Of a DNA stretch of 64,000 nucleotides, positions 1 through 64,000 are shown piece by piece (position 1 is the first letter of the stretch; each line of letters opens with the position of its first letter). A program made the translations under genes and the position numbers. Below the pieces are notes generated by a model. The model was given only the letters and a program-made list of their open reading frames with translations. It ran no database searches and was not told where the DNA came from. The stretch is from Paenibacillus alginolyticus DSM 5050 = NBRC 15375 (lineage in GTDB: Bacteria > Bacillota > Bacilli > Paenibacillales > NBRC-103111): positions 1-64,000 of the forward strand of contig NZ_AUGY01000037.1 in NCBI RefSeq assembly GCF_000422905.1, written 5' to 3'.

Positions 1-262
1 CCTTTTCTCCAAGCAGCTTAATGGCTGTATCCATCTTGGTTTCCAACTCCTGAAGGCGTTTAGAATCTTCTATACGCTCACTCACAGAAGGAAGGGATTC
101 CTCACCAAATCTTTCTTTGTAGAACTTAACCCAGTTCGTGATCGTGCTAGGAGACACTGAATATTTACGTGCAAGATAAGATAACTTCGTTCCACTAAGT
201 GCCTCTTGAGCTACCTTGATTCGTTGCTCATCATATAGGATATTGCTTTTCATACGTCTCAT
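1..262 (-). CDS. IS3-family transposase OrfA (partial, C-terminus off the left edge)
   Basis: About 87 codons are visible. The peptide begins MRRMKSNILYDEQR and contains a helix-turn-helix (LSYLARKYSVSPSTITNWV, about residues 27-45), followed by a charged helical segment (KRLQELETKMDTAIKLL) like the leucine-zipper region of IS3/IS911 OrfA. OrfA binds the element ends and is normally joined to OrfB by frameshifting. An alternative start is the ATG at 253, which is better spaced from the GGTGAGGGGG ribosome binding site. The gene is cut by the window edge, so I cannot tell whether the copy is active. Confidence 0.75.
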   Translation of the reverse strand, partial: MRRMKSNILYDEQRIKVAQEALSGTKLSYLARKYSVSPSTITNWVKFYKERFGEESLPSVSERIEDSKRLQELETKMDTAIKLLGEK

Positions 263-325
263 TCCCCCTCACCAATATTGTACCTTATTGCATATTGATG
301 ACTCCAATCTAATTAGGGGGCTTCA
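1..325 (-). mobile_element. IS3-like insertion sequence, upstream end only
   Basis: The left edge carries the beginning of an insertion sequence that is transcribed leftward and runs out of the window. On the minus strand the outer end is probably TGAAGCCCCC (316-325), which fits the TGA...CCCC type termini of IS3-family elements, and the orfA-like gene starts about 60 bp inside it. The other end, orfB and any target duplication lie outside, so the exact boundary is an inference. Confidence 0.5.
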
Positions 326-672
326 GAGGAAAAGCTAAAAATCCCTGCATATTAGCAGGCTTTTCCAATTCTGAACCGATTTTAGCAAAATACCTGCACT
401 TTCGCAGTTATTTAGGCCGTTGAATAAAAGTTCTCCTCGGATTTCTCCTTATGCACTAGCTTCATATTGCAAAAAGGGCAACAATTCTGTTCAAATCCCA
501 CGTTGCGCCCTTCCATGTTGCAGAATATTCAATAATTCTTACTTTATTAGGGTGTGGAGGAGGCAATAGGAATGAAAATTGAGGATGATAGCTCTCGCCC
601 CACATCAAAAGGGATATTTCGGTTGATTTTATTCCAGCAACCGTTTACAATGCTCATGAATCTGTCGATGAG
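326..672. other. Intergenic stretch with hairpins
   Basis: No supported gene is seen. There is a terminator-like hairpin CCTGC-ATATTA-GCAGG followed by CTTTT near 345-366, and a weaker long-range inverted repeat (AAGGGC...GCCCTT, about 475-515). A short reading frame from the GTG at 554 or ATG at 571 has a good ribosome binding site (GGAGGAGG) but a poor protein-like sequence, and it overlaps the next gene out of frame. It could be a leader peptide, but nothing else supports it. Confidence 0.4.
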
Positions 673-2994
673 GTGTTCGCTATGCGTAGGTGGTTTAAAG
701 ATAGGTGGAAACATTTATTTCGGCGTAAAACGATTTTTCGCAATATGGTCACCTTGTCTTTATTTGCAGCTGTTATTCCGGTAGTAGCTGTTGGAATCGG
801 AAGCTATTTGTTTTCTGCTTCGGTCGTACAAAGAGAAGTTAACCAATCCAATGTCCGCATCTTGAATAACGTGTCCTCCAGTATCGATTCGACTTTGGAT
901 CGCATACAAAATAATGCTATTCAAATGCTGCTAGGCACTTTTTTTAGCTCGAATTTGACGGAGCTGAAAAACACGAACTATACCGGCTTTTATTCGGGTA
1001 TTTCACGTGAATTATCTGCGCTGCAAAACGGCAACAAAGAGGTAAGCGATGTCGCCATTTACGTACCGGACGAAGGTTATTTAATTTCGCCAATCTACGG
1101 TGGCCGCAGAATTACTGAAGACAAAGAACGCGAGGGGCTGCTGAAGGAACTTGCTTCCGAAGCCCATATCAAATGGGTCACCGGACCCTACCCGAATTTA
1201 CCCGGTTATCATCTGAACGGCGTAACCCTGATATCTAAGGTGCCGCTATTAACCAAAAATCCGACTGGACTTTTATTTATACGCATCGATGAGGCACTCT
1301 TTCAAAACATTATGAACCGATTTGTCAGCTATAACGGCGAGCAAATGTTCATCTTGAACGCAACGGGCAACCTCGTGACTTCAAGCGGCGGGAATAGCGT
1401 TCCGAAAGGCTTATTCGAGCTTATTGCTCAAAAGCGATCAGAGCAGCGCTTTACTTTCTCTTTTCAAGGTACGGATTACATGGTGACGCCAATTACTTCC
1501 TCCTATAACCAATGGCAGTATATTAACATGGTGCCGGTCCATGAATTGAACGCCAAATCGAAAGGCATTGCCATGATTACGCTGACGATTAGTGTCGGTT
1601 GTCTTGTTTTGGGCATTTTAATCACATTATGGGGGACACGGCGTGTCTATCGACCGATCGAGAACCTCGTGGCTCATTTGAAAGGCGGTCAAGCACTCGA
1701 CTCGGAAACAGATGAAGTTGGCTTCGTTCGCAAACGATGGGGTGAGCTGAGCAGCACGGCCAATCAACTGCAGCAGCAGCTTAGCGATCAATTACCGTTA
1801 GTTCGTGAAATTTTTGCGCTGCAGCTTTTGCAGGGCCGGTTTCTCCACTATTCCGGGGATCAGTTAGAGTCTATGCTGCGCAGATACGACGTGCCTGCCG
1901 GTCGGGAAAACAGCATTTTCGTCATCTCTTGCGACCCCCCGCAGGATAACGAATCGCGCTTTCAAGAAAATGACCGCGATTTGATCGTCTTTGCTTTGAA
2001 AAATATTGTCGGTGAACTGCTGCAATCACAGAAAATGGAGGGTATCGTCATCAATCTGCTGAATGACCAGGTCGCTGTTTGGCTATTCCGTGACCCCGAG
2101 CAGACAGATGACGGGCAGACAGAGGTTAAATTGTTTGCAGAACGCCTGCGTAACCTTGTGTCCGATTACCTGCGTCTTCCAGTGACCATCGGTTTGAGTG
2201 GACAAAGCGACCGGATTACAGATTTGCCCGAACTCTATGAAGAGGCGGTCTTGTCCGTGCGCTCCCGCATCATCGTTGGCGGTAACCAGGTGATTACGCA
2301 CACCGGCGGTGGCGGCGCATCCGAACTGCATTACCGCTATCCGCTTGAAATCGAAACCCACTTTGAACATTCCTTGCAGCTAGGCGATCAGGAAGAAGCG
2401 GAGCGGATGCTGGCCGAATTCGCCAAATCGATGAAGGATAACGTCCAAAAGCCTGAACTGATACAAATGTCGTATTATCGGCTGCTAACTGCAGCTATTC
2501 GCACTGCGTACTTGCTGGGTCTCGATTCGGCGCATTTGTTTGGAGAAGCGGAATCCGATCCTTACGGGCAAATCCGCAAAATCAGCACGATTCGCGAATT
2601 GAACGCATGGTTCAAGCAGCAAATGGTCGATCCGATTGTTGCTTATGTGCAGGGCAAACAGCATCAGGAGCATGAACAATTAATCCAAAAGGTCGTCCGT
2701 TACATCGAGGACAATTACCACTTTGATCTATCGCTGGATCAATGTGCGCAAATTTGCGGGTTGAGTTCCCATTATTTAAGCAAGCTGTTTAAAAAGACGA
2801 TGGATGTTTCATTTATCGAATATTTAACGAAAATCAGGATTGAACGGTCCATCGAGCTGCTGCAAACGACGGATTTATCAATTTCAGACATTGCTGAAAG
2901 AGTCGGCTACCAGACGAAAAACTTTATACGCGTATTCAAAAAGCACATCGGCGTTACGCCCGGGCAATACCGGGGAGCCGACAGCGATATTTAG
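673..2994 (+). CDS. Membrane-bound AraC-family sensor-regulator
   Basis: 773 residues. A transmembrane helix (about 26-48) is followed by an extracellular Cache-like sensor region, a second helix (about 296-322), a long cytoplasmic linker, and a C-terminal double helix-turn-helix AraC domain (about 668-770; LSLDQCAQICGLSSHYLSKL and the second helix ISDIAERVGY). This is the one-component architecture that Paenibacillus places beside LplB/YtcP importers. It presumably senses an extracellular sugar, or a loaded binding protein, and activates the importer and lyase genes just downstream. The start is GTG 673; the in-frame ATG at 682 is an alternative. The ligand cannot be read from the sequence. 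Confidence 0.85.
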   Translation: MFAMRRWFKDRWKHLFRRKTIFRNMVTLSLFAAVIPVVAVGIGSYLFSASVVQREVNQSNVRILNNVSSSIDSTLDRIQNNAIQMLLGTFFSSNLTELKNTNYTGFYSGISRELSALQNGNKEVSDVAIYVPDEGYLISPIYGGRRITEDKEREGLLKELASEAHIKWVTGPYPNLPGYHLNGVTLISKVPLLTKNPTGLLFIRIDEALFQNIMNRFVSYNGEQMFILNATGNLVTSSGGNSVPKGLFELIAQKRSEQRFTFSFQGTDYMVTPITSSYNQWQYINMVPVHELNAKSKGIAMITLTISVGCLVLGILITLWGTRRVYRPIENLVAHLKGGQALDSETDEVGFVRKRWGELSSTANQLQQQLSDQLPLVREIFALQLLQGRFLHYSGDQLESMLRRYDVPAGRENSIFVISCDPPQDNESRFQENDRDLIVFALKNIVGELLQSQKMEGIVINLLNDQVAVWLFRDPEQTDDGQTEVKLFAERLRNLVSDYLRLPVTIGLSGQSDRITDLPELYEEAVLSVRSRIIVGGNQVITHTGGGGASELHYRYPLEIETHFEHSLQLGDQEEAERMLAEFAKSMKDNVQKPELIQMSYYRLLTAAIRTAYLLGLDSAHLFGEAESDPYGQIRKISTIRELNAWFKQQMVDPIVAYVQGKQHQEHEQLIQKVVRYIEDNYHFDLSLDQCAQICGLSSHYLSKLFKKTMDVSFIEYLTKIRIERSIELLQTTDLSISDIAERVGYQTKNFIRVFKKHIGVTPGQYRGADSDI

Positions 2995-3052
2995 CATGCA
3001 CTTATTTTGTTCCGCAGGCATGTTTTTAAGCAAAAAAAGTGCATAAATCATC

Positions 3053-3090
3053 GGAGGAACCCCTTTGCTGCGGGGTTTCTCTTTTTTTGC
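3053..3090 (+). terminator. Rho-independent terminator after the AraC sensor gene
   Basis: Stem with nearly matching arms (GAGGAACCCC / GGGGTTTCTC) and an eight-base loop, followed by a run of seven T. It separates the sensor gene from the importer genes. Confidence 0.8.
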
Positions 3091-3203
3091 CTCAGACGTT
3101 GTAGACTACAAGAATTGGTCATTGTCCGGAGAACTATGATCATTGTACGATCTGTTCATGCAAAGCAGCGAGATGCTAATTACTTGAACGAGAGGTGAGG
3201 AAG

Positions 3204-4190
3204 TTGTCGCAAAGTCGATTGGAACCGCTTCAGGCAGCAGCAACAGCTGGGGTGGAAAAGGCAAGTAAAATAAAAGGCTCGTGGGTACAGGATTGGGCCG
3301 TCGCGATAAAACGTGACAAATATCTATATATAATGGCAGCGCCTGGCTTATTATTTTTCCTACTGTTTAAATATTTCCCATTGTGGGGACTTCTGCTGGC
3401 CTTTCAAAACTATTCTCCTTATTTAGGTTTTTGGGATAGTGAATGGGTAGGCCTGAAATACTTCAACGAGTTTTTTACCAATCCCGATTTCATGCTATTA
3501 TTCCGAAATACGATGGCGATCAGCTTGTTGAACATCATTTTTTTCTTCCCGATTCCGATCGTCGTGGCGCTGCTGCTGAATGAGGTGCGTAAGCTCGCTT
3601 TCAAAAAAATCGTGCAAACGGTCATTTACTTGCCGCACTTTCTTTCCTGGGTCATTATTGTGGGGATCTGCTTTCTGATCTTCGGTCAAGGCAGTGGTGT
3701 CATCAACCAACTGATCGCGGAGTACGGGGGACAAAAGATCGAGTTCATGACGGAACCGAACTTATTTTGGGGTATGCTGACCGCTCAAAGCATCTGGAAA
3801 GAAGCCGGTTGGGGGACCATCATTTTCCTTGCCGCACTTGCTGGCATTAACTCGGAGCTATATGAAGCAGCGCAAATCGACGGTGCTAGTCGCTGGCAGC
3901 AAGCGATGAATGTGACACTGCCTGGTATTAAAAGCACGATCATCGTCCTGCTCATCCTGCGATTGGGCCAAGTAATGGACGTAGGCTTTGAACAAATTTA
4001 CTTGATGATGAGTGGACCGGTCGCGCATCTGGCCGATGTTTTCGATACATATGCTTACCGTGTCGGTATTCAGCAAGGAAGATTCGGTTACGCGACAGTC
4101 GCTGGACTTTTCAAATCGGTGGTAGGACTCATCCTTGTTGTGATGTCCAACCGCTTGGCCAAAAAATTCGGAGAGGAGGGACTCTACTAA
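3204..4190 (+). CDS. ABC sugar importer permease, LplB type
   Basis: About 329 residues with six predicted membrane helices and the EAA loop that docks with the ATPase (LYEAAQIDGASRWQ, about residues 220-233). It belongs to the binding-protein-dependent carbohydrate permeases of the LplB/YteP type. The TTG at 3204 is preferred because AGAGGTGAGG lies just before it; the GTG at 3195 falls inside that ribosome binding site. It is followed one base later by the partner permease and then by the binding protein. No ATPase gene is present, as is usual for this class, which borrows a shared MsmX-type ATPase. The substrate is inferred to be an oligosaccharide released by the lyase at 6856. Confidence 0.88.
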   Translation: MSQSRLEPLQAAATAGVEKASKIKGSWVQDWAVAIKRDKYLYIMAAPGLLFFLLFKYFPLWGLLLAFQNYSPYLGFWDSEWVGLKYFNEFFTNPDFMLLFRNTMAISLLNIIFFFPIPIVVALLLNEVRKLAFKKIVQTVIYLPHFLSWVIIVGICFLIFGQGSGVINQLIAEYGGQKIEFMTEPNLFWGMLTAQSIWKEAGWGTIIFLAALAGINSELYEAAQIDGASRWQQAMNVTLPGIKSTIIVLLILRLGQVMDVGFEQIYLMMSGPVAHLADVFDTYAYRVGIQQGRFGYATVAGLFKSVVGLILVVMSNRLAKKFGEEGLY

Positions 4191-4191
4191 C

Positions 4192-5070
4192 ATGAATAAA
4201 AGCTTCGGCGTGAAATTCTTTACTGCGATAAATTACGCTGTTTTAACGATATTTGCGCTTGTAACCTTGCTGCCATTTCTGTATGTCATCCTTGTATCTT
4301 TTACCGACCCTACAGAGTACATGAGCAAGTCAATCGTATTAATTCCACAGACCTGGAGTCTCTCTGCCTACGAGTTTATTTTTTCGACCAATGCATTCTT
4401 GAAAGCTATGGGAGTCAGCGGATTCTTGGCGGTCTTCGGTACTCTTTTGAGCTTAATTGTGACAAGTGCACTCGCTTATGTCCTATCGCGTAAAAGGCTG
4501 AAAGGAAAGAAATTTTTCTTAGTCGCGATTTTATTGACCATGCTCTTTAACCCTGGTGTGATTCCAAACTACTTACTTGTGGACAGTCTTGGCTTAATGG
4601 ATTCGGTATGGGCGCTCATTTTGCCCGCATTGACTAGCGCTTGGTATGTCTTTTTAATGAAAAACTTTTACCAGGAAATACCGGATGAATTGGAGGAAGC
4701 GGCCAAAATCGATGGATGTTCCGATATCGGCGTCTTTATCCGGATCATGCTGCCAGTATCTGTTTCAGCACTTGCGGCATTCGGCTTGTTTTATGCGGTA
4801 GCTTACTGGAATACGTACTTCAGCGGCGTTCTCTACATTAATACGGATACGCTCAGACCGCTGCAGGTTCTGCTGCAAATGATGCTGGTTTCGGCTTCAC
4901 AAATGGCCGACCCATCCATAGCTGCAATGCTGGAGAGTGAGCAGACGGTGCCTCCGCAGGTGATCAAAATGGCCGCAGTCGTTATTTCATCGCTTCCGAT
5001 CGTCATCGTGTACCCATTTCTGCAAAAATATTTTGTCAAAGGCATGATGGTTGGCTCCGTGAAAGGGTAA
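4192..5070 (+). CDS. ABC sugar importer permease, YtcP/LplC type
   Basis: 292 residues, six predicted helices, with the EAA loop LEEAAKIDGCSDIGVF around residues 164-179 and the C-terminal KGMMVGSVKG that is typical of YtcP-like permeases. It begins one base after the stop of the LplB-type gene behind GAGAGGAGGG, so the two are translated together and should form the heterodimeric membrane channel. The substrate is not visible from sequence. Confidence 0.88.
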   Translation: MNKSFGVKFFTAINYAVLTIFALVTLLPFLYVILVSFTDPTEYMSKSIVLIPQTWSLSAYEFIFSTNAFLKAMGVSGFLAVFGTLLSLIVTSALAYVLSRKRLKGKKFFLVAILLTMLFNPGVIPNYLLVDSLGLMDSVWALILPALTSAWYVFLMKNFYQEIPDELEEAAKIDGCSDIGVFIRIMLPVSVSALAAFGLFYAVAYWNTYFSGVLYINTDTLRPLQVLLQMMLVSASQMADPSIAAMLESEQTVPPQVIKMAAVVISSLPIVIVYPFLQKYFVKGMMVGSVKG

Positions 5071-5155
5071 CAGTGAATAGCTCTGAAAGGGGTGATGCTG
5101 GCTTTAACGCACAGATGAAGTAAATATAAAGAAATTATTCCTGGGAGGTCCTCAC

Positions 5156-6691
5156 ATGAAACCAATGGTAAAAAAATTAGCTGTTGTTATGACAGCGGCT
5201 GCGCTTACTGCATCTTTGGCGGCTTGCGGCAGCGCATCAAATGAAGGTCAAAAGGCAGGAAGCACAGCAAGCAGCAAGCCTGCGAAACCGACGGATATTT
5301 CGATTACGACGCTAGCTTTCGCCGCAGCTCCAACGGGTGAACTGGAAGCGGTTAAAAAGCTAAATGAGAAATTAAATGTCAACCTGAAGCTGAGTTGGAT
5401 TCCATCCGCTCAAATTTCGGAGAAACTAAATGCACTGCTCGCGTCCAGAGATTTGCCGGATGTGCTCTTCATCGAGGATTTCAATTCAACGCCTGCCTTT
5501 TTGAATGCTATCGATCAAGGCGCTTTCTGGGAATTAACGGATTATGTTAAAAATTATCCGAACTTGGCCAAATATCCGGAGAATGTGTACAAGAACGCAT
5601 CGCTCAAAGGAAAGCTCTACTCGCTGCCACGCGTCAGACCGCTGGACGGTCATGAATCGCTGCTAATCCGCAAAGATTGGCTGGATAAGCTTGGCTTGCA
5701 GCCGCCGAAAACAATGGATGAGCTGTACAATGTGCTTGAGGCATTCGCGAAGAAAGATCCAGATGGCAATGGCATCGCGGACACATATGGCGCTGTATTT
5801 CCTGGATCTCCTGGACCATCCAGTTACTTGTTGTCGCTATTCGGAACAGGAACAAAGTGGAAGGAAGAGAATGGAGGCCTGACGCCATATTGGTGGACGC
5901 CGCAAGCGAGAGAGGCGCTAATCAATTGGAACAAAGTTTATAAATCAGGCGGCATATTGCCTGACTTCCCAGTGCTCAAGACCGCACAAATCAAAGACAT
6001 GCTCGTGCAAGGGAAGGCAGGACTTGCCATCGCTAACGTTGTTGATGCCTATAAATACAATGTCGAGCTGCAAAAGACGAATCCTAAAGCCAATCTGGTT
6101 GCTTTTGAGCTTCCGAAAGCGGCGGACGGCAAAGCTTATTACGAGCAAGCGAGCGGTTTTTACGGTCAATTCCTGATCAATAAGAAATCTGTCGACGAGG
6201 CGAAGCTGAAGAAAATTCTTGAAGTTTACGATTACACAGCCTCTTTAGAAGGATACAACCTAGCTGTGTACGGTATTCAGGACGTGGATTACAAATTAAA
6301 GCCTGACGGCTTTGTCGAGCAAACGGAAGAAGGCAAGAAAAAAGGATATTCAGGCGATACGACTGGCCAATGGGTGACGGGAACCTTTGATAAATACTCG
6401 AGAGCGAAGGTATCGGGCATTCCGAGCGACGTATTTGAGGCAAATAAAAAGTTGATTGACTCGATCAGCTCCATCCCGGATCCGACTTATGGCTTGATGA
6501 ATTCGACCCCATTTAAAGAAAAGGGTGCGGACTGGAATAAGAAGCTTAACGATATGCTCACTAACGTGATTATTGGCAAGAATTCCATAGAGGATTGGGA
6601 TAAATTCGTCAAAACGTACAAAGACGACCCAAGCTTCCAACAGCACGTCAAAGAAACGAGTGACTTCTTTAAAGAGAAGAACAAGAAATAA
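5156..6691 (+). CDS. Extracellular sugar-binding lipoprotein of ABC importer
   Basis: 511 residues. A lipoprotein signal peptide ends in LAAC with the lipidated Cys at position 24, followed by a Ser/Ala/Lys-rich tether and a large periplasmic-binding-protein fold of the LipO type found with LplB/YtcP permeases. A calcium-loop-like DPDGNGIADTYG occurs near residue 200, a feature common in these proteins. The start ATG 5156 follows GGGAGGTCC. It captures the oligosaccharide for the permeases at 3204 and 4192. The adjacency of a PL8 lyase suggests an unsaturated di- or oligosaccharide ligand; that is inference. Confidence 0.87.
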   Translation: MKPMVKKLAVVMTAAALTASLAACGSASNEGQKAGSTASSKPAKPTDISITTLAFAAAPTGELEAVKKLNEKLNVNLKLSWIPSAQISEKLNALLASRDLPDVLFIEDFNSTPAFLNAIDQGAFWELTDYVKNYPNLAKYPENVYKNASLKGKLYSLPRVRPLDGHESLLIRKDWLDKLGLQPPKTMDELYNVLEAFAKKDPDGNGIADTYGAVFPGSPGPSSYLLSLFGTGTKWKEENGGLTPYWWTPQAREALINWNKVYKSGGILPDFPVLKTAQIKDMLVQGKAGLAIANVVDAYKYNVELQKTNPKANLVAFELPKAADGKAYYEQASGFYGQFLINKKSVDEAKLKKILEVYDYTASLEGYNLAVYGIQDVDYKLKPDGFVEQTEEGKKKGYSGDTTGQWVTGTFDKYSRAKVSGIPSDVFEANKKLIDSISSIPDPTYGLMNSTPFKEKGADWNKKLNDMLTNVIIGKNSIEDWDKFVKTYKDDPSFQQHVKETSDFFKEKNKK

Positions 6692-6705
6692 TGACAGCAT
6701 CGCAG

Positions 6706-6744
6706 ACCCGACTATGACCTTTTTATTGGCGTTGTCGGGTTTTT
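6706..6744 (+). terminator. Terminator after the binding-protein gene
   Basis: ACCCGAC and GTCGGGT arms with a 21-base loop, followed by a T-rich tract. It lies between the binding protein and the lyase, so read-through may tune lyase expression. Confidence 0.65.
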
Positions 6745-6855
6745 CTTCACTTTTCATAAAAAAAGGATATGGTTCAAATATCGTCGATATACAAATCCCG
6801 CCACATGTCTTACATTTTAATTGTTTTTATATTAATTCCTAGCGAGGTGAAGTTA

Positions 6856-9800
6856 ATGAGGAAAGTAAGTATGCTGTTAGCTGTCAGTTTAATTTTCAGC
6901 ATGGTTGGATCGTACATTCCATTTTATGAAAACGCTATCCTTAAGGCAGAGGCTGCAGCGGTGAACCAGATGACGAACGGAAGCTTCGAGCAGACAACCA
7001 CAACAACGGATGCCGCATGGAGTGGTGTCACAAGTCCTGTCCCTGTTGGCTGGGGGTTATGGATTCCGACCGGGAGCGGGAAAGCTCCGAATAAAACGGT
7101 GAACGTCATGCTGGATGGGGCCACGTATCATGAAGGGAGCAAGTCCATTTTGTTTGACGCTTTCGCCACAAGTCGAGTATCTGTGAATCAAAGCGTCACG
7201 ACGGTAACTGCCGGCAAGTCTTACAGACTTAAGGTGTGGGTAAAAACCGAAAACGTAACGGGCACTGGTGCTTACTTCAGAACGCAGTACTACAACACGA
7301 GTAAAGTTGGAGATGGTCCTGCATCTACCAAGTTGTTAGGTACGAAGGATTGGACTTTACAGCAAGTATTTATGACGATACCAGCGGGTGTTACGAAGTT
7401 GGTCATTGAACCTTTCCTTGAAACGGGAAAAGGAAAAGTATGGTTTGACGATATAAGTTTGGAGGAATATAACGGGATTACAGGAATTGCTTTAGATCAA
7501 ACCGCATTTTCCATGGCCAAAAATGCATCAGTAACGATTACACCGACGCTCACACCAGCGAACGCAGCGGATCAAACCGTTGTCTGGAGTTCTAGCGATC
7601 CGAGTGTAGCAACAGTGGACAGTAATGGAAAAGTAACCGGAGAAGGGTTAGGCTCAGCTACAATTATGGTCTCGACACCAGATGGAACGATAAAAGCGCA
7701 ATGTCTTGTTAATGTAGAATCTGCTGAAACGATTCAATCGTACAGCGATCTTCGTCTGAAATGGTTCGGCAAATTGACTGGCGGCACCTCGTACAATACG
7801 GCTGATCCTGATATTGCTGCTAACCTAACTACACTAGCCACAAGTGTTACGAATGTGAATTCGACCGGGCACTGGGATACGCTCAATAAAGCTGCGGGCC
7901 GTACCTATTTGTGGAATGATCTGTCCAGCACGACGGATTCTGCTCAAATATCTAGTGCTTTCGGTAGGTTGAAAGCTATGGCGCTTGCTTATTCTCTACA
8001 AGGCTCAAGCCTGTATCAGAATGTGGCGCTTCGGGATGACATCATCAGCGCTTTGGACTGGATGTATGCGAACCGTTACAATGAAACCAAAAATGAGTAC
8101 GGCAATTGGTGGGATTGGGAAATCGGAGCGCCGCAAATTCTGAACGATACCCTTGTGTTGATGTATGCTAATTTGACACCAGTGCAAATAAATAAGTTTA
8201 TCAAAGCCGTCGATCGTTTCGTTCCGGATCCGAAGAAGAGAACGCTCAACAATGTGACGGAAACGGGAGCTAACCTGCTCGACAAAGCATTGGTCGTTAC
8301 GATGCGCGGTGTGATCGGAAACAGCAGTGCGAAGATCACGCAAGGACTTGATTCTATCGGGCCGGAATTTGTTTATACGGATCATGGAGACGGTGTTTAT
8401 AAGGACGGTTCGCTGGTTCAACACACCAACATCGCGTACACTGCGGGGTATGGTGCAGTATGGCTCAATCGTGCGGCCGATATGACGTTTTTGCTAAATG
8501 GTTCACCTTGGCCGGTGACGGATCCTAACGTGAATCATGTGTACGATTGGGTATCGGATACGTTTGAACCCGTCATTTATAAAGGACTCTTTATGGATAT
8601 GGTGAACGGCAGAGGGATCTCCAGACAAAGCTCGGGAAGCGCCAGAGGTACGATTGTTACTTTGCTTCGTTTAGCCGAGGGGGCGCCTGCAGACGTTGCT
8701 TTATCGATTAAGCGAATGGCCAAAGAATGGATTCAAGCGGACACGACATATGCCAATTATTACGAAGGATTGCCGATTTACGAGCTGTCTCTAGTCAAAA
8801 AATTGATGAACGATGCTTCAATCCAGCCTCGCGGAGAATTACTGAAAAACCAAGTGTTTGCTGGTATGGACAGGGTTGTCCATTTACGTGAAGGCTATGG
8901 CTTCGGGCTCAGTCTGTTCTCAAACCGCATCTCTGCCTTTGAAAAGGGCAATAATGAGAATTTGAAGGGCTGGTATACGGGCATCGGGATGACTTTCTTA
9001 TATGATCAAGATCTTACCCAGTACCGCAACGATTTCTGGCCAACTGTGGATTCGTTCCGACTGCCTGGCACAACAACCGATGGATCAGGAATAGGGACGA
9101 CACCTGTCGAATGGAAAAGTTACATGAATCCGAAAACGTGGGTCGGAGGCTCGTCCATCGATAACCTTTACGGTGCAGCGGGTATAGATTTCTCGCTTGC
9201 GCAATCGACTGGAAGCAATCTGCAGGGCAAGAAGTCATGGTTTATGTTCGATGACGAAATCGTCGCATTGGGCTCCGGTATTTCGAACACGATAGCCGGA
9301 CCACAGCTGGTGGAGACCATTATCGATAACCGCAAGCTGAACGATGCGGGAGATAATGCCCTTACGATTAACGGAACCGTAAAGTCGAGCCAGCTGGGCT
9401 GGTCGGAAACGATGGGTGACGTGAAGTGGGCTCACTTGGCCGGAAATGCGCCGGGTACTGACATCGGCTATTATTTCCCTGAAGCTTCGAATGTGTATGG
9501 TTTGCGCGAAGCAAGAACCGGCGCCTGGAAAGATATTAATAGCGGACAATCGGCTGTTCCGATCACGCGAAATTATGTAAGTTTGGCCTTTGAACACGGG
9601 GCAACGCCTTCGAATGCATCGTATTCCTATGTCATGCTGCCACATAAAAATACGGCGGATACAGCGCTTTATAGCAGCGCGCCTGATGTTGAGGTGCTGA
9701 GCAATACAACGGACGTACACGCAGTCAGAGAGAAGAAGCTTGGTATTACGGCGGCGAATTTCTGGAATCCAGCATCTGTTGATTTCATTTCCGCGCAAAA

Positions 9801-10767
9801 TCCGGCATCCGTGATGGTGAAGGAAACGGACAGCGAATTGACCGTAGCCGTCTCCGATCCGACGCAGCAGCAAAGCACGATTTCGCTTGAATTGAGCAAG
9901 GCAGGCTTAACGCTAGTTCGTGCCGATGACACGGTTGCAGTTTTGCAGACGATACCTTCCTTAAAGCTGAATGTTACAGTCACGGGATCTTTCGGCAAAA
10001 CACATGTCGTCACATTCAAGAAAGATACAGTTGCTCCAGTCACTGCAACTAACGCAAAGTCTGATTGGCAGCGTACTGCGCAAACGGTGACATTGACGGC
10101 GAGTGATGAAGGCAGCGGCGTGCAGAAGACGTTTTATAGTTTGGATGGTGGCGTCTTTGCGGAAGGGAACAACATCGTTGTTGCTGAAGACGGTGTACAT
10201 CAACTTCGCTACTATAGCGTTGACCAAGCTGGAAACCAAGAAACGACCAAAACGGAGGTAATCAAAATCGACTTAGTAGGTCCCGTTATCGCTCCTACCG
10301 TTACCATGGACGTCTATTGGACCGATGGCGGCAGCCTGCAATTCGATATCTCCGATCCGGTGAGCGGGGTGGCAAGCGAGTCTCTTCAGTTGGACGGTGT
10401 CCCAATAAGCCGCCCCTATACGTTTAGTCCGTTATCGCTCAGTATTGGTGAACATGCGGTGAAAGTAAAAGCGGTTGATGCTGCTGGGAACGAAACTACC
10501 GCATCATACTTGCTAAAAGTACGTATGGATGCTAACCATTTGGACGAAGCTGCTCGTTACGCTTACCAACAAAGCTGGATCACCAATCATGGCATATTGA
10601 ACAGCTTGCTATCGAAGATAGAAAATATTCAACGGAAAGATGATGACAATCAGAAGAAAAACGAATGGAAAGAACTGGAGAATCACATTCACGCACAATC
10701 CGGCAAAAAGATTGACGCCGTGTTTGCGGAACTTTTATTACAAGCCATCGCACAGTGTAAATCCTAG
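6856..10767 (+). CDS. Secreted multidomain polysaccharide lyase, family 8
   Basis: About 1303 residues from ATG 6856 (ribosome binding site GCGAGGTGAAG). Order: signal peptide; jelly-roll carbohydrate-binding-like domain (about 35-205); bacterial Ig-like group 2 domain (about 208-290); PL8 lyase (about 300-1050) with the alpha/alpha barrel and beta domains; two Ig-like domains with the SVDQAGN and AVDAAGNE signatures (about 1060-1220); and a helical C-terminal tail. PL8 hallmarks are visible: NWWDWEIGAPQ, DGSLVQHTNIAYTAGYG with the catalytic-region His, RGISRQSSG with the catalytic Arg, and LKGWYTGIGMTFLY. The family cleaves uronic-acid polysaccharides (hyaluronan, chondroitin, xanthan) by beta-elimination; which one cannot be told here. 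No LPXTG or SLH anchor is visible, so it is probably released or held by glycan binding. Confidence 0.93.
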   Translation: MRKVSMLLAVSLIFSMVGSYIPFYENAILKAEAAAVNQMTNGSFEQTTTTTDAAWSGVTSPVPVGWGLWIPTGSGKAPNKTVNVMLDGATYHEGSKSILFDAFATSRVSVNQSVTTVTAGKSYRLKVWVKTENVTGTGAYFRTQYYNTSKVGDGPASTKLLGTKDWTLQQVFMTIPAGVTKLVIEPFLETGKGKVWFDDISLEEYNGITGIALDQTAFSMAKNASVTITPTLTPANAADQTVVWSSSDPSVATVDSNGKVTGEGLGSATIMVSTPDGTIKAQCLVNVESAETIQSYSDLRLKWFGKLTGGTSYNTADPDIAANLTTLATSVTNVNSTGHWDTLNKAAGRTYLWNDLSSTTDSAQISSAFGRLKAMALAYSLQGSSLYQNVALRDDIISALDWMYANRYNETKNEYGNWWDWEIGAPQILNDTLVLMYANLTPVQINKFIKAVDRFVPDPKKRTLNNVTETGANLLDKALVVTMRGVIGNSSAKITQGLDSIGPEFVYTDHGDGVYKDGSLVQHTNIAYTAGYGAVWLNRAADMTFLLNGSPWPVTDPNVNHVYDWVSDTFEPVIYKGLFMDMVNGRGISRQSSGSARGTIVTLLRLAEGAPADVALSIKRMAKEWIQADTTYANYYEGLPIYELSLVKKLMNDASIQPRGELLKNQVFAGMDRVVHLREGYGFGLSLFSNRISAFEKGNNENLKGWYTGIGMTFLYDQDLTQYRNDFWPTVDSFRLPGTTTDGSGIGTTPVEWKSYMNPKTWVGGSSIDNLYGAAGIDFSLAQSTGSNLQGKKSWFMFDDEIVALGSGISNTIAGPQLVETIIDNRKLNDAGDNALTINGTVKSSQLGWSETMGDVKWAHLAGNAPGTDIGYYFPEASNVYGLREARTGAWKDINSGQSAVPITRNYVSLAFEHGATPSNASYSYVMLPHKNTADTALYSSAPDVEVLSNTTDVHAVREKKLGITAANFWNPASVDFISAQNPASVMVKETDSELTVAVSDPTQQQSTISLELSKAGLTLVRADDTVAVLQTIPSLKLNVTVTGSFGKTHVVTFKKDTVAPVTATNAKSDWQRTAQTVTLTASDEGSGVQKTFYSLDGGVFAEGNNIVVAEDGVHQLRYYSVDQAGNQETTKTEVIKIDLVGPVIAPTVTMDVYWTDGGSLQFDISDPVSGVASESLQLDGVPISRPYTFSPLSLSIGEHAVKVKAVDAAGNETTASYLLKVRMDANHLDEAARYAYQQSWITNHGILNSLLSKIENIQRKDDDNQKKNEWKELENHIHAQSGKKIDAVFAELLLQAIAQCKS

Positions 10768-10794
10768 CTACTGTTGAGATACGTAACCCGATTT

Positions 10795-10820
10795 TGTCTG
10801 ATTGGACGAAGTCGGGTTTT
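10795..10820 (+). terminator. Terminator after the PL8 lyase gene
   Basis: AACCCGA and TCGGGTT arms, with an inner GTC/GAC pair, followed by TTTT. Confidence 0.75.
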
Positions 10821-11185
10821 GTTTGATGTGAGGGTAAAGTAAAGCTTGCTACATCCTGATGTTTTGTTATCTGATCTGTTGGAGAAATGGGAATGGGGAT
10901 TAGGATGGTAAGTTGTATAACGTAGAGAGACTGGGCCTAGGTTCAGTAACTATGCAGGTGAGAACCCTGCTTGGGGGGATGTTGCAGAAACTACAACAAT
11001 TGCTGCCTAAATCTCGCCACTCTCCCTTTGGGCCCAATACAGGTAATTTTGCAACAAATGGGTTCGAAATGGCTGGTGATTTCAAAAAAACAAGAAAATA
11101 ATCAGACGTCCAACCAGATGTGCTATGATATTGTACATCTTGGGGTGAATCCCTAATCCATAACGTGATGCGAGGTCGAGTACAG
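10821..11185. other. Leader region before the histidine kinase gene
   Basis: No protein gene is convincing; three overlapping short frames here have no suitable ribosome binding sites. The region has local GC-rich hairpins (for example GCAGG-TGAGAAC-CCTGC near 10954-10970) and a possible -10 box (TATGAT, about 11124). No known riboswitch class is recognised. Confidence 0.35.
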
Positions 11186-12979
11186 ATGAGCCGATTCAGA
11201 AAACCATGGAGAACGTCTACTACGCTCTACATTCTGCTGTTTACGATGGTGGTGCTGCCAATATTGACGATTAGCACTACTATTCTTCAGGTGTACAAAA
11301 GAGATCTGCTGCAGCAAACAACTGACCGAACGCTCCAGACGCTTCATGCGGTGACGTACTCGATTGAGCAGGAAATTAGCAATGTCGTCAACTTTTCCGC
11401 AGCGGTTGGCATGGATTCGGAGGTGCTGGAGACAGCGACTTTACTGCACGAAACAGCCACGGACAATAGGCAGCCCTACTCCATCTCTTTATCAAAAGCA
11501 CTAGGAAAATACAGCTCTTCCATGTCAGGAAGGGTGCAGTCGATCAATTTCTTCTATAAAGACGGTGGCGTCTATTCGTACTTAAAAGATTTGGTTGTAG
11601 ATGACAACAGTTTACGTAAAATGGATTGGTACAAGGCAACGATCGCCGAACAGGATCACGTTCATTTCATTGGCAAACAAAAAGGCACGCTATACGATTC
11701 ACGGGAATCTACGAGCATTGTAACCACAATTGCGCCGAGTTATTTTCAAATGCTGCATAATATTGATTTCATTTATTTTGTGTTTAGTCGGGATCAATTC
11801 GAGAAAATGCTGTGGCAAAATCCAATCAGCGGATCTTCGGCATTCCGCATTGTAACGACGGATGGCGACGTTATCGCGTCCAGCTATAACTTACCAGCAA
11901 ACGAGCAAATGGATAATTCGCTAATCAGTCGCATCGACTCGCAGCGCGAGGGTAATTTCGTGGAAACGATCAATGGGCAGAAGATGATGGTTGCCTTTGC
12001 AACGGTGGACATTGCGAACTGGAAGATCGTATACCAAATTCCTTACAGCGAGTTAATGGCTAATTACAGCATTATCTATCGATTGGTCCTTATCGCGACC
12101 TTCGTCGTCATCGTTGTATTTCTGTTCATTTCTTTTTACCTTGTTCATAACTTAATGAAGCCTATCCATGTGTTAGTGGTGAAAATGTCGCGCGTCATGG
12201 ACGGGAATCTCAATGTGAAGATCGAAGCTTCTGGCAGTGCCGAAACGGTCACGCTAGGGCTCACGTTTAACCATATGATGGACCAAATCAAGCTGCTTAT
12301 TAATAAGACCGAACAGCAGGAGAAAGCGAAGCAGAAGGCGGAGTTCGCTGCGATGCAATCGCAAATTAATCCGCATTTTCTGATTAATACACTCAATTCC
12401 ATTAAACTGATGGCGATCATTAGCCGAGTTGACAACATCCGCAATATGACCCAGGCGCTGATTCGTTTGGTATCTTCCTCCTTCAATCGTGGAGGCAGTT
12501 TGACACTGCTTGCCGATGAAGTTGAGAACTTGAAACAGTACATTTTCATTATGGAAACGCGTTATGGCAATAAATTTGAGGTGAAATGGGAAGTTGATGA
12601 AACAGCAATGTCGCTCTACATTCTGAAGCTGCTGCTTCAACCGATTCTTGAAAATGCAATTACACATGGTTTGGTTAGTAAAGAAACGAATGGAACGATT
12701 ACGATTGGTATCCACAAGGTGGGCGAACAGCTTTGCATTGTTATCGCAGATGATGGCGTAGGCATCCCGGACGAGCAGATCGAGAAGCTGCAGGACCCTG
12801 ACCAGGATTATACGTTCAGCGGCATGGGCATTCTTAACGTACATCATCGCATTGTGCTGCATTACGGACAAGACTATGGCGTAACGATAAAGCGGTTGGA
12901 ACCGTCTGGCACGAAGGTGGAAATTATACTTCCAATCATCCGAAGTCAGGAAGAAAATCAAATCGTTAGTTCAAAATAG
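11186..12979 (+). CDS. YesM-type sensor histidine kinase
   Basis: About 597 residues from ATG 11186 (AGGTCGAG upstream; the GTG at 11165 is an alternative). A membrane helix (about 14-36) precedes an extracellular double-Cache-like sensor region, a second helix (about 292-314) and a HAMP segment. The His_kinase domain carries the phospho-acceptor in INPHFLINTLNS (His about 397), and the ATPase domain has the N box QPILENAITHGL and the G boxes DDGVGIP and SGMGILNVHHRI. This is the LytS/YesM kinase family, which pairs with YesN-type AraC response regulators. The matching regulator is at 16385, on the other side of the importer genes, so the four intervening kilobases are the probable target and partner. 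Confidence 0.9.
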   Translation: MSRFRKPWRTSTTLYILLFTMVVLPILTISTTILQVYKRDLLQQTTDRTLQTLHAVTYSIEQEISNVVNFSAAVGMDSEVLETATLLHETATDNRQPYSISLSKALGKYSSSMSGRVQSINFFYKDGGVYSYLKDLVVDDNSLRKMDWYKATIAEQDHVHFIGKQKGTLYDSRESTSIVTTIAPSYFQMLHNIDFIYFVFSRDQFEKMLWQNPISGSSAFRIVTTDGDVIASSYNLPANEQMDNSLISRIDSQREGNFVETINGQKMMVAFATVDIANWKIVYQIPYSELMANYSIIYRLVLIATFVVIVVFLFISFYLVHNLMKPIHVLVVKMSRVMDGNLNVKIEASGSAETVTLGLTFNHMMDQIKLLINKTEQQEKAKQKAEFAAMQSQINPHFLINTLNSIKLMAIISRVDNIRNMTQALIRLVSSSFNRGGSLTLLADEVENLKQYIFIMETRYGNKFEVKWEVDETAMSLYILKLLLQPILENAITHGLVSKETNGTITIGIHKVGEQLCIVIADDGVGIPDEQIEKLQDPDQDYTFSGMGILNVHHRIVLHYGQDYGVTIKRLEPSGTKVEIILPIIRSQEENQIVSSK

Positions 12980-13021
12980 ATCAAGGAATGGGCAAAATCG
13001 ATCATTCGGCTGCGTTAAACA

Positions 13022-13062
13022 ATCGATTATGATAAATATAAGATACAAATAACCTAATCGAT
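13022..13062. promoter_or_regulatory. Inverted repeat upstream of the binding-protein gene
   Basis: ATCGATTA (13022-13029) and TAATCGAT (13055-13062) are exact inverted copies 33 bp apart centre to centre, just before the ribosome binding site GTGGGGGG of the gene at 13084. The spacing of about three helical turns suits a regulator that binds on one face, possibly the AraC-type response regulator at 16385. The role is inferred only from position. Confidence 0.35.
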
Positions 13063-13083
13063 ATCAAGTGGGGGGTCAATTCG

Positions 13084-14400
13084 ATGAAGAAGAGAAAATG
13101 GGCAAGTTCTTTAGCGTTGGTTAGTTTAGTAGCCATGACGGCTTTGACAGGATGCGGCGGTACAAAGCCTGCATCAACACCGGCAAGCACAGCGCCAGAA
13201 GCGACGAAAGCAACGGCACAGACGGCTAAACCAGCTCAACCGGTGAAACTGAAGCTCGCCATGTGGGACACGAAAGTTGATTTTGAGTATTGGACAGAGA
13301 AGGCGAAAGAGTATACCAAGCTTAAGCCGAATGTAACCGTTGAAGTGGAAAAGGTGCCTGACAACGGAGGGCAATACTTGAAGGTAAGATTGGCGGCAAA
13401 TGATTTGCCTGATCTGATGTATTTGAAGCCGAACCACATGCAAATTTACAAGCAAGCGCTGCTGCCTCTGGATGATTTGAATGCGGCCAAAAACAATAAG
13501 TTTCCGACTAAAATTGATGGCAAAGTATTAGGTCTTCCATTGATCTCGTTCTCTGAATTTGTTTATTTCCATCCAAGTATTTTCAAAGAGTTGAGCTTGG
13601 AAATTCCGAAAACGTTTCCAGAATTCATCACTACAATGGATAAGATTAAAACGAATGGCAAATACACACCAATTTCCATCGGTGCCAAAGATGATTGGAC
13701 ATTCTATCCATTGATGGAGTTCGGCCCGCATATTTTATCTGGCGATGAGAACTATTTGGCGAACTTGGCCAAAAATCCTGCGCCATTTGGAGATAGCAGC
13801 AACTTTGATAAAGTAGGTAAGGCGATCAAGGTAATTGCTGATAAGAAATACGCAGGTCCTGATGCGCTGTCTGTTTCGTTCGACCAGTCTACGCAGTCCT
13901 TCGAAGGGAAGAAGTCAGCTATGATTGCGCTTGGACAGTGGTACTATCCTTCTTACATGGAGAAAGTGACGACGGATGATGATCTGGGCGTGTTCCCGCT
14001 TCCTTTCCGCGAGTCGACAAGCAGCGATCTTTCTTCGATGATGATGTCCGATATGAACATCGGTATTAACAAAAATACCAAAAACGTCGAAGAAGCCAAA
14101 GCATTCTTGGATTGGATGTTCAGCAAAGACGTCTACTCAGGTTTAGTCAATAAAGTACAACAATTTTCCACGGTTAATGGCATCACTTCGGATCTTCCGT
14201 TCTTCAACAAATGGATAACAGCTAATCCTTCTAAACCGTTTGTTTATTATGGAACAGATGAGGCTTATGCAAAAGTGAGCGCTGCTGCACAATTCGATCC
14301 GAAGAAAGCCGCACAAAGCATTTTTGCCGGTAAACCGATCGATGGGATTGAAAAAGAATTAAATGATAAGTGGAAGAAAGCGATCGATTCAACGAAGTAA
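13084..14400 (+). CDS. Extracellular sugar-binding lipoprotein of ABC importer
   Basis: 438 residues. The signal peptide ends LTGC (Cys 24), followed by a Thr/Ala/Pro-rich tether and a family-1 solute-binding fold. The sequence KLKLAMWDTKVDFEYW at the start of the mature domain and the WMFSKDVY region near the C-terminus are typical of carbohydrate-binding lipoproteins. It is shorter than the LipO-type proteins at 5156 and 39749 and belongs to a different subfamily (MalE/UgpB-like). It lies between its kinase and two permeases, separated from the permeases by a stable hairpin, an arrangement that usually keeps binding protein more abundant than permease. The ligand is unknown. Confidence 0.88.
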   Translation: MKKRKWASSLALVSLVAMTALTGCGGTKPASTPASTAPEATKATAQTAKPAQPVKLKLAMWDTKVDFEYWTEKAKEYTKLKPNVTVEVEKVPDNGGQYLKVRLAANDLPDLMYLKPNHMQIYKQALLPLDDLNAAKNNKFPTKIDGKVLGLPLISFSEFVYFHPSIFKELSLEIPKTFPEFITTMDKIKTNGKYTPISIGAKDDWTFYPLMEFGPHILSGDENYLANLAKNPAPFGDSSNFDKVGKAIKVIADKKYAGPDALSVSFDQSTQSFEGKKSAMIALGQWYYPSYMEKVTTDDDLGVFPLPFRESTSSDLSSMMMSDMNIGINKNTKNVEEAKAFLDWMFSKDVYSGLVNKVQQFSTVNGITSDLPFFNKWITANPSKPFVYYGTDEAYAKVSAAAQFDPKKAAQSIFAGKPIDGIEKELNDKWKKAIDSTK

Positions 14401-14410
14401 TGACGATAGA

Positions 14411-14446
14411 GGGTACTATTTGAGCGAGACGGAATAGTACCCTTTT
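14411..14446 (+). terminator. Intercistronic hairpin between binding protein and permease
   Basis: Perfect 10-bp stem GGGTACTATT / AATAGTACCC with a 12-base loop, followed by TTTT. It is probably a partial terminator or mRNA-stabilising stem that sets binding-protein to permease ratios. Confidence 0.75.
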
Positions 14447-14477
14447 CCTATCAATAGAGATTTAGGGGTGAGTGGAG

Positions 14478-15359
14478 ATGAGTTATAGCTTACAGAAAAA
14501 AGTTATCATTTGGTCGTTCTTGTTCATACCGGTTGCGCTCATGCTCTTGTTCCTCATCTATCCCACGCTTCAATTGTTTCGTTACAGCATAACGAATTGG
14601 GACGGATACAGTGAGAGTTTGAAGTACATCGGGTTTGATAACTATAAAAAACTGATTTTTGATTTTCCGGATGCCTGGAAAGCTATTGGCAACAATGGCA
14701 TATACTTTATCGTTCATCTGCTGTTCATTCCTATTGAAGTGATGACAGCGGTGCTGCTCAATCGCACGATACGCGGAAGTTCGTTTTTTCGTTTTACGGT
14801 GCTTATGCCTTACATTATTAATGGTATTGCCGTTGCTTATATGTTCAGCTACATCTATAACCCTGTGAATGGGCCGCTCAACGAACTACTCAAATGGATG
14901 GGACTGGAGTCGCTCATTACCGGTTGGTTAAGTAACTTGAGTATCGTAAATTACTCGCTGGTCGCTGTTTCTCTATGGCGCTTCAGCGGTGTTCATATCA
15001 TCCTCATTCTGGCGGGCTTGCAATCGATTCCGACTGATCTATATGAAGCTGCCAAAATGGATGGCGCTGGTTTTTGGACGCAGCTCCGCCATATTACCTT
15101 GCCTGGCATTCGGCGTGTGATGGAAATCATTTTGTTCCTGAACATCTCCGGCGCGCTGCTGCAGTACGATATCCCCTATGTAATGACAGGCGGCGGACCT
15201 GGAACAGCCAGTTCTACTTTTGGTTTGTTTTCCTTGCAAACAGCGTTTACCTATAACAATTACGGTCTTGCTTCGGCCATGGCGGTCAGTCTTTTGATCT
15301 TGATCATCTGCTTCTCGTCTATACAAAATTGGATCATTAAAGATAGGAGCGAGTCTTAA
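14478..15359 (+). CDS. ABC sugar importer permease, UgpA/MalF type
   Basis: About 293 residues from ATG 14478 (AGGGGTGAGTGGAG upstream). Six predicted membrane helices and the EAA loop LYEAAKMDGAGFWTQL (about residues 192-207). VMTGGGPGTASSTFG, just after the loop, is the signature of the MalF/UgpA group. Its TAA stop overlaps the ATG of the next permease. It forms the import channel together with that gene. Confidence 0.9.
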   Translation: MSYSLQKKVIIWSFLFIPVALMLLFLIYPTLQLFRYSITNWDGYSESLKYIGFDNYKKLIFDFPDAWKAIGNNGIYFIVHLLFIPIEVMTAVLLNRTIRGSSFFRFTVLMPYIINGIAVAYMFSYIYNPVNGPLNELLKWMGLESLITGWLSNLSIVNYSLVAVSLWRFSGVHIILILAGLQSIPTDLYEAAKMDGAGFWTQLRHITLPGIRRVMEIILFLNISGALLQYDIPYVMTGGGPGTASSTFGLFSLQTAFTYNNYGLASAMAVSLLILIICFSSIQNWIIKDRSES

Positions 15360-16210
15360 TGGAAGTCATACTTACCGAGAGCAAACGCCAATTGCTCAGT
15401 AATGTCCTGTACTATATATTTTTTATAGCGATGTGCTTGATTGTGTTCATTCCGGTTCTACTTGTCGTATTCGGCTCGCTGAAGACAAATGCAGAGCTGG
15501 GGGCGACATCACCTTTCTCGCTGCCAAGCAATTTCTTGCATTTCGAGAATTTTGTAAAAGCCGTTGGCGAAGGCCACATTCTGCTTGGTTTACGCAACAC
15601 CTTGGTGCTGGTCGTTGTTAGTATGGCTGGTAATGCCCTGCTCGGCACGATGACGGCATTTGTGCTCAACCGTTTTGATTTTAAGCTGAAAAAAATGGTG
15701 CTGCTGCTGTTCATGGTTTCGATGATCATTCCGACATACACGACGGAGATCGCACGTTTTCAGCTGATTCACTCCTTGGGTCTGTACAATACATTGGGTG
15801 CTCCGCTGCTCATTTATGTAGGGACGGACATTATGCAAATCTACATTTACATCCAGTTCTTGGAAAAAATATCGGCCCAGTTAGATGAAAGCGCGATGAT
15901 GGATGGTGCATCGTATTTCCGCATTTTCCGCTCGATTATTTTCCCGCTGCTGCTGCCGGCGACCGCTACGCTTGGGATTCTTAAGAGCGTAACCATTATG
16001 AACGATATTTATGTGCAAAACTTATATATGCCAAAAAAGGAGCTTGCAACTTTGCCGACGGCTCTGATGGCTTTTGTCGGTCAGCGGAGTTCAGATCTGG
16101 TGGCGCTCTGTGCAGGTATTATCCTAGTGCTGCTTCCCAGTATGCTGTTTTACATCGTGTTCCAACGCTACATCTTTAGAGGATTGATGGACGGAGCCAT
16201 CAAAGGTTAG
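15359..16210 (+). CDS. ABC sugar importer permease, UgpE/MalG type
   Basis: 283 residues with six predicted helices and the EAA-like loop LDESAMMDGASYFRIF around residues 174-189. The start ATG overlaps the preceding stop (TAATG), so the two are translationally coupled. The C-terminal FRGLMDGAIKG is typical of MalG-group proteins. No ATPase is encoded nearby; a shared one elsewhere is inferred. Confidence 0.9.
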   Translation: MEVILTESKRQLLSNVLYYIFFIAMCLIVFIPVLLVVFGSLKTNAELGATSPFSLPSNFLHFENFVKAVGEGHILLGLRNTLVLVVVSMAGNALLGTMTAFVLNRFDFKLKKMVLLLFMVSMIIPTYTTEIARFQLIHSLGLYNTLGAPLLIYVGTDIMQIYIYIQFLEKISAQLDESAMMDGASYFRIFRSIIFPLLLPATATLGILKSVTIMNDIYVQNLYMPKKELATLPTALMAFVGQRSSDLVALCAGIILVLLPSMLFYIVFQRYIFRGLMDGAIKG

Positions 16211-16218
16211 CTGCTTGG

Positions 16219-16375
16219 CAGACGAACTTCAATATGAGGGATGTCTTGAGTGACGATTGGGATCAGGAGTTGAGGAATGTTTCTATAGCAAATGATAATT
16301 GCTCGGTAATGTTTTGTATTATATAATTTTTTTACATCGCAAAGGCACTTAGACAGACGAATTTCTATATGAGGG
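16219..16375 (+). repeat. Duplicated 22-bp element before the response regulator
   Basis: Copies at 16219-16240 and 16354-16375 agree at 20 of 22 positions (core CAGACGAA, then TTC, then ATATGAGGG) and lie 135 bp apart. The second copy supplies the ribosome binding site of the response regulator gene at 16385; the first sits just after the permease stop with no gene start behind it. A local duplication of the leader, or of a regulator site, is likely. Confidence 0.6.
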
Positions 16376-16384
16376 GTAACTACC

Positions 16385-18031
16385 ATGTACAAGATGATGA
16401 TCGTTGATGATGAACCGTTAGTTCGATTGGCCATGCATCATTTGATCGATTGGCAAGCTCTCCATATTAAAATTGTGTGCGAAGCGGGTGACGGTGTAGA
16501 AGGTCTAGCGCTTCTTAAGACCCGTAGTGATGTTGACTTGCTGCTCGTCGATATCCAAATGCCCCGAATGAACGGCATCGAGTTATTAAAGGCATTGAAT
16601 GACCCAGGTTTACCGAAGCGTCCGATTCCGATTATTTTGAGTGCCTATAGTGATTACAGCTATGTGAGGGAAGCTTTCCTGCTCGGTGCGATGGACTACA
16701 TCGTCAAGGTAGACATGGATGAGGAGCATATCATACCTGTTATTACTAAAGCCGTCGAGGAGTTAATGCGGTTAGGTGACGTATCAATTAGGGAAGAGAT
16801 GGGGCAAGCGGAAAAGCAGCTAGTCCAACAATCGGATAAGGATGCGTTATTACATAGGCTTCTAGACTTCGATCCAAAGGAAGACACGGGTTTGTTCGAA
16901 CAATGGCTGTTATCAGCGAACGGTTTGTTAAATGAAACAAACGAGATTGCGATTGTCATTCAAATCGCACGAGGTATCGATACGACGAAGCTGCATGGTT
17001 TCATCCAACAAACGATCCAGTCTGTTCTCCATGAAATGTCCATTTTGCATGAAATGGTTCGACGGGAGGCTGGCGAATACGTCTTATTGTGTGCGTTCCC
17101 GCATGATCGCAGCGAATCGGCGATTCGGGCCCACATTCATAGTCTGCTAACGATGGTCCAGACTCGCCTGCTGCAATATGTGAACGCCTCCATTTCAGTA
17201 GGCATAAGCGATTTGGCAAATGGCTGCAGGCATTGGCCTCGCCTATACCAGCAGGCTAAGCAGTTGGCAGCGAAAAGTTATTTTGCCGGCTTGGGTAAGC
17301 TGTTTTATCGGGAGTCGGCGACCCAAAGTTCAGGAGTGAAAGACAAAGGGGACCATGCGTTGTGGGATGACTTGAAAGCAGGGAGGCTTGTTCTGCTTCA
17401 GGTAATGAAGCATCCTGATGAGAGTCAGTGGATTCTCGAGTATGAGCTATTGGAAAAGCGATTACATCATGCGAGTCAGGAACCGCCGGACAGGTTGCGA
17501 GCTTTCTTCGTCGATGTGTTGTGGGAGCTCGGCGCTGTTCTCTATGCCAAAGGCATACGTTTGGAGGAGGTACAGCCTACTTCTCACAATCCATTTGATG
17601 AAATTAAACAGATGGAGACGCTGGAGGAAACGCAGCAGTATGTCAAACAGCTATTACAGCGAGCTCATTCCGCTATTCACGGGAATAGCCTTATGAACGC
17701 AGTGCGTTATAGTCCTTCTATTGCCAATGCAAAGAAATTCCTCGATTTGCATTATCGTGAGGAAATTAACCAGTCGCTCATTAGTGAGATGGTGGGCGTG
17801 AGCGAAAGCTACTTGAGCAAGCAGTTCGTCAAAGAAGTCGGCTGCAATTTCATCCACTATTTAACGAAGCTGCGTATCGAAGAGGCGAAGCAACTGCTCG
17901 AAAAGGGGATCAAAATTTCCGATATTTCGGAGAGAATCGGATACCTCAACCCCGAGCATTTCAGCCGGATTTTCAAAAAAATGACGGGTTTTAGTCCGAA
18001 GGCTTATCGGGAGAGTTTGGGGAGAGAGTAG
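16385..18031 (+). CDS. YesN-type response regulator with AraC DNA-binding domain
   Basis: 548 residues. The receiver domain (1-120) has the acidic pair VDDEP, the phosphorylation site LLVDIQMPRMNG (Asp about 56) and the conserved Lys in DYIVKVD. A long middle region links to a C-terminal AraC double helix-turn-helix (about 445-545; INQSLISEMVGVSESYLSKQ and ISDISERIGYLNPEHFSRIF). The family works with YesM-type kinases, here the gene at 11186, and normally activates adjacent importer and glycan-degradation genes. It is unusual in being separated from its kinase by the three importer genes. The start ATG 16385 follows ATGAGGGGT. Confidence 0.92.
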   Translation: MYKMMIVDDEPLVRLAMHHLIDWQALHIKIVCEAGDGVEGLALLKTRSDVDLLLVDIQMPRMNGIELLKALNDPGLPKRPIPIILSAYSDYSYVREAFLLGAMDYIVKVDMDEEHIIPVITKAVEELMRLGDVSIREEMGQAEKQLVQQSDKDALLHRLLDFDPKEDTGLFEQWLLSANGLLNETNEIAIVIQIARGIDTTKLHGFIQQTIQSVLHEMSILHEMVRREAGEYVLLCAFPHDRSESAIRAHIHSLLTMVQTRLLQYVNASISVGISDLANGCRHWPRLYQQAKQLAAKSYFAGLGKLFYRESATQSSGVKDKGDHALWDDLKAGRLVLLQVMKHPDESQWILEYELLEKRLHHASQEPPDRLRAFFVDVLWELGAVLYAKGIRLEEVQPTSHNPFDEIKQMETLEETQQYVKQLLQRAHSAIHGNSLMNAVRYSPSIANAKKFLDLHYREEINQSLISEMVGVSESYLSKQFVKEVGCNFIHYLTKLRIEEAKQLLEKGIKISDISERIGYLNPEHFSRIFKKMTGFSPKAYRESLGRE

Positions 18032-18077
18032 TCGTTCAGCAGCTTGTGAAGGGTTTTGGATATAGCGGTTACCCATG

Positions 18078-18190
18078 TTGTATTGTATACAACAATCCGA
18101 ACTCATAAAGACTATTTTGCAACTTGAAGTTGCAGTTCGTACAACATTTAGAGCCGAATTGTTGTACATTCTGCAACATCGTTCAACAGA
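18078..18190. repeat. Cluster of TTGTTGTA/TACAACAA palindromic elements
   Basis: Several inverted motifs are packed in about 110 bp, such as GTTGTAT-TGT-ATACAAC, AACTTGAAGTT and GTACAACA...TTGTTGTAC. The same motif family recurs at 51172-51341, which suggests a dispersed intergenic repeat and not an operator. The surrounding interval 18032-18333 has no other feature apart from the ribosome binding site of the next gene. Confidence 0.55.
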
Positions 18191-18333
18191 GAAGAGGTTG
18201 TCTCCAAAACCAGTAAATGGTAGAAGAGCAGCCTCTTATTTTAATTATGGCATTATTAAGACACTCGATTATAACGTAAAATTCAATTAATATGTAATAT
18301 AGGGGAATTCCAATTACAAAGGGGACACAACAC

Positions 18334-18978
18334 ATGCTAAAAGCATTCATTTTCGATATGGACGGCGTCATCATTGATAGCGAGCCGATCCATTTTGATG
18401 TAGACGTACAAACGATGAAACATTTCGGGAAGGAGATCACACAGGAAGAGTTGGAGAAATTCGTGGGGATGACGAACCCTGAGATGTGGAAGGTCATTAA
18501 AGAAGAATATCAGCTCCAGCAGACGGTTGCCGAGATCATTGAGCATCAACTCTCCTCTAAAATAACGCTTTTACAAGGCATTCAAATCGAACCTATTGAA
18601 GGAATTAGAGAGCTGCTTACATCGCTAAAAAACAATCAAATTCCAATTGGAATCGCCTCTTCGTCACCTAGGTTTTTTATTGAGGAAGTGTTAAAGAAGT
18701 TCGAGCTTGCCAGTTATTTTGATTGCGTGGTGAGTGGCGAGGAAGTCAATCAAGGCAAACCAGCTCCTGATGTCTATTTGGAAGCGGCCTCCTTGCTAGG
18801 TGTTGATCCAAAAAATTGTGTTGTTGTTGAAGATGCTAAACATGGTGTTGCTGCCGCCAAAGCTGCGGGCATGACTTGTTTTGGCTACGTTAATGAGAAT
18901 TCGGGCCATCAGGATTTGTCAAAAGCGGATTTCATTATCCATGGAATTAGTGAGATTAAGGTTGAAAATTTACTGTAA
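18334..18978 (+). CDS. HAD-superfamily phosphatase/phosphomutase, beta-PGM-like
   Basis: 214 residues. The HAD motifs are clear: motif I FDMDGVIIDSEPIH (nucleophile Asp 8, acid/base Asp 10), motif II IASSS, motif III KPAPDVYL, and motif IV VVVEDAKHGVAAAKAAG. The small cap inserted after motif I places it in subfamily I with beta-phosphoglucomutase and sugar-phosphate phosphatases. It probably acts on a sugar phosphate in the cytoplasm and may serve the neighbouring glycan loci, but the substrate cannot be assigned. Start ATG 18334 after AAAGGGGAC. Confidence 0.87.
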   Translation: MLKAFIFDMDGVIIDSEPIHFDVDVQTMKHFGKEITQEELEKFVGMTNPEMWKVIKEEYQLQQTVAEIIEHQLSSKITLLQGIQIEPIEGIRELLTSLKNNQIPIGIASSSPRFFIEEVLKKFELASYFDCVVSGEEVNQGKPAPDVYLEAASLLGVDPKNCVVVEDAKHGVAAAKAAGMTCFGYVNENSGHQDLSKADFIIHGISEIKVENLL

Positions 18979-19005
18979 ATAGAATGGGAATTTGGAGGGA
19001 GTCCA

Positions 19006-19782
19006 ATGAAATACGCTGGAGTGGTGCTGGACTTAGATGGCACACTACTAACATCCCAGAAACTTATTTCAGACAGAAATATGAAAGCCATTCAAGAATT
19101 GCTTGTGCGTGAAGTCAGAATTATTTTCGCTACGGCTCGCCCGCCAAGAGCGGTGAGATCTTTTCTGTCAGAAAGTCTGCTGAAAGCTGGATCATTTGTT
19201 TATTACAATGGCGCGTACATTTCTTGTGCCTACTCAGGCTTGGACATCCATGAATCCATAGATGCAGAACTCTCCTCTGAAGTGATTGATTTTTGTGTAA
19301 ACCTCAATCCTGATATTGAACTTGGTTTAGAAGTGAAGGATGAGTGGTATAGCCTTAAAGAAGTTGATTACACGATCAGAATGAATGTAAAAGAGAATCC
19401 CATTGTCAAACCACTTGAAGAACTGAGGAAATATGAGGCAAGTAAGATTCTTCTCACAGGGCTTAATAATTACGAAGAGTTGAGAGAGAGGTTTTCTTCT
19501 CGTTTGAATGTTTTATTAACGGATCATGGAAAATTGATACAAATTTCAGCCTTAAAAGCGTCTAAAGAGTCGGCTGTTTCTCAGTTATGTCAATTAATTG
19601 GTATTCCTATGGATAAGGTCATGGTATTTGGGGATGACAATAATGACCTAGGCTTATTCAAAGTTTGCGGATGGTCTGTCGCAATGGGGAATGCTGTAGA
19701 AGAGCTAAAATTGATTGCGCATGAGATAACAGATACGAACGATAATGATGGTGTTGCGATGATTATAGAAAGATATTTGTAG
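19006..19782 (+). CDS. Cof-type HAD-IIB phosphatase
   Basis: 258 residues. Motif I is LDLDGTLL (Asp 9/Asp 11), motif II FATARPPRAV, and the late motif FGDDNNDLGLFKVCG is the hallmark of the IIB (Cof/YkrA) group, whose cap lies between motifs II and III. These enzymes dephosphorylate small sugar phosphates or cofactor intermediates. It begins 27 bp after the previous HAD gene behind TTGGAGGGAG, so the two probably form an operon, ended by the hairpin at 19789. Confidence 0.87.
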   Translation: MKYAGVVLDLDGTLLTSQKLISDRNMKAIQELLVREVRIIFATARPPRAVRSFLSESLLKAGSFVYYNGAYISCAYSGLDIHESIDAELSSEVIDFCVNLNPDIELGLEVKDEWYSLKEVDYTIRMNVKENPIVKPLEELRKYEASKILLTGLNNYEELRERFSSRLNVLLTDHGKLIQISALKASKESAVSQLCQLIGIPMDKVMVFGDDNNDLGLFKVCGWSVAMGNAVEELKLIAHEITDTNDNDGVAMIIERYL

Positions 19783-19788
19783 GTTTGG

Positions 19789-19840
19789 AGGAGGCTGACT
19801 TATGCTAACTTGTTACTAGTCTTGAGGCAGCCTCCTTTAT
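19789..19840 (+). terminator. Terminator after the HAD gene pair
   Basis: AGGAGGCTG and CAGCCTCCT pair exactly around a loop of about 30 bases, followed by a short T tract. Confidence 0.6.
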
Positions 19841-19842
19841 AA

Positions 19843-20001
19843 AAAAACATCAAAAAGTCAACGGTGACCGTATGGGGAGATGGTAGCCAAGTGTATACGG
19901 GCACATTAACCAATATTCCTACTGCCGCTGGACAAATCGGTTTCCGAAGTTGGAATGCGGGCAATATGTTATTCGACGATGTGACATATTCAGATAATTA
20001 G
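19843..20001 (+). pseudogene. C-terminal relic of a secreted carbohydrate-active or lectin-like protein
   Basis: An open frame without start or ribosome binding site ends at TAG 20001 and reads ...STVTVWGDGSQVYTGT...AAGQIGFRSWN...MLFDDVTYSDN. This pattern (VWGDG, GQIGFR.W, FDDVTY) is like the last strands of laminin-G/concanavalin-type domains at the end of secreted glycan-active proteins. Everything upstream of about 19843 is missing. It is followed by its old terminators. The specific family is not certain. Confidence 0.55.
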
Positions 20002-20012
20002 TCAAATCATAT

Positions 20013-20051
20013 AGCCCCAAGAACCTCTTTCCTTGAGTGGTTCTTGAGGCT
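20013..20051 (+). terminator. Hairpin after the relic gene
   Basis: AGCCCCAAGAACC and GGTTCTTGAGGCT form a long, nearly perfect stem. The T tract is weak (ATTG). Confidence 0.5.
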
Positions 20052-20070
20052 ATTGTATGTAATGTCAGGA

Positions 20071-20105
20071 AATCAGAGAGGATTTATTCTCTCTGATTCT
20101 TTTTG
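20071..20105. terminator. Strong terminator before the tandem array
   Basis: AATCAGAGAG and CTCTCTGATT form a perfect 10-bp stem with an eight-base loop, then CTTTTTG. Confidence 0.75.
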
Positions 20106-20142
20106 TTAACACGCCAGTGAGAGGTAGAAAATGCACTTCTCA

Positions 20143-20903
20143 GAAGGCAGAAAAGGCTTTCTCGGAGGCTCGAAAGGAGCGAAAGTGGCGCGAGATGTCC
20201 GAAAGGAACCTCTCAGCTGCTGAGAGCAGGCAAGTTAGCGCGTTTTGCATCGTGAGAAGGCAGAAAAGGCTTTCTCGGAGGCTCGAAAGGAGCGAAAGTG
20301 GCGCGAGATGTCCGAAAGGAACCTCTCAGCTGCTGAGAGCAGGCAAGTTAGCGCGTTTTGCATCGTTAGAAGGCAGAAAAGGCTGTCTCGGAAGCTCGAA
20401 TGGAGCGAAGTTGGCGTGAGACGTCTAAAAGGAACCTCTCAGCTGCTGAGAGCAGGCAAGTTAGTATGTTTTTCTCCTGAGAAGGCAGAAAAGGCTGTCT
20501 CAGAGTTCCGAATGCAGCGAAAGTGGCGCGAGATGTCCGAAAGGAACCTCTCAGCTGCTGAGAGCAGGCAAGTTAGCGCGTTTTGCATCGTGAGAAGGCA
20601 GAAAAGGCTTTCTCGGAGGCTCGAAAGGAGCGAAAGTGGCGCGAGATGTCCGAAAGGAACCTCTCAGCTGCTGAGAGCAGGCGAGTTAGCGCGTTTTGCA
20701 TCGTGAGAAGGCAGAAAAGGCTGTCTCGGAAGCTCGAATGGAGCGAAGTTGGCGCGAGACGTCTGAAAGGAATCTCTCAGCTGCTGAGAGCAGGCAAGTT
20801 AGCATGTTTTGCTCCTGAGAAGGCAGAAAAGGCCGTCTCAGAGTTCCGAATGCAGCGAAAGTGGCGCGAGACGTCTGAAAGGAATCTCTCAGCTGCTGAG
20901 AGC
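20143..20903. repeat. Seven-copy 112-113 bp tandem repeat with an internal palindrome
   Basis: Seven adjoining units begin GAAGGCAGAAAAGGC. The palindrome CTCTCAGC-T-GCTGAGAG recurs in each, its central CAG at 20214, 20327, 20440, 20552, 20665, 20778 and 20890, giving spacings of 113, 113, 112, 113, 113 and 112. Units fall into three types in the order A A B C A B C, so there is a 338-bp higher-order repeat. Each unit also has a second, imperfect stem (GAGAAGGC...GCTTTCTC). Because 113 is not a multiple of three, the overlapping open frames here repeat the same peptides in shifting frames and are not genes. Confidence 0.92.
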
Positions 20904-21032
20904 CCAGCACAGAAAATAATATGAAAAAAACCTCCTCATATTTGAGGAAGTTATCGTTCTATAAGCGCCGAAAAGGCGCCTACGTGTAAGTCGATTTCAA
21001 GAAACGGTTGGAACCCCATCCCAGCCACTCCC

Positions 21033-21069
21033 ACAAAAGGACCTGAGCCGGAGCCTCAGGTCTTTTGTT
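21033..21069. terminator. Bidirectional terminator
   Basis: ACAAAAGGACCTGAG and CTCAGGTCTTTTGT are inverted copies with one bulged base, with A and T runs on the two sides. A close relative of this hairpin occurs at 32514. Confidence 0.75.
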
Positions 21070-21100
21070 GTATAACAATTAAAATATTTCAAAATTGTTA

Positions 21101-21135
21101 TTGCATAAATGTTTTGTTTAGTTATACAATATAAC
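21101..21135 (+). promoter_or_regulatory. Promoter with palindromic operator candidate
   Basis: TTGCAT (21101-21106), 18-bp spacer, TACAAT (21125-21130). The -10 box lies inside the palindrome GTTATA-CAA-TATAAC (21121-21135). The same half-sites overlap the -10 box of the next operon at 21518. Confidence 0.5.
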
Positions 21136-21191
21136 ATATAAACGATTTCTGTATTGGTACAATGGTTCAAATGTTGAAGGGAGAGATGGGT

Positions 21192-21389
21192 ATGAGTAGT
21201 TTGGCATCGTTGATGGAGTTTGAAAGAAGGAAATTCACAAACCTTCGCGCCTATGATTTTCAGCGAACTGTTGCAAAACGAGAAGTTCATAAGGAACACG
21301 ATGAATGTGGTGAAACTGCTTTGTATCCATTGTCTCCTTTGTCTTTGTCACTGTACTATGCCTTTGATAATGAAGTGGAGATTGGCTAA
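21192..21389 (+). CDS. Hypothetical small protein
   Basis: 65 residues from ATG 21192, behind AAGGGAGAGATGGGT. Sequence features: MSSLASLMEFERRKF, an Arg/Lys-rich middle (RTVAKREVHKEH), two Cys-poor hydrophobic turns and an acidic end. No membrane helix, signal or known domain is recognised. It has its own promoter and a strong terminator at 21422, and a promoter palindrome related to that of the following glyoxylate-shunt operon, which supports it being a real gene under common control. The function is unknown. Confidence 0.55.
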   Translation: MSSLASLMEFERRKFTNLRAYDFQRTVAKREVHKEHDECGETALYPLSPLSLSLYYAFDNEVEIG

Positions 21390-21421
21390 TTGGCGGAATG
21401 CGCAACTTATAATTTGAAATG

Positions 21422-21452
21422 AAAGCCTACCGAGATTTCGGTAGGCTTTTTA
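21422..21452 (+). terminator. Terminator after the small gene
   Basis: AAAGCCTACCGA and TCGGTAGGCTTTTT form an 11-bp perfect stem with a short loop and T run. Confidence 0.88.
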
Positions 21453-21497
21453 ATGTTATAGTATATTTAATTAAATAATTAATTTTATAAAACATTA

Positions 21498-21536
21498 TTG
21501 AACATTATTCGGTAATGTGTTATATATTATATAACA
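21498..21536 (+). promoter_or_regulatory. Promoter and 19-bp palindrome before the glyoxylate-shunt operon
   Basis: TTGAAC (21498-21503), 17-bp spacer, TATATA (21521-21526). The -10 box is covered by TGTTATATATTATATAACA (21518-21536), a perfect palindrome with 9-bp arms, well placed to be a repressor operator. Confidence 0.6.
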
Positions 21537-21576
21537 ATAATAATTCTGTATTAATACATTGAAGGAGGAAACAACA

Positions 21577-21744
21577 ATGGATTGTCCAACATGCCAAGGT
21601 AATGGCGATTTAGAGGAAATGAGAAGCACAGATGAGCACTTTCACAAAGAGGGGGCGTCCATTCCTTTTGGTCAAGATCGCGTGCTCTGGCCGAATACTT
21701 GCCCGATTTGCGGCGGCAGTGGATTTCTAGACGTATCCTTTTAA
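21577..21744 (+). CDS. Small two-knuckle zinc-binding-like protein
   Basis: 55 residues from ATG 21577 (GAAGGAGGAAACAACA upstream; ATG 21559 is an in-frame alternative but has no ribosome binding site). It has two CxxC knuckles, CPTCQGNGDLEE near the N-terminus and CPICGGSGFLDV near the C-terminus. Both resemble the CxxCxGxG zinc repeats of DnaJ and of small methionine-aminopeptidase-linked proteins. It is the first gene of a likely operon with aceA, 33 bp downstream. It may be a small metal-dependent partner or regulator; no function is established from the sequence. Confidence 0.7.
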   Translation: MDCPTCQGNGDLEEMRSTDEHFHKEGASIPFGQDRVLWPNTCPICGGSGFLDVSF

Positions 21745-21777
21745 AAAACAAACCCCAATAAAGGAGTGCATAGGATC

Positions 21778-23055
21778 ATGAGCAAACAAAGTCAAAGCGA
21801 ACAATTGCAAGCAAGCTGGAATTCCAAGCGATTCGAAGGGGTATTTCGGCCATATTCGGTTGAGGATGTGCTTCGCCTTCGCGGCTCCGTCATGATTAAA
21901 CAGACACTAGCGGAGCAAGGAGCTCGCAAATTCTGGGAGCGGGTTAACGAAGAGGACTTTGTGCCTGCACTTGGCGCTCTAACGGGAAATCAAGCCGTGC
22001 AGCAAGCAAAAGCAGGACTTAAAGCGATTTATTTGAGCGGTTGGCAAGTTGCCGCCGATGCGAACTTATCCGGTCATATGTATCCCGATCAAAGTCTTTA
22101 TCCAGCTAACAGCGTACCTAGCGTTGTGAAAAGAATTAATCAAGCGCTGCAGCGCGCCGATCAGATTCAGCATGCGGAAGGCAAGGGGAATATAGACTTC
22201 TTTCTCCCTATTGTGGCAGACGCAGAAGCTGGCTTCGGTGGACCGCTTAACGTGTTCGAGCTGATGAAGGGCATGATTGAGGCGGGAGCCGCTGCAGTCC
22301 ATTTCGAGGATCAGCTCTCCTCTGAGAAGAAATGCGGCCATTTGGGCGGCAAAGTGCTCCTGCCAACTCAGCAAGCTGTAAAAAATCTTATCTCAGCAAG
22401 GCTGGCAGCTGATGTGATGGGCGTAGAGACTGTTCTAATCGCCCGGACAGATGCGAATGCAGCAAGTCTTCTGACGAGCGATATTGATGAGAATGATCGA
22501 CCGTTTCTGACTGGGGAACGTTCACCCGAAGGATTCTTTTATGTACATGCAGGCTTGGATCAAGCGATCTCACGCGGTCTGGCTTATGCGCCTTATGCGG
22601 ATATGGTTTGGTGTGAAACATCGGAGCCCAACCTGGAGGAGGCAAGACGCTTTGCTGAAGCAATTCACGAGAAATTCCCAGGGAAGCTGCTCGCGTATAA
22701 CTGCTCTCCTTCATTTAATTGGAAGAAGAAATTAGATGAGCCTACGATTGCAAAATTTCAACAAGAGCTAGGCAAGATGGGGTATAAGTTCCAGTTCGTG
22801 ACGTTGGCAGGCTTCCATGCGCTGAATCATAGCATGTTTGAACTCGCTCACGATTATAGAGATCGTGGTATGGCTGCCTACTCTCAGTTCCAACAAACGG
22901 AATTCGCTAGTGAAGCTCGCGGCTATGAAGCGACACGCCATCAGCGTGAAGTAGGAACAGGCTATTTCGACGAAGTTTCCCAAGTGATAACGAGCGGCAC
23001 TTCTTCCACAACGGCGCTTTCCGGTTCAACGGAAGAGGAGCAATTTGCCCATTAA
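21778..23055 (+). CDS. aceA: Isocitrate lyase
   Basis: 425 residues from ATG 21778 (AAAGGAGTG upstream). It splits isocitrate into succinate and glyoxylate, the first step of the glyoxylate shunt that allows growth on acetate or fatty acids. The catalytic loop [11 protein letters not shown] is intact with its Cys, as are the metal-site region [28 protein letters not shown] and [18 protein letters not shown], and the C-terminal [12 protein letters not shown]. The length matches prokaryotic isocitrate lyases. It is followed directly by malate synthase, completing the shunt. Control by the palindrome at 21518 is inferred. Confidence 0.97.
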
Positions 23056-23089
23056 TAGCAATCCCATTAGGTCTAAGGAGATGAGGGTA

Positions 23090-24685
23090 TTGATCGATCA
23101 AACCATGCTCAGGGGAATTGAAATCGAGCCGACTTCCGCAGAGGGGCAGAAGATTCTCACACCGGAAGCATTAGCCTTCGTGGCGCAGCTTGAGCGTAAA
23201 TTTGGAGCAGCACGCCTTGAGCTGCTGCAGCAGCGCAACCAGAGGCAGAGTCGTATCGATGCAGGCGAGCTGCCGGACTTTTTACCAGTCACAGCAAGGA
23301 TACGCAGCAGTGATTGGACCATAGCGCCAATCCCTGCGGATTTACAAGACCGGCGCGTCGAGATAACAGGTCCAGCTGGCGACCGGAAGATGGTCATTAA
23401 CGCATTCAATTCGGGTGCTTACATCTATATGGCAGACTTCGAGGACGCTAACTCGCCCACTTGGAACAATACGATCGATGGTCAAGTGAATTTGTACGAT
23501 GCTGTTCGTCGAACAATCTCATTCACTAGTCCGGAAGGGAAGAGCTACAACCTTCAAGCTCAGACGGCAGTGCTCAAAGTTCGTCCTCGCGGTTGGCACT
23601 TGGAAGAGAAACATATGCAGGTTGATGGGCACTCTGTTTCAGGTTCGTTATTTGATTTTGGCCTATTCTTTTTCCATCATGCAAAGACACAGATTCAGCA
23701 AGGAAGCGGGCCTTATTTTTACTTGCCTAAGCTTGAGAGCCATATCGAGGCGCGTCTTTGGAATGAGGTGTTCCTATTTGCTCAGCAGGAGCTTGGCATT
23801 CCGCAAGGTACGATTAAAGCTACGGTGCTCATTGAGACGATCGTCGCTGCCTTTGAAATGGACGAAATTTTGTATGAACTTCGCGAGCACAGCGCAGGCT
23901 TGAACTGCGGACGGTGGGATTATATTTTCAGTTATATTAAAAAGCTGCAGAAGCAGCCGCACATCATCGTACCCGACCGTGCCCTCGTAACGATGGAATC
24001 GCCGTTCATGAAAGCTTATTCGCTGCTTGCCATCCAGACTTGTCATAAGCGGAGTGCACCTTGCATCGGAGGCATGGCTGCCCAAATTCCGGTGAGGCAT
24101 GATCCTGTGGCAAACGAAGAAGCCATGGCGAAAGTAAGAGCTGATAAACTGCGCGAGGTGAGAAATGGTCACGATGGCACATGGGTGGCTCATCCCGGAT
24201 TAGTTCCTGTGGCAAAAGCGATTTTCGATGAGCATATGCCTTCAGCAAATCAAATTGACAAGCAGCTATCTGGCGTCGAAATAACCGCTGAGCAATTGCT
24301 AGAGGTGCCGTTGGGGCCGATAACAGAGAATGGGATTCGGACGAATGTCAGCGTCGGCATTCAGTATTTGGAAGCCTGGCTACGTGGTTTCGGGGCTGTT
24401 CCGATCAACAACTTGATGGAAGACGTGGCTACAGCCGAAATATCTCGTGCGCAGCTTTGGCAGTGGATCCATCATCCACTAGGCATTTTGAATGACGGGC
24501 GTAAAATAACGGCCGAACTATTTAGTCAGATTCAAGTTGAAGAATTGGCTAAGATCAAAGAAAAGCTTGGGGAAGAGGCCTACCAGCAAATGAAGTTTGA
24601 CCAAGCGAATGCGCTTTTTACCCAGATGACGGTTTCACCTGAATTTGAAGCTTTCTTAACCGAACAAGGGTATCGATATTTGTAA
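23090..24685 (+). CDS. aceB: Malate synthase A
   Basis: About 531 residues from TTG 23090, nine bases after AAGGAG; the ATG at 23081 is too close to that site. The enzyme condenses glyoxylate with acetyl-CoA to malate. The family signatures are visible: [67 protein letters not shown] and [14 protein letters not shown]. The size and motif set are those of the A form (about 530 residues), not the larger G form. It lies 34 bp after aceA in the same operon and ends before the hairpin at 24708. Confidence 0.97.
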
Positions 24686-24707
24686 TTGAATACGTTGTTA
24701 ATTAACA

Positions 24708-24741
24708 TAAAGGCGTGCCGTCCTAACCGGTGCGTCTTTTA
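24708..24741 (+). terminator. Terminator after aceB
   Basis: AAAGGCGTGCCG and CGGTGCGTCTTT pair with G-U wobbles around a short loop, followed by T residues. Confidence 0.6.
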
Positions 24742-24817
24742 CTGTGTCCTTCTTGTTTTCCAATAACATATTGCCTATGCGGGTCATTGTCCTTAGAGGA
24801 AGCCTCTGTCGCCTGTT

Positions 24818-24846
24818 TTTAAAAATTACTATGGTTCTGTTATGAT
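24818..24846 (+). promoter_or_regulatory. Probable promoter of the two-component operon
   Basis: TTTAAA (24818-24823), 17-bp spacer, TATGAT (24841-24846), 33 bp before the start of the response regulator gene. Confidence 0.45.
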
Positions 24847-24878
24847 GAAAGTATTAACTGCGCCAGAGGTGGATAAAG

Positions 24879-25565
24879 TTGAAAATACTAATTGTGGAAG
24901 ACGACCTTCCGCTGCTTGAGGCGATTAAGGAAATATTCGAAAATGAGTCGTTCGACACGACGGGGACATCGACGGGAGATGAAGGGTACTTCTTAGCGGA
25001 GCAAGGAAGCTACGACCTTATTCTTCTTGACGTGATGCTTCCTGGCATGAACGGTCTAGAGATTGTTAAGCGTTTGCGAGCCCATCAAGTTTCAACACCG
25101 ATCATTATGTTGACTGCCAAAGACAGCGTCGAGGACTGCGTGAAGGGACTGGATGCCGGGGCAGACGATTATGTGACGAAACCATTTGCCGTTACTGTAC
25201 TGCTCGCTAGAGTAAGATCCGTATTAAGAAGGCGCGGGAGCGTTGACCTAGATGGGAAAATATCTTGCGGCCCCATTCAACTGGTATCCAGCTTAAGAGA
25301 TGCTTATGTTGACGAACAACCTTTGAAATTAAGTCCAAAGGAATATGAGTTATTAGAATTTTTCCTGTGCAACAAGGAACAAATTCTATCTAGGGATCAG
25401 ATCTTTGAACGGATATGGGGATTTGATTCGGAATCTGCTTCAACTGCGGTTGATGTATATGTTCACCTTCTGCGCAAAAAGCTTGCGCCGTATGGAGGGG
25501 ACCTCTATTTAAAGACAATTCGCGGAGTAGGGTATTTATTTAAAGGAGATTCCAATGTTCAATAA
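24879..25565 (+). CDS. OmpR/PhoB-type response regulator
   Basis: 228 residues from TTG 24879 (AGAGGTGG upstream). The receiver domain has VEDDLPLLEA, the phosphorylation site LLDVMLPGMNG (Asp about 51), TAKDS and the conserved Lys in DDYVTKPFAV. The C-terminal winged helix (about 130-225) has LSPKEYELLEFFL, VDVYVHLLRKKL and the end hairpin IRGVGYLFK. It overlaps the kinase gene by 11 bases, so the two are coupled. The flavin-transfer genes that follow are the likely targets: 11-bp-spaced TTTAA repeats lie just upstream of their -10 box. Confidence 0.93.
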   Translation: MKILIVEDDLPLLEAIKEIFENESFDTTGTSTGDEGYFLAEQGSYDLILLDVMLPGMNGLEIVKRLRAHQVSTPIIMLTAKDSVEDCVKGLDAGADDYVTKPFAVTVLLARVRSVLRRRGSVDLDGKISCGPIQLVSSLRDAYVDEQPLKLSPKEYELLEFFLCNKEQILSRDQIFERIWGFDSESASTAVDVYVHLLRKKLAPYGGDLYLKTIRGVGYLFKGDSNVQ

Positions 25566-26814
25566 AACTCGCGCTCAATTGGTGATATTAAATTCTGCCG
25601 TGCTTGTGTTGATTTTGCTTGTATCCGGATTCATCTTGTATTCTCATTTATCCTACCGCTTATTTCATCAAGTTGATGAGGCGATAGTGAATATTACTAG
25701 AGCTATGCAGGCAAGCTCAATCGATCAAATGCTGCAAGCCGATCATCCGGAGCCTGACCCCGACCGAAGGACCTCCTATTTTTTCTGGGACGATCAAGGG
25801 AAATTAATCAATCAATATCCGAAGCAATTGTTCTCTCTGGATGACGCTGCGCGGTTCAAACGTGTTGGCGACAGTGGGAATTTGCAAAATGTGTCTATAG
25901 GCGGACGAGAATATCGGGTGTTGGGGTTCCGTAACCCAATGAACAAGACATTTGATTCACCGTCATTACCCCATTCTTCTTATGTAGTCGTCGTTAGAAG
26001 CCTAGAAGCTGAGAATAAAGTGCTTCAGACTCTTCGTACGGATATTTCCATGGCTAGCGTAATAGGTGTACTTTTCTCAATAATGGCCGGCTTCTACTTA
26101 GCAGGCCGTTCGCTTGTGCCGATTCGGAAGTCGTGGGACAAACAACAACAGTTCGTTGCGGACGCCTCGCATGAACTGCGCACACCAACAGCGGTTATCC
26201 AGACTCGTGCTGAGCTTTTGTTTCGGCATCCCCAGCATACGATCGAGCAGGAGAGTCAGAACATTGCCCTCATTTTGAAGGAAAGTAAACGAATGGGGAA
26301 GTTGATCGACGATCTGCTGACACTGGCACGAACGGATTCCAATCAACTGCAAATTAATGCCGCGACGATACCGCTGGACCCGATTCTTCAAGACCTCGCC
26401 GAACAATTTGAGCTGCTGGCGGAAACCAAATCCATTCGCATTCATTCGCATTTCCAGCCTTCCGTGATATTAGGGGATGAAAGCCGCCTTCGGCAATTGT
26501 TTATCATTTTATTGGATAATGCGCTAAAGTTTACCCCGCCTCACGGATCTATTGAATTTACTTGTCACAGCTTACCGAATGCCATACGGGTTATTGTGAA
26601 AGACAGCGGTTGCGGAATTGCAGAAGCTGATCTTCCTCATATATTCGAGCGGTTTTATAGAGGGGATAAGTCCCGTTCACGTACCGAAGGCGGTACAGGT
26701 CTCGGACTTTCTATCGCTGAATGGATCGTGCACGCCCATAAGGGCAGTATTCGCGTCACATCCCGGATTGCCATAGGGACCGAATTTCAGATCAGTTTTC
26801 CAAAGAAAAATTAG
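25555..26814 (+). CDS. Membrane sensor histidine kinase
   Basis: 419 residues. The N-terminal helix is at about 9-30, an extracytoplasmic sensor of about 130 residues follows, then a second helix (about 162-183). The dimerisation domain holds FVADASHELRTPTAV (His about 206). The catalytic domain has the N box LLDNALKFTPPHG, DSGCGIAEADLP, the F box IFERFYRGDKSRS and GGTGLGLSIAEWIV. It is a typical OmpR-partner kinase without a HAMP domain that I can see. ATG 25555 follows AAAGGAGATTCC. The signal is unknown; redox state is a natural guess because of the next three genes. Confidence 0.93.
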   Translation: MFNKTRAQLVILNSAVLVLILLVSGFILYSHLSYRLFHQVDEAIVNITRAMQASSIDQMLQADHPEPDPDRRTSYFFWDDQGKLINQYPKQLFSLDDAARFKRVGDSGNLQNVSIGGREYRVLGFRNPMNKTFDSPSLPHSSYVVVVRSLEAENKVLQTLRTDISMASVIGVLFSIMAGFYLAGRSLVPIRKSWDKQQQFVADASHELRTPTAVIQTRAELLFRHPQHTIEQESQNIALILKESKRMGKLIDDLLTLARTDSNQLQINAATIPLDPILQDLAEQFELLAETKSIRIHSHFQPSVILGDESRLRQLFIILLDNALKFTPPHGSIEFTCHSLPNAIRVIVKDSGCGIAEADLPHIFERFYRGDKSRSRTEGGTGLGLSIAEWIVHAHKGSIRVTSRIAIGTEFQISFPKKN

Positions 26815-26833
26815 ACAGCAATTCATACATGAG

Positions 26834-26867
26834 TTTTAAGGAAATTTAAATGTTTGCTCCTTATAAT
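26834..26867 (+). promoter_or_regulatory. Promoter with 11-bp direct repeats, OmpR-type site candidate
   Basis: TTTTAAG (26834) and TTTAAAT (26845) are similar heptamers exactly 11 bp apart and 10 bp before TATAAT (26862-26867). There is no good -35 box. This layout is usual for promoters activated by OmpR/PhoB-type regulators, such as the one at 24879. Confidence 0.5.
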
Positions 26868-26904
26868 GAAACTATCGACGAAGCATTATAAGGGAGGGAT
26901 TCAC

Positions 26905-27327
26905 ATGGCAAAAATAAACAAAAAGTGGGTCGCTCTATGTTCAACAGCCATTGGAGCTATTTATGCCGCTGGATATTTCGCAACGGAGACTCAGGCAACG
27001 ATACAGCAGCCACAACAACAAGTCCAAGTTACACAGACTAAAAGCACTCAAACAAATAGACTTTATAAAGAGGGTACTTATACGGGGTCAGGAAGTAATC
27101 GACGTGGATCGATTCAAGTGGCAGTCACGATTAAAAGCGATAAAATTACAGATGTTGAAATCAGTCATTTTGCCATGCATTATACAATTGATGATGTTGT
27201 AGGGCTGCCCCAAGAAGTGTTACAAAAACAAAGCGCGCAAGTACGTAATGTATCGGGCGCAACGTATAGTACACAAGCCTTTAAAGATGCCGTACAAGAT
27301 GCGCTTTCACAAGCGCGAAACGCATAA
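26905..27327 (+). CDS. FMN-binding domain protein, membrane-anchored and extracytoplasmic
   Basis: 140 residues from ATG 26905 (AAGGGAGGG upstream). A single N-terminal membrane or signal segment (about 8-25) and a Gln/Thr-rich linker lead to an FMN_bind domain (about 55-138). This has GTYTGSG, IKSDKITDVEISH and the flavin attachment motif VSGATYSTQAF, in which the Thr is the residue normally linked to FMN. The flavin would be attached by ApbE, encoded by the next gene, whose ATG overlaps this stop by one base. The protein should carry electrons on the outer face of the membrane. Donor and acceptor are unknown. Confidence 0.87.
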   Translation: MAKINKKWVALCSTAIGAIYAAGYFATETQATIQQPQQQVQVTQTKSTQTNRLYKEGTYTGSGSNRRGSIQVAVTIKSDKITDVEISHFAMHYTIDDVVGLPQEVLQKQSAQVRNVSGATYSTQAFKDAVQDALSQARNA

Positions 27328-28232
27328 TGGGCAAAATCATGAAAAAAATGAAATTATTTATGGACACCGTTGTAGATATACAGGTTGTCACACGGAAATC
27401 AAATGATCAGACAGAAGCAGCCATTGATCGGGCTTTCGAAGCCTTTCGGAAAGTCGAACATGCCTGCAGCCGTTTCAGTCAGGACAGTGAATTGATGGAG
27501 GCATGCCGACAAATCAAGACGCCAGTACAGATTAGTCCGTTTTTATTTGAGCCATTGAAGTTTGCTTTGGAAGTGGCGAAATGGACGGATGGCATATTCG
27601 ATCCCACGGTGGGAAAAGCAATGGAAGATATGGGATTCAATCAGCACTATTTAACAGAGGAGACCGTCCAAAGCTCTTCATCGGATGCCGCTACCTACCG
27701 GGATATCATCTTAAATGAACAGGATCGTACGCTGTATTTGCGGAAGCCGCTGGTGATTGATTTAGGTGCTGTGGCTAAGGGATTCGCTATCGACTTGGCC
27801 GCGCACGAGTTGAACGAATTTGAAGGATTCGTCGTCAATGCCGGCGGTGACCTCTATGCTGGAGGCGTAGATGAAAACGGCAGCAAGTGGAGGATTGGCA
27901 TTCAGCATCCCGAAAACAAAGAAGAAATGATACAAACGCTAGAAATATCGAATGAGGCGGTCTGTACCTCTGGAAGTTACGAGCGCAAGAGTGCATTAAA
28001 AGCCGGCATGCATCATATCATCAACCCTATATCGAAACAATCATCGGACGAATGGATCAGCTGCAGTGTTGTCGCCCCTTACGCGATGATGGCGGACGCT
28101 TTCTCGACGGCCACCTTCTTATTGGGTTTGGAGCACGGGGGAACGTTACTAGAACAAGCTGACCTCAAGGGAATTTTGATTGCTTCCGATTTACAAATAT
28201 ATCAAATTGGAGGGATATCAATTGACAGCTAA
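27327..28232 (+). CDS. apbE: FAD:protein FMN transferase
   Basis: 301 residues. ApbE transfers FMN from FAD to a Thr of extracytoplasmic flavoproteins. Signatures: FMDTVVDIQV at the N-terminus, the early RFSQDSELMEACR, GAVAKGFAIDLAA, VNAGGDLYAGG, HHIINPISKQ and the Mg/FAD-site region MMADAFSTATFLLG. Most ApbE proteins are exported, but no clear signal peptide or lipobox is seen here (MGKIMKKMKLFMDTVV), so it may act in the cytoplasm or use an unusual route. The substrate is almost certainly the SGAT protein just upstream. Confidence 0.9.
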   Translation: MGKIMKKMKLFMDTVVDIQVVTRKSNDQTEAAIDRAFEAFRKVEHACSRFSQDSELMEACRQIKTPVQISPFLFEPLKFALEVAKWTDGIFDPTVGKAMEDMGFNQHYLTEETVQSSSSDAATYRDIILNEQDRTLYLRKPLVIDLGAVAKGFAIDLAAHELNEFEGFVVNAGGDLYAGGVDENGSKWRIGIQHPENKEEMIQTLEISNEAVCTSGSYERKSALKAGMHHIINPISKQSSDEWISCSVVAPYAMMADAFSTATFLLGLEHGGTLLEQADLKGILIASDLQIYQIGGISIDS

Positions 28233-29031
28233 CCAATGGATGAAAACACCAAAAGGATATGTCGCAGTTTCCATGGTTTTCTTTCTACTCATAGCCTCCA
28301 TCTGGTCTCAAGATATTAGCGGCATTTATAATGGACTTATAGCCGTCGGTGTTTCCTCTGCCGCGGATATGATTTGTTCCCGAATTGCCAAAAGGAAGCG
28401 AATGTTGCCGGATGGTGCAGTGATAACAGGGTTAATTATTGCGTTAATCCTAGGCACAACTTCCCCATGGTATATGGTTGCTGGCACTTCCATCATAGCT
28501 ATTTTGTCTAAACATTTGCTTGTTTATAAGAAAAAACCGATCTTTAATCCAGCAGCCTTCGGACTGCTTCTGTCGATCCTTTTCTTTCGATCCGGACAAA
28601 GCTGGTGGGGCGCATTCGGGGATCTTCCCACATGGTCAGTCGTGTTTCTATTAATTGGCGGATACATGGTAACGAACCGAGTGAATAAATTTCCTCAAGT
28701 TTTTTCATTTCTAGGGACTTATTTCATCTTATTATTGATTATGGGGATTTTAAATGTCGGAGATGCCACTGATGCACTTCGATCACCTTTTATTAATGCT
28801 TCCCTTTTCTTTGCCCTTTTTATGCTTACAGATCCTCCTACTTCACCAGCTAAGGTTAAGGATCAAGTCATTTTTGGCATCCTTAGCGCGGTCGTTGGTG
28901 CAGTTATATATGGCATTTTTGGCGGTTTGATGTACTTATTTATTGGTTTGCTTGTCGGGAACCTATATCACATCCTTGTACCGAAGTTTAGGAACGCCGC
29001 TATTATTAAGCCTGTTTCTCAGTCTCGTTAG
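28222..29031 (+). CDS. RnfD/NqrB-like membrane protein of flavin electron transfer
   Basis: About 269 residues from TTG 28222, placed by GGAGGGATATCA and overlapping the apbE end by 11 bp. Eight or more hydrophobic helices are predicted. The conserved loops PDGAVITGLIIAL, KKPIFNPAAFGLL and FINASLFFALFMLTDPPTSP match the RnfD/NqrB family. It is shorter than classical NqrB or RnfD, and I do not see the DGYSGAT flavinylation loop those carry. None of the other Rnf or Nqr subunits is encoded nearby. The likely role is to move electrons across the membrane to the flavinylated FMN_bind protein. Confidence 0.83.
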   Translation: MTANQWMKTPKGYVAVSMVFFLLIASIWSQDISGIYNGLIAVGVSSAADMICSRIAKRKRMLPDGAVITGLIIALILGTTSPWYMVAGTSIIAILSKHLLVYKKKPIFNPAAFGLLLSILFFRSGQSWWGAFGDLPTWSVVFLLIGGYMVTNRVNKFPQVFSFLGTYFILLLIMGILNVGDATDALRSPFINASLFFALFMLTDPPTSPAKVKDQVIFGILSAVVGAVIYGIFGGLMYLFIGLLVGNLYHILVPKFRNAAIIKPVSQSR

Positions 29032-29064
29032 TCGTAATGGTGGAGCATTATTTCATCTTAAAAT

Positions 29065-29098
29065 GCAGGGCCCTACTAAGGGCTTCTGTCTTTTTTTA
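29065..29098 (+). terminator. Terminator after the flavin module
   Basis: GCAGGGCCCT and AGGGCTTCTG pair with one mismatch around ACTA, followed by TCTTTTTTT. Confidence 0.75.
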
Positions 29099-29154
29099 TT
29101 TGAATATACTATAATTATTTCAATGTTATAGAACAGTTCAGCGAGGTGTGAACC

Positions 29155-30483
29155 ATGAGCACGGGCCATTCGGAGCTTCATACGAAGCATGAACAAATTA
29201 CGAAATATATTGAATCTTTGGCTGTAGGCACCAAGCTGTCCGTTCGGCAAATTGCTCAAGATCTAGATGTGAGTGAGGGAACGGCTTATCGTGCCATCAA
29301 AGAAGCGGAAAATATCGGTCTAGTGAGCACCAAACGGCGGATCGGTACAATCCGCATGGAAAAGAAAGAAGAACCCGTTATTGATAAATTAACGTTCGCG
29401 GAAATCGTCAATGTGGTGGAAGGCGTTGTGCTGGGTGGTTCTTCGGGCATACATAAGTCTTTGAACAAATTCGTGATTGGCGCGATGCAGCTGGAGGCCA
29501 TGCTAAAGTATATTGAAGCTGGCAATCTGCTCATTGTCGGCAATCGTGTACAAGCACACATGTGTGCACTAAGTCAGGGCGCTGGCGTATTGATTACCGG
29601 TGGTTTTGATACCACGCCTGAAGTGAAGGAGCTTGCAGATGAACTGCAGCTGCCTATTATCGGCAGTTCATTCGATACATTCACGGTAGCCACAATGATT
29701 AACCGTGCCATGGAAGATCGGCTTATTAAGAAAAAGATTATGATCGTCGATGACATCGTGCGCAAAGACAGTCCTATTTATTCACTGCTCGCTTCTAATA
29801 CGGTCAAAGAGATGCAAAAGCTGGTTGAGGAAACGACGCATACACGTTATCCTGTCATCGATGACCAACAGGTGCCGATTGGCATGATCACGACAAAGGA
29901 CATCATGGGCGCGAAGCCGAATCAGCTCATTGGCACCTTGATGACTCCTAATCCGTTGATGATTAACTTGAAAACGTCGGTAGCATCAGCCGGACATACG
30001 ATGGTGTGGGAAGGTATTGAACTGCTGCCCGTGATAGATACCGATCGCAAGATGATCGGTGTCATTAGCCGTAAGGATGTTATGAAAGCGATGCAGCACA
30101 TGCAAAGGCAGCCACAGAACGCAGAAACGTTCGAGGTGCAGATCTATTCGGGGATCGACGAGCTGCGGGATGAGGAAGGCAAGCTGTATTTCCAAGGAAC
30201 GGTTACGCCGCAAATGACGAACTTTGAAGGTTTAGTCTCTGAGGGTGTACTGACAACGATTATGATTCGAGCCGCTTACCGTACGGTTCAGGAACACAAG
30301 AAAGGCGATCTCATTCTGGATAGTTCTTCCAGCTATTTTCTAATCCCGCTGCAAATCGATGATGTCATCGAAATTGTACCTTCGATCGTAGAGATGAGCC
30401 GCAGATTTTGTAAGATTGATATGGAAATCAGGACGAATGGCACTAGAGTAGCTAGATCCATGTTTACGGCACGTATCCTATAA
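29155..30483 (+). CDS. ytoI: CBS/DRTGG/hotdog-domain regulator, YtoI-like
   Basis: 442 residues. Order: N-terminal helix-turn-helix (about 18-60; LSVRQIAQDLDVSEGTAYRA), DRTGG domain (about 75-190; VEGVVLGGSSGIHKSLNKF and GVLITGGFDTTPEV), a CBS pair (about 195-310; RYPVIDDQQVPIGMI and ELLPVIDTDRKMIGVI) and a C-terminal hotdog fold (about 325-440). This is the composition of Bacillus YtoI, whose function is not established. CBS pairs usually bind adenine nucleotides or S-adenosylmethionine, so it may be an energy- or nucleotide-sensing DNA-binding protein. ATG 29155 follows GCGAGGTG. It stands alone between two terminators. Confidence 0.85.
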   Translation: MSTGHSELHTKHEQITKYIESLAVGTKLSVRQIAQDLDVSEGTAYRAIKEAENIGLVSTKRRIGTIRMEKKEEPVIDKLTFAEIVNVVEGVVLGGSSGIHKSLNKFVIGAMQLEAMLKYIEAGNLLIVGNRVQAHMCALSQGAGVLITGGFDTTPEVKELADELQLPIIGSSFDTFTVATMINRAMEDRLIKKKIMIVDDIVRKDSPIYSLLASNTVKEMQKLVEETTHTRYPVIDDQQVPIGMITTKDIMGAKPNQLIGTLMTPNPLMINLKTSVASAGHTMVWEGIELLPVIDTDRKMIGVISRKDVMKAMQHMQRQPQNAETFEVQIYSGIDELRDEEGKLYFQGTVTPQMTNFEGLVSEGVLTTIMIRAAYRTVQEHKKGDLILDSSSSYFLIPLQIDDVIEIVPSIVEMSRRFCKIDMEIRTNGTRVARSMFTARIL

Positions 30484-30495
30484 TAGTTTATGAAG

Positions 30496-30525
30496 AATAG
30501 CCATCTATTGAGGTGGCTATTTTTG
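30496..30525 (+). terminator. Terminator after the CBS/DRTGG gene
   Basis: AATAGCCATC and GGTGGCTATT pair with one wobble around TATTGA, then TTTTG. Confidence 0.7.
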
Positions 30526-30638
30526 TTTTGTGGAAGCATAAGTTTGCATAGAAATTGATATGTATTATTTATCAAATAACGAAGTGCGAGCTGATTATCT
30601 TGGTTTACGGAATAAAATGGGGGAGGAGTCACAGCCAA

Positions 30639-31540
30639 TGAATGCATGGATCTTTTACTTAATGCTAGCTTTAGCGCCTTGGGGAATTGTGGGGAATCAG
30701 GATGATCAGCTCAATCAAGTTTGCTCCAGCACAAATGAAAGCGCAATCATTAAACCGGCAGTGGATACGAAGGTTATTCATTATATGAATCAAGCTATTT
30801 TTCTTACCTATCACCATCTGAATGAAAACGAGTCATTTGTGACGATTACCCCGGCTAAATTTAATCAGCACCTCCAGGTTTTAAAAGAAAACCATTATAA
30901 TGTGATTCCGATTGAAGATTATAGCTGTTTTGTTGAGCATCGAAAATCTATCCCCCCGAATGCTGTCGTGATTACATTCGATGATGGCTATCGATCTTTT
31001 TATGAGAAGGCATATCCTTTATTGAAAAAGCAAGGTTTCCCGGCAACTAACTTTGTTGTCTTAAGTTACCTGGATTCTGATTATCCCTCGCTACCCTTTC
31101 TTACATGGAAGCAAACGCAGGAGATGAAAAGCGATGGATTCAGTTTCTATTCGCACACGTTTAACCTTCATCAAAAAAAGAAGGGAGACGCCGTAAATGC
31201 CGTACCTGCTATGACGAATCGCCTATACCTTGAACAGGAAAAGCGGTTGGAGACAGAAGAGGAATGGAGAAAAAGAGTCCGTGAGGATCTTTGGTTGGGC
31301 GAAGCCATGTTGAAAACGCAGCTGGACAATAAGCTTTCCATGCTGTGCTTCCCTTTTGGAGAGTACAATCAGACCGTTATGGATGATGCGAAGGAACTAG
31401 GATTCCGTTATTTTATCACGACGAAGGAAGGGATTAATTCGGGGGACAGCAGAGAAATAAATCGGTTGAATGTTGGCATGCCTTATTTATCCGCGGATAA
31501 CTTTCTGAAAAAGCTGCAAAGCTATGATCGTAAAAAGTGA
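30639..31540 (+). CDS. Secreted polysaccharide deacetylase (NodB/CE4 family)
   Basis: 300 residues from ATG 30639, behind GGGGGAGGAG. The signal peptide is MNAWIFYLMLALAPWGIVG. The NodB domain has motif 1 TFDDGYRSFYEKAYPLL (catalytic and metal Asp pair) and motif 2 FYSHTFNLH, where the family has HxxxH metal ligands, both intact. Later KTQLDNKLSMLCFPFGEYN resembles motif 3. Family members remove N- or O-acetyl groups from peptidoglycan, chitin or biofilm glycans. The domain arrangement (N-terminal 'HHL...' lead-in and the deacetylase near the C-terminus) resembles extracellular biofilm-type (IcaB/PgaB-like) enzymes, but the substrate is not assignable. Confidence 0.86.
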
Positions 31541-31658
31541 CGGGTATCTCTACTTTGGTAGGTGGTTCCAAGCATACATGAAGAAGCTGCCCCGCTCATG
31601 TATTTATCATTTTTGGGACAGCCCTATCATGTAACTTATGGATGAGGATACTCCTTAT

Positions 31659-31874
31659 TTACGTGAGGTTATCTTCATCCGCACTGCCAGATTGTTCTGT
31701 CCGTGCTTCTGCTAATTGTGCATGTGCTTGGTCAAGCTGCTCGTGTGCTTGTTGAACAGCCCTTCTTCGATGAGTACTAATCGATTGTGCTTGATTCAGT
31801 TCGCTAAGGGCATCAGCTACCGCATTATGGGCTTCTGTTTCTGCACGTTGTTGCTCGGATTGTTGGTCAGACAT
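31659..31874 (-). CDS. Small Gln/Ala-rich coiled-coil protein, hypothetical
   Basis: 71 residues from ATG 31874 on the minus strand, nine bases after GGAG. The sequence MSDQQSEQQRAETEAHNA...AVQQAHEQLDQAHAQLAEAR has heptad spacing over about 50 residues and is hydrophilic throughout, with an acidic tail (SADEDNLT). It is probably a soluble coiled coil with no known domain. It lies alone, convergent to the deacetylase gene. The composition and a proper ribosome binding site support coding. Confidence 0.6.
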   Translation of the reverse strand: MSDQQSEQQRAETEAHNAVADALSELNQAQSISTHRRRAVQQAHEQLDQAHAQLAEARTEQSGSADEDNLT

Positions 31875-31988
31875 GGCATACATCTCCGATCTATTGTTTT
31901 TGTAGGCAAAGTTAATATTGCCACAATTTGACTAAATCATTCGTTATCCGTATCGTATAACTAAATAATGAAAAGGTGGGAGAATCAT

Positions 31989-32267
31989 ATGGGGAAAATG
32001 AACAAACAAACTAGGCGGAAGCGGTTTTCATCATGTTGCCATTCGAGTGGAAGTAGCTCAAGCGAAGGCGCGGGAGCTGAGTTTTTCAACACGCCAGAAA
32101 GTATAAATTTTGAGGTAGAGCTTAAGGGTATCCCCTTTCTAAGGTTGCCATTCAAAAACTTCTGCAATTGTGCAAAGTTGGCTGTCGATTCATTGTGGAC
32201 AAACGCTAACGAACTCAGAAACCGTTATGTAGCTCAAAAGCGGGCTTATTATAGTCTAACGAATTGA
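31989..32267 (+). CDS. Hypothetical small protein, C-terminus read from a repeat
   Basis: 92 residues from ATG 31989 (AAAAGGTGGGAGAATCAT upstream). The N-terminus is basic and Ser/Cys-rich (RRKRFSSCCHSSGSSSS), the middle is INFEVELKGIPFLRLPFKNFCNC, and the last 18 residues are encoded by the CTAACGAA repeat that begins at 32206. This suggests the original C-terminus was replaced when the repeat arrived. No domain is recognised. The gene may be expressed but is probably altered. Confidence 0.5.
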   Translation: MGKMNKQTRRKRFSSCCHSSGSSSSEGAGAEFFNTPESINFEVELKGIPFLRLPFKNFCNCAKLAVDSLWTNANELRNRYVAQKRAYYSLTN

Positions 32268-32391
32268 GAAAATGCTGTTGCAGGAAAGACAGCCCCAAAT
32301 CACGCTTTTTCGCCAACGTAACGAGGCTGCGATTCGTTAGCCATTCGAGTATGCGCATGATGAGGACAATAGCGTGTTCACGGTTCGTTAG
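32206..32391. repeat. Convergent CTAACGAA elements with about 50-bp spacing
   Basis: CTAACGAA occurs at 32206 and 32256, and its reverse TTCGTTAG at 32333 and 32384. Each pair is 50-51 bp apart and the two pairs face each other. Copies share further bases (CTAACGAAyTsAGAAA). The rest of 32268-32649 holds only a terminator at 32514 and the operator at 32601. The open frame through it (32264-32590) crosses the terminator and looks spurious. Confidence 0.6.
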
Positions 32392-32513
32392 CTCTGCGAC
32401 AGCTTCCAAAATCGGTCTGCAGAGAAAAGAAGATGATCATGGAGAAAGCGGATATTGGCGGTTGGAGCCCTATATCCATTTCCCTCCCCAAGCTCAAACA
32501 TTTGGATTAGCAC

Positions 32514-32546
32514 ACAAAGGACCTGAGGCAAAGCCTCAGGTCTTTC
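32514..32546. terminator. Bidirectional terminator related to that at 21033
   Basis: AAAGGACCTGAGGC and GCCTCAGGTCTTT, an almost perfect stem that shares AAGGACCTGAG with the hairpin at 21033. Confidence 0.75.
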
Positions 32547-32600
32547 TTCATGAAGAACAATCGTGTCTTTACACGATTAATCGCGAATGATAAAATTTAA

Positions 32601-32626
32601 ATCATACACGATATATAGTATATGAT
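32601..32626. promoter_or_regulatory. Palindromic operator candidate before the GH95 gene
   Basis: A 26-bp imperfect palindrome beginning ATCATACACGATATAT and ending TATATGAT. Its first 16 bases closely match sites before the GntR gene (46052) and the SGNH gene (46800). It lies 24 bp before the GH95 start, so it overlaps the expected promoter. Confidence 0.6.
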
Positions 32627-32649
32627 GAAAATTAGGGGGATAATCCTGC

Positions 32650-34950
32650 ATGAATAATTGGAAGCTATGGTATACAAACGCTGCGCTGAGCTGGTCGCAA
32701 GGACTGCCAATAGGCAACGGGAGACTAGGTTCCGTCATCTATGGCGGGATCGAGAAGGAAACCTGGAGTATGACAGAAGTGACCTACTGGTCTGGAAAAA
32801 CGGAAAGGATCGAAAGCCAATCTAAGGGCAGAGCTGATCTAGATCAAATGCGTGAGCATTTCTTCGCAGGGGATTACAAGCGCGGGGAAGAGCTGGCTCA
32901 GCGTGCACTGCAGCCTAAAAAGCAAAATTTCGGTACGAATTTGCAGATGTGTAATTTACTCCTGAATGTGGAACATCAAGGTGAGGATCTTCAGCGTGTT
33001 CTAAACCTCGAAAACGCTATTTTTCATACTTCTTACAGCGTAAATGGGAATAACTTTACCCGGGAAATATTTGCTTCACACGCGGACCATATTATGGCTT
33101 CGCGCTTTTGGAGTGAAAACGAAGGAAGCATTACATTCGCGTTAGGAATAGAAGGTCTGACTGACCATTTTATGAAATCGTTTGCCGAGGACGCAACGAT
33201 TACTTTTGAAGGGCAAGCGACGGAAACCATGCATAGCGACGGTAAGTGTGGAGTTTTCTGTCAAGGCATGGTCAAAGTAGTGGCACAGGGCGGAACCGTT
33301 GTTGTAGAGGATAATCAAATCGTCGTAAGAAACGCAGATGAAGCCTGCATCTACTTTACCGCTAATACCGATTATGGTAAAAATGATGACTCATGGCTTA
33401 ATGAATCTAAGCGCCAACTAGCACAAGCCATTGCGCTTGGCTATGCAAAGCTAAAAGAAAAGCACATATCCGATTATCATCGCTTATATGGCCGAGTGAA
33501 TCTTGACCTGGGTCATTCAGATGCATCCCGCCTACCTACAGACGAAAGAATCCGTCTTTTCCAGAACGGACACGATAATGATCCGCAATTATTCGCCTTA
33601 TTTTATCAATATAGCCGCTATTTGACGATTTCCGGTTCACGTGCAGATTCTCCTTTGCCTCTTAATTTACAGGGCATTTGGAATGATGGCGAAGCCAACC
33701 GTATGCAGTGGAGCTGCGATTATCATCTCGACATCAACACACAAATGAATTATTTTCCAACGGAAGTCAGCAATTTGGCAGAATGTCACATCCCTTTAAT
33801 GAATTATATTGAGCAGCTATCGTTGGCAGGCCGTACTGCAGCGCATGATTTTTATGGATGCGAAGGCTGGGTGGCTCACGTATTTTCGAATGCATGGGGG
33901 TTTACGGCTCCAGGCTGGGAAACGTCATGGGGACTGAATCTTACAGGCGGCTTATGGATTGCAAGCCAACTGCGAGAACACTATGAATTTAGCTTAGATC
34001 GGGAATTCTTAGTGCAGCAAGCTTATCCTGTGATGAAAGAAGCAGCCACCTTTTTCCTTGACTACATGACGCTGCATCCCCAATATGGGTGGCTTGTAAC
34101 CGGACCTTCTAACTCACCTGAAAATAGCTTCTATATCGAAGACAACGTTTATCAATTGTCGATGGGTTCAACACTCGATCAAGTGTTGGTTCGTGACTTA
34201 TTCGCTTTTTGCTTGGAGGCTGCTGATACGCTTCAAGTGGATTACGATTTGCAAGCAAAGCTAAAGCAAGCCATTGATAAGCTGCCGCCTCTTCGTATTG
34301 GCAAACGTGGGCAATTACAGGAATGGCTGGAGGATTATAAAGAAGCACAGCCGGATCATCGTCACCTATCTCATCTAATCAGCTTACATCCAGGAAACCA
34401 AATCACCCTAAGAGGAACACCAGAACTGAGCGCCGCTGCGAGAACTACACTAGAAAATCGCATGTCTCGTGAGGCGTTGGAAGACGTTGAGTTCACAGTT
34501 GCCTCTTTTGCAGCAAGCTTCGCCAGATTAGAAGACGGTGAACAAGCTTATAAGCATTTAACCCATTTAATCGGTCAATTATGTTTCGATAACTTATTAA
34601 CGTTTTCCAAACCGGGGATTGCAGGAGCGGAGAAACACATATTTGTCGTAGATGGAAATTTCGGAGGGGCAGGGGCGATAGCGGAAATGCTGCTGCAAAG
34701 TCATGCTGGAGAAATCAATTTGCTTCCCGCACTGCCAAAGAAATGGCATAAAGGTAAAGTTTCAGGACTTCGGGCCAAAGGAAATATAGAAGTAGATATC
34801 GTCTGGGAGAACGGTGAGTTGATGGAGGCCACGATTCAAGCATTCTCAGCGGGTCAAACATTTCTACGCTACCGTGAACAAAGCGTTTCGCTCGTTCTAA
34901 CGCCAAATACAATCTATAGAATTGATAAGCAATTGAACGTGACTCAGTAG
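32650..34950 (+). CDS. Glycoside hydrolase family 95, alpha-L-fucosidase-like
   Basis: 766 residues. The N-terminal beta domain opens with NNWKLWYTNAALSWSQGLPIGNGRLGSVIYGG, the usual start of GH95. The alpha/alpha barrel (about 270-660) has the substrate-site block DINTQMNYFPTEVSNLAECH, GWETSWGLNL, PSNSPENSFY and SMGSTLDQVLVRDLF, and the late DGNFGGAGAIAEMLLQSHAG. GH95 enzymes remove alpha-1,2-linked L-fucose or L-galactose by inversion. No signal peptide is seen, so it acts in the cytoplasm on imported oligosaccharides, probably those brought in by the importer at 37745. The start ATG follows TTAGGGGGATAATCCTGC. Regulation by the GntR protein at 46094 is likely from the shared motif. Confidence 0.92.
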   Translation: MNNWKLWYTNAALSWSQGLPIGNGRLGSVIYGGIEKETWSMTEVTYWSGKTERIESQSKGRADLDQMREHFFAGDYKRGEELAQRALQPKKQNFGTNLQMCNLLLNVEHQGEDLQRVLNLENAIFHTSYSVNGNNFTREIFASHADHIMASRFWSENEGSITFALGIEGLTDHFMKSFAEDATITFEGQATETMHSDGKCGVFCQGMVKVVAQGGTVVVEDNQIVVRNADEACIYFTANTDYGKNDDSWLNESKRQLAQAIALGYAKLKEKHISDYHRLYGRVNLDLGHSDASRLPTDERIRLFQNGHDNDPQLFALFYQYSRYLTISGSRADSPLPLNLQGIWNDGEANRMQWSCDYHLDINTQMNYFPTEVSNLAECHIPLMNYIEQLSLAGRTAAHDFYGCEGWVAHVFSNAWGFTAPGWETSWGLNLTGGLWIASQLREHYEFSLDREFLVQQAYPVMKEAATFFLDYMTLHPQYGWLVTGPSNSPENSFYIEDNVYQLSMGSTLDQVLVRDLFAFCLEAADTLQVDYDLQAKLKQAIDKLPPLRIGKRGQLQEWLEDYKEAQPDHRHLSHLISLHPGNQITLRGTPELSAAARTTLENRMSREALEDVEFTVASFAASFARLEDGEQAYKHLTHLIGQLCFDNLLTFSKPGIAGAEKHIFVVDGNFGGAGAIAEMLLQSHAGEINLLPALPKKWHKGKVSGLRAKGNIEVDIVWENGELMEATIQAFSAGQTFLRYREQSVSLVLTPNTIYRIDKQLNVTQ

Positions 34951-34980
34951 GATTTAAGGAAATTTGTATGGTCTACGACC

Positions 34981-35042
34981 CAATTGTACCTATGCGATCA
35001 TGCCCTGTATCTATATAATCAGTCATGTAGTAAGCGCTATCA
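34981..35042 (+). promoter_or_regulatory. Promoter of the AraC sensor gene with cre-like site
   Basis: CAATTGTACC (34981), TATAAT (35014-35019) and a near-consensus catabolite element AGTAAGCGCTATCA (35029-35042; 13 of 14 positions of the cre consensus). The same three parts with the same spacings recur at 37650. The cre lies just downstream of the -10 box, so CcpA binding would block transcription. Confidence 0.65.
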
Positions 35043-35222
35043 AATAGATAAGGTACAGTTTTGTATGGACTGCAATTAGGGGGTAGAAGGTTTGAATTCT
35101 GAACATGTAAGTCATTCACGAAAATTAGAAAAGACCCGTCTAGGGGTTTTTTTGTTGAAGAATCGTGCTAACTTGTTAAAGAACGTATTCCGAAACCTCC
35201 ATGATGGAAGGGAGAACTGCCA

Positions 35223-37529
35223 GTGCCCAAGTATTCCAGATTATTTCGAAGGTTTCTGATCTCTTATATCGTTATTTTGATCATCCCCAGCATCGCGGGC
35301 TATATGTCATACCGTACTTCGATCACCGTCACGCAATCGATTTCGATTGAGAATAATGTGACACAGCTTCAAAAGAGCCAAGAGATTCTGGAACGCAGAA
35401 TGGCCGAAGTTGAAAGTTTTACGAGACAATTGGCTTTAAACCAAGATCTCAGTGTCCTTTTGAACGAAAAATTGGTTGATGATAAAGCAAATGTGTATGG
35501 CGTATGGAAAATAACGAGAGATATTAAGGCCTACAGCCAAACAAATGATTTTTTGAAGCAATTCTATATTTATTTGAGGAATTTTAACGTCGTTGTGACG
35601 CCAGGCAACGCTTATTTTCGCCCTGAGCATTACTATCAGACTTCTCATTACAGCAATCTTTCCTTAGATGAATGGAAAAAAACAGTATTAGAGAAAACGC
35701 ATAGAAGCGAAATCATGCCGCTGAGTCCGTTTGTTAATAACGGCGTACAAACCTCAGTCATCACCTTTATGCAATCGCTCCCATTAGACAGCTTTAGTGA
35801 TTCTTCACCGGCCACGGTTGTCACCATTATTGATGAACAAACCATCAATAGTGTTTTGTCTGGGTTAAGAGATCCTAACGGCGGTTGGACGCATATTAGT
35901 GACGCGGAAGGGCATACCATTAGTTTGCAGGGGATTAGTCAACAGGAAATGGATCACTTATCCGCGGATAGCCGCTTCGATAAAGGGAAAGTCAGTCAAT
36001 TCTATGACGATGATCTTGTGATACGGATTCAATCCAAGTCAACGGGTTGGGTATACAGCACAGGCATTCCAAGGCATGTCTTAATGGAGAATGCGAATAA
36101 AATCAAGTACATCACTTGGTCGGTGACCGGTGTTGCGCTGCTGATCGGACTTTTTGTCGGATTTATGCTGTCTTATCGCAATACGGCCCCGATCAATAGG
36201 CTGCTTAGTGTGATGAAGGAGCAGTTTGGCAAGGATGCAACGACGGAGCGCAATGAATATGATTTCTTGCAGGGCAATATATCGAGTATCATTATCAACA
36301 ACAAACGGCTTGAATCTGAGCTAAATCGGCAGCTGCCATTAATTCGCGATGCCTTTTATAAAAGGTTAATTACGGGGGAATTTCAATCGCGGGAAGAATT
36401 GATTTCTGCAGCCGCTCAGGCGGACACAGGGCTAAATATGAATGCCGGTTTCACGGGTATTCTGCAAATCAATGGATATTCCGGCATGGAAAGCGTTGAA
36501 ATTCTCAACGAACTGAATGCGGCCAGACTCATCCTGAAACAGATTTTAATAGATTCAGGCAGCCACCTGCATGTTCATATGACGGATTTGGGTTCAGATC
36601 GTATAGTAACCCTATTTACGTCAGGAGAAAAAGATGAAGGTGAAGAAGTTAGCAAGGAAGATATCGAACAGCTCGTGGCTAATCTCGCCAATCTGGCCTT
36701 TACCGATTATCGAATTACCATTACAGCAGCACTTAGCGATCCCTTTTCCTCCGTCATGGAGATCAGCCGTTCCTATGAGCAAGCCAGACAGGCCTTAGAA
36801 TACGCTGTATATATGAATAGAAAAGGAATCGTTTGGTACAGTGATACACGAATAGAGAGTAACACGTATTATTATCCAATCGATGTGGAGCTGCGATTAA
36901 TAAGTACGATTAGAGCCGGCGATGTAGAGGAAGCCGAGCGGATCGTTAAGTCGATGATCGAGCAAAATACCGAAAATCGAGAGCTATCTGTGGAGATGAA
37001 GCATCAGTTCATCGGAGAAGTGAAAGGAACGCTGCTTAAATTACTCGATCAGAAGGCGCTAATGGAATCTCCTATGTTCGAGAAAATCAAAAATCGGATC
37101 ATTAGCATCCAGGCCACTGAAGCAATTGAGCTCATTTCGCGGGAAATTAATGAGATTATCTCAGCAATGTGCGGTCTAATCACGAGTAAAAAGAACGATG
37201 CACACATTAAAACCGTGAAGCAAATTAATGAATATATCGCTGAAAAGTATTCAGATCCCGATCTAAACCTATACCGGATAGCTGAAATTGTAGAGCGTCC
37301 AGAAAAATACATCTCTCAATTATTTAAAGAGGTAACGGGGACGAATTTATCCGATCATTTGGAAAAAGTTAGAATGGACCACGCAGCGACTCTTTTAAAA
37401 AGAAATCAATATAACGTGGATGAAATCGCTTCGTATGTTGGTTATAACAGTTCACATTCCTTCCGAAGGGCGTTCAAGCGAGTTATGGGCGTATCCCCAA
37501 GCTCGTTCAGACAATCCCCAGAAGAATGA
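35223..37529 (+). CDS. Membrane-bound AraC-family sensor-regulator
   Basis: 768 residues from GTG 35223 (GAAGGGAGAACTGCCA upstream). A membrane helix (about 10-30) leads to an extracellular Cache-like region (about 35-290), a second helix (about 296-318), a cytoplasmic linker, and a C-terminal AraC domain (about 660-765; LNLYRIAEIVERPEKYISQL and VDEIASYVGYNSSHSFRRAF). It has the same architecture as the gene at 673, with little identity in the sensor part, so it reads a different ligand. It stands directly before the importer genes at 37745-41425, which it should activate. It is preceded by a cre-like site. Confidence 0.87.
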   Translation: MPKYSRLFRRFLISYIVILIIPSIAGYMSYRTSITVTQSISIENNVTQLQKSQEILERRMAEVESFTRQLALNQDLSVLLNEKLVDDKANVYGVWKITRDIKAYSQTNDFLKQFYIYLRNFNVVVTPGNAYFRPEHYYQTSHYSNLSLDEWKKTVLEKTHRSEIMPLSPFVNNGVQTSVITFMQSLPLDSFSDSSPATVVTIIDEQTINSVLSGLRDPNGGWTHISDAEGHTISLQGISQQEMDHLSADSRFDKGKVSQFYDDDLVIRIQSKSTGWVYSTGIPRHVLMENANKIKYITWSVTGVALLIGLFVGFMLSYRNTAPINRLLSVMKEQFGKDATTERNEYDFLQGNISSIIINNKRLESELNRQLPLIRDAFYKRLITGEFQSREELISAAAQADTGLNMNAGFTGILQINGYSGMESVEILNELNAARLILKQILIDSGSHLHVHMTDLGSDRIVTLFTSGEKDEGEEVSKEDIEQLVANLANLAFTDYRITITAALSDPFSSVMEISRSYEQARQALEYAVYMNRKGIVWYSDTRIESNTYYYPIDVELRLISTIRAGDVEEAERIVKSMIEQNTENRELSVEMKHQFIGEVKGTLLKLLDQKALMESPMFEKIKNRIISIQATEAIELISREINEIISAMCGLITSKKNDAHIKTVKQINEYIAEKYSDPDLNLYRIAEIVERPEKYISQLFKEVTGTNLSDHLEKVRMDHAATLLKRNQYNVDEIASYVGYNSSHSFRRAFKRVMGVSPSSFRQSPEE

Positions 37530-37563
37530 AAATCCTAATCGCTTAGGCGGTTAGGATTTTTTC
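37529..37563 (+). terminator. Terminator after the AraC sensor gene
   Basis: AAAATCCTAA and TTAGGATTTT, a perfect 10-bp stem, followed by TT. It overlaps the stop codon. Confidence 0.8.
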
Positions 37564-37649
37564 TGTCATATATGGCTGTAACGGGAAAAATGGCCGTTCG
37601 GATAGGAAAAATGTCCGCTAAATACGGGTTATTTGTTCGCAAAACGACG

Positions 37650-37712
37650 CAATTGTACCTATACGAGGGCCACAAAAGACCCCTATAATCAGCCATATAG
37701 AAAGCGCTGTCA
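37650..37712 (+). promoter_or_regulatory. Promoter of the importer operon with cre-like site
   Basis: CAATTGTACC (37650), TATAAT (37684-37689) and AGAAAGCGCTGTCA (37699-37712; 12 of 14 cre positions). The layout is the same as at 34981: 33-34 bp from the first motif to TATAAT and 15 bp from TATAAT to the cre. There is no good -35 box, so the first motif is a candidate activator site for the AraC protein at 35223. Confidence 0.65.
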
Positions 37713-37744
37713 TATCGGCACGAGGAATTTTAGGGGGGAGCATT

Positions 37745-38710
37745 TTGGAAAAAGGAATGGTAATCGAACGCAGCAGAGTGGCACCAAAAGAGCGTGGAGG
37801 CCTCCTCACAGCAGCGGCAAAGAGTTTTAGAAAACACTGGCAATTGTATCTTATCGTCATTCCGCCAGCCTTGTTTTTCCTTATTTTTAAATACTATCCG
37901 ATGTTGAATGCCGTCCTTGCTTTTAAGGATTACAACGTTACTAAAGGGATATGGGGAAGTCCTTGGGTGGGATTCAAACATTTTAAGTTGTTTTTTGAGA
38001 ATCCGATCTTTTGGACGTTAATTAAAAATACGCTTCTCATTAGCGGATACTTGTTAATCGTCGGTTTTCCAATTCCTATTTTGTTAGCCTTAGCTCTTAA
38101 TGAAATACGCAACGGCAAATTTAAGCGGTTTGTTCAATTGGTTTCGTTTGCGCCTTATTTTATATCCACCGTCGTAATGGTATCGATTATCATGCTTTTT
38201 CTAGCACCACGGTTAGGCTTCGTGAACGTCGCGATGAATCATTTCGGACTGGGAACTATCAATTTTCTCGGTGAACCCGGCATGTTCCGCTCGATCTATG
38301 TGTGGTCGGATATTTGGCAGACAGCAGGCTATTCGGCAGTTATCTTCTTGGCTGCATTAGCGGGAGTCGATCCTTCACTCTATGAGGCAGCCAAAGTTGA
38401 TGGCGCTTCACGGTTTCAGAAAATCCGTCATATCGACTTGCCTGGCATCATGCCAACGATCACGATCGTTTTCATATTGAATGTAGGAAGTGTCATGTCG
38501 CTCGGTTTCGAAAAGATCTATCTGCTGCAAAACCCGCTGAACAAGATAAGTTCCGAAGTGATTGCCACTTACGTGTATCAAATAGGTTTATTGAACGCGA
38601 ACTACAGCTTTGCAACGGCCGTGGGATTGTTTAATTCCGTTATCAATTTAATTCTGCTAGTTGGTGTGAATATGGTGGCAAAGCGCTTATCGAATACGAG
38701 TATCTGGTAA
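37745..38710 (+). CDS. ABC sugar importer permease, LplB type
   Basis: 321 residues from TTG 37745 (TAGGGGGGAGC upstream; ATG 37757 is the alternative). Six predicted helices and the EAA loop LYEAAKVDGASRFQKI around residues 211-226. FKYYPMLNAVLAFKDYN near the first helix is typical of LplB-like proteins. It is the first gene of an operon with a second permease and a binding protein; the ATPase is again absent. The imported sugar is probably a fucose- or galactose-containing oligosaccharide, judging from the enclosing GH95 and GH27 genes. Confidence 0.9.
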   Translation: MEKGMVIERSRVAPKERGGLLTAAAKSFRKHWQLYLIVIPPALFFLIFKYYPMLNAVLAFKDYNVTKGIWGSPWVGFKHFKLFFENPIFWTLIKNTLLISGYLLIVGFPIPILLALALNEIRNGKFKRFVQLVSFAPYFISTVVMVSIIMLFLAPRLGFVNVAMNHFGLGTINFLGEPGMFRSIYVWSDIWQTAGYSAVIFLAALAGVDPSLYEAAKVDGASRFQKIRHIDLPGIMPTITIVFILNVGSVMSLGFEKIYLLQNPLNKISSEVIATYVYQIGLLNANYSFATAVGLFNSVINLILLVGVNMVAKRLSNTSIW

Positions 38711-38729
38711 ATAATGGAGGAACCAAACG

Positions 38730-39626
38730 ATGAATACGATGAAAACGACGATTAAAGATTCGGTTGGCGATAAACTATTTTTGATTAGCATCTACGTGAT
38801 ACTGAGCCTCCTATTAGTTGTCGTCTTATATCCGCTTATTTATATTTTTAGCAGTTCGTTCAGCAGTCCGTCGGCGGTAACTTCTGGCCGTGTGTGGCTA
38901 TGGCCGGTAGATTTTTCCCTCAAGGGTTATGCAACTCTCATCGAAAATCCGAAAATTGTTACAGGCTACGCCAATTCTCTTTTTTATACGGCTGCCGGAA
39001 CGATCATCAGTGTAGCGCTTACGATCATGATTGCTTATCCGTTATCACGTAAAACGTTGTTCGGAAGAAATATGCTAATGATGCTCATTACATTCACGTT
39101 GTTATTTAGCGGCGGATTGATTCCTACTTACTTGGTCGTGAAGCAGATGGGGCTAATCGATACCAGATGGGCCTTATTGATTCCAAACGCGATATGGGTA
39201 TGGCAGGTGATCATTGCGAGAACGTTTTTCCAATCCTCGATTCCGGATGAATTAATTGATTCCAGCGAAATCGATGGATGCAGCGATCTCAGATTCATGT
39301 GGAGCGTCGTGGTTCCGTTATCGAAACCGATCATAGCTGTTCTGTTTTTAATGTACGCTGTGGGTCAATGGAACTCTTACTTCGATGCCCTTATTTATCT
39401 CAAAACCGCCAATCTATTTCCGCTTCAGCTCATTTTGCGCAGCATTATCATTCTAAACAATAGCTCAAATGCCACAGATGCTTTGAAACAGGTAGAAAGA
39501 CAGCAGTTGGCAGAGCTTTTGAAATATTCATTGATTGTCGTGGCAACGCTTCCAGTCCTCATCATCTACCCGTTTGTGCAGCGCTACTTTGTTCAAGGGA
39601 TGTTGGTAGGTTCTGTAAAAGGGTAA
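38730..39626 (+). CDS. ABC sugar importer permease, YtcP/LplC type
   Basis: 298 residues, six predicted helices, with the EAA-equivalent loop LIDSSEIDGCSDLRFM, in which the usual Glu-Ala-Ala is Asp-Ser-Ser, and the C-terminal QGMLVGSVKG. ATG 38730 follows ATGGAGGAACC, 20 bp after the partner permease. The altered loop is within the variation seen in this group and the docking residues Gly/Asp are kept. Confidence 0.9.
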   Translation: MNTMKTTIKDSVGDKLFLISIYVILSLLLVVVLYPLIYIFSSSFSSPSAVTSGRVWLWPVDFSLKGYATLIENPKIVTGYANSLFYTAAGTIISVALTIMIAYPLSRKTLFGRNMLMMLITFTLLFSGGLIPTYLVVKQMGLIDTRWALLIPNAIWVWQVIIARTFFQSSIPDELIDSSEIDGCSDLRFMWSVVVPLSKPIIAVLFLMYAVGQWNSYFDALIYLKTANLFPLQLILRSIIILNNSSNATDALKQVERQQLAELLKYSLIVVATLPVLIIYPFVQRYFVQGMLVGSVKG

Positions 39627-39748
39627 TTGAAAGAGGGATACCGTGTCTTATTGAAGAATTGAAAGGGGTGATTGACTAAAAACATAGCGTCTAAGGATTA
39701 AACGATAGATAAGCAAACTAGTCAATTCAAAAAAGGGAGCGGATTCAA

Positions 39749-41425
39749 TTGAAAAGAAGATCGGTTAGTAGCTTGGTTTTCATCTTGATGTTCAGTATGG
39801 TTCTTGCCGCATGTTCGAGTAAAGTGGAGAATACGGCATCGTCGAGTCCTTCAACAGGGACAGCATCGCCAAGTGCAGCACAAGCGGCTAAACCAGTAGA
39901 AATAAGCGTCTTTGCTCAACAGGCTAATGACATGGATTTGAAAACGAACCTGTTCACGAAGCATTTGGAAAGCAAATTTAACGCAAAGTTTAAGTTCGAG
40001 ATCATCCCTTATGATGGGGCGAAGGAAAAGCGTCAAATCTCCTTAGCGAGCGGCGATTATCCAGAGGCGTATATCTTAACGGCCTATATCGACCAATTCT
40101 CTCAAGCTGATCTTCTCAAGTTCGGTAAGCAAGGCGTACTGCTTCCATTGAATGATTTGATCGACCAGTATGCGCCTAATATTAAAAAGGCGATGGAGAA
40201 GGATCCAACGCTCAAAAGCTTCATCACTGCGCCAGATGGAAAAATATACGGACTTGGCTCCTATACGCAATGCTTCCACTGTTCCTACCCGAACAAAATG
40301 TGGATCAATACAAGCTGGTTGAAAAAATTAAACCTCGAAATGCCGAAAACGACCGAAGATTTCAAGAAAGTGCTTCAAGCTTTCAAGAAGAACGATCCAA
40401 ACGGCAACGGTAAAGCTGACGAAGTTCCGCTTAGCGGATCGATTGAGGATTTCGGCGTGCGTGTCATTCCGTTCCTGATGAACGGCTTCATCTATAATGA
40501 CGACCGTAATTACCTGAACTTAGTGAACGGTAAAGTGGATACTGCGGCTAATAAGCCGGAATGGAAAGAAGGACTTGCTTATATTAAATCCTTGTACGAC
40601 GAGGGCTTGATCGATCCAGGTGCTTTTACGCAAAATGCCGAAGCCTTTAAGAAAATTGGCGAGAACGCTGGCGGACAAATTCTAGGTGCAGGCGCGGGCA
40701 TGCATCCAGCCATCTTCGTTAACATTGATAAAGGAAACAAAAATTCAGCTGATTATAATCCCGTACCTCCGCTCACAGGACCGCATGGTTCATTCGCAAC
40801 GCATGATGGAGGCGGCTTAATTCCGGGTGCGAAATTCGTTCTTACGAATAAGGCCAGCAAAGAAGCACAAATCACGTTGATTAAAATGGTTGATTATATG
40901 TATACGACAGAAGGACAAACGAATGCAGCATCGGGTATGGAAGGCATTGATTGGAGAAAACCGAAAGATGGCGAAGTGGCTCTAGGCAAAGGAGTTACTC
41001 CTCAAATTGCAACGATTCCAACTGTAGATGGGCAGCCTCCGCGTAATGCCGGATGGAGCGGTATGGGACACTTCTACCAGCCGAAGGAGTACAGAGATAG
41101 CTTCGTACAAGGGACGGATGTTTACGACTCCGCCAACTACGAACGCAGACTGTACGATGCTACGCTCTTGTATCAAGGTCATGAACCGAAGGAACTATTC
41201 CCGATGTGGGCGATTTGGATTGATCCAGCACTCACAGACGAAGCAAGCATTCTACAAACAAACATTAAGAACTATATTGATCAAAGTTCGCTTCAATTTA
41301 TTACCGGGAATAAGGATTTGACGAAGGATTGGGATGCTTATGTGAAAGGTCTCGAAAACTTGAAAGTGGGCAGATACCTTGAAATTCTGCAAAAGGCTTA
41401 CGATACAGCAGCAATAAAAAAATAA
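39749..41425 (+). CDS. Extracellular sugar-binding lipoprotein of ABC importer
   Basis: 558 residues from TTG 39749 (AAAGGGAGCGG upstream). The signal peptide ends LAAC (Cys 22), a Ser/Thr/Ala tether follows, then a large LipO-type binding fold. A calcium-loop-like NDPNGNGKADEVP sits near residue 215. It is the cargo-binding component for the permeases at 37745 and 38730 and the last gene of that operon, ended by the strong hairpin at 41441. Confidence 0.9.
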   Translation: MKRRSVSSLVFILMFSMVLAACSSKVENTASSSPSTGTASPSAAQAAKPVEISVFAQQANDMDLKTNLFTKHLESKFNAKFKFEIIPYDGAKEKRQISLASGDYPEAYILTAYIDQFSQADLLKFGKQGVLLPLNDLIDQYAPNIKKAMEKDPTLKSFITAPDGKIYGLGSYTQCFHCSYPNKMWINTSWLKKLNLEMPKTTEDFKKVLQAFKKNDPNGNGKADEVPLSGSIEDFGVRVIPFLMNGFIYNDDRNYLNLVNGKVDTAANKPEWKEGLAYIKSLYDEGLIDPGAFTQNAEAFKKIGENAGGQILGAGAGMHPAIFVNIDKGNKNSADYNPVPPLTGPHGSFATHDGGGLIPGAKFVLTNKASKEAQITLIKMVDYMYTTEGQTNAASGMEGIDWRKPKDGEVALGKGVTPQIATIPTVDGQPPRNAGWSGMGHFYQPKEYRDSFVQGTDVYDSANYERRLYDATLLYQGHEPKELFPMWAIWIDPALTDEASILQTNIKNYIDQSSLQFITGNKDLTKDWDAYVKGLENLKVGRYLEILQKAYDTAAIKK

Positions 41426-41440
41426 CCATCGATGAAGAGT

Positions 41441-41482
41441 AGCCAGGTGTTGTTCTAGAAATAAAGCACCTGGCTTTTTTTT
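41441..41482 (+). terminator. Terminator after the importer operon
   Basis: AGCCAGGTG and CACCTGGCT form a perfect stem, followed by seven T. Confidence 0.88.
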
Positions 41483-41513
41483 ACGAATTTTAATGCTGAA
41501 GGGGATGTATGAT

Positions 41514-44500
41514 GTGGGAAATATGATTAAGAAAACTAGATTATGGCTGCTGGTTTTTATTTTCTTTATCACTTTGTTTGCTTTCTTTATTCCGAAAGGA
41601 CAACCCGTACAGGCAGCCGATAATGGATTAGCACAGAAACCATACATGGGCTGGAGCAGCTACAGTATGCAAGTGTATAACAGTGGAAATTGGATTACTG
41701 CCGCACAGATTATGGCGCAATCTGACGCTATGCATGCGATTCTGCAGCCCCATGGCTATAATTATATCAACGTAGATGCAGCTTGGAATGGGAGCATGGA
41801 TGAATATGGACGCCCACAACCAAGCACCACTTTATATCCGAATGGTCTTAGTGAGGTCATTAATCATGTACATAACAATGGGCAAAAATTTGGTCTCTAT
41901 TTTATACCGGGGATGTCGCCGCAAGCGTATGACGCCAACTTGCCAATCTTTGGTACCTCCTGCCATGCACAGGACATTGTGGTACTACCATTAACTACGT
42001 CGGATTATTGGAATATAGGTTATAAAATTGACTTTTCTAAGCCATGTGCGCAGAGCTACATCAACTCCATTGCCGATGAGATTGCCTCATGGGGAGTTGA
42101 TTTTGTGAAATTCGATAGCGTGACACCGGGCTCCGGACATAACGACACGTCTATTGATGCTCGCGGTGATGTCAAAGCCTGGTCTCAGGCTCTCGCTCCG
42201 CACCACATTTGGTTCGAGCTATCTTGGGCACTGGATATTAACTACGTTGACACTTGGAAAAAGTATGCGAATGGATGGCGTGTCGACTGGGATATCGAAT
42301 GTTATTGCGGAAAAGCAGGATTAACCAGTTGGGCGAATATCGCAAGACTATTTCCGCGAGCTGGAGAGTGGTGGCGCCACGCAGGTCCGGGCGGATGGAA
42401 CAATTTCGATTCCTTGAATATCGGTAATGGTTCCATGGATGGCATTACACCGGATGAGCGGCAGACAGCGATGACTTTCTGGGCCATCTCATCGGCTCAG
42501 CTATATACAGGCAATGACTTAACTAATCTGGATGAATTCGGCATTAAGTTGTTAACGAACGATGAGGCTATCGCCGTCAATCAGGCCGGTAAGCCGGCAC
42601 ATCCCGTATCTCTCGCATCAGATCAGCAGGTCTGGTATGCGAACAACGGTGATGGAACCTATACCGTTGGACTGTTTAACCTGGGAAGCTCGAATGCGGC
42701 GGTCAACGTCAATTGGAGCGACATCGGTTTAAGCGGCGCTGCCTCTGTACGTGATTTGTGGAGTCATAGCGAACTAGGCGTATATAACTCCGGTTTCAGT
42801 TCAGGGGATTTGGCTCCTCATGCTTCTCGTTTGTTAAAGGTTACATCGCAAGGAGGCGTTTCCTCCATCAATGATGATGATACGGGAATTTCCTACACGG
42901 GCGATTGGCAGCGTAACAGCAACAGGGGACTGGGTGCTACTCAGAATCTTGCCATCACCGTAATCGACTCCTTGGCACAAAATAGTACGATCAGCCCGTC
43001 TACCGGGAACTTTGATAAGAATGTAGCCGCTCAGACCGATGTTACAACAACGATGACATTGAATGGAAACACACTAAGTGGTATTTCGAATGATGGAGTA
43101 GACTTGGTGTTAGGCACCGACTATACGGTTTCAGGCAACTCGGTCACGATCAAGAAAGGTTATCTTGCTGCTCAACCGGTCGGTACTACGCAGCTTACTT
43201 TCACTTTCAGTGCCGGAGCTAGACCGATTCTGGTCATTGCAGTAAGCGACACCTCGCCTAAGAACAGCACGATCCTTCCATCGACTCGAAATTTTGACAA
43301 GAAGATATCGCTGCAAGCGGATGTTACGACGACAATGCTACTAGACGGTAATCAGTTCAGCGCAATAACGAATGGCGGAACACCGCTTGTGTTAGGCACC
43401 GACTATACCGTATCAGGCAATACGTTAACGATCAAGAAGGAATACCTAGCTCTACAACCTCTGGGGACAACGAACTTGCTTATTTCCTTCAGTGCCGGAA
43501 ATCCGCAAACGCTTGCCATTGTCGTAAGCAACACCGCTCAAGGCGGATCCATTGCTATCAATAACGATGACGCTGCGATTACGTATTCTACCGCTTGGCA
43601 GCGAAGTACGAATCGAGGGCTTGGCGATTATTTGAATGATGTGCAATTCACCGAGAGGAATAACGAATACTTTGAATATACATTTAACGGAACGGGCATT
43701 GAATTCATTACAGAAATGGATTCATCACAAGGCGATGTAGATGTATTCGTGGATGGTGTGTTTAAACAAACGATTAGCACGTATTATTCGAGCCGTTTAG
43801 TCCAACAACCTGTCTACGGAATTTCAGGGCTATCCAGCGGTCCTCATACGCTCAAGGTTGTGAAAAAATCAGGTTCTTACATGCTCCTTGATAAATTGCG
43901 AGTTCTCATTGCTGATCTGATTAATCCTGCTGCGGGAAGCTTTGATAAAAAGGCGACGGCACAGGCAGACGTAACGATTACTCTGATGCCAAGCAGCTAT
44001 ACTTTCAGCAGCATAGCTAACGGAGGAGCCACATTGGTTGCGGGTACCGACTACACATTATCGGGTAACGTTGTAACGTTCAAGAAGGAATACCTTGCGG
44101 CTCAACCCATTGGCTATACGGACCTGACTTTCTCCTTCAATGGGGGAGCAACCCAGACGCTTTCCATTTCAGTAAGCGATAGCTCATTGACCATTGTGCC
44201 GGTTTCTGTTAACGATACCGATCCGGACATTGTTTATACAGGCTCTTGGGGCTATAGCAGCAATCGGGGACTTGGAGATTATAACGATGATGTTCATTAC
44301 TCCGAGGCCAACAACGATTACTTTGAGTATGCTTTCACGGGAACGGGCATCGAATTGATTACAGAGAAAGATAATTCGCAGGGCGATATCGATATTTATA
44401 TTGATAACGTGTTCCAGCAAACGGTGGGTACATTTAATAGTGGCCGGTTAGTCCAACAAAGCGTATTTAGTACTTCGGCACTGGCTGGCGGTCCTCATAC

Positions 44501-45971
44501 CATCAAAGCAGTGAAGAAATCAGGGTCTTATATGCTGTTGGATAAATTGAGCGTGACTCCATCAGCTGCGGGCAGCACAGTTACGGGAAGTGTGTATAGA
44601 CAGGTGTCAGCACAATCCGTTCAAGCGGTACCTTCTATTACGTCGATCCCGTTAACTCCGTCGACAGCGTCGGTAATGGCGGTTCAAACGGCTCCCGTAT
44701 CTCTCGGCGCGACGGCTAGCATCAATGATACGAATGCTGCCATTCATTATTCCGGTTCATGGGGATATAGCAACAATCGCGGACTCGGAGATTACCAGAA
44801 CGATGTTCATTACACCGAGAATAACAATGATTATTTTGAATATGTCTTCAAGGGAACGGGCATTGAGTTAATCACGGAGAAGGATACTTCCCAGGGCGAT
44901 ATTGATATTTACGTTGATGATGTCTTCAAGGAAACCGTGAGTACTTATAATGCTAGTCGATTAGCACAGCAAACGGTGTATAGCCTTACAGGTTTGCCGA
45001 GCGGTTCTCATACGCTTAAAGTGGTGAAGAAATCGGGATCCTATATGCTGTTGGATAAATTAACGATACTTGTAGGCGATCTGTTGAGTCCGGATACAGG
45101 CAGTTTTGACAAAAAGATCGCTGCACAGGCGGATGTTAGTACAACCTTGTCACTTGGCGAGTATGTGCTTGAACGAATCGATAATGGCCGAACTACTCTA
45201 GTGCCAGGTACCGATTACACATTAATAGGCAATACATTGACGATCAAGAAGGCTTACCTTGCATCACAGCCGGTCGGAACTACAAATCTGACATTCGTCT
45301 TCAGCGGCGATTATCAGAATGATGTACATTTTACAGAAACGAACAATGACTATTTCACTTACACCTTTAAAGGAACAGGAATTGAAGTTATAACGGAAAA
45401 AGATGCTTCACAGGGTGAAATTGACGTTTACGTGGATAATGTATTCAAACAAACTGTTAACACGTATAATGTTGCGCGGTTAGTCCAACAAACGGTGTAC
45501 AGTATTTCCGGCCTTTCCAATAGCTTGCACACGATCAAAGTCGTGAAAAAATCAGGCAGCTATATGCTGCTGGATAAATTAAGCTTTACGGTTGCGAAGG
45601 TACCGACAATGGCTGCTGTAACAACGACTGGGGTCTCTAAGGTCAAAAGAACAAGTGCAATCATTGCTGGGAATGTAACAGCTGATGGAGGAGCTCAGGT
45701 TACAGTGCGAGGAATTGTGTATTCAACAGCACCTACTCCTACAATAACCGGTTCTGGATCTACGAAAGTGGCTGTTGGCTCTGGATTAGGCGTATTTAGT
45801 GGAAAAATAACGAAATTGAAACCTAATACAACGTATTACGCCAGAACGTATGCAACCAACTCGGCTGGAACGAGCTATGGCGCAGAAGTTACCTTTAAAA
45901 CAAGTAAGAACTCGGAGAATCAGGATGATCAGGGAGAAGATGAACAGAATGATCACGGGGATAATTTCTAA
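41514..45971 (+). CDS. Secreted GH27 (alpha-galactosidase-like) enzyme with repeated X2 and jelly-roll-like modules
   Basis: About 1485 residues from GTG 41514 behind AAGGGG (ATG 41523 and ATG 41493 are alternatives). A signal peptide precedes a GH27 catalytic domain (about 36-370) with KPYMGWSSYSMQ, the nucleophile region VDFVKFDS (Asp about 201), WRVDWDIE as the likely acid/base region and GGWNNFDSLNIGNG, then a beta-sandwich (about 370-450). After it come four CBM_X2-type modules (FDKKxxAQADVTTT...LGTDYTVSGNTVTIKKxYLAxQPVGTT) alternating with five copies of a roughly 115-residue module (NRGLGDYxNDVHYTE, DYFEYxFxGTGIELITEKD, KKSGSYMLLDKL). Two of these are truncated hybrids. A fibronectin-III-like domain and an acidic tail end the protein. 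It should cleave alpha-galactoside or similar side chains outside the cell. Confidence 0.9.
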   Translation: MGNMIKKTRLWLLVFIFFITLFAFFIPKGQPVQAADNGLAQKPYMGWSSYSMQVYNSGNWITAAQIMAQSDAMHAILQPHGYNYINVDAAWNGSMDEYGRPQPSTTLYPNGLSEVINHVHNNGQKFGLYFIPGMSPQAYDANLPIFGTSCHAQDIVVLPLTTSDYWNIGYKIDFSKPCAQSYINSIADEIASWGVDFVKFDSVTPGSGHNDTSIDARGDVKAWSQALAPHHIWFELSWALDINYVDTWKKYANGWRVDWDIECYCGKAGLTSWANIARLFPRAGEWWRHAGPGGWNNFDSLNIGNGSMDGITPDERQTAMTFWAISSAQLYTGNDLTNLDEFGIKLLTNDEAIAVNQAGKPAHPVSLASDQQVWYANNGDGTYTVGLFNLGSSNAAVNVNWSDIGLSGAASVRDLWSHSELGVYNSGFSSGDLAPHASRLLKVTSQGGVSSINDDDTGISYTGDWQRNSNRGLGATQNLAITVIDSLAQNSTISPSTGNFDKNVAAQTDVTTTMTLNGNTLSGISNDGVDLVLGTDYTVSGNSVTIKKGYLAAQPVGTTQLTFTFSAGARPILVIAVSDTSPKNSTILPSTRNFDKKISLQADVTTTMLLDGNQFSAITNGGTPLVLGTDYTVSGNTLTIKKEYLALQPLGTTNLLISFSAGNPQTLAIVVSNTAQGGSIAINNDDAAITYSTAWQRSTNRGLGDYLNDVQFTERNNEYFEYTFNGTGIEFITEMDSSQGDVDVFVDGVFKQTISTYYSSRLVQQPVYGISGLSSGPHTLKVVKKSGSYMLLDKLRVLIADLINPAAGSFDKKATAQADVTITLMPSSYTFSSIANGGATLVAGTDYTLSGNVVTFKKEYLAAQPIGYTDLTFSFNGGATQTLSISVSDSSLTIVPVSVNDTDPDIVYTGSWGYSSNRGLGDYNDDVHYSEANNDYFEYAFTGTGIELITEKDNSQGDIDIYIDNVFQQTVGTFNSGRLVQQSVFSTSALAGGPHTIKAVKKSGSYMLLDKLSVTPSAAGSTVTGSVYRQVSAQSVQAVPSITSIPLTPSTASVMAVQTAPVSLGATASINDTNAAIHYSGSWGYSNNRGLGDYQNDVHYTENNNDYFEYVFKGTGIELITEKDTSQGDIDIYVDDVFKETVSTYNASRLAQQTVYSLTGLPSGSHTLKVVKKSGSYMLLDKLTILVGDLLSPDTGSFDKKIAAQADVSTTLSLGEYVLERIDNGRTTLVPGTDYTLIGNTLTIKKAYLASQPVGTTNLTFVFSGDYQNDVHFTETNNDYFTYTFKGTGIEVITEKDASQGEIDVYVDNVFKQTVNTYNVARLVQQTVYSISGLSNSLHTIKVVKKSGSYMLLDKLSFTVAKVPTMAAVTTTGVSKVKRTSAIIAGNVTADGGAQVTVRGIVYSTAPTPTITGSGSTKVAVGSGLGVFSGKITKLKPNTTYYARTYATNSAGTSYGAEVTFKTSKNSENQDDQGEDEQNDHGDNF

Positions 45972-45995
45972 GCGTTACGCCATAGGTTTCTAAGG

Positions 45996-46037
45996 TATCG
46001 AGCCCTTCTAATTGTCAGGGAGGGCTCGATATTTTTA
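45996..46037 (+). terminator. Terminator after the GH27 gene
   Basis: TATCGAGCCCT and AGGGCTCGATA, a perfect 11-bp stem, followed by TTTTT. Confidence 0.88.
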
Positions 46038-46051
46038 TTTGATAACCCTCG

Positions 46052-46071
46052 ATCATACATGATATATTGAG
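46052..46071 (+). promoter_or_regulatory. GntR operator candidate at the GntR gene itself
   Basis: ATCATACATGATATATTGAG matches the sites at 32601 and 46800 in its first 16 positions with only one or two differences. It sits about 40 bp before the GntR start, suggesting self-control. Confidence 0.6.
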
Positions 46072-46093
46072 TGTAAAAAAGTGTGGGTGTCAT

Positions 46094-46774
46094 ATGGGTA
46101 ATAAAATTAGTCGTGTTAATTTAACCGAAGAAATTTATCGCATTGTCAAAGAGGACATTTTAACTCATAAATTAAAATCCGGTGAAAAAATTAACATTGA
46201 TCAACTTGCGCGCGCATTAGAAGTAAGCAACATTCCGATTCGTGAAGCCCTCTCGAGATTGCAATCAGAAGGGTATCTGAATGTCATTCCTTTTAAAGGA
46301 ATGTTTGTTAACATGATGAGTGTCAAAGAGTTGGACGAATTATTCGAAATTAGACTGCAGCTAGAACCACTTGCTGTTGAAAAGGCTGCGCTTCTTATAC
46401 CCGATGAAACACTCGAGCTGCTGCAGGAAACTATGAATTCCATTCAAACACAGCAATCGCCGAAATCGACTAACTGTTTGGGGTCAATTAAGGAAATGAA
46501 CATGTCTTTACATGGTACCATTCTTGCCTATTGCGAGAATACCAATTTGCAGAATTTAGTTAGGGGATATATTGAACAGATTCAAAGATATTTAACATAC
46601 ATCCAATTAAATTTAGATATCAATACCACGAATGAGGAATGGTCGGAACATAATGCTGTCTTGCAGAAATTAAAGCAGCGAGATCCCAAAGGCGCATCCG
46701 AGGCCATGTCCAAGCATATTATGAATTCCCGCAAAAGGACGAATGCTCACTTTATGGAAGCAGGCAGTAACTAA
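46094..46774 (+). CDS. GntR-family transcriptional regulator, FadR/FCD type
   Basis: 226 residues from ATG 46094; the upstream site GTGTGGGTGTCAT is weak, and the TTG at 46067 is an in-frame alternative. The N-terminal winged helix (about 5-75) has LKSGEKINIDQLARALEVSN and IPIREALSRLQSEGYLN. The C-terminal all-helical FCD domain (about 85-220) has ELFEIRLQLEPLAVEKAA and the His-containing EHNAVLQKL/SKHIMNSRK ligand segment. FCD regulators bind small acids or sugar-acid ligands and usually repress catabolic genes. The shared palindrome puts itself, the SGNH gene and the GH95 gene in one proposed regulon. Confidence 0.87.
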   Translation: MGNKISRVNLTEEIYRIVKEDILTHKLKSGEKINIDQLARALEVSNIPIREALSRLQSEGYLNVIPFKGMFVNMMSVKELDELFEIRLQLEPLAVEKAALLIPDETLELLQETMNSIQTQQSPKSTNCLGSIKEMNMSLHGTILAYCENTNLQNLVRGYIEQIQRYLTYIQLNLDINTTNEEWSEHNAVLQKLKQRDPKGASEAMSKHIMNSRKRTNAHFMEAGSN

Positions 46775-46799
46775 ACATCGTATTCTTCTATCGATAAAC

Positions 46800-46819
46800 A
46801 TTATACATGATATATGATG
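46800..46819 (+). promoter_or_regulatory. GntR operator candidate before the SGNH gene
   Basis: ATTATACATGATATATGATG, the third copy of the motif found at 32601 and 46052. It ends 15 bp before the SGNH start codon and touches its ribosome binding site. Confidence 0.6.
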
Positions 46820-46834
46820 CAAAGGAGGCCTAAG

Positions 46835-47746
46835 ATGACCCGAATCGAGGGTAAGGAATTGCAGATAACTGACGGTAAAAGAATCGTTTTTCTTGGGGAC
46901 AGCATTACAGATGAAGGGACGTATATTACTTATCTGGCTGCTTATTTTGAGCAGCATATGCCTGACACTTCTCCAACATTCATCAACCTTGGCATAAGCA
47001 GTGAGACTGCCTCTGGATTAACCGAGGCCGACCATCCGTTTCCGCGTCCCTGTATTCACGATCGATTAGCAAGGGCCTTACAAGAAAGCAAACCGGATTG
47101 GGTTGTTGTGGGTTATGGAATGAATGATGGCATCTATGCTCCATATTCTACAGAACGGTTTCAAGCTTATCAAAATGGCATCCTTTCAGCTGTCCGGATG
47201 ATCCATCAATATGGGGCAAAAGCAATCGTTATGACGCCTCCGCCCTTTGATCCCAAATCTATGAGCCATGATGCTCTTTTGCCCGATGGTCAGGAAAACT
47301 ATAGCTATAAGGAGCCGTATGAACACTACAATGATGTCATCAGATCCTATGCAAATTGGCTGCTAACACTGGATTCAACTGCTGATGCAGTCGTGAATAT
47401 CTTCGACCCACTTCTTCAGCATAGAGAACATGAACGCGAAATGAACCCTAGCTACCGTTCAGGTGACGGTATTCATCCTAATTCCGAGGGTCATTGGGTG
47501 ATAGCTAAAACGCTTTTAAAGTGTTTATTTCAAATAGCAGTGGAACAGATGCCAGATTTCGTAGAACAGCCCGATAAATCGCAATTATTTCAATTGATTT
47601 TGCAGCGTCAGCAGTTATTAAGCTCATCTTGGAAAGAACATGTAGGTCATACCAATCCTAACAAAAAGGAAGCTTTGCCACTGGAAGCAGCCTTGAGAAA
47701 AGGCGAAGAGATCACGAAGCAAATTCGGATGATCGCCGAAGCATAG
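46835..47746 (+). CDS. SGNH/GDSL-family esterase
   Basis: 303 residues from ATG 46835, well spaced from AAAGGAGG. The SGNH blocks are all visible: block I FLGDSITDEG (nucleophile Ser), block II NLGISSETASGL, block III GYGMNDG, and block V DGIHPNSEGHW with the Asp and His. These proteins deacylate glycans or lipids; here, in a glycan locus and without a signal peptide, an intracellular acetyl-esterase acting on imported oligosaccharides is most likely. It follows the GntR gene by 60 bp and carries its own copy of the operator. Confidence 0.9.
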   Translation: MTRIEGKELQITDGKRIVFLGDSITDEGTYITYLAAYFEQHMPDTSPTFINLGISSETASGLTEADHPFPRPCIHDRLARALQESKPDWVVVGYGMNDGIYAPYSTERFQAYQNGILSAVRMIHQYGAKAIVMTPPPFDPKSMSHDALLPDGQENYSYKEPYEHYNDVIRSYANWLLTLDSTADAVVNIFDPLLQHREHEREMNPSYRSGDGIHPNSEGHWVIAKTLLKCLFQIAVEQMPDFVEQPDKSQLFQLILQRQQLLSSSWKEHVGHTNPNKKEALPLEAALRKGEEITKQIRMIAEA

Positions 47747-47852
47747 GGTGATCATTCTCCCAAATTTTTCTCATTTTGTTGAATGAATGAAAACTAAAAG
47801 CTCATACTATCAGTGATCATTTATTTAGTTCAAAAGGGGAGCGTACATCCAA

Positions 47853-48620
47853 ATGGTAGCCAATGCAGTAATGAAAGCAGCAGTTCTAGAGTGTTACGCT
47901 GAACTGTTCAAATATACAGAGATTTCTCGTCCAATAGCCAAACAAGGCGAGGTTTTGGTCAGGATTAAAGCAAGCGGAGTCAATCCGCTCGATATCAAAA
48001 TTCAAGCAGGCAAGGCGGACCATGCGAGAACAAAGCTGCCAGCCGTGCTTGGCATTGACCTTGCCGGCGTCGTTGAATCGGTAGGAGGATCAGGCGGTGT
48101 AGGACATATAGCTGTTCAGCTTGCACGAGCGCTTGGTGCATCCGTATTCGCAACGGGTTCCGCTTCCAATAAGCGGATTATAGAAGGCTTTGGTGCTACG
48201 GCTATAGATTATCGTACGATGACCGTTGAAGAGTACGTTGCTGCGCATACAGATGGGCTTGGCTTCGATGTCATTTATGATACGGCTGGCGGAGCCACCT
48301 TAGATGCTTCATTTGCCGCGGCAAAATATTATGAAGGCCACGTTATCAGTATTTTGGGGTGGGGAAAACATAGTCTCGCCCCTTTATCTTTCCGGGCAGC
48401 GACTTATTCAGGTGTGTTTACATTGCTGCCTCTGCTAACAGGGAAAGGAAGGGCACACCACGGCGAAATTCTTCGTGAAGCAACGAAGCTTATTGAAGCG
48501 GGTAAGTTGAAACCTAACCTCGATTCACGTCGATTCAACCTTCAAACCGTACAGGATGCCTATGAAGTCATTGAATCGGGCCAAGCACGAGGCAAAATAA
48601 TTGTAGATATCACAGAATAG
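47853..48620 (+). CDS. Zinc-independent quinone-oxidoreductase-like MDR protein with internal deletion
   Basis: 255 residues. The N-terminal GroES-like part (about 1-70; VLVRIKASGVNPLDIKIQAGKA, LPAVLGIDLAGVVESVG) joins directly to the Rossmann nucleotide-binding motif GSGGVGHIAVQLARALGASV. Normal family members have about 75 residues between these points and are about 330 long, so the second half of the catalytic domain is missing although the frame is kept. The NADP-binding and C-terminal parts look intact. It is probably a non-functional or altered NADPH:quinone reductase-like protein. ATG 47853 is distant from AGGGGAGC; ATG 47871 is an alternative start. Confidence 0.75.
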   Translation: MVANAVMKAAVLECYAELFKYTEISRPIAKQGEVLVRIKASGVNPLDIKIQAGKADHARTKLPAVLGIDLAGVVESVGGSGGVGHIAVQLARALGASVFATGSASNKRIIEGFGATAIDYRTMTVEEYVAAHTDGLGFDVIYDTAGGATLDASFAAAKYYEGHVISILGWGKHSLAPLSFRAATYSGVFTLLPLLTGKGRAHHGEILREATKLIEAGKLKPNLDSRRFNLQTVQDAYEVIESGQARGKIIVDITE

Positions 48621-48730
48621 GCATTTTAATTCGTGTATTGACAACTTTGAAAATAGCACGACTTCCTGCAAACCTGTTTATTTTTCACCGCAAATCGGCT
48701 GAGGGCTAGGAAGAACGGGTTTGAAAGTAA

Positions 48731-48775
48731 AAAGTACCGTCAGGGTTCGAAACTTCCCTGATGGTACTTTTTTTG
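48731..48775. terminator. Bidirectional terminator between convergent genes
   Basis: AAAGTACCGTCAGGG and CCTGATGGTACTTT pair over 14 positions with one mismatch, with A and T runs on the two sides. It serves both the oxidoreductase and the lipoprotein genes. Confidence 0.88.
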
Positions 48776-48805
48776 AACTCATATCATGAGCCCGATATGT
48801 TAGTC

Positions 48806-49351
48806 TTATTGAACCGCAGCTAAAACGAATTTGTCGTTCACTTTTTTCGTCGTATACGAAACACCGTCTTTGGTAGTGAACTTAACTTGATCCTTCGTAT
48901 TCGATGCATCAAACGTAATATCTTCTTTTTTCGTTGCAAGCAGGTTTGAAGTGAAGAAAGATTTCTTGTTTGTTACGATCGCATTATCCGCTTTTTGATC
49001 GGTAAGGTAATGAGCAGTTAGTTTATCTACCATTGCTGTATCGAAGTAGCTGGAAAGAAATTTCACAGCTTTTTCTTTGCCGTCTGCAGCTTTAGGGTTA
49101 AGGATAAACGAACCATCAGCAGATTTGGCTTCCGCAAAGAGGAATTCCACTTTCTCTTGAGCGATTCTAGCAGCTATATAGCCTTTCATATTAACGGCAT
49201 CTTGGCTTTCGGCAGTTGCTTGCGGAGTAGCCGCCGTGTTTGTTGTAGCTGCCGGGCTTGGCGATGATTTCGGTTGACTGGAAGTACAAGCTGCTCCTGT
49301 CAACATCACGGAAAGTAAAATGAGTCCTGCTGCTGTTTTTTTCAATGTCAT
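48806..49351 (-). CDS. Hypothetical lipoprotein
   Basis: 181 residues from ATG 49351 (AGAGGTG eight bases upstream on the minus strand; the ATG at 49369 lacks a site). The signal peptide MTLKKTAAGLILLSVMLTGAAC has a relaxed lipobox (Gly at -3) with Cys 22, followed by a Ser/Pro/Thr/Ala tether of about 35 residues and a folded domain of about 120 residues (VDKLTAHYLTDQKADNAIV, FTTKDGVSYTTKKVNDKFVL). No known domain is identified with confidence. It is probably an envelope protein of the cell surface. An inverted repeat GGATAA/TTATCC (49379-49408) lies in its leader. Confidence 0.75.
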   Translation of the reverse strand: MTLKKTAAGLILLSVMLTGAACTSSQPKSSPSPAATTNTAATPQATAESQDAVNMKGYIAARIAQEKVEFLFAEAKSADGSFILNPKAADGKEKAVKFLSSYFDTAMVDKLTAHYLTDQKADNAIVTNKKSFFTSNLLATKKEDITFDASNTKDQVKFTTKDGVSYTTKKVNDKFVLAAVQ

Positions 49352-49546
49352 TATCGTACACCTCTTCATTTCATCATCCGGATAAGTCTAATTTTGTAAA
49401 ATTATCCGAAATATATAATATTTATTTGGTCAGCAATATAAAAATATATACGAAAATGTGAGAAATTGCAAATTTTCATGAAAGGTTAATATTTTACCCG
49501 AAAAAGTAAATTCATGAACTAGACGATAAACACCTTATTCATTATA

Positions 49547-51102
49547 GTGGGTTTAATCACGCAGCCTATAGAGGCGCTGCCTTTCAGCGCATTTCGATTA
49601 TTTCAAGTAAATGGTTCGAGAAAAGAGTTCGAGAAACTCTACTTTGATCGTCGGCGTCGGCTTGCTGCTTTTGCAATCGCGGCCCTAGCGGAAGATGATG
49701 CAGCATTCATTCCTGTACTCGAGGACATCATCTGGGCCCTATGCGAGGAATGCACATGGTGCTTGCCTGCACACCTGCATGTTCAAGATCCCGAAGCGGA
49801 AGATGATGCGCCAAGGCAGGTTGATTTGTTTGCTTCCGAGACGGCCCATGCATTGAGTGAGATTTGTCATTTGTTCAAGGATCGACTCGATCCGCTCATT
49901 GTTAAACGCGCACGCCTCGAGGTTATGCGAAGAGTCCTGAATCCTTATATGCAGCTCAAAAGGGTGTTTGGATGGGAGACGGCAACGAACAACTGGTCAG
50001 CAGTATGCGCAGGAAGCATCGGAATGGCTGCTATTTATATGATTCAGGATTCAAGAATCCTGATGCCTGTCTTAAATCGCGTTTTTGAAGCGATGGCTTG
50101 CTTCCTTGAAGGGTTCACGGAGGAGGGGCGTGTCTCGAAGGTCTCGGTTACTGGTACTATGGTTTCGGTTATTACGTTTACTTTGCAGAGCTGCTGAAGC
50201 AGCGTACAGGCGGAAAGGTCGATCTGCTTCTGGATGAAAAAAAAGCCCAACACATCGCGGAATTCCCGCAATTCTGCTTTTTACAGGAGAATCATGTGGC
50301 GAATTTCTCCGATTGCGGGCGTACGAGCGGCATTCAGACTGGCTTGTTCAGCCGTCTATGCCAAAGACTTGAACAACTCCGCATCCCGTCGCTGACGTAC
50401 CGTTCGAATTCCATTGATCACTGCGGCCGGTTCGCAACGGCAATGCGTGATCTGGTTTGGACGGACTATGCGCTGCTGGAAAAACGGGAAGGTCTGCCGC
50501 TTCGCTCAGAGTTCCTTCAAGAGGCTGAATGGATGGTGAGCCGGTGTCAGGTTGGCGGTAAACTCATTAGCTTTGCAGCTAAGGGCGGACATAATGGGGA
50601 GCCGCATAATCATAATGATATCGGACATTTTGTCTGGGTAGTGGATGGCGTCAGGTAGTTGGAGGATCTTGGTGCCGGTTTATATACAAGACAATATTTT
50701 GGCGACGAACGTTATTCGATTCTTTGCAACAGCTCAGCTGGACATAGCGTTCCCATCATCAATGGCTGCTTCCAAAGCGAGGGAGTTCAGTATCGATCGC
50801 AAGTAATGGAAGTGGGTATGGAGGATGGAAGAGATCATTTCCTGTTGGATCTGCGGCAAGCTTATGATGTACCGCATCTGCACAAATTGGAGCGATTGTT
50901 CGATTTGGACAAGCGGCAGGGCAAATTAACGATAACTGACAGATATGATTTCACAGAATCTCCTACTTCGATTACGGAGCGTTTCATTTCCCTTCATCCG
51001 CCAGAGGTTGGTCAGGAGGGGGGAATTATTTTAAGCACGAGTGATGGCCAGACAGTAGGTTATATCTGTGACGCTAGAGCCTGTATGAAAGATAGCTCCT
51101 AA
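49547..51102 (+). pseudogene. Heparinase II/III-family protein, broken
   Basis: Three open segments are parts of one gene. The first (49547-about 50130) has LYFDRRRRLAAFAIAAL and VFGWETATNNWSAVCAGSIGMAAIY. A one-base loss near the G run at 50126-50130 then shifts the frame; the continuing frame reads ACLEGLGYWYYGFGYYVYFA, the hallmark of the family. A TAG at 50656 interrupts ...FVWVVDGVR*LEDLGAG..., and the last part ends early at 51102. The conserved GGHNGEPHNHNDIGHF is still present. Intact homologues depolymerise or bind acidic glycans. No usable ribosome binding site is seen. It was probably once part of the glycan loci. Confidence 0.87.
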
Positions 51103-51504
51103 ACAGTTGGAGCAGGTTAGGAAATAAGGGAAGCCTTTACGTCTGTTTTTCGCAGGTGAATAGGATAGAAAGTTGTACGCTGTACAACAATTTCTAGGAT
51201 TACTTCTCGAAAAGTTGTCATTGTTGTATGTTGTGCAACAATTCGGCTTATTTCATACTTTGGAGCTGCTTTTGGGAGAAAATGCTGTATTTTCTACAAC
51301 AATCGCAAGGATATTGTGAATTAGCATGCTTATTGTTGTATAGATACAGTAGCGTTGCATTAAAGTTAACACGTATCGGGTCGATCAAAGTAATCTGAAT
51401 TGTGTTAAAAATGTTAAATTATTGTCATCCATAGCAATAAAAAATCTACATAATTAGGGTAACAGGTAGTCCCTGTCCAAATCCCTAATTTAGGAGATTA
51501 GCGC
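51103..51504. other. Intergenic region with repeat elements and IS leader
   Basis: Apart from the TACAACAA elements at 51172-51341 and the leader of the transposase, I see no gene. The leader just upstream of 51505 contains GGTAACAGGTAGTCCCTGTC, which could be part of the insertion-sequence end, but no matching inverted terminus could be placed. Confidence 0.4.
51172..51341. repeat. Cluster of TACAACAA/TTGTTGTA elements
   Basis: GTTGTAC-GCT-GTACAACAA at 51172, a second palindrome around TTGTTGTA...TGCAACAA at 51221-51241, CTACAACAA at 51294 and TTGTTGTA at 51333. Spacings are about 50-60 bp. The motif family is the same as at 18078-18190. Confidence 0.6.
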
Positions 51505-52637
51505 ATGGACAAGAATACACTATTTTCATCATTTGGTAAATGGGTTGCACCACTTAATTCACAAATTATCCATAACTGGAAATGTACGAGCAAGCTCGAC
51601 AGCTACGTGAAAAAGCTTGATCATTTCTGCTGATCTTCATTGAAGCTCAATTGAAGCAGCGCAAAGGGCTGCGGGAAATTATGAGAGAAGTTCAGAACAA
51701 TGTGGATTTTCTTCAAGCGCTTGGTATCACGTCAATCAGTGCTTCCCGGAAAAAACAACAGGCTTGATCCTGAAGTTCTACAAGCCATCCTATGTGATCT
51801 CAAGACTCTGTTGCATCGGCTTCGTTCTCCCATGTCCGCTCGCCTTGGTATCGTGAAAATTATCGATTCAACTACGATGAGCTTATGCCTAAACAAGTAC
51901 AAATGGGCCATCTTCCGCAAATCAAAAGCAGGAGTCAAACTTCATCTTCGCGTGACCTTTGCTGATCCAGATCAGGTCTACCCTGACAAAGCAGTTGTCA
52001 CACCAGCGAAGCCAGCCGACCATACACAGATGGATGTTTTCATTGATGAGACAGATGCTACGTATCTGATGGATCGGGGGTATCTCGATTACGGAAAGTA
52101 TGACAACTACTGCAAGCTTGGAATCCGCTTCGTTTCCCGACTTAAAAACAACGCCCTTATCGAGGAAGTCGAAGAACTTCCCGTCGCCGCAAGGTCCAAC
52201 ATTCTCCGAGACGTGAAAGTGATCTTGGCTAAAGGCAAGAAGCGAATGACGCATGTGCTACGTATGATCGAAACGACCGATGAAAAAGGCAAGCTGGTTC
52301 GGATCATTACAAATCGATTTGACCTAACGCCGATGAAATCGGTCATCTGTACCGGAGTCGCTGGCAGATCGAGACGTTCTTTCGCTGGGTCAAGCAGCAC
52401 TTGAAATTGACTCGATTTTACGGCACTAGCGAGCAGGCGGTTATCAATCAAATCTGGATTTGTCTCATTGCATACTGTTTGGATTTGTTGATCAAGTTGG
52501 ACCTGGAGACGAACAAAACCTTGTCGGAGCTTGTGGATATACTGAAAACATTGTTATGGAAACCTTGGGATAACTTTATCGCCGCCGTAACACGAAGTCC
52601 CAGTCGAACCTCAAAAGGTAGACAGAAAAAGGCCTAA
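51505..52637 (+). pseudogene. IS4-family transposase, multiply frameshifted
   Basis: The transposase is readable only by switching frames about three times: after HNWKCTSKLDSYVKKLDHFC (stop near 51633), again near 51745, and near 52345. The segments cover IIDSTTMSLCL with the first catalytic Asp region, YLMDRGYLDYGKY with the second, and YRSRWQIETFFRWVKQHL, which fits the IS4 Y-(2)-R-(3)-E-(6)-K signature. The copy cannot make an active enzyme. The start ATG 51505 follows TTAGGAG. Termini were not found with confidence. It lies between two other broken genes, so it probably took part in their decay. Confidence 0.88.
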
Positions 52638-52787
52638 AGGTAACATAATCTTGGTAACGAATTGAAATACGCCCATTGAAATGGATATAAATACCAAATG
52701 AACAGCAGCTGCCTGATCGAGAGACCTCCGTCATTTTTTAGCTCTCAAACCAAAATAATACTTTTCAGAAAATTTAAATAATTGTAG

Positions 52788-54083
52788 AACCGTTATATGT
52801 TGAATGATTATCTGCAAAAGTCATTAGCTCGTTGCAATCGGAATAAACAAAAATTAGCAGTTATGTTTTTGGATTTAAACCGTTTCAAATTTATAAATGA
52901 CACAAAAGGTCACGATGCCGGAGATGCCTTGTTAATACAAGTAACAATTAGATTAGCGGGAGTTATACGTGAAGGAGATATTGTTGGGCGCTTAGGAGGA
53001 GATGAGTTTATCTATGTACTTGAGGATGTTGATCAATCATACGTTAAAGATGTTGCTGAACGAATCCTCGTTTCGTTTTCTCATCCATTTGTTCTAGATA
53101 AAGATGAATTTTTCACTATACCAAGTATTGCAATAAGCATGTTCCCTAGTGATGGAGAAAATAGAGAAGACATGATTAAAAATGCTGACGTAGCCATGTA
53201 TTTAGCAAAGAAACGTGGAAAAAATAATTATCAATTCTTTGTCCATGAACCTGAAGACGTTCTGGAAAGAAAAATAAAAATAGAGCATGGATTAAGAAGG
53301 GCAATTGAAAAGAATGAGTTTAATCTCCTGTATCAACCCCAATATGAGCTAAAAACGGGTAAAATAAAAGGTCTTGAAGCATTAATCAGATGGAATCATC
53401 CTGAGTTGGGTTTTGTTCCTCCATCAGAATTTATTCCTGTCTCAGAAGATACAGGTTTGATTGTACCTATTGGAAAATGGGTCATTGAAACAGCATGCCA
53501 AAAGAATAAAAAATCGCAAGAAAAGGGCATTTTTGTGAAGGTTGCTGTCAATGTTTTACCTCTTCAACTTGAATGTACGGAATTTGAAAAAATGATGAAA
53601 CAAATTCTCGATGAAACACAACTATCTCCCGAATTTTTTGAAATAGAAATCACAGAAAGCATTATGCAGAAATTTAATGAATCTTCCATTATCATAAATG
53701 ATTTTAAAAAAATCGGGGTCATAATTTCTCTAGATGATTTCGGTACAGGATACTCATCTCTAAATGTTTTGAATCGTCTACCTATTGATTATTTAAAAAT
53801 TGACAAATCATTTGTGGATGAAATCCTTTCGAATTCCAATACAGCATTCTTGGTAAAAACGATAATTGAAATTGGGGTGAATTTATAATTTGGTTTAATT
53901 GCTGAAGGGATAGAAAGTGAGGATCAAGCTGAATTCCTAAAAAAAATATGCCATTTTGGACAAGGATATCATTACAGTCCACCAATACCAGTAGAGAAAG
54001 TGGAAGAATTAATGAAAAAACAGCATAAATCAACAGTTTTTTCCTGCGTTTCTTTAGCCTTAGGTCAGGATATCATCAATTGA
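52788..54083 (+). pseudogene. GGDEF-EAL protein, 5'-truncated and with an in-frame stop
   Basis: The frame begins right after a TAG at 52785 with NRYMLNDYL, which corresponds to the middle of the usual LTGLPNR start of a GGDEF domain, so the sensor part and the first residues of GGDEF are lost. The GGDEF motif RLGGDEF and the EAL signatures EALIRWNHPELG, AVNVLPLQL and DDFGTGYSSL are intact. At 53887 a TAA falls in the same frame between GVNL and FGLIAEGIESEDQ, and the EAL domain then continues to TGA 54083 (FGQGYHYSPPIPVEKVEELM). An ATG at 52797 could start a 363-residue product lacking the last EAL helices. It is probably inactive. Confidence 0.85.
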
Positions 54084-54151
54084 ATGACGGCAGGAAGCAT
54101 AGATCTGATTAGGATGTTTTATACGATTAATAAAATGAAATGAGACATTAC

Positions 54152-54180
54152 TTGACAGTTTCAAAGTGGTATATTATAGT
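54152..54180 (+). promoter_or_regulatory. Promoter of the TerC-family gene
   Basis: TTGACA (54152-54157), 17-bp spacer, TATAGT (54175-54180): a near-consensus sigma-A promoter. No manganese (yybP-ykoY) riboswitch is seen between it and the start codon. Confidence 0.7.
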
Positions 54181-54257
54181 CGGACAAGCTAATAAGAAAA
54201 GGCATTGTAAGCAACAACTTTGTCATGACCATTCTTACATAGAGAGGAGAAATACTG

Positions 54258-55031
54258 TTGGATTCACTTTGGTTGGAGTATGCATGGGCATTACTGATTC
54301 TTATTGGATTGGAAGGTTTGCTATCGGCGGATAATGCCCTTGTTCTGGCGGTTATCGCGAAGCATTTACCTGAGGACCAGAAGAAGAAAGCCATCAATTA
54401 TGGGATCATTATGGCTTTTGTTTTTCGCTTCGCCGCTCTGTTTGCGATATCGTTTATTGCGAACGTCTGGCAAATACAAGCGATCGGAGCAGCTTATCTT
54501 CTATACCTTGGGTTAAAGCACATAATCAAAGCGCGTTTCGGCAAGGAAAACGAGAACATCCGCGAGGACATAAAAAAAGATGCTGCAGGAAAAGGCTTCT
54601 GGCCAACCGTAGGGAAAATTGCTCTTGCGGATCTCGCCTTTGCGATTGATTCCATTCTTGCTGCAGTAGCTCTAGCACTTGGTCTCCCAGACTCACCGCT
54701 TCGTGATTTCGGCGGTATGGACGGAGGAAAATTCATTGTTGTCGTGCTTGGTGGAATCGCTGGGCTCGTCCTAATCAAATTCGCGGCTACTTGGTTTGTA
54801 AAGCTGCTTGCTCAGCGGCCAGCACTGGAGACTACGGCTTACGTGATCGTGGCATGGGTCGGTGTGAAGCTCGCTGTGATCACCCTGGCCCATCAAGATA
54901 TTGGTGTGTTAGATCATCATTTCCCGCATAGCACAGGCTGGACCCTTATCTTCTATGGTGTGTTGGTTGCGATCGCCCTTCTCGGTTGGTTTGCGCCTGC
55001 GAAAAAACGTTCACAGGCTGATCAGCTCTAG
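54258..55031 (+). CDS. TerC-family integral membrane protein, probable metal exporter
   Basis: 257 residues from TTG 54258 (GAGAGGAGAAA upstream). Seven or so helices; the conserved motifs LEGLLSADNALVLAVIAKHLP and ALADLAFAIDSILAAVALALG each carry acidic residues inside membrane segments, as in TerC and the YceF/YkoY exporters. Family members are linked to manganese export or metallation of exported proteins and to tellurite resistance. It is a single-gene unit with a strong promoter and its own terminator at 55064. The exact metal is not decided by the sequence. Confidence 0.9.
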   Translation: MDSLWLEYAWALLILIGLEGLLSADNALVLAVIAKHLPEDQKKKAINYGIIMAFVFRFAALFAISFIANVWQIQAIGAAYLLYLGLKHIIKARFGKENENIREDIKKDAAGKGFWPTVGKIALADLAFAIDSILAAVALALGLPDSPLRDFGGMDGGKFIVVVLGGIAGLVLIKFAATWFVKLLAQRPALETTAYVIVAWVGVKLAVITLAHQDIGVLDHHFPHSTGWTLIFYGVLVAIALLGWFAPAKKRSQADQL

Positions 55032-55063
55032 GTTCAACATCCAGACTGCCTTTCATTGCTGAC

Positions 55064-55098
55064 AAATGGCCATCACCTAAAGGATGGCCATTTTCCAT
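55064..55098 (+). terminator. Terminator after the TerC-family gene
   Basis: AAATGGCCATC and GATGGCCATTT form a perfect 11-bp stem around an eight-base loop, followed by T-rich sequence. Confidence 0.85.
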
Positions 55099-55136
55099 TT
55101 TGAATCTAAAACTTTTTAGCGGATGGAATTCCCTAA

Positions 55137-55361
55137 ATATGGTATTATGGTTTCGGTGATATCCTTAAAATGCTTACGAACCCAGAGGCATTGAAACATT
55201 TGTATGAGGAATTCCTATCCAAAGGTGTGGAAATCGTCAATGGACCTCATTGGTCCGAAGGATGGAGTGAAATGACCATCCGTGATAATAATGGTTACTG
55301 CTCGCTTTCGTTGCATAAAGACAGTCTGGACTTCAACTTACTGAGAATGTTTGTTCAATAA
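55137..55361 (+). pseudogene. C-terminal fragment of a VOC (glyoxalase-fold) protein
   Basis: The open frame begins after a stop at 55134 without a ribosome binding site and reads YYGFGDILKMLTNPEALKHL and EEFLSKGVEIVNGPHW..., ending in MTIRDNNGYCSLSLHKD. The helix-strand pattern with the closing DxxGY corresponds to the second half of a glyoxalase/bleomycin-resistance-fold protein (normally 120-150 residues). The first beta-alpha-beta unit is missing. It could in principle start at ATG 55170 (63 residues), but a relic is more likely. Confidence 0.6.
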
Positions 55362-55371
55362 ACGACCAAAT

Positions 55372-55400
55372 GGAGGCTGCCAGCATGATTGGCAGCCTCC
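55372..55400. terminator. Hairpin between convergent genes
   Basis: GGAGGCTGCCA and TGGCAGCCTCC form a perfect 11-bp stem. T tracts are short on both sides, so terminator strength is uncertain. Confidence 0.6.
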
Positions 55401-55473
55401 ATTACGTTAACTGGCAGAATTGTTTACCTCAGCGGAGACTTACTTTGACTGCTCTGAGTTATATTTCTCGCAG

Positions 55474-56112
55474 TCATGCCATAGTTAGAACATGATCACA
55501 GATCGCTTCAACATCCCTTTGATCGTGTGTCACGAATAGACAGGTCATCTCTGCTTTCCTTAGGATATTACGCAGCTCATTACGAATTGATTCCTTCAGG
55601 CCGGTATCCAGGTTACTGAACGGCTCGTCCATTAGGAGAAGCATTGGTTTAGGAGCCAATGCTCTAGCCAAGGCAACCCGCTGCTGCTGTCCACCGCTCA
55701 ACTCATGGGGATACCGCTTCTCCAAGCCCTTTAATTGAACAAGTTCTACCATCTCCTGAAGACGTTTGAACCGCTCGCTGGAAGAGAGGCGATGTAGCCC
55801 AAAATCAATGTTTTTGTTAACGTTGAGATGAGGAAACAGCGCATAATCCTGAAACACCATGCCGACTCCCCGCGTCTCGGGAGGGACGAATGTCGACGCA
55901 TCCACAACTGTTTTCCCTGATATGGCGATGGAACCTTCCATAGGCGACTCTAAGCCAGCGATCAAGCGCAACAGCGTACTTTTGCCTCGTCCACTCGGAC
56001 CCAATATCCCCACAATCTCGCCTTTGTTCATGGAGAAGGATAAATTATCAATAATTTTTGATTGAGCTGAATAATAAGTGAAGGATACATTCTCAATGTT
56101 CAGAATAGTCAT
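55474..56112 (-). CDS. Ferric iron ABC importer ATPase, FbpC-like
   Basis: 212 residues from ATG 56112, overlapping the permease stop by one base. Walker A GPSGRGKSTLLRL, Q loop FQDYALFPHLNV, signature LSGGQQQRVALARALA, Walker B MLLLMDEPFSN and the H-loop region FVTHDQRDVEAI are all present. It ends shortly after the ATPase core and lacks the TOBE-like C-terminal extension of typical FbpC (about 340 residues), so it is a short form or has lost its regulatory tail. The operon is binding protein, permease, ATPase on the minus strand. Confidence 0.9.
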   Translation of the reverse strand: MTILNIENVSFTYYSAQSKIIDNLSFSMNKGEIVGILGPSGRGKSTLLRLIAGLESPMEGSIAISGKTVVDASTFVPPETRGVGMVFQDYALFPHLNVNKNIDFGLHRLSSSERFKRLQEMVELVQLKGLEKRYPHELSGGQQQRVALARALAPKPMLLLMDEPFSNLDTGLKESIRNELRNILRKAEMTCLFVTHDQRDVEAICDHVLTMA

Positions 56113-57761
56113 CAATCCATCTTCTTTCCTAGTTGATGAAAGATTAATACCGAGATTATGCTTAAGGCGATGATGAATAAAGAAGGTACTGAAGCCTCCA
56201 AAATTTGCTCATCACCGGCATATTGATATACTTTTGTTGCCAACGTTTCAAAATTAAATGGTCTTAATAACAACGTAATAGGCAGCTCCTTAATAATTTC
56301 GACAAAAGTGAGAATGAAGCCACTGATAATGGAACCTCGGATCAAAGGCAGATCGACCTTAAAAAAAGTTTTGGTTAATCCGATCCCCAGTATCCGTGAA
56401 GCCTCCACATATTTCAAGCCCACCTTTTCAAAACCTGATTCCACCGCATTATACCCCGTTGCCATGAAACGGACTACGTATCCGAATATCCCCATTCCTA
56501 TAGATAAACTGATGACCAGCGGGTTCTTTCCTAATCCCATCAGTTCGTATACGGGAGCAAGCACATGATCGAGATCTATACATACACCGAGTACGCCAAT
56601 GGCAATGATAGCCCCGGGAATGGAATATCCCGCCGTTACCCCTTTTGAAAGCAGATACGACAACCCGGGCTGTCGAAATCGCGCCACATTGGCGACGATC
56701 AGAGAAAGAACCATTATGATAAACGTTGCCGTAAGGGCTACACTTAGCGTATTAAAGGTCAACTCTAAGAATTTCGACGTTAATACGTCCTTATAGGTCC
56801 ACGTTGCCCAAACGATGAGTTGACTGAGAGGAATGAGAAAAGAGAACGCCAGCACTAGGGTACACAGCAGCCAAACGGATGCAGCGTAGAATCCCTTTAG
56901 GCGCTTGGGTGAGAGAGGCCTAGACTTGCTTGTGACGGAGCTGAATTGGCGGTTGCGACGAAGTATTCGCTCGGTAATGAGCACGCCGGCGGCACCAACC
57001 ATTAACCAGGCCGCTAGTCGCATGGCTGATTGTACGTCGTACATCCCGAACCATGTCTGGAATATAGCGGTAGATATCGTATGAATTCCAAAATAGCTCG
57101 TGACCCCGTAATCGTTCAGCACTTCGAATACGACCAACGTAGATCCGCCGATAATTGCCGGTCTGGCTATGGGTAAGACGACCCGAACGAAGATCGAGAA
57201 CGCATTTTTCCCCAGCAACCTAGCATTTTCAATGTAGGATGCGCTCTGTCTTTCTAAAAACGACCGTGTAATTAAATATACATAAGGATAAAGGAACATT
57301 GTAAAAATAAACACCGCACCACGCATGGTCATCATATCGAACAGACCTTGATCCAATGTGAGTTCGAATTTCGTGCGCAGCGTCTTCTGAACGATTCCAG
57401 TGTAACTCATCATATTCGTGTACGTGTAAGCGGCAATGTACGGTGGGATGGCCAGAGGCAAAACTAATGCCCATCGAAAGAATCGTTTCATTGGAAAATC
57501 GTAAGCCGACACAAACCAAGCCAATGACACGCCGATGATGACGGTCCACACACCAGTGAAAAAGACCAGCTCAAGAGAATGGACAACATAGTCTTTAAGC
57601 AGAAACTGCTTGATCTGCTGCCAATTGGCGTTCGGCCGATAGAACAAAGACACGAATACATAGAAAATGGGCAGCATCAAAACTGCTGCCCCAATTATGC
57701 TAATGATCATCCAACTGTTCGCGTGTTTTCGAAGATCACGCATCGCAGTTTGTAGCTTCAT
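56112..57761 (-). CDS. Ferric iron ABC importer permease, FbpB-like (fused double permease)
   Basis: 549 residues from ATG 57761 (the TTG at 57773 overlaps the preceding gene). Twelve predicted helices in two homologous halves, each with an EAA-type loop: ENARLLGKNAFSIFVRVVLP (about 190-209) and VEASRILGIGLTKTFFKVDLP (about 460-480). The double architecture is the FbpB/ThiP type used for Fe(III) uptake. It follows the binding-protein gene immediately and overlaps the ATPase start, so the three are co-translated. Confidence 0.92.
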   Translation of the reverse strand: MKLQTAMRDLRKHANSWMIISIIGAAVLMLPIFYVFVSLFYRPNANWQQIKQFLLKDYVVHSLELVFFTGVWTVIIGVSLAWFVSAYDFPMKRFFRWALVLPLAIPPYIAAYTYTNMMSYTGIVQKTLRTKFELTLDQGLFDMMTMRGAVFIFTMFLYPYVYLITRSFLERQSASYIENARLLGKNAFSIFVRVVLPIARPAIIGGSTLVVFEVLNDYGVTSYFGIHTISTAIFQTWFGMYDVQSAMRLAAWLMVGAAGVLITERILRRNRQFSSVTSKSRPLSPKRLKGFYAASVWLLCTLVLAFSFLIPLSQLIVWATWTYKDVLTSKFLELTFNTLSVALTATFIIMVLSLIVANVARFRQPGLSYLLSKGVTAGYSIPGAIIAIGVLGVCIDLDHVLAPVYELMGLGKNPLVISLSIGMGIFGYVVRFMATGYNAVESGFEKVGLKYVEASRILGIGLTKTFFKVDLPLIRGSIISGFILTFVEIIKELPITLLLRPFNFETLATKVYQYAGDEQILEASVPSLFIIALSIISVLIFHQLGKKMD

Positions 57762-57763
57762 TC

Positions 57764-58864
57764 TTATTTCCAACCCACTTTGTTGTAAATTTCAAGTGCT
57801 TTAGGATTGTTCATTCCGAGCTTCGCAAAATCGATTTGCTGAGCCTTGAAGTCACCCCATGTAGTCAACAATTCAGCTTTTTGAGCAGTCGAGTTGACCG
57901 GATACTCGTAGTTTTCTTTAGACACTTGAGTTTGCGCTTCTTTACCGGACAAGTACTCAATCAATTTTACGGCATTTTCTTTATTTTTGCTATCTTTGAT
58001 TAATCCGGCGCCGCTCACATTAAGGTGGGTTCCTGTGGTAGCTTGGTTCGGGAAGAATACGCCGATGCTATTACCTACTTTAACTTCCTCTGGATCTTTC
58101 GAGTTAAGCAGCAATCCAACATAATAGGTGTTCATGATAGCGACATCGCCTTCACCGGCCACAATAGCCTTTGCTTGATCCCGGTCACCGCCTTTAGGAG
58201 CGCGCGACATGTTGTTTACAATGCCTTTAGCCCATTCTTCCGATTTTTGCTCGCCATTTAATTCTATCAGAGAAGCAAACAACGATTGGTTATATAGTAC
58301 GGTCGAGGAGTTCACCAAAAGCTTGCCTTTCCATTTGTCGGAGGCTAAGTCTTCATAAGTGGACAATTGCTCTGGTTTAACGCGATCTTTGGAGTAAACA
58401 ATCACACGAGCCCGAGCCGAAAGCCCGATCCATTGATTATCGGTATCCCGGAATTGTTGTGGAACATTTTGTTCGACAACTGAGGATTTAACCGATTGAA
58501 GAATCCCGCTTTGCTTTGCCCTATTCAAGATCCCGCCGTCTACGGTAACGAAGAGGTCGGCTTCTGTGCTTTGTCCTTCGCGTTTAATCCGTTCGATTAA
58601 TTCTTCGGCTTTCCCTTTGACCACATTGACTTTGATTCCCGTTTGTTGAGTGAATTGATTATACAACAATTCATCCACGGCATAAGTCCGAGCTGTATAA
58701 ACATTAACGACTAGAGTCTTCGAATTGTCTGTTTGTGCCGGTGCCTTCTCTGCCGTAGCTGCTCCTTTAGTCACTTGTCCTGATCGACCGGCTGCGCACC
58801 CGCTTAGTAAGACAAATACTACCACTGTACTGGCCATTCTTGAAAATAACTTGCGATGTTGCAT
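57764..58864 (-). CDS. Fe(III)-binding lipoprotein of ABC importer, FbpA/FutA-like
   Basis: 366 residues from ATG 58864, behind AAAGGGAGCGG (TTG 58870 is an alternative). The lipobox LLSGC has Cys 23. The mature domain begins LVVNVYTARTYAVDELL, and the paired Tyr in IMNTYYVGLLL match the iron-ligand region of FutA/IdiA-type ferric-binding proteins. It presents iron to the FbpB-like permease. A Fur box lies about 30 bp upstream, so expression should rise when iron is short. Confidence 0.92.
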   Translation of the reverse strand: MQHRKLFSRMASTVVVFVLLSGCAAGRSGQVTKGAATAEKAPAQTDNSKTLVVNVYTARTYAVDELLYNQFTQQTGIKVNVVKGKAEELIERIKREGQSTEADLFVTVDGGILNRAKQSGILQSVKSSVVEQNVPQQFRDTDNQWIGLSARARVIVYSKDRVKPEQLSTYEDLASDKWKGKLLVNSSTVLYNQSLFASLIELNGEQKSEEWAKGIVNNMSRAPKGGDRDQAKAIVAGEGDVAIMNTYYVGLLLNSKDPEEVKVGNSIGVFFPNQATTGTHLNVSGAGLIKDSKNKENAVKLIEYLSGKEAQTQVSKENYEYPVNSTAQKAELLTTWGDFKAQQIDFAKLGMNNPKALEIYNKVGWK

Positions 58865-58895
58865 GAACAATCCGCTCCCTTTTTATATATGTAAT

Positions 58896-58914
58896 TGAAA
58901 ATGATTATCATTCT
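58896..58914. promoter_or_regulatory. Fur box before the ferric importer operon
   Basis: TGAAAATGATTATCATTCT matches about 15 of 19 positions of the Fur consensus centred on ATGATTATCAT. It sits 32 bp upstream of the binding-protein start, within the promoter region on the minus strand. Confidence 0.85.
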
Positions 58915-58990
58915 AAGTTGTAACTTAACATGTACGTTATGCTACTGTCAACCGAAAACATAAAGTTTTTCGGCGCAAACACGCTTTGAC

Positions 58991-59036
58991 TTTTTGGTGA
59001 TGATGGCGGAGGGGCACGCGTATTCCCATCTCGCAC
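58991..59036 (+). pseudogene. 5' fragment of a 5S rRNA gene
   Basis: TTTTTGGTGATGATGGCGGA, then GGGG, CACGCG, T and ATTCCCATCTCGCACA follow the first 45 or so bases of Bacillales 5S rRNA (TTTGGTG.ygatggcggaggGG...CACrCG...CCCATCyCG.ACAC). The gene then stops and passes into a terminator. A few bases after GGGG are missing. The rest of the 5S and any 16S/23S sequence are absent from the window, so it is a relic. Confidence 0.7.
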
Positions 59037-59041
59037 AGTAT

Positions 59042-59081
59042 GAAAAGCCTCCTTGGTTAAAATTCCAAGAAGGCTTTTTAT
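59042..59081. terminator. Bidirectional terminator
   Basis: AAAAGCCTCCTTGG and CCAAGAAGGCTTTTT form a stem with one bulge around a TTAAAATT loop. A and T runs are on both sides. It may be the former terminator of the 5S relic and can also end the diguanylate cyclase transcript. Confidence 0.75.
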
Positions 59082-59193
59082 AGTTAGATTACCAGAAGGT
59101 AGATGGAGTTTTAATAAGCTTCAAAAATAAAAACACTTCAAATCAAAGTGAGGTTATTTATTGGAGATTTCCTGCAAGAATGTAAAAAGCCAA

Positions 59194-60285
59194 TTATACA
59201 GTGTGTAGGTAACGACTGATTCGATTTCTGCCAGTCTGTTTTGCCATGTACAACCCTTCGTCTGCTTGATGAATAAGCTGTCCAACAGAAATCATGTTCT
59301 TTTGGTTAAGCGTAGAGTAACCGATGGAAACGGTGACTTGTAATTCTACATCCTTATTTATCTTAAATACACTCTGTTCTACAGACTGCCGTATCCTTTC
59401 TGCACTCTTTTTGGCAGAGGTGGAATCACAAGCGGGCATAATGATACTAAATTCTTCTCCTCCATTGCGGGACACGATATCCTCAGAACGGCATGATTGT
59501 ATGAGAATACGCCCAATTTCTTTAAGGACTTCATCACCAGCAGGATGACCGTATGTATCATTAACCTGCTTAAAGTAGTCAATGTCAATGAAGATTAGGG
59601 ATAATTCATCTTGACGCTCTATTGCCGTTACGTAAGCAGAATTTATTACCACATCGAATGTTCGAGCATTATTCAAACCGGTTAGAAAGTCTCTTTGGGC
59701 AAACTCCGTTAGTTTTTCATAATTATCATCGATACGCCAAAGATAAGATTTAAGTTGATAAGTTCCATATGTAGCACAAACAATTGCAAAGGCATATTGG
59801 ACAAATATAATGGACGCTTTTGTAAAATCAGGGATAATGGCCTGAATTATACTACCAATAATTATAATGAATGATAAAGCCATTAAAATCCATTTTTTCT
59901 TTACTTTCATGCTAGAAGAAGTAATCAAGGTAAACGCTGTTGCAGATAGAGTAAGAACAACTACGTTAATCAGAGAGGAATATGAGATTGGATAGAATGT
60001 TAACCTACAAATAATAATGATGATGGTAGCTACAAGTATGGATACCCATCCACCAACATAAGCCGCTATCATCATAGGAATCGTTCTGAGGTCAATAAGA
60101 AGACCATCATTTAGTTGAATCCCAAACTTCATTAAAAGCACACCGAATAGACCATGTAACACTCCGCCACAGATTCTCTTTCGAATAGATGATTCCGATG
60201 ACATCTTAGTATTAAAATGATGAATAAGGAAAATACCTGTACATAAAATGCAAAAATTTATAAAAAAGTCTTTTAAAACCATCAA
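59194..60285 (-). CDS. Membrane diguanylate cyclase with 5TM sensor
   Basis: 363 residues from TTG 60285 (AAGGA ten bases upstream; ATG 60282 is in frame). Five or six N-terminal helices resemble the 5TMR-LYT sensor fold (GGVLHGLFGVLLMKFGIQL, TIPMMIAAYVGGWVSILVA). A short helix leads to a GGDEF domain (about 195-360) with FLTGLNNARTFD, IDIDYFKQVNDTYGHPAGDEV and the active-site motif RNGGEEFSII, intact. It should make c-di-GMP from GTP at the membrane. It is near, and in the same direction as, the PAS-GGDEF-EAL gene, but is separated by about 160 bp without a recognised feature. Confidence 0.93.
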   Translation of the reverse strand: MMVLKDFFINFCILCTGIFLIHHFNTKMSSESSIRKRICGGVLHGLFGVLLMKFGIQLNDGLLIDLRTIPMMIAAYVGGWVSILVATIIIIICRLTFYPISYSSLINVVVLTLSATAFTLITSSSMKVKKKWILMALSFIIIIGSIIQAIIPDFTKASIIFVQYAFAIVCATYGTYQLKSYLWRIDDNYEKLTEFAQRDFLTGLNNARTFDVVINSAYVTAIERQDELSLIFIDIDYFKQVNDTYGHPAGDEVLKEIGRILIQSCRSEDIVSRNGGEEFSIIMPACDSTSAKKSAERIRQSVEQSVFKINKDVELQVTVSIGYSTLNQKNMISVGQLIHQADEGLYMAKQTGRNRISRYLHTV

Positions 60286-60444
60286 TTTCTACGAATCCTT
60301 TCCATTTTTGCAGTTAATTTTGGGAAGTAGCTAATTCCTCATGAATCCATTTTTTGGTTTTACGACTCCTGCGATGCCTTCATAAGAGATAAAGATAACA
60401 TTGTCGCTGAAGTTGGTGACATTAGTAAGTACAGTCATCCCTTT

Positions 60445-62601
60445 TTATTCGATAAATAACTTACCACCTCGATTCTTGAATTTGATTTCTATCGAGGATA
60501 CAGGCATAGGCCGACTGAAATAATATCCTTGTCCTTCGTTACAATTTTCTTGTTCTAAATAAGCTAGCTGTAATTCGTTTTCTATTCCTTCCGCCACGAC
60601 TTTCATATTTAATGTCTGCGCCAGAGATATAATGGCTGATGTAATGCGTTTACCATTCATATCCAGATTAATATCATCAATAAAGCATCGATCGATTTTC
60701 ACCTTGTCAAATGGATAATTGCGGAGATAACTTAAAGACGTAAACCCGGTACCAAAATCATCTATAGATATCGATATTCCTGACTCCTTTAATTTCAGAA
60801 GCGTTTCCTTAATAGAATCGATGTCGTCGAGCAGCACACTTTCCGTCACTTCAAGCTCCAACCACTGCGGAGCTAAATCCGCCTTTTGGAGCGTTTGAAT
60901 CACAGACTCCACAAAATTATCTTGTAGCAACTGTTTTGTTGAAATATTCACCGCCACTCTGAATGGGGTGATACCTTCATCATGCCATATTTTGATTTGC
61001 TTGCATGCGGTCTCCATTACCCACATACCAATTGCGATAATCTGTCCGCTTTCTTCTGCAATGGGAATGAAATCCACGGGAGAAACCAGCCCTAGCTGAG
61101 GATGGTGCCATCGAATCAATGCTTCCATAGAATTAATTTCTAGGGTTTTTATATCTATAATAGGTTGGTAGTACAACTCAAGCTCTCCATTTGCGATCGC
61201 TAACTTCAAATTCCGCTCGATCTCAAGTTTGTAGGCGGCTTTAACATCCATCTCTTCCGAATAGACCGAATAGCCATTCTTCTTAAACTTCTTGGTATGA
61301 TACATCGCCGATTCAGCTTTACGCATCAGTTCAATACTACTGTCATTGAGCCCCGTGCTGATTGCAATTCCGATGCTAGCCGATATCGAAACCGAATTTC
61401 CCTCAATATCAAAAGGCTCCAATAGAAGGTAGATAATCCGCTGCGCATGCCAGAGAGCTTCTTCAAGTGAGGTTTCAGGGAAAAGAAATGTAAATTCATC
61501 GCTAGCAAACGGGCTTACTGTATCGGTTTTTCGTAGATTTTGTTTGAATCGTTCCGAGATTAGCTTCAATAACATATCGCCAAGCTGATGACCTAATGAA
61601 TCATTGATGAATTTGAAACGGTCTAAATCTAAAAACATAACGGCAAAGTTATGGTCACCTTCACTGGAAAGATTGATCAACTGTTCCATCCGATCTATAA
61701 AAAGCTTTCGGTTTGGCAAGTTCGTCAGGGTATCGTAAAAAGCGAGCTGCTGCATTTGCTGTTCATAAAGAATTTTATGTGTGATGTCTCTTGATATCCC
61801 GTAAGTGCCGATAATTTGGTTGTTTACCGTCATTGGAAAATGAGAAGCGTTTAAATGAACAATGGCGCCATCTTTTTTACGGATACGAAGATCAACACTC
61901 ACAGTGCTACCTTTTTTTGCTTTTTCAAAATGCTGGACTGCAGGGGGCAAATCCTCAGAAACGATTAGCGGCATAAACGGCATATCCAGTAATTCCTCTG
62001 CTGTATATCCGGTGATTAGCTCACTGGCCGGATTGGCACTAAGGAACTTACCTGTCTCATCAAAAGAATAAATGGCATCAGGACTATTTTCAAAAATCGA
62101 TTTGTATTTTTGATTGCTCTCTTCCAAGTGTTGCTGAGCAACCACTTGTTCCGTGATATCAATCACACTACCCATTAATAATAATTTTCCATAAATGTGC
62201 GCGGCGGAAGCGTGAACTTCGCAATATAGGCTTCCGCCGTCATTACGTATCATCCTGATTCGATACCTGGTTTCTGTTTCTAGGCAAGCGCTTCTCGTCT
62301 CAATATTTTTTTGAATAATAGGTAAATCCTTCGATTGGAAAATCTTATGAAAGGGGACTTTCCCGCTGGTCAATTGTTCTGTTTCGTATCCCAGTAGATT
62401 GGCAAAAAAGGAATTCACGTATAAAAAGGTTTCATTCTCCAAGATATACATCCCGACTGGCGCATTTTCGATTAAAGCTTTAAACATGGTCTGATGGAAG
62501 GAGGGATCGGTTTCATAGTCTTGGTTTTTGCCTGTGAACTCGCTGATCAGGTGGCTCAATAAATTAGCATCAAAACTCTTCTCTTCCGGTATCAGTTTCA
62601 T
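60445..62601 (-). CDS. PAS-PAS-GGDEF-EAL protein, probable c-di-GMP phosphodiesterase
   Basis: 718 residues from ATG 62601 (AAGAGAGGAACAAT upstream). Two PAS domains (about 45-160, 168-285; YILENETFLYVNSFFANLLG, SIFENSPDAIYSFDETGKFL), a GGDEF domain (about 290-450; TLTNLPNRKLFIDRM) whose active site is FASDEF instead of GGDEF, and an EAL domain (about 465-705) with MEALIRWHHPQLG, AVNISTKQLL, DDFGTGFTSLSYL, DKVKIDRCF and VAEGIEN. The GGDEF should therefore be inactive in synthesis, perhaps binding GTP, while the EAL residues look complete. Cytoplasmic, with no membrane helix. Divergent from the riboswitch-led operon at 62985. Confidence 0.92.
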   Translation of the reverse strand: MKLIPEEKSFDANLLSHLISEFTGKNQDYETDPSFHQTMFKALIENAPVGMYILENETFLYVNSFFANLLGYETEQLTSGKVPFHKIFQSKDLPIIQKNIETRSACLETETRYRIRMIRNDGGSLYCEVHASAAHIYGKLLLMGSVIDITEQVVAQQHLEESNQKYKSIFENSPDAIYSFDETGKFLSANPASELITGYTAEELLDMPFMPLIVSEDLPPAVQHFEKAKKGSTVSVDLRIRKKDGAIVHLNASHFPMTVNNQIIGTYGISRDITHKILYEQQMQQLAFYDTLTNLPNRKLFIDRMEQLINLSSEGDHNFAVMFLDLDRFKFINDSLGHQLGDMLLKLISERFKQNLRKTDTVSPFASDEFTFLFPETSLEEALWHAQRIIYLLLEPFDIEGNSVSISASIGIAISTGLNDSSIELMRKAESAMYHTKKFKKNGYSVYSEEMDVKAAYKLEIERNLKLAIANGELELYYQPIIDIKTLEINSMEALIRWHHPQLGLVSPVDFIPIAEESGQIIAIGMWVMETACKQIKIWHDEGITPFRVAVNISTKQLLQDNFVESVIQTLQKADLAPQWLELEVTESVLLDDIDSIKETLLKLKESGISISIDDFGTGFTSLSYLRNYPFDKVKIDRCFIDDINLDMNGKRITSAIISLAQTLNMKVVAEGIENELQLAYLEQENCNEGQGYYFSRPMPVSSIEIKFKNRGGKLFIE

Positions 62602-62699
62602 ATTGTTCCTCTCTTGGTGGGTATGTTGGAATGGTTAACGGATGGTATGATCAAACCGGTCCCATGAATAATGGCGCACTGCTCGTTGATCATCGCATT

Positions 62700-62728
62700 A
62701 TTATAAAATGTTTTATGCAGGTTTGTAA
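62700..62728 (-). promoter_or_regulatory. Promoter of the PAS-GGDEF-EAL gene
   Basis: On the minus strand TTACAA (62728-62723), 17-bp spacer, TATAAT (62705-62700), giving a leader of about 90 bases. Confidence 0.65.
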
Positions 62729-62826
62729 CCGAAAAAAACTTGCGGACCCACGCAATGACCCTCATACACACAAAAAGGTAGGTATATAGACACATGGATT
62801 TTCAACATAACGGGAAATATATTTGA

Positions 62827-62870
62827 AGCGTAACCCCGCCAAAAAAATGCGCGGTCACGCTATTTTTTTT
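62827..62870. terminator. Hairpin in the divergent intergenic region
   Basis: AGCGTAACCCCGC and GCGCGGTCACGCT pair at most positions, followed by a run of T on the plus strand; the loop is A-rich. It lies between the two divergent promoters, where it would insulate the riboswitch transcript from read-through. Confidence 0.5.
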
Positions 62871-62873
62871 CGG

Positions 62874-62901
62874 TTACTTTCTGGAGATGATGATATATAA
62901 T
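62874..62901 (+). promoter_or_regulatory. Promoter of the riboswitch-folE-queD transcript
   Basis: TTACTT (62874-62879), 16-bp spacer, TATAAT (62896-62901). A perfect hairpin TTTTTTAGGA/TCCTAAAAAA (62940-62965) follows in the leader before the riboswitch. Confidence 0.6.
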
Positions 62902-62984
62902 ATGTGACACAAGGGGATAAAGACCTATATTAACAATCATTTTTTAGGATATTTGTCCTAAAAAAACAAACGCCCCATTCATAT

Positions 62985-63085
62985 TCTTAACGATAATGGC
63001 AAACCCGTCGAAAAACGGGGACGCAAAACCACGGACCTAAGGCAGAAAATGCTATGGTAGCCGAGTCACCGAATTAGGAACGGAT
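62985..63085 (+). ncRNA. c-di-GMP-I (GEMM-I) riboswitch
   Basis: The conserved blocks appear in order: GGCAAACCCGTCGAAAAACG, a P2 stem CCCGT/ACGGG closed by a GAAA-type tetraloop; GGACGCAAA; CCACGGACCTAAGG; then GCTATGGTAGCCGAGTCACC. This is the sequence and order of the GEMM-I class (GGCAAAcC...GAAA...GGGACGCAAAGC...CCTAA...GGTAGCCgg..ACC) that binds cyclic di-GMP. Flanking bases TTCTTAA and TTAGGAA can close the P1 stem. It lies on the plus strand behind its own promoter and is followed at once by an intrinsic terminator, 65 bp before folE. Confidence 0.92.
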
Positions 63086-63096
63086 CTGTATAAACG

Positions 63097-63127
63097 AATC
63101 CAGTCCTGTATTTGGACAGGATTTTTG
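63097..63127 (+). terminator. Terminator forming the riboswitch expression platform
   Basis: AATCC-A-GTCC and GGAC-A-GGATT pair around TGTATTT, followed by TTTTG. The position just after the aptamer and before the folE ribosome binding site (AAAGGAGG) makes it the switch element. I cannot tell from sequence whether ligand turns the operon on or off. Confidence 0.82.
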
Positions 63128-63150
63128 TTATGTCAAAAGGAGGAAACAAA

Positions 63151-63735
63151 ATGAAAACACTAGTTAAAAACAGCTTGGTATCAGAGGATACCATTGAAGG
63201 CAGTATTCGAACCATTCTTGCAGAAATTGGCGAAAATCCAAATAGGGAAGGGCTTTTGGATACTCCGAGACGTGTAGCCAAGATGTACAGAGAGGTCTTT
63301 GCAGGCGTGGGTGTAAATCCCGAAACTGCCTTGACAACAACATTTGAAGAAGAATACGACGGAATCATCACGGTTAAGGATATCACCTATCACACTTTTT
63401 GCGAGCATCACCTGATTCCTTTTTACGGAAAAGCGCATATTGGATATATTCCTGATGGACGCATCGTAGGGCTCAGCAAATTTGCCAGATTGGTAGAGAT
63501 TGTTTCGCAGCGTCCTCAAGTACAAGAGAGAATGACCAGCCAAATCGCCGGAAGCATTGTGAATGTGTTGTCACCCAAAGGAGTCATTGTAACCGTAGAG
63601 GGAACTCATTTGTGCATGTGTGCAAGAGGGGTGAAGAAACCGGGAACCTCGACAGTCACTACAGTGAAAAAGGGGATATTCGCCGAAAATACGGCTCTAA
63701 GCGAGGAATTCGATCGTTCCTTGTCCAGAAATTAA
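63151..63735 (+). CDS. folE: GTP cyclohydrolase I (type IA)
   Basis: 194 residues from ATG 63151, nine bases after AAAGGAGG. It converts GTP to 7,8-dihydroneopterin triphosphate, the entry to folate and, through QueD, to queuosine and other 7-deazapurines. Signatures: NREGLLDTPRRVAKMY, the zinc site TYHTFCEHHLIPF with Cys and His, GLSKFARLVEIVSQRPQVQERM and THLCMCARGVKKPG with the third zinc Cys. The length is normal. It is the first gene after the c-di-GMP riboswitch and lies 12 bp before queD, which suggests supply of the preQ0 pathway instead of folate. Confidence 0.96.
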   Translation: MKTLVKNSLVSEDTIEGSIRTILAEIGENPNREGLLDTPRRVAKMYREVFAGVGVNPETALTTTFEEEYDGIITVKDITYHTFCEHHLIPFYGKAHIGYIPDGRIVGLSKFARLVEIVSQRPQVQERMTSQIAGSIVNVLSPKGVIVTVEGTHLCMCARGVKKPGTSTVTTVKKGIFAENTALSEEFDRSLSRN

Positions 63736-63747
63736 GGAGGCTTGAGT

Positions 63748-64000
63748 ATGTTGTATTTGTCAAGAACCGTCGAATTTTCTGCTGCTCATTCTTATAGTGT
63801 TCCTGCATGGAGTGAAGAGGAAAACCTCCGTGTATTCGCGCTCTGCAGCAATTCGAGCGGACACGGGCATGATTACAAGCTTGAAGTCATGGTTAAGGGA
63901 CTTCTGAACGAGAGATCGGGTATTGTGGTGAACACCACGGAAATCAAGCAAATCGTAAAAGAGTTTGTGGAAAAGGAACTCGATGGTACTTTTTTGAACC
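63748..64000 (+). CDS. queD: 6-carboxy-5,6,7,8-tetrahydropterin synthase, QueD (partial)
   Basis: 84 residues visible, running off the right edge. Starts ATG 63748 after TTAAGGAGG. The N-terminal strand RTVEFSAAHSY contributes the first zinc His, and ALCSNSSGHGHDYKLEVMVKG has the catalytic Cys and the HGH zinc ligands of the 6-pyruvoyl-tetrahydropterin synthase fold. QueD turns dihydroneopterin triphosphate into carboxytetrahydropterin, the second step to preQ0/queuosine. The remaining pathway genes (queE, queC) may follow outside the window. Confidence 0.88.
   Translation, partial: MLYLSRTVEFSAAHSYSVPAWSEEENLRVFALCSNSSGHGHDYKLEVMVKGLLNERSGIVVNTTEIKQIVKEFVEKELDGTFLN

Follow-up and report, generated by a model that had tools for sequence, protein, structure and literature searches.

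The window examined here, a 64,000-nucleotide stretch of the genome of Paenibacillus alginolyticus, carries three genes, for a membrane-anchored FMN_bind protein, the flavin transferase ApbE and a membrane protein resembling RnfD and NqrB, that likely form a unit with its own promoter, downstream of a two-component system of the OmpR type. This trio may carry electrons between membrane and cell exterior. On balance, I read it as a sensor-controlled relay across the membrane using two flavins, a relative of the NQR/RNF-like systems that does without their NAD domain. The gene set, the promoter repeat with its link to regulator type, and the missing sites are all read from sequence.

Gene set and distribution

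Five open reading frames on the + strand lie where a first-pass annotation of the window had placed them, and the Pfam matches of all five proteins exceed the family cut-offs:

24879..25565, + strand: response regulator (RR), OmpR/PhoB-type, 228 aa, TTG start (Pfam Response_reg 1.2e-30, Trans_reg_C 2.9e-24)
25555..26814, + strand: sensor histidine kinase (HK), 419 aa (Pfam HisKA 6.7e-16, HATPase_c 5.7e-29)
26835..26849, + strand: operator-like direct repeat TTTAAGGAAATTTAA at the -35 position, kept in relatives
26862..26867, + strand: -10 box TATAAT, 12 bp 3' of the repeat (from sequence)
26905..27327, + strand: predicted membrane-anchored FMN_bind protein, 140 aa (Pfam FMN_bind 1.6e-11, flank charges)
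27262..27264, + strand: codon of Thr120, the Thr expected to bear FMN in R-N-V-S-G-A-T (motif position)
27327..28232, + strand: ApbE flavin transferase, 301 aa, without signal peptide (Pfam ApbE 1.7e-61)
28222..29031, + strand: RnfD/NqrB-like membrane protein, 269 aa, TTG start after GGAGGG (Pfam NQR2_RnfD_RnfE 7e-21)
29068..29085, + strand: terminator-like stem-loop and T run (pattern scan)

The overlapping starts and stops described in that annotation are found in the pairs RR/HK, FMN_bind/ApbE and ApbE/RnfD-like, but not between the genes for HK and the FMN_bind protein, which are separated by a 90-bp gap that holds the operator-like repeat and TATAAT. Given this gap and what it contains, a single transcript of five genes is not required, and what stands of the single regulated unit that had been supposed is a trio following a two-component system, seemingly under a promoter of its own. 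The stem-loop is weak taken alone, since the terminator scan found 4 against 4.2 expected in shuffles. As had been claimed, there is no further Rnf or Nqr subunit among the nine genes scanned with Pfam (21766-31540). In the own genome, PF03116 and FMN_bind proteins occur once each and ApbE proteins twice.

The trio is complete in 74 of 80 loci from Bacilli (the best 80 of 215 related stretches in GTDB species genomes), which bears out the idea of a compact module. The recurrence of the RnfD-like protein is far beyond chance: strong matches (E <= 1e-50, own genome included) number 37, in 36 of the 104 genomes of the family. A presence beyond Bacilli was considered and rejected. Profile matches occur in 186 of 398 phylum genomes, and besides the own genome G618 alone matched strongly (8e-97); the other matches lie at E 6e-14 or weaker, as a true RnfD would score. 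Phages gave no match and plasmids three distant ones. A cluster in Mesorhizobium combines the same trio and a two-component system with VIT1, cytochrome b561 and DUF2231.

Putative promoter, operator and regulators

The OmpR-type system is complete, with a receiver and winged-helix regulator and a HisKA/HATPase kinase (Pfam). Judged by eye from the sequence, the sensor region of the kinase lies between two N-terminal hydrophobic segments. A consensus sigma-70 scan lists nothing at the proposed promoter of the trio, because the -35 consensus is absent, and this counts against the relay reading.

A regulator pair is linked to the trio in 56 of the best 80 of 215 loci, 47 with the window's type of regulator and 9 with another type, and the linkage persists across four gene arrangements. 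With a repeat called present at no more than three mismatches to the pattern, the window's repeat occurs in the promoter of 44 of 48 stretches that have the window's regulator type, whatever the regulator's position, and in 0 of 9 that have the other type. These carry a different repeat (9 of 9), which is found in 0 of the 48. Of the seven genomes that carry the other regulator type, six show neither a window-type RR nor a window-type HK at E <= 1e-60, and the last holds a distant pair; the same search did find G041, a genome with the window's type. On the tree, there are at most two regulator switches, possibly one, so the pairing of operator with regulator rests on one or two events. Counted against the relay reading are the choice of operator patterns after inspection of these same sequences, the 109 of 1,920 shuffles that reached the match observed in the first group, and the 24 of 80 loci with neither regulator type in the available stretch, several stretches being cut short.

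An exact match to TTTAAGNAAATTTAA is unique to this promoter within the 8.33 Mb of the own genome. A wider regulon was considered there and dismissed, sites with at most one mismatch numbering 9 against 10 for the reversed pattern. The single exact operator, together with a regulator linkage retained through four arrangements, would also suit a very unlikely reading in which the trio is no respiratory device but a redox probe by which its own two-component system senses the quinone pool or the state of the envelope. Three proteins with two flavins are much machinery for a sensor, however, and the three nearest relatives retain the trio but lack the regulator pair: neither a window-type RR nor a window-type HK gene was found in them, yet they keep the repeat. 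The same three relatives speak against full sensor control, while the pairing of regulator and operator types speaks for the sensor control proposed in the first-pass annotation. Its own sensor probably turns the trio on.

The proteins of the trio and the proposed course of electrons

The AlphaFold model of the RnfD-like protein (pLDDT 83.9) matches RnfD (8rbq_D, Z 25.0) and NqrB (8a1x_B, Z 22.9) along almost its full length, against Z 13.1 or less for unrelated folds, so that an RnfD/NqrB fold is predicted by a confident model. Residues at the riboflavin site recur among aligned relatives: T69 in 59 of 60, N109 and D204 in 60 of 60. The latter two correspond in the profile alignment to N124 and D248 of RnfD, named as riboflavin-site residues in excerpts of PMC9588780; those named for NqrB in the passages cited are T162, N203 and D346. 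The fourth position (Asn200) is Pro in the RnfD-like protein, which counts against the relay reading. The linker between the two halves, where excerpts of PMC9588780 place the FMN-carrying Thr153 of RnfD, spans 25 profile positions, as compared to 59 residues in RnfD, and contains SWWG. No Thr for covalent FMN occurs in the linker of any of the 60 aligned proteins, the sole [ST]GA[ST] (L159) being outside it, and the protein thus lacks a flavinylation loop of its own, as had been supposed. Only PF03116 exceeds the cut-off in the window's protein, with no cytosolic or fused NAD domain, and its length stays between 252 and 286 residues across all 80 loci. About nine residues precede helix 1 of the model. 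In NqrB, according to the sections cited, amphiphilic helices at the N-terminus close on quinone, and so short a stretch leaves little room for such helices, a further point against the relay reading.

The FMN_bind protein (PDB relative 8p2a, E 2e-4) consists of an N-terminal helix with a KK flank, a Q/T-rich linker and the FMN_bind domain. The anchor was called from hydropathy and charge rather than by a signal predictor: the helices of the FMN_bind proteins have a hydropathy of at least 1.28 (17-residue window mean), and the N-flank is more positive than the C-flank in 69 of 69 proteins tested. These charges point to an N-in anchor with the domain outside, in agreement with the exported protein of the first-pass annotation. 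SGAT or TGAT is found in 77 of 78 FMN_bind proteins. The window has Arg in place of the Asp of D-x-x-[ST]-G-A-[ST], and just 12 of 77 relatives have this Asp, which is also counted against the relay reading; the parts of a review cited here call this Asp strictly conserved and report a minor effect of Asp-to-Ala in one protein.

The best PDB match of ApbE is 7esa, which I take to be FmnB from its residue numbers. In the alignment to 7esa, the catalytic Ser-His-Asp residues are present (S215, H230, D257), and they and R220 align with residues named for FmnB in excerpts of PMC12052999. The Pfam domain starts at residue 12, and no N-terminal signal or lipobox of the secreted type is recognisable, by hydropathy only, among 66 relatives with a clear core start, a feature that the first-pass annotation had not mentioned. 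In 53 of these fewer than 17 residues precede the core, and in the remaining 13 no 17-residue window is above a mean hydropathy of 0.36. The count omits L132, L095, L105, L117 and L156, four of them poorly filled in the tree. The apparent FMN_bind-ApbE fusion in L132 is an artefact of an alignment that ran across a stop codon; L095, L105 and L117, in which no clear core start was found, seemingly show the same artefact. The own genome has no match to EetB (PF07456), a known FAD-export family (control found in 2 of 14). The signal-less ApbE, the N-in anchored target and the lack of PF07456 suggest that ApbE adds the flavin ahead of its target's export.

A signal-less ApbE would equally serve an FMN_bind domain that stays beside it in the cytosol, with no transfer across the membrane, for which Klebsiella provides a precedent, with an ApbE and its target both in the cytosol (from portions of a review). 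I consider this distinctly improbable, given the uniformly positive N-flanks and the low-complexity linkers of several relatives, which resemble wall-spanning tethers. Locus L244 argues similarly, with a lipobox-like start on its FMN_bind-like protein and an ApbE without apparent signal, but there the domain is below the Pfam cut-off and lacks SGAT.

The preferred reading, the relay, would then run as follows. Sensor kinase and regulator would turn on a single promoter producing the trio; ApbE would load FMN onto Thr120 in the cytosol before the domain threads out, and the N-terminal helix would keep the protein tethered. The RnfD-like protein, to judge from its conserved residues, would bind a single flavin non-covalently at the riboflavin site. 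Since its covalent FMN and the linker for it are gone, the FMN_bind protein probably reaches into that place with its own FMN. Menaquinol would most likely feed electrons into the RnfD-like protein at its cytoplasmic rim, from where the outer FMN would hand them on to an acceptor outside the cell that I would guess from neighbour genes to be iron-related.

Electrons might instead come from a soluble cytosolic flavoprotein, of NAD(P)H or ferredoxin type, that replaces the fused NAD domain. Fused domains are often split. PF00175 is on the membrane-domain chain in the described relatives, as far as the sources cited present them, and likewise on the same chain of Mesorhizobium P0003. This alternative is nonetheless unlikely: among the 22 commonest gene clusters of the 80 stretches (some Pfam-scanned), no reductase with a flavin/NAD domain was recognised beside the trio. 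An aldo/keto reductase gene, which could be cited in its favour, is present in 6 of 80 stretches but belongs to a non-flavoprotein family and lies mostly kilobases off. It was judged an unrelated generic neighbour, as were a solute-binding protein (7 loci), an ABC-ATPase-like protein (7) and two others (5-6). The cytochrome b-like neighbour, modelled too poorly (pLDDT 63.7) for a fold search, has two H-x13-H pairs, seen from alignment alone.

The direction of flow bears on the relay as well. In NQR and RNF, according to the passages cited, electrons start at the outer FMN, cross NqrB/RnfD and end on quinone or NAD, moving from outside to inside, and this inward course counts against an outward relay. 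It is the precedent for an improbable reading in which an extracellular reductant would pass electrons through the outer FMN and the RnfD-like protein to menaquinone, one to which genes for rhodanese/metallo-beta-lactamase, DsrE-like and TauE proteins, each in about 4 of 80 stretches, might lend some colour. The authors on NQR/RNF-like systems propose outward flow, however, in the portions of PMC8238504 and PMC11334425 cited, and no regularly linked enzyme generating a donor was seen in the 80 stretches.

If the relay is real, soil Bacilli would gain a minimal electron route across the membrane, of three genes and one promoter, that is easily moved into a laboratory strain. A signal-less ApbE facing a membrane-anchored target makes covalent flavin addition before export a testable general question, and the matched swap of regulator and operator offers a handle on the signal that induces such systems. 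A more tentative and rather doubtful extension is that, across NQR/RNF-like systems of several phyla, cytosolic flavinylation followed by export, needing no FAD exporter, supplies the smallest quinol-fed relay, with two flavins and two membrane proteins.

Comparison with known systems

The flavin-based extracellular electron transfer of Listeria (PplA, FmnB, EetB/FmnA; PMC9973259) shares with the module a Gram-positive host, a flavinylated extracytosolic carrier (predicted here) and the ApbE family. It differs in that FmnB works outside and needs FAD export (PMC9973259), whereas the module's ApbE has no signal and the genome no PF07456. Na+-NQR (NqrB, NqrC) shares the fold (Z 22.9) and the Thr, Asn and Asp positions of the riboflavin site, but the module has no N-terminal quinone-site helices, no covalent FMN site and no partner subunits nearby. 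RNF shares the RnfD fold, the Asn and Asp of the riboflavin site and an FMN_bind partner with one N-terminal helix (RnfG). The RnfD-like protein, however, has neither the covalent-FMN linker nor its Thr, and no RnfA, B, C, E or G partner is among the nine genes scanned.

Among published systems, the NQR/RNF-like one (Meheust 2021, PMC8238504; Huang 2024, PMC11334425) stands nearest; the portions of PMC8238504 cited place it primarily in Actinobacteria and CPR. Shared with it are a two-subunit plan, of an anchored FMN_bind subunit and an NqrB/RnfD-homologous membrane domain (PF03116) without its own flavinylation site, as well as ApbE and, in some clusters, VIT1. The window's RnfD-like protein aligns at 32% over 217 residues with a fused example from Mesorhizobium, short WW linker included. 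The cytosolic NAD domain is found in none of 80 Bacillota loci here (the best 80 of 215), and since the fused NAD domain is the defining feature, I do not file the module as a member. In the literature covered, its scope excluding supplements and most subscription papers, I recognised no NAD-less form with a two-component system. The passages cited on NQR/RNF-like systems do not mention a dedicated operator, a sensor pair or a signal-less ApbE, all three of which appear here. What seems new, then, as far as sequence can tell, is the promoter repeat tied to regulator type, the ApbE without a signal, and an RnfD-like protein that keeps three of four riboflavin positions while having no covalent site and no cytosolic domain.

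Gene layout and distribution of the module

The five genes considered here all lie on the forward strand at the coordinates that the first-pass annotation had given. The overlaps it described between starts and stops are present, except that the kinase and FMN_bind genes do not overlap but are separated by 90 bp.

24879-25565, forward: response regulator gene (OmpR/PhoB-type)
25555-26814, forward: histidine kinase gene
26835-26849, forward: direct repeat TTTAAGGAAATTTAA in the 90-bp gap, seen in the sequence
26862-26867, forward: TATAAT, 12 bp after the direct repeat
26905-27327, forward: FMN_bind gene
27327-28232, forward: apbE
28222-29031, forward: rnfD-like gene
29068-29085, forward: terminator-like stem 3' of the rnfD-like gene, from a stem-loop scan in which such stems were no more numerous than in shuffled sequence

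Given the gap with its repeat and TATAAT, and the stem after the rnfD-like gene, the last three genes (the trio) are likely a transcription unit with the regulator pair in front. A scan of the gap for consensus promoters listed none; a promoter that depends on an activator and has no -35 box would be expected to escape such a scan. Upstream of the set are genes for isocitrate lyase and malate synthase, and downstream is a CBS/HotDog regulator that resembles SpxR, below the cut-off of that family. Searched as a whole, the genome (8.33 Mb; listed completeness 100%, contamination 6.19%) encodes a single FMN_bind protein, that of the window, a single PF03116 protein and two ApbE proteins. The second ApbE-like gene (L036:3843-4754) is near an HI0933-like flavoprotein gene.

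Within the family of P. alginolyticus, there are 37 strong matches in 36 of 104 genomes (E <= 1e-50; own genome counted). Of the 392 genomes of the order, 78 have matches at E <= 0.001, more distant RnfD-like proteins among them; in the phylum sample, only one genome besides the own one matches strongly. Scanning GTDB species turned up 215 related stretches, and the 80 best were retrieved. They come from Paenibacillus, Neobacillus, Cohnella, Bacillus, Gottfriedia, Priestia, Peribacillus and others, the nearest named relatives being Paenibacillus (88% for the RnfD-like protein of P. phytorum). The first-pass annotation had proposed the distribution of the five genes as a check: in these best 80 of 215 the trio is whole in 74 loci. 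Regulator pairs of the window's type sit ahead of the trio (9 on the same strand, 20 on the opposite one) or behind it (13 and 5, respectively); 9 loci have a pair of another type upstream, and 24 show neither. Partly owing to contig ends, ApbE is missing from the examined stretch in L093, L102, L109, L110 and L163, and FMN_bind in L102 and L161.

The rnfD-like gene is present three times in Neobacillus pocheonensis (L109, L110, L146); in L109 it is accompanied by FMN_bind with no ApbE in between, and in L110 only by fragments of FMN_bind, again with no ApbE. Fragments of the rnfD-like gene in relatives G013, G014 (C204), G030 (C90), G050 and G068 (C4) are apparently decayed copies. In Paenibacillus aestuarii (L097:579-2565), a second ApbE lies directly ahead of the module, with a small, apparently exported protein on one side and a membrane protein of no Pfam family at 0.01 on the other.

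The three proteins and the predicted placement of their flavins

The AlphaFold model of the RnfD-like protein (60 sequences; pLDDT 83.9, pTM 0.83) aligns with RnfD (Z 25.0) and NqrB (Z 22.9) along almost the entire chain; ammonium and urea channels, which are unrelated, score far lower (Z <= 13.1). By profile alignment, N109 and D204 correspond to N124 and D248 of Clostridium RnfD, residues named around riboflavin and Na+ in part of PMC9588780. In NqrB, passages of PMC10643135 and PMC9325719 have riboflavin held by the side chains of T162, N200, N203 and D346. Of the positions that correspond here to these four, N109 and D204 are invariant (60/60), T69 is present in 59/60, and P106, opposite NqrB N200, is Pro in 54/60, T69 and P106 having been matched to NqrB by motif rather than by a computed alignment. 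Where RnfD has a linker of 59 positions that bears covalent FMN, the protein here has one of 25, with an invariant S-W-W-G; the shortening bears out the earlier suggestion that the protein lacks its own flavinylation loop. All of the best 80 of 215 proteins are 252-286 residues long and therefore have no fused NAD domain.

The stretches L046, L047, L048, L050 and L051, in which the window's FMN_bind has no match, encode an RnfD-like protein of another kind, some 260-280 residues long. L046 has one copy after a YqaJ-domain protein and a second after an FG-GAP/UnbV_ASPIC protein. A Metabacillus plasmid (L242:5159-6546) has a redoxin (AhpC/TSA) gene followed by an rnfD-like gene, and neither FMN_bind nor ApbE is listed for that stretch; this is possibly another use of a lone RnfD fold.

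FMN_bind proteins consist of a conserved K-rich N-terminus, a single helix, a variable linker and then the domain. The flanks of the helix have mean charges of +2.7 (N) and -1.1 (C), the N-flank exceeding the C-flank in 69/69, and so, judging from sequence, the domain should lie outside the cell. SGAT or TGAT is present in 77 of 78. The Asp of the motif, called strictly conserved in a passage of one review, is kept in only 12 of 77 and is replaced by Arg in the window.

ApbE of the window retains the catalytic Ser, His and Asp and the FmnB Arg (S215, H230, D257, R220) that part of a review names (PMC12052999), as aligned to PDB 7esa, which from its residue numbering I take to be Listeria FmnB. 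Its core is reached within about 12 residues of the start. Export signals were judged by hydropathy in those 66 relatives whose core start is clear: fewer than 17 residues precede the core in 53, and the remaining 13 have no 17-residue window with mean hydropathy above 0.36, as against at least 1.28 in FMN_bind helices. Twelve of these 13 longer frames have their first 40-109 bases within the FMN_bind gene. In Listeria, by passages of PMC9973259, ApbE acts outside and requires a FAD exporter with EetB (PF07456), whereas P. alginolyticus has an ApbE without apparent signal and no match to PF07456 in its genome. From these features and the anchored target, I infer that flavinylation takes place in the cytosol, ahead of FMN_bind export. 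A Mesorhizobium plasmid cluster has a similar pairing, an ApbE starting at its core with an anchored FMN_bind; its RnfD-like protein, unlike the window's, carries a NAD domain.

Another cluster, on L244, pairs an ApbE that shows no apparent signal with an FMN_bind-like protein whose start is lipobox-like but whose domain falls below the Pfam cut-off and lacks SGAT. A long ORF there matches the fused Mesorhizobium protein at 32.8% and has no Pfam family at 0.01.

Regulators and the upstream repeat

Repeats were counted over 72 upstream stretches, window included, allowing 3 mismatches of 15 for the window repeat and 5 of 20 for a second repeat. The window repeat is found in 44/48 stretches with the window-type pair, 0/9 with the other type and 13/15 with no pair; the second repeat in 0/48, 9/9 and 0/15. 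Fisher p values for repeat versus regulator type are 8e-8 and 1e-10, but the patterns were chosen after the sequences were seen, and on a quick tree two changes of regulator type, or possibly a single one, are enough. In the window-type group, the best match averages 0.88 mismatches versus 4.59 in shuffles, 109 of 1,920 of which reach the observed value.

Searches for the window-type regulators (E <= 1e-60; for the response regulator, 150 candidates scored in most) found none in six of seven genomes with the other type; the seventh has such a pair at 54%/44%, and a control genome with the window-type regulator was recovered. The same searches found neither gene genome-wide in the three nearest relatives, G039, G046 and G032, which despite this retain the repeat, with 1, 0 and 0 mismatches, upstream of FMN_bind (L086, L087, L058). 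The exact repeat TTTAAGGAAATTTAA occurs once in the P. alginolyticus genome.

Neighbors, possible electron partners and known systems

Among the best 80 of 215 stretches, 11 encode a membrane protein whose H-x13-H pairs are invariant and which bears a weak resemblance to cytochrome b561 or DUF4405, below both cut-offs. Other neighbors of redox or metal type (DUF2231 in 7, VIT1 in 5, rubrerythrin-like in 5) are no more common than generic ones (solute-binding in 7, ABC-ATPase-like in 7, aldo/keto reductase in 6). The Mesorhizobium cluster also contains VIT1, cytochrome b561, DUF2231 and a two-component system, and a section of Meheust (PMC8238504) reports VIT1 in six NQR/RNF-like clusters. This recurrence hints at a role in iron, and no more. 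A homologue of the cytochrome b-like H-x13-H protein lies elsewhere in the own genome (L197:6127-8825), behind another two-component pair, which suggests that this protein travels with regulators.

The evidence fits a relay of two flavins, in which electrons would pass between an outer covalent FMN and an inner non-covalent flavin. A quinone at the edge of the RnfD-like protein would, by analogy, be the simplest partner, because there is no NAD domain, neither RnfC nor NqrA was found beside the trio, and the quinone site of NqrB is close to riboflavin (parts of PMC10643135/PMC9325719); the main rival would put a soluble reductase in the quinone's place. Electrons would run outward, a direction taken from what sections of PMC8238504 and PMC11334425 propose for NQR/RNF-like systems. 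Those systems are defined by a NAD domain, which was tested for in the RnfD-like protein and is absent, so the P. alginolyticus trio is not a member but a new form related to them.
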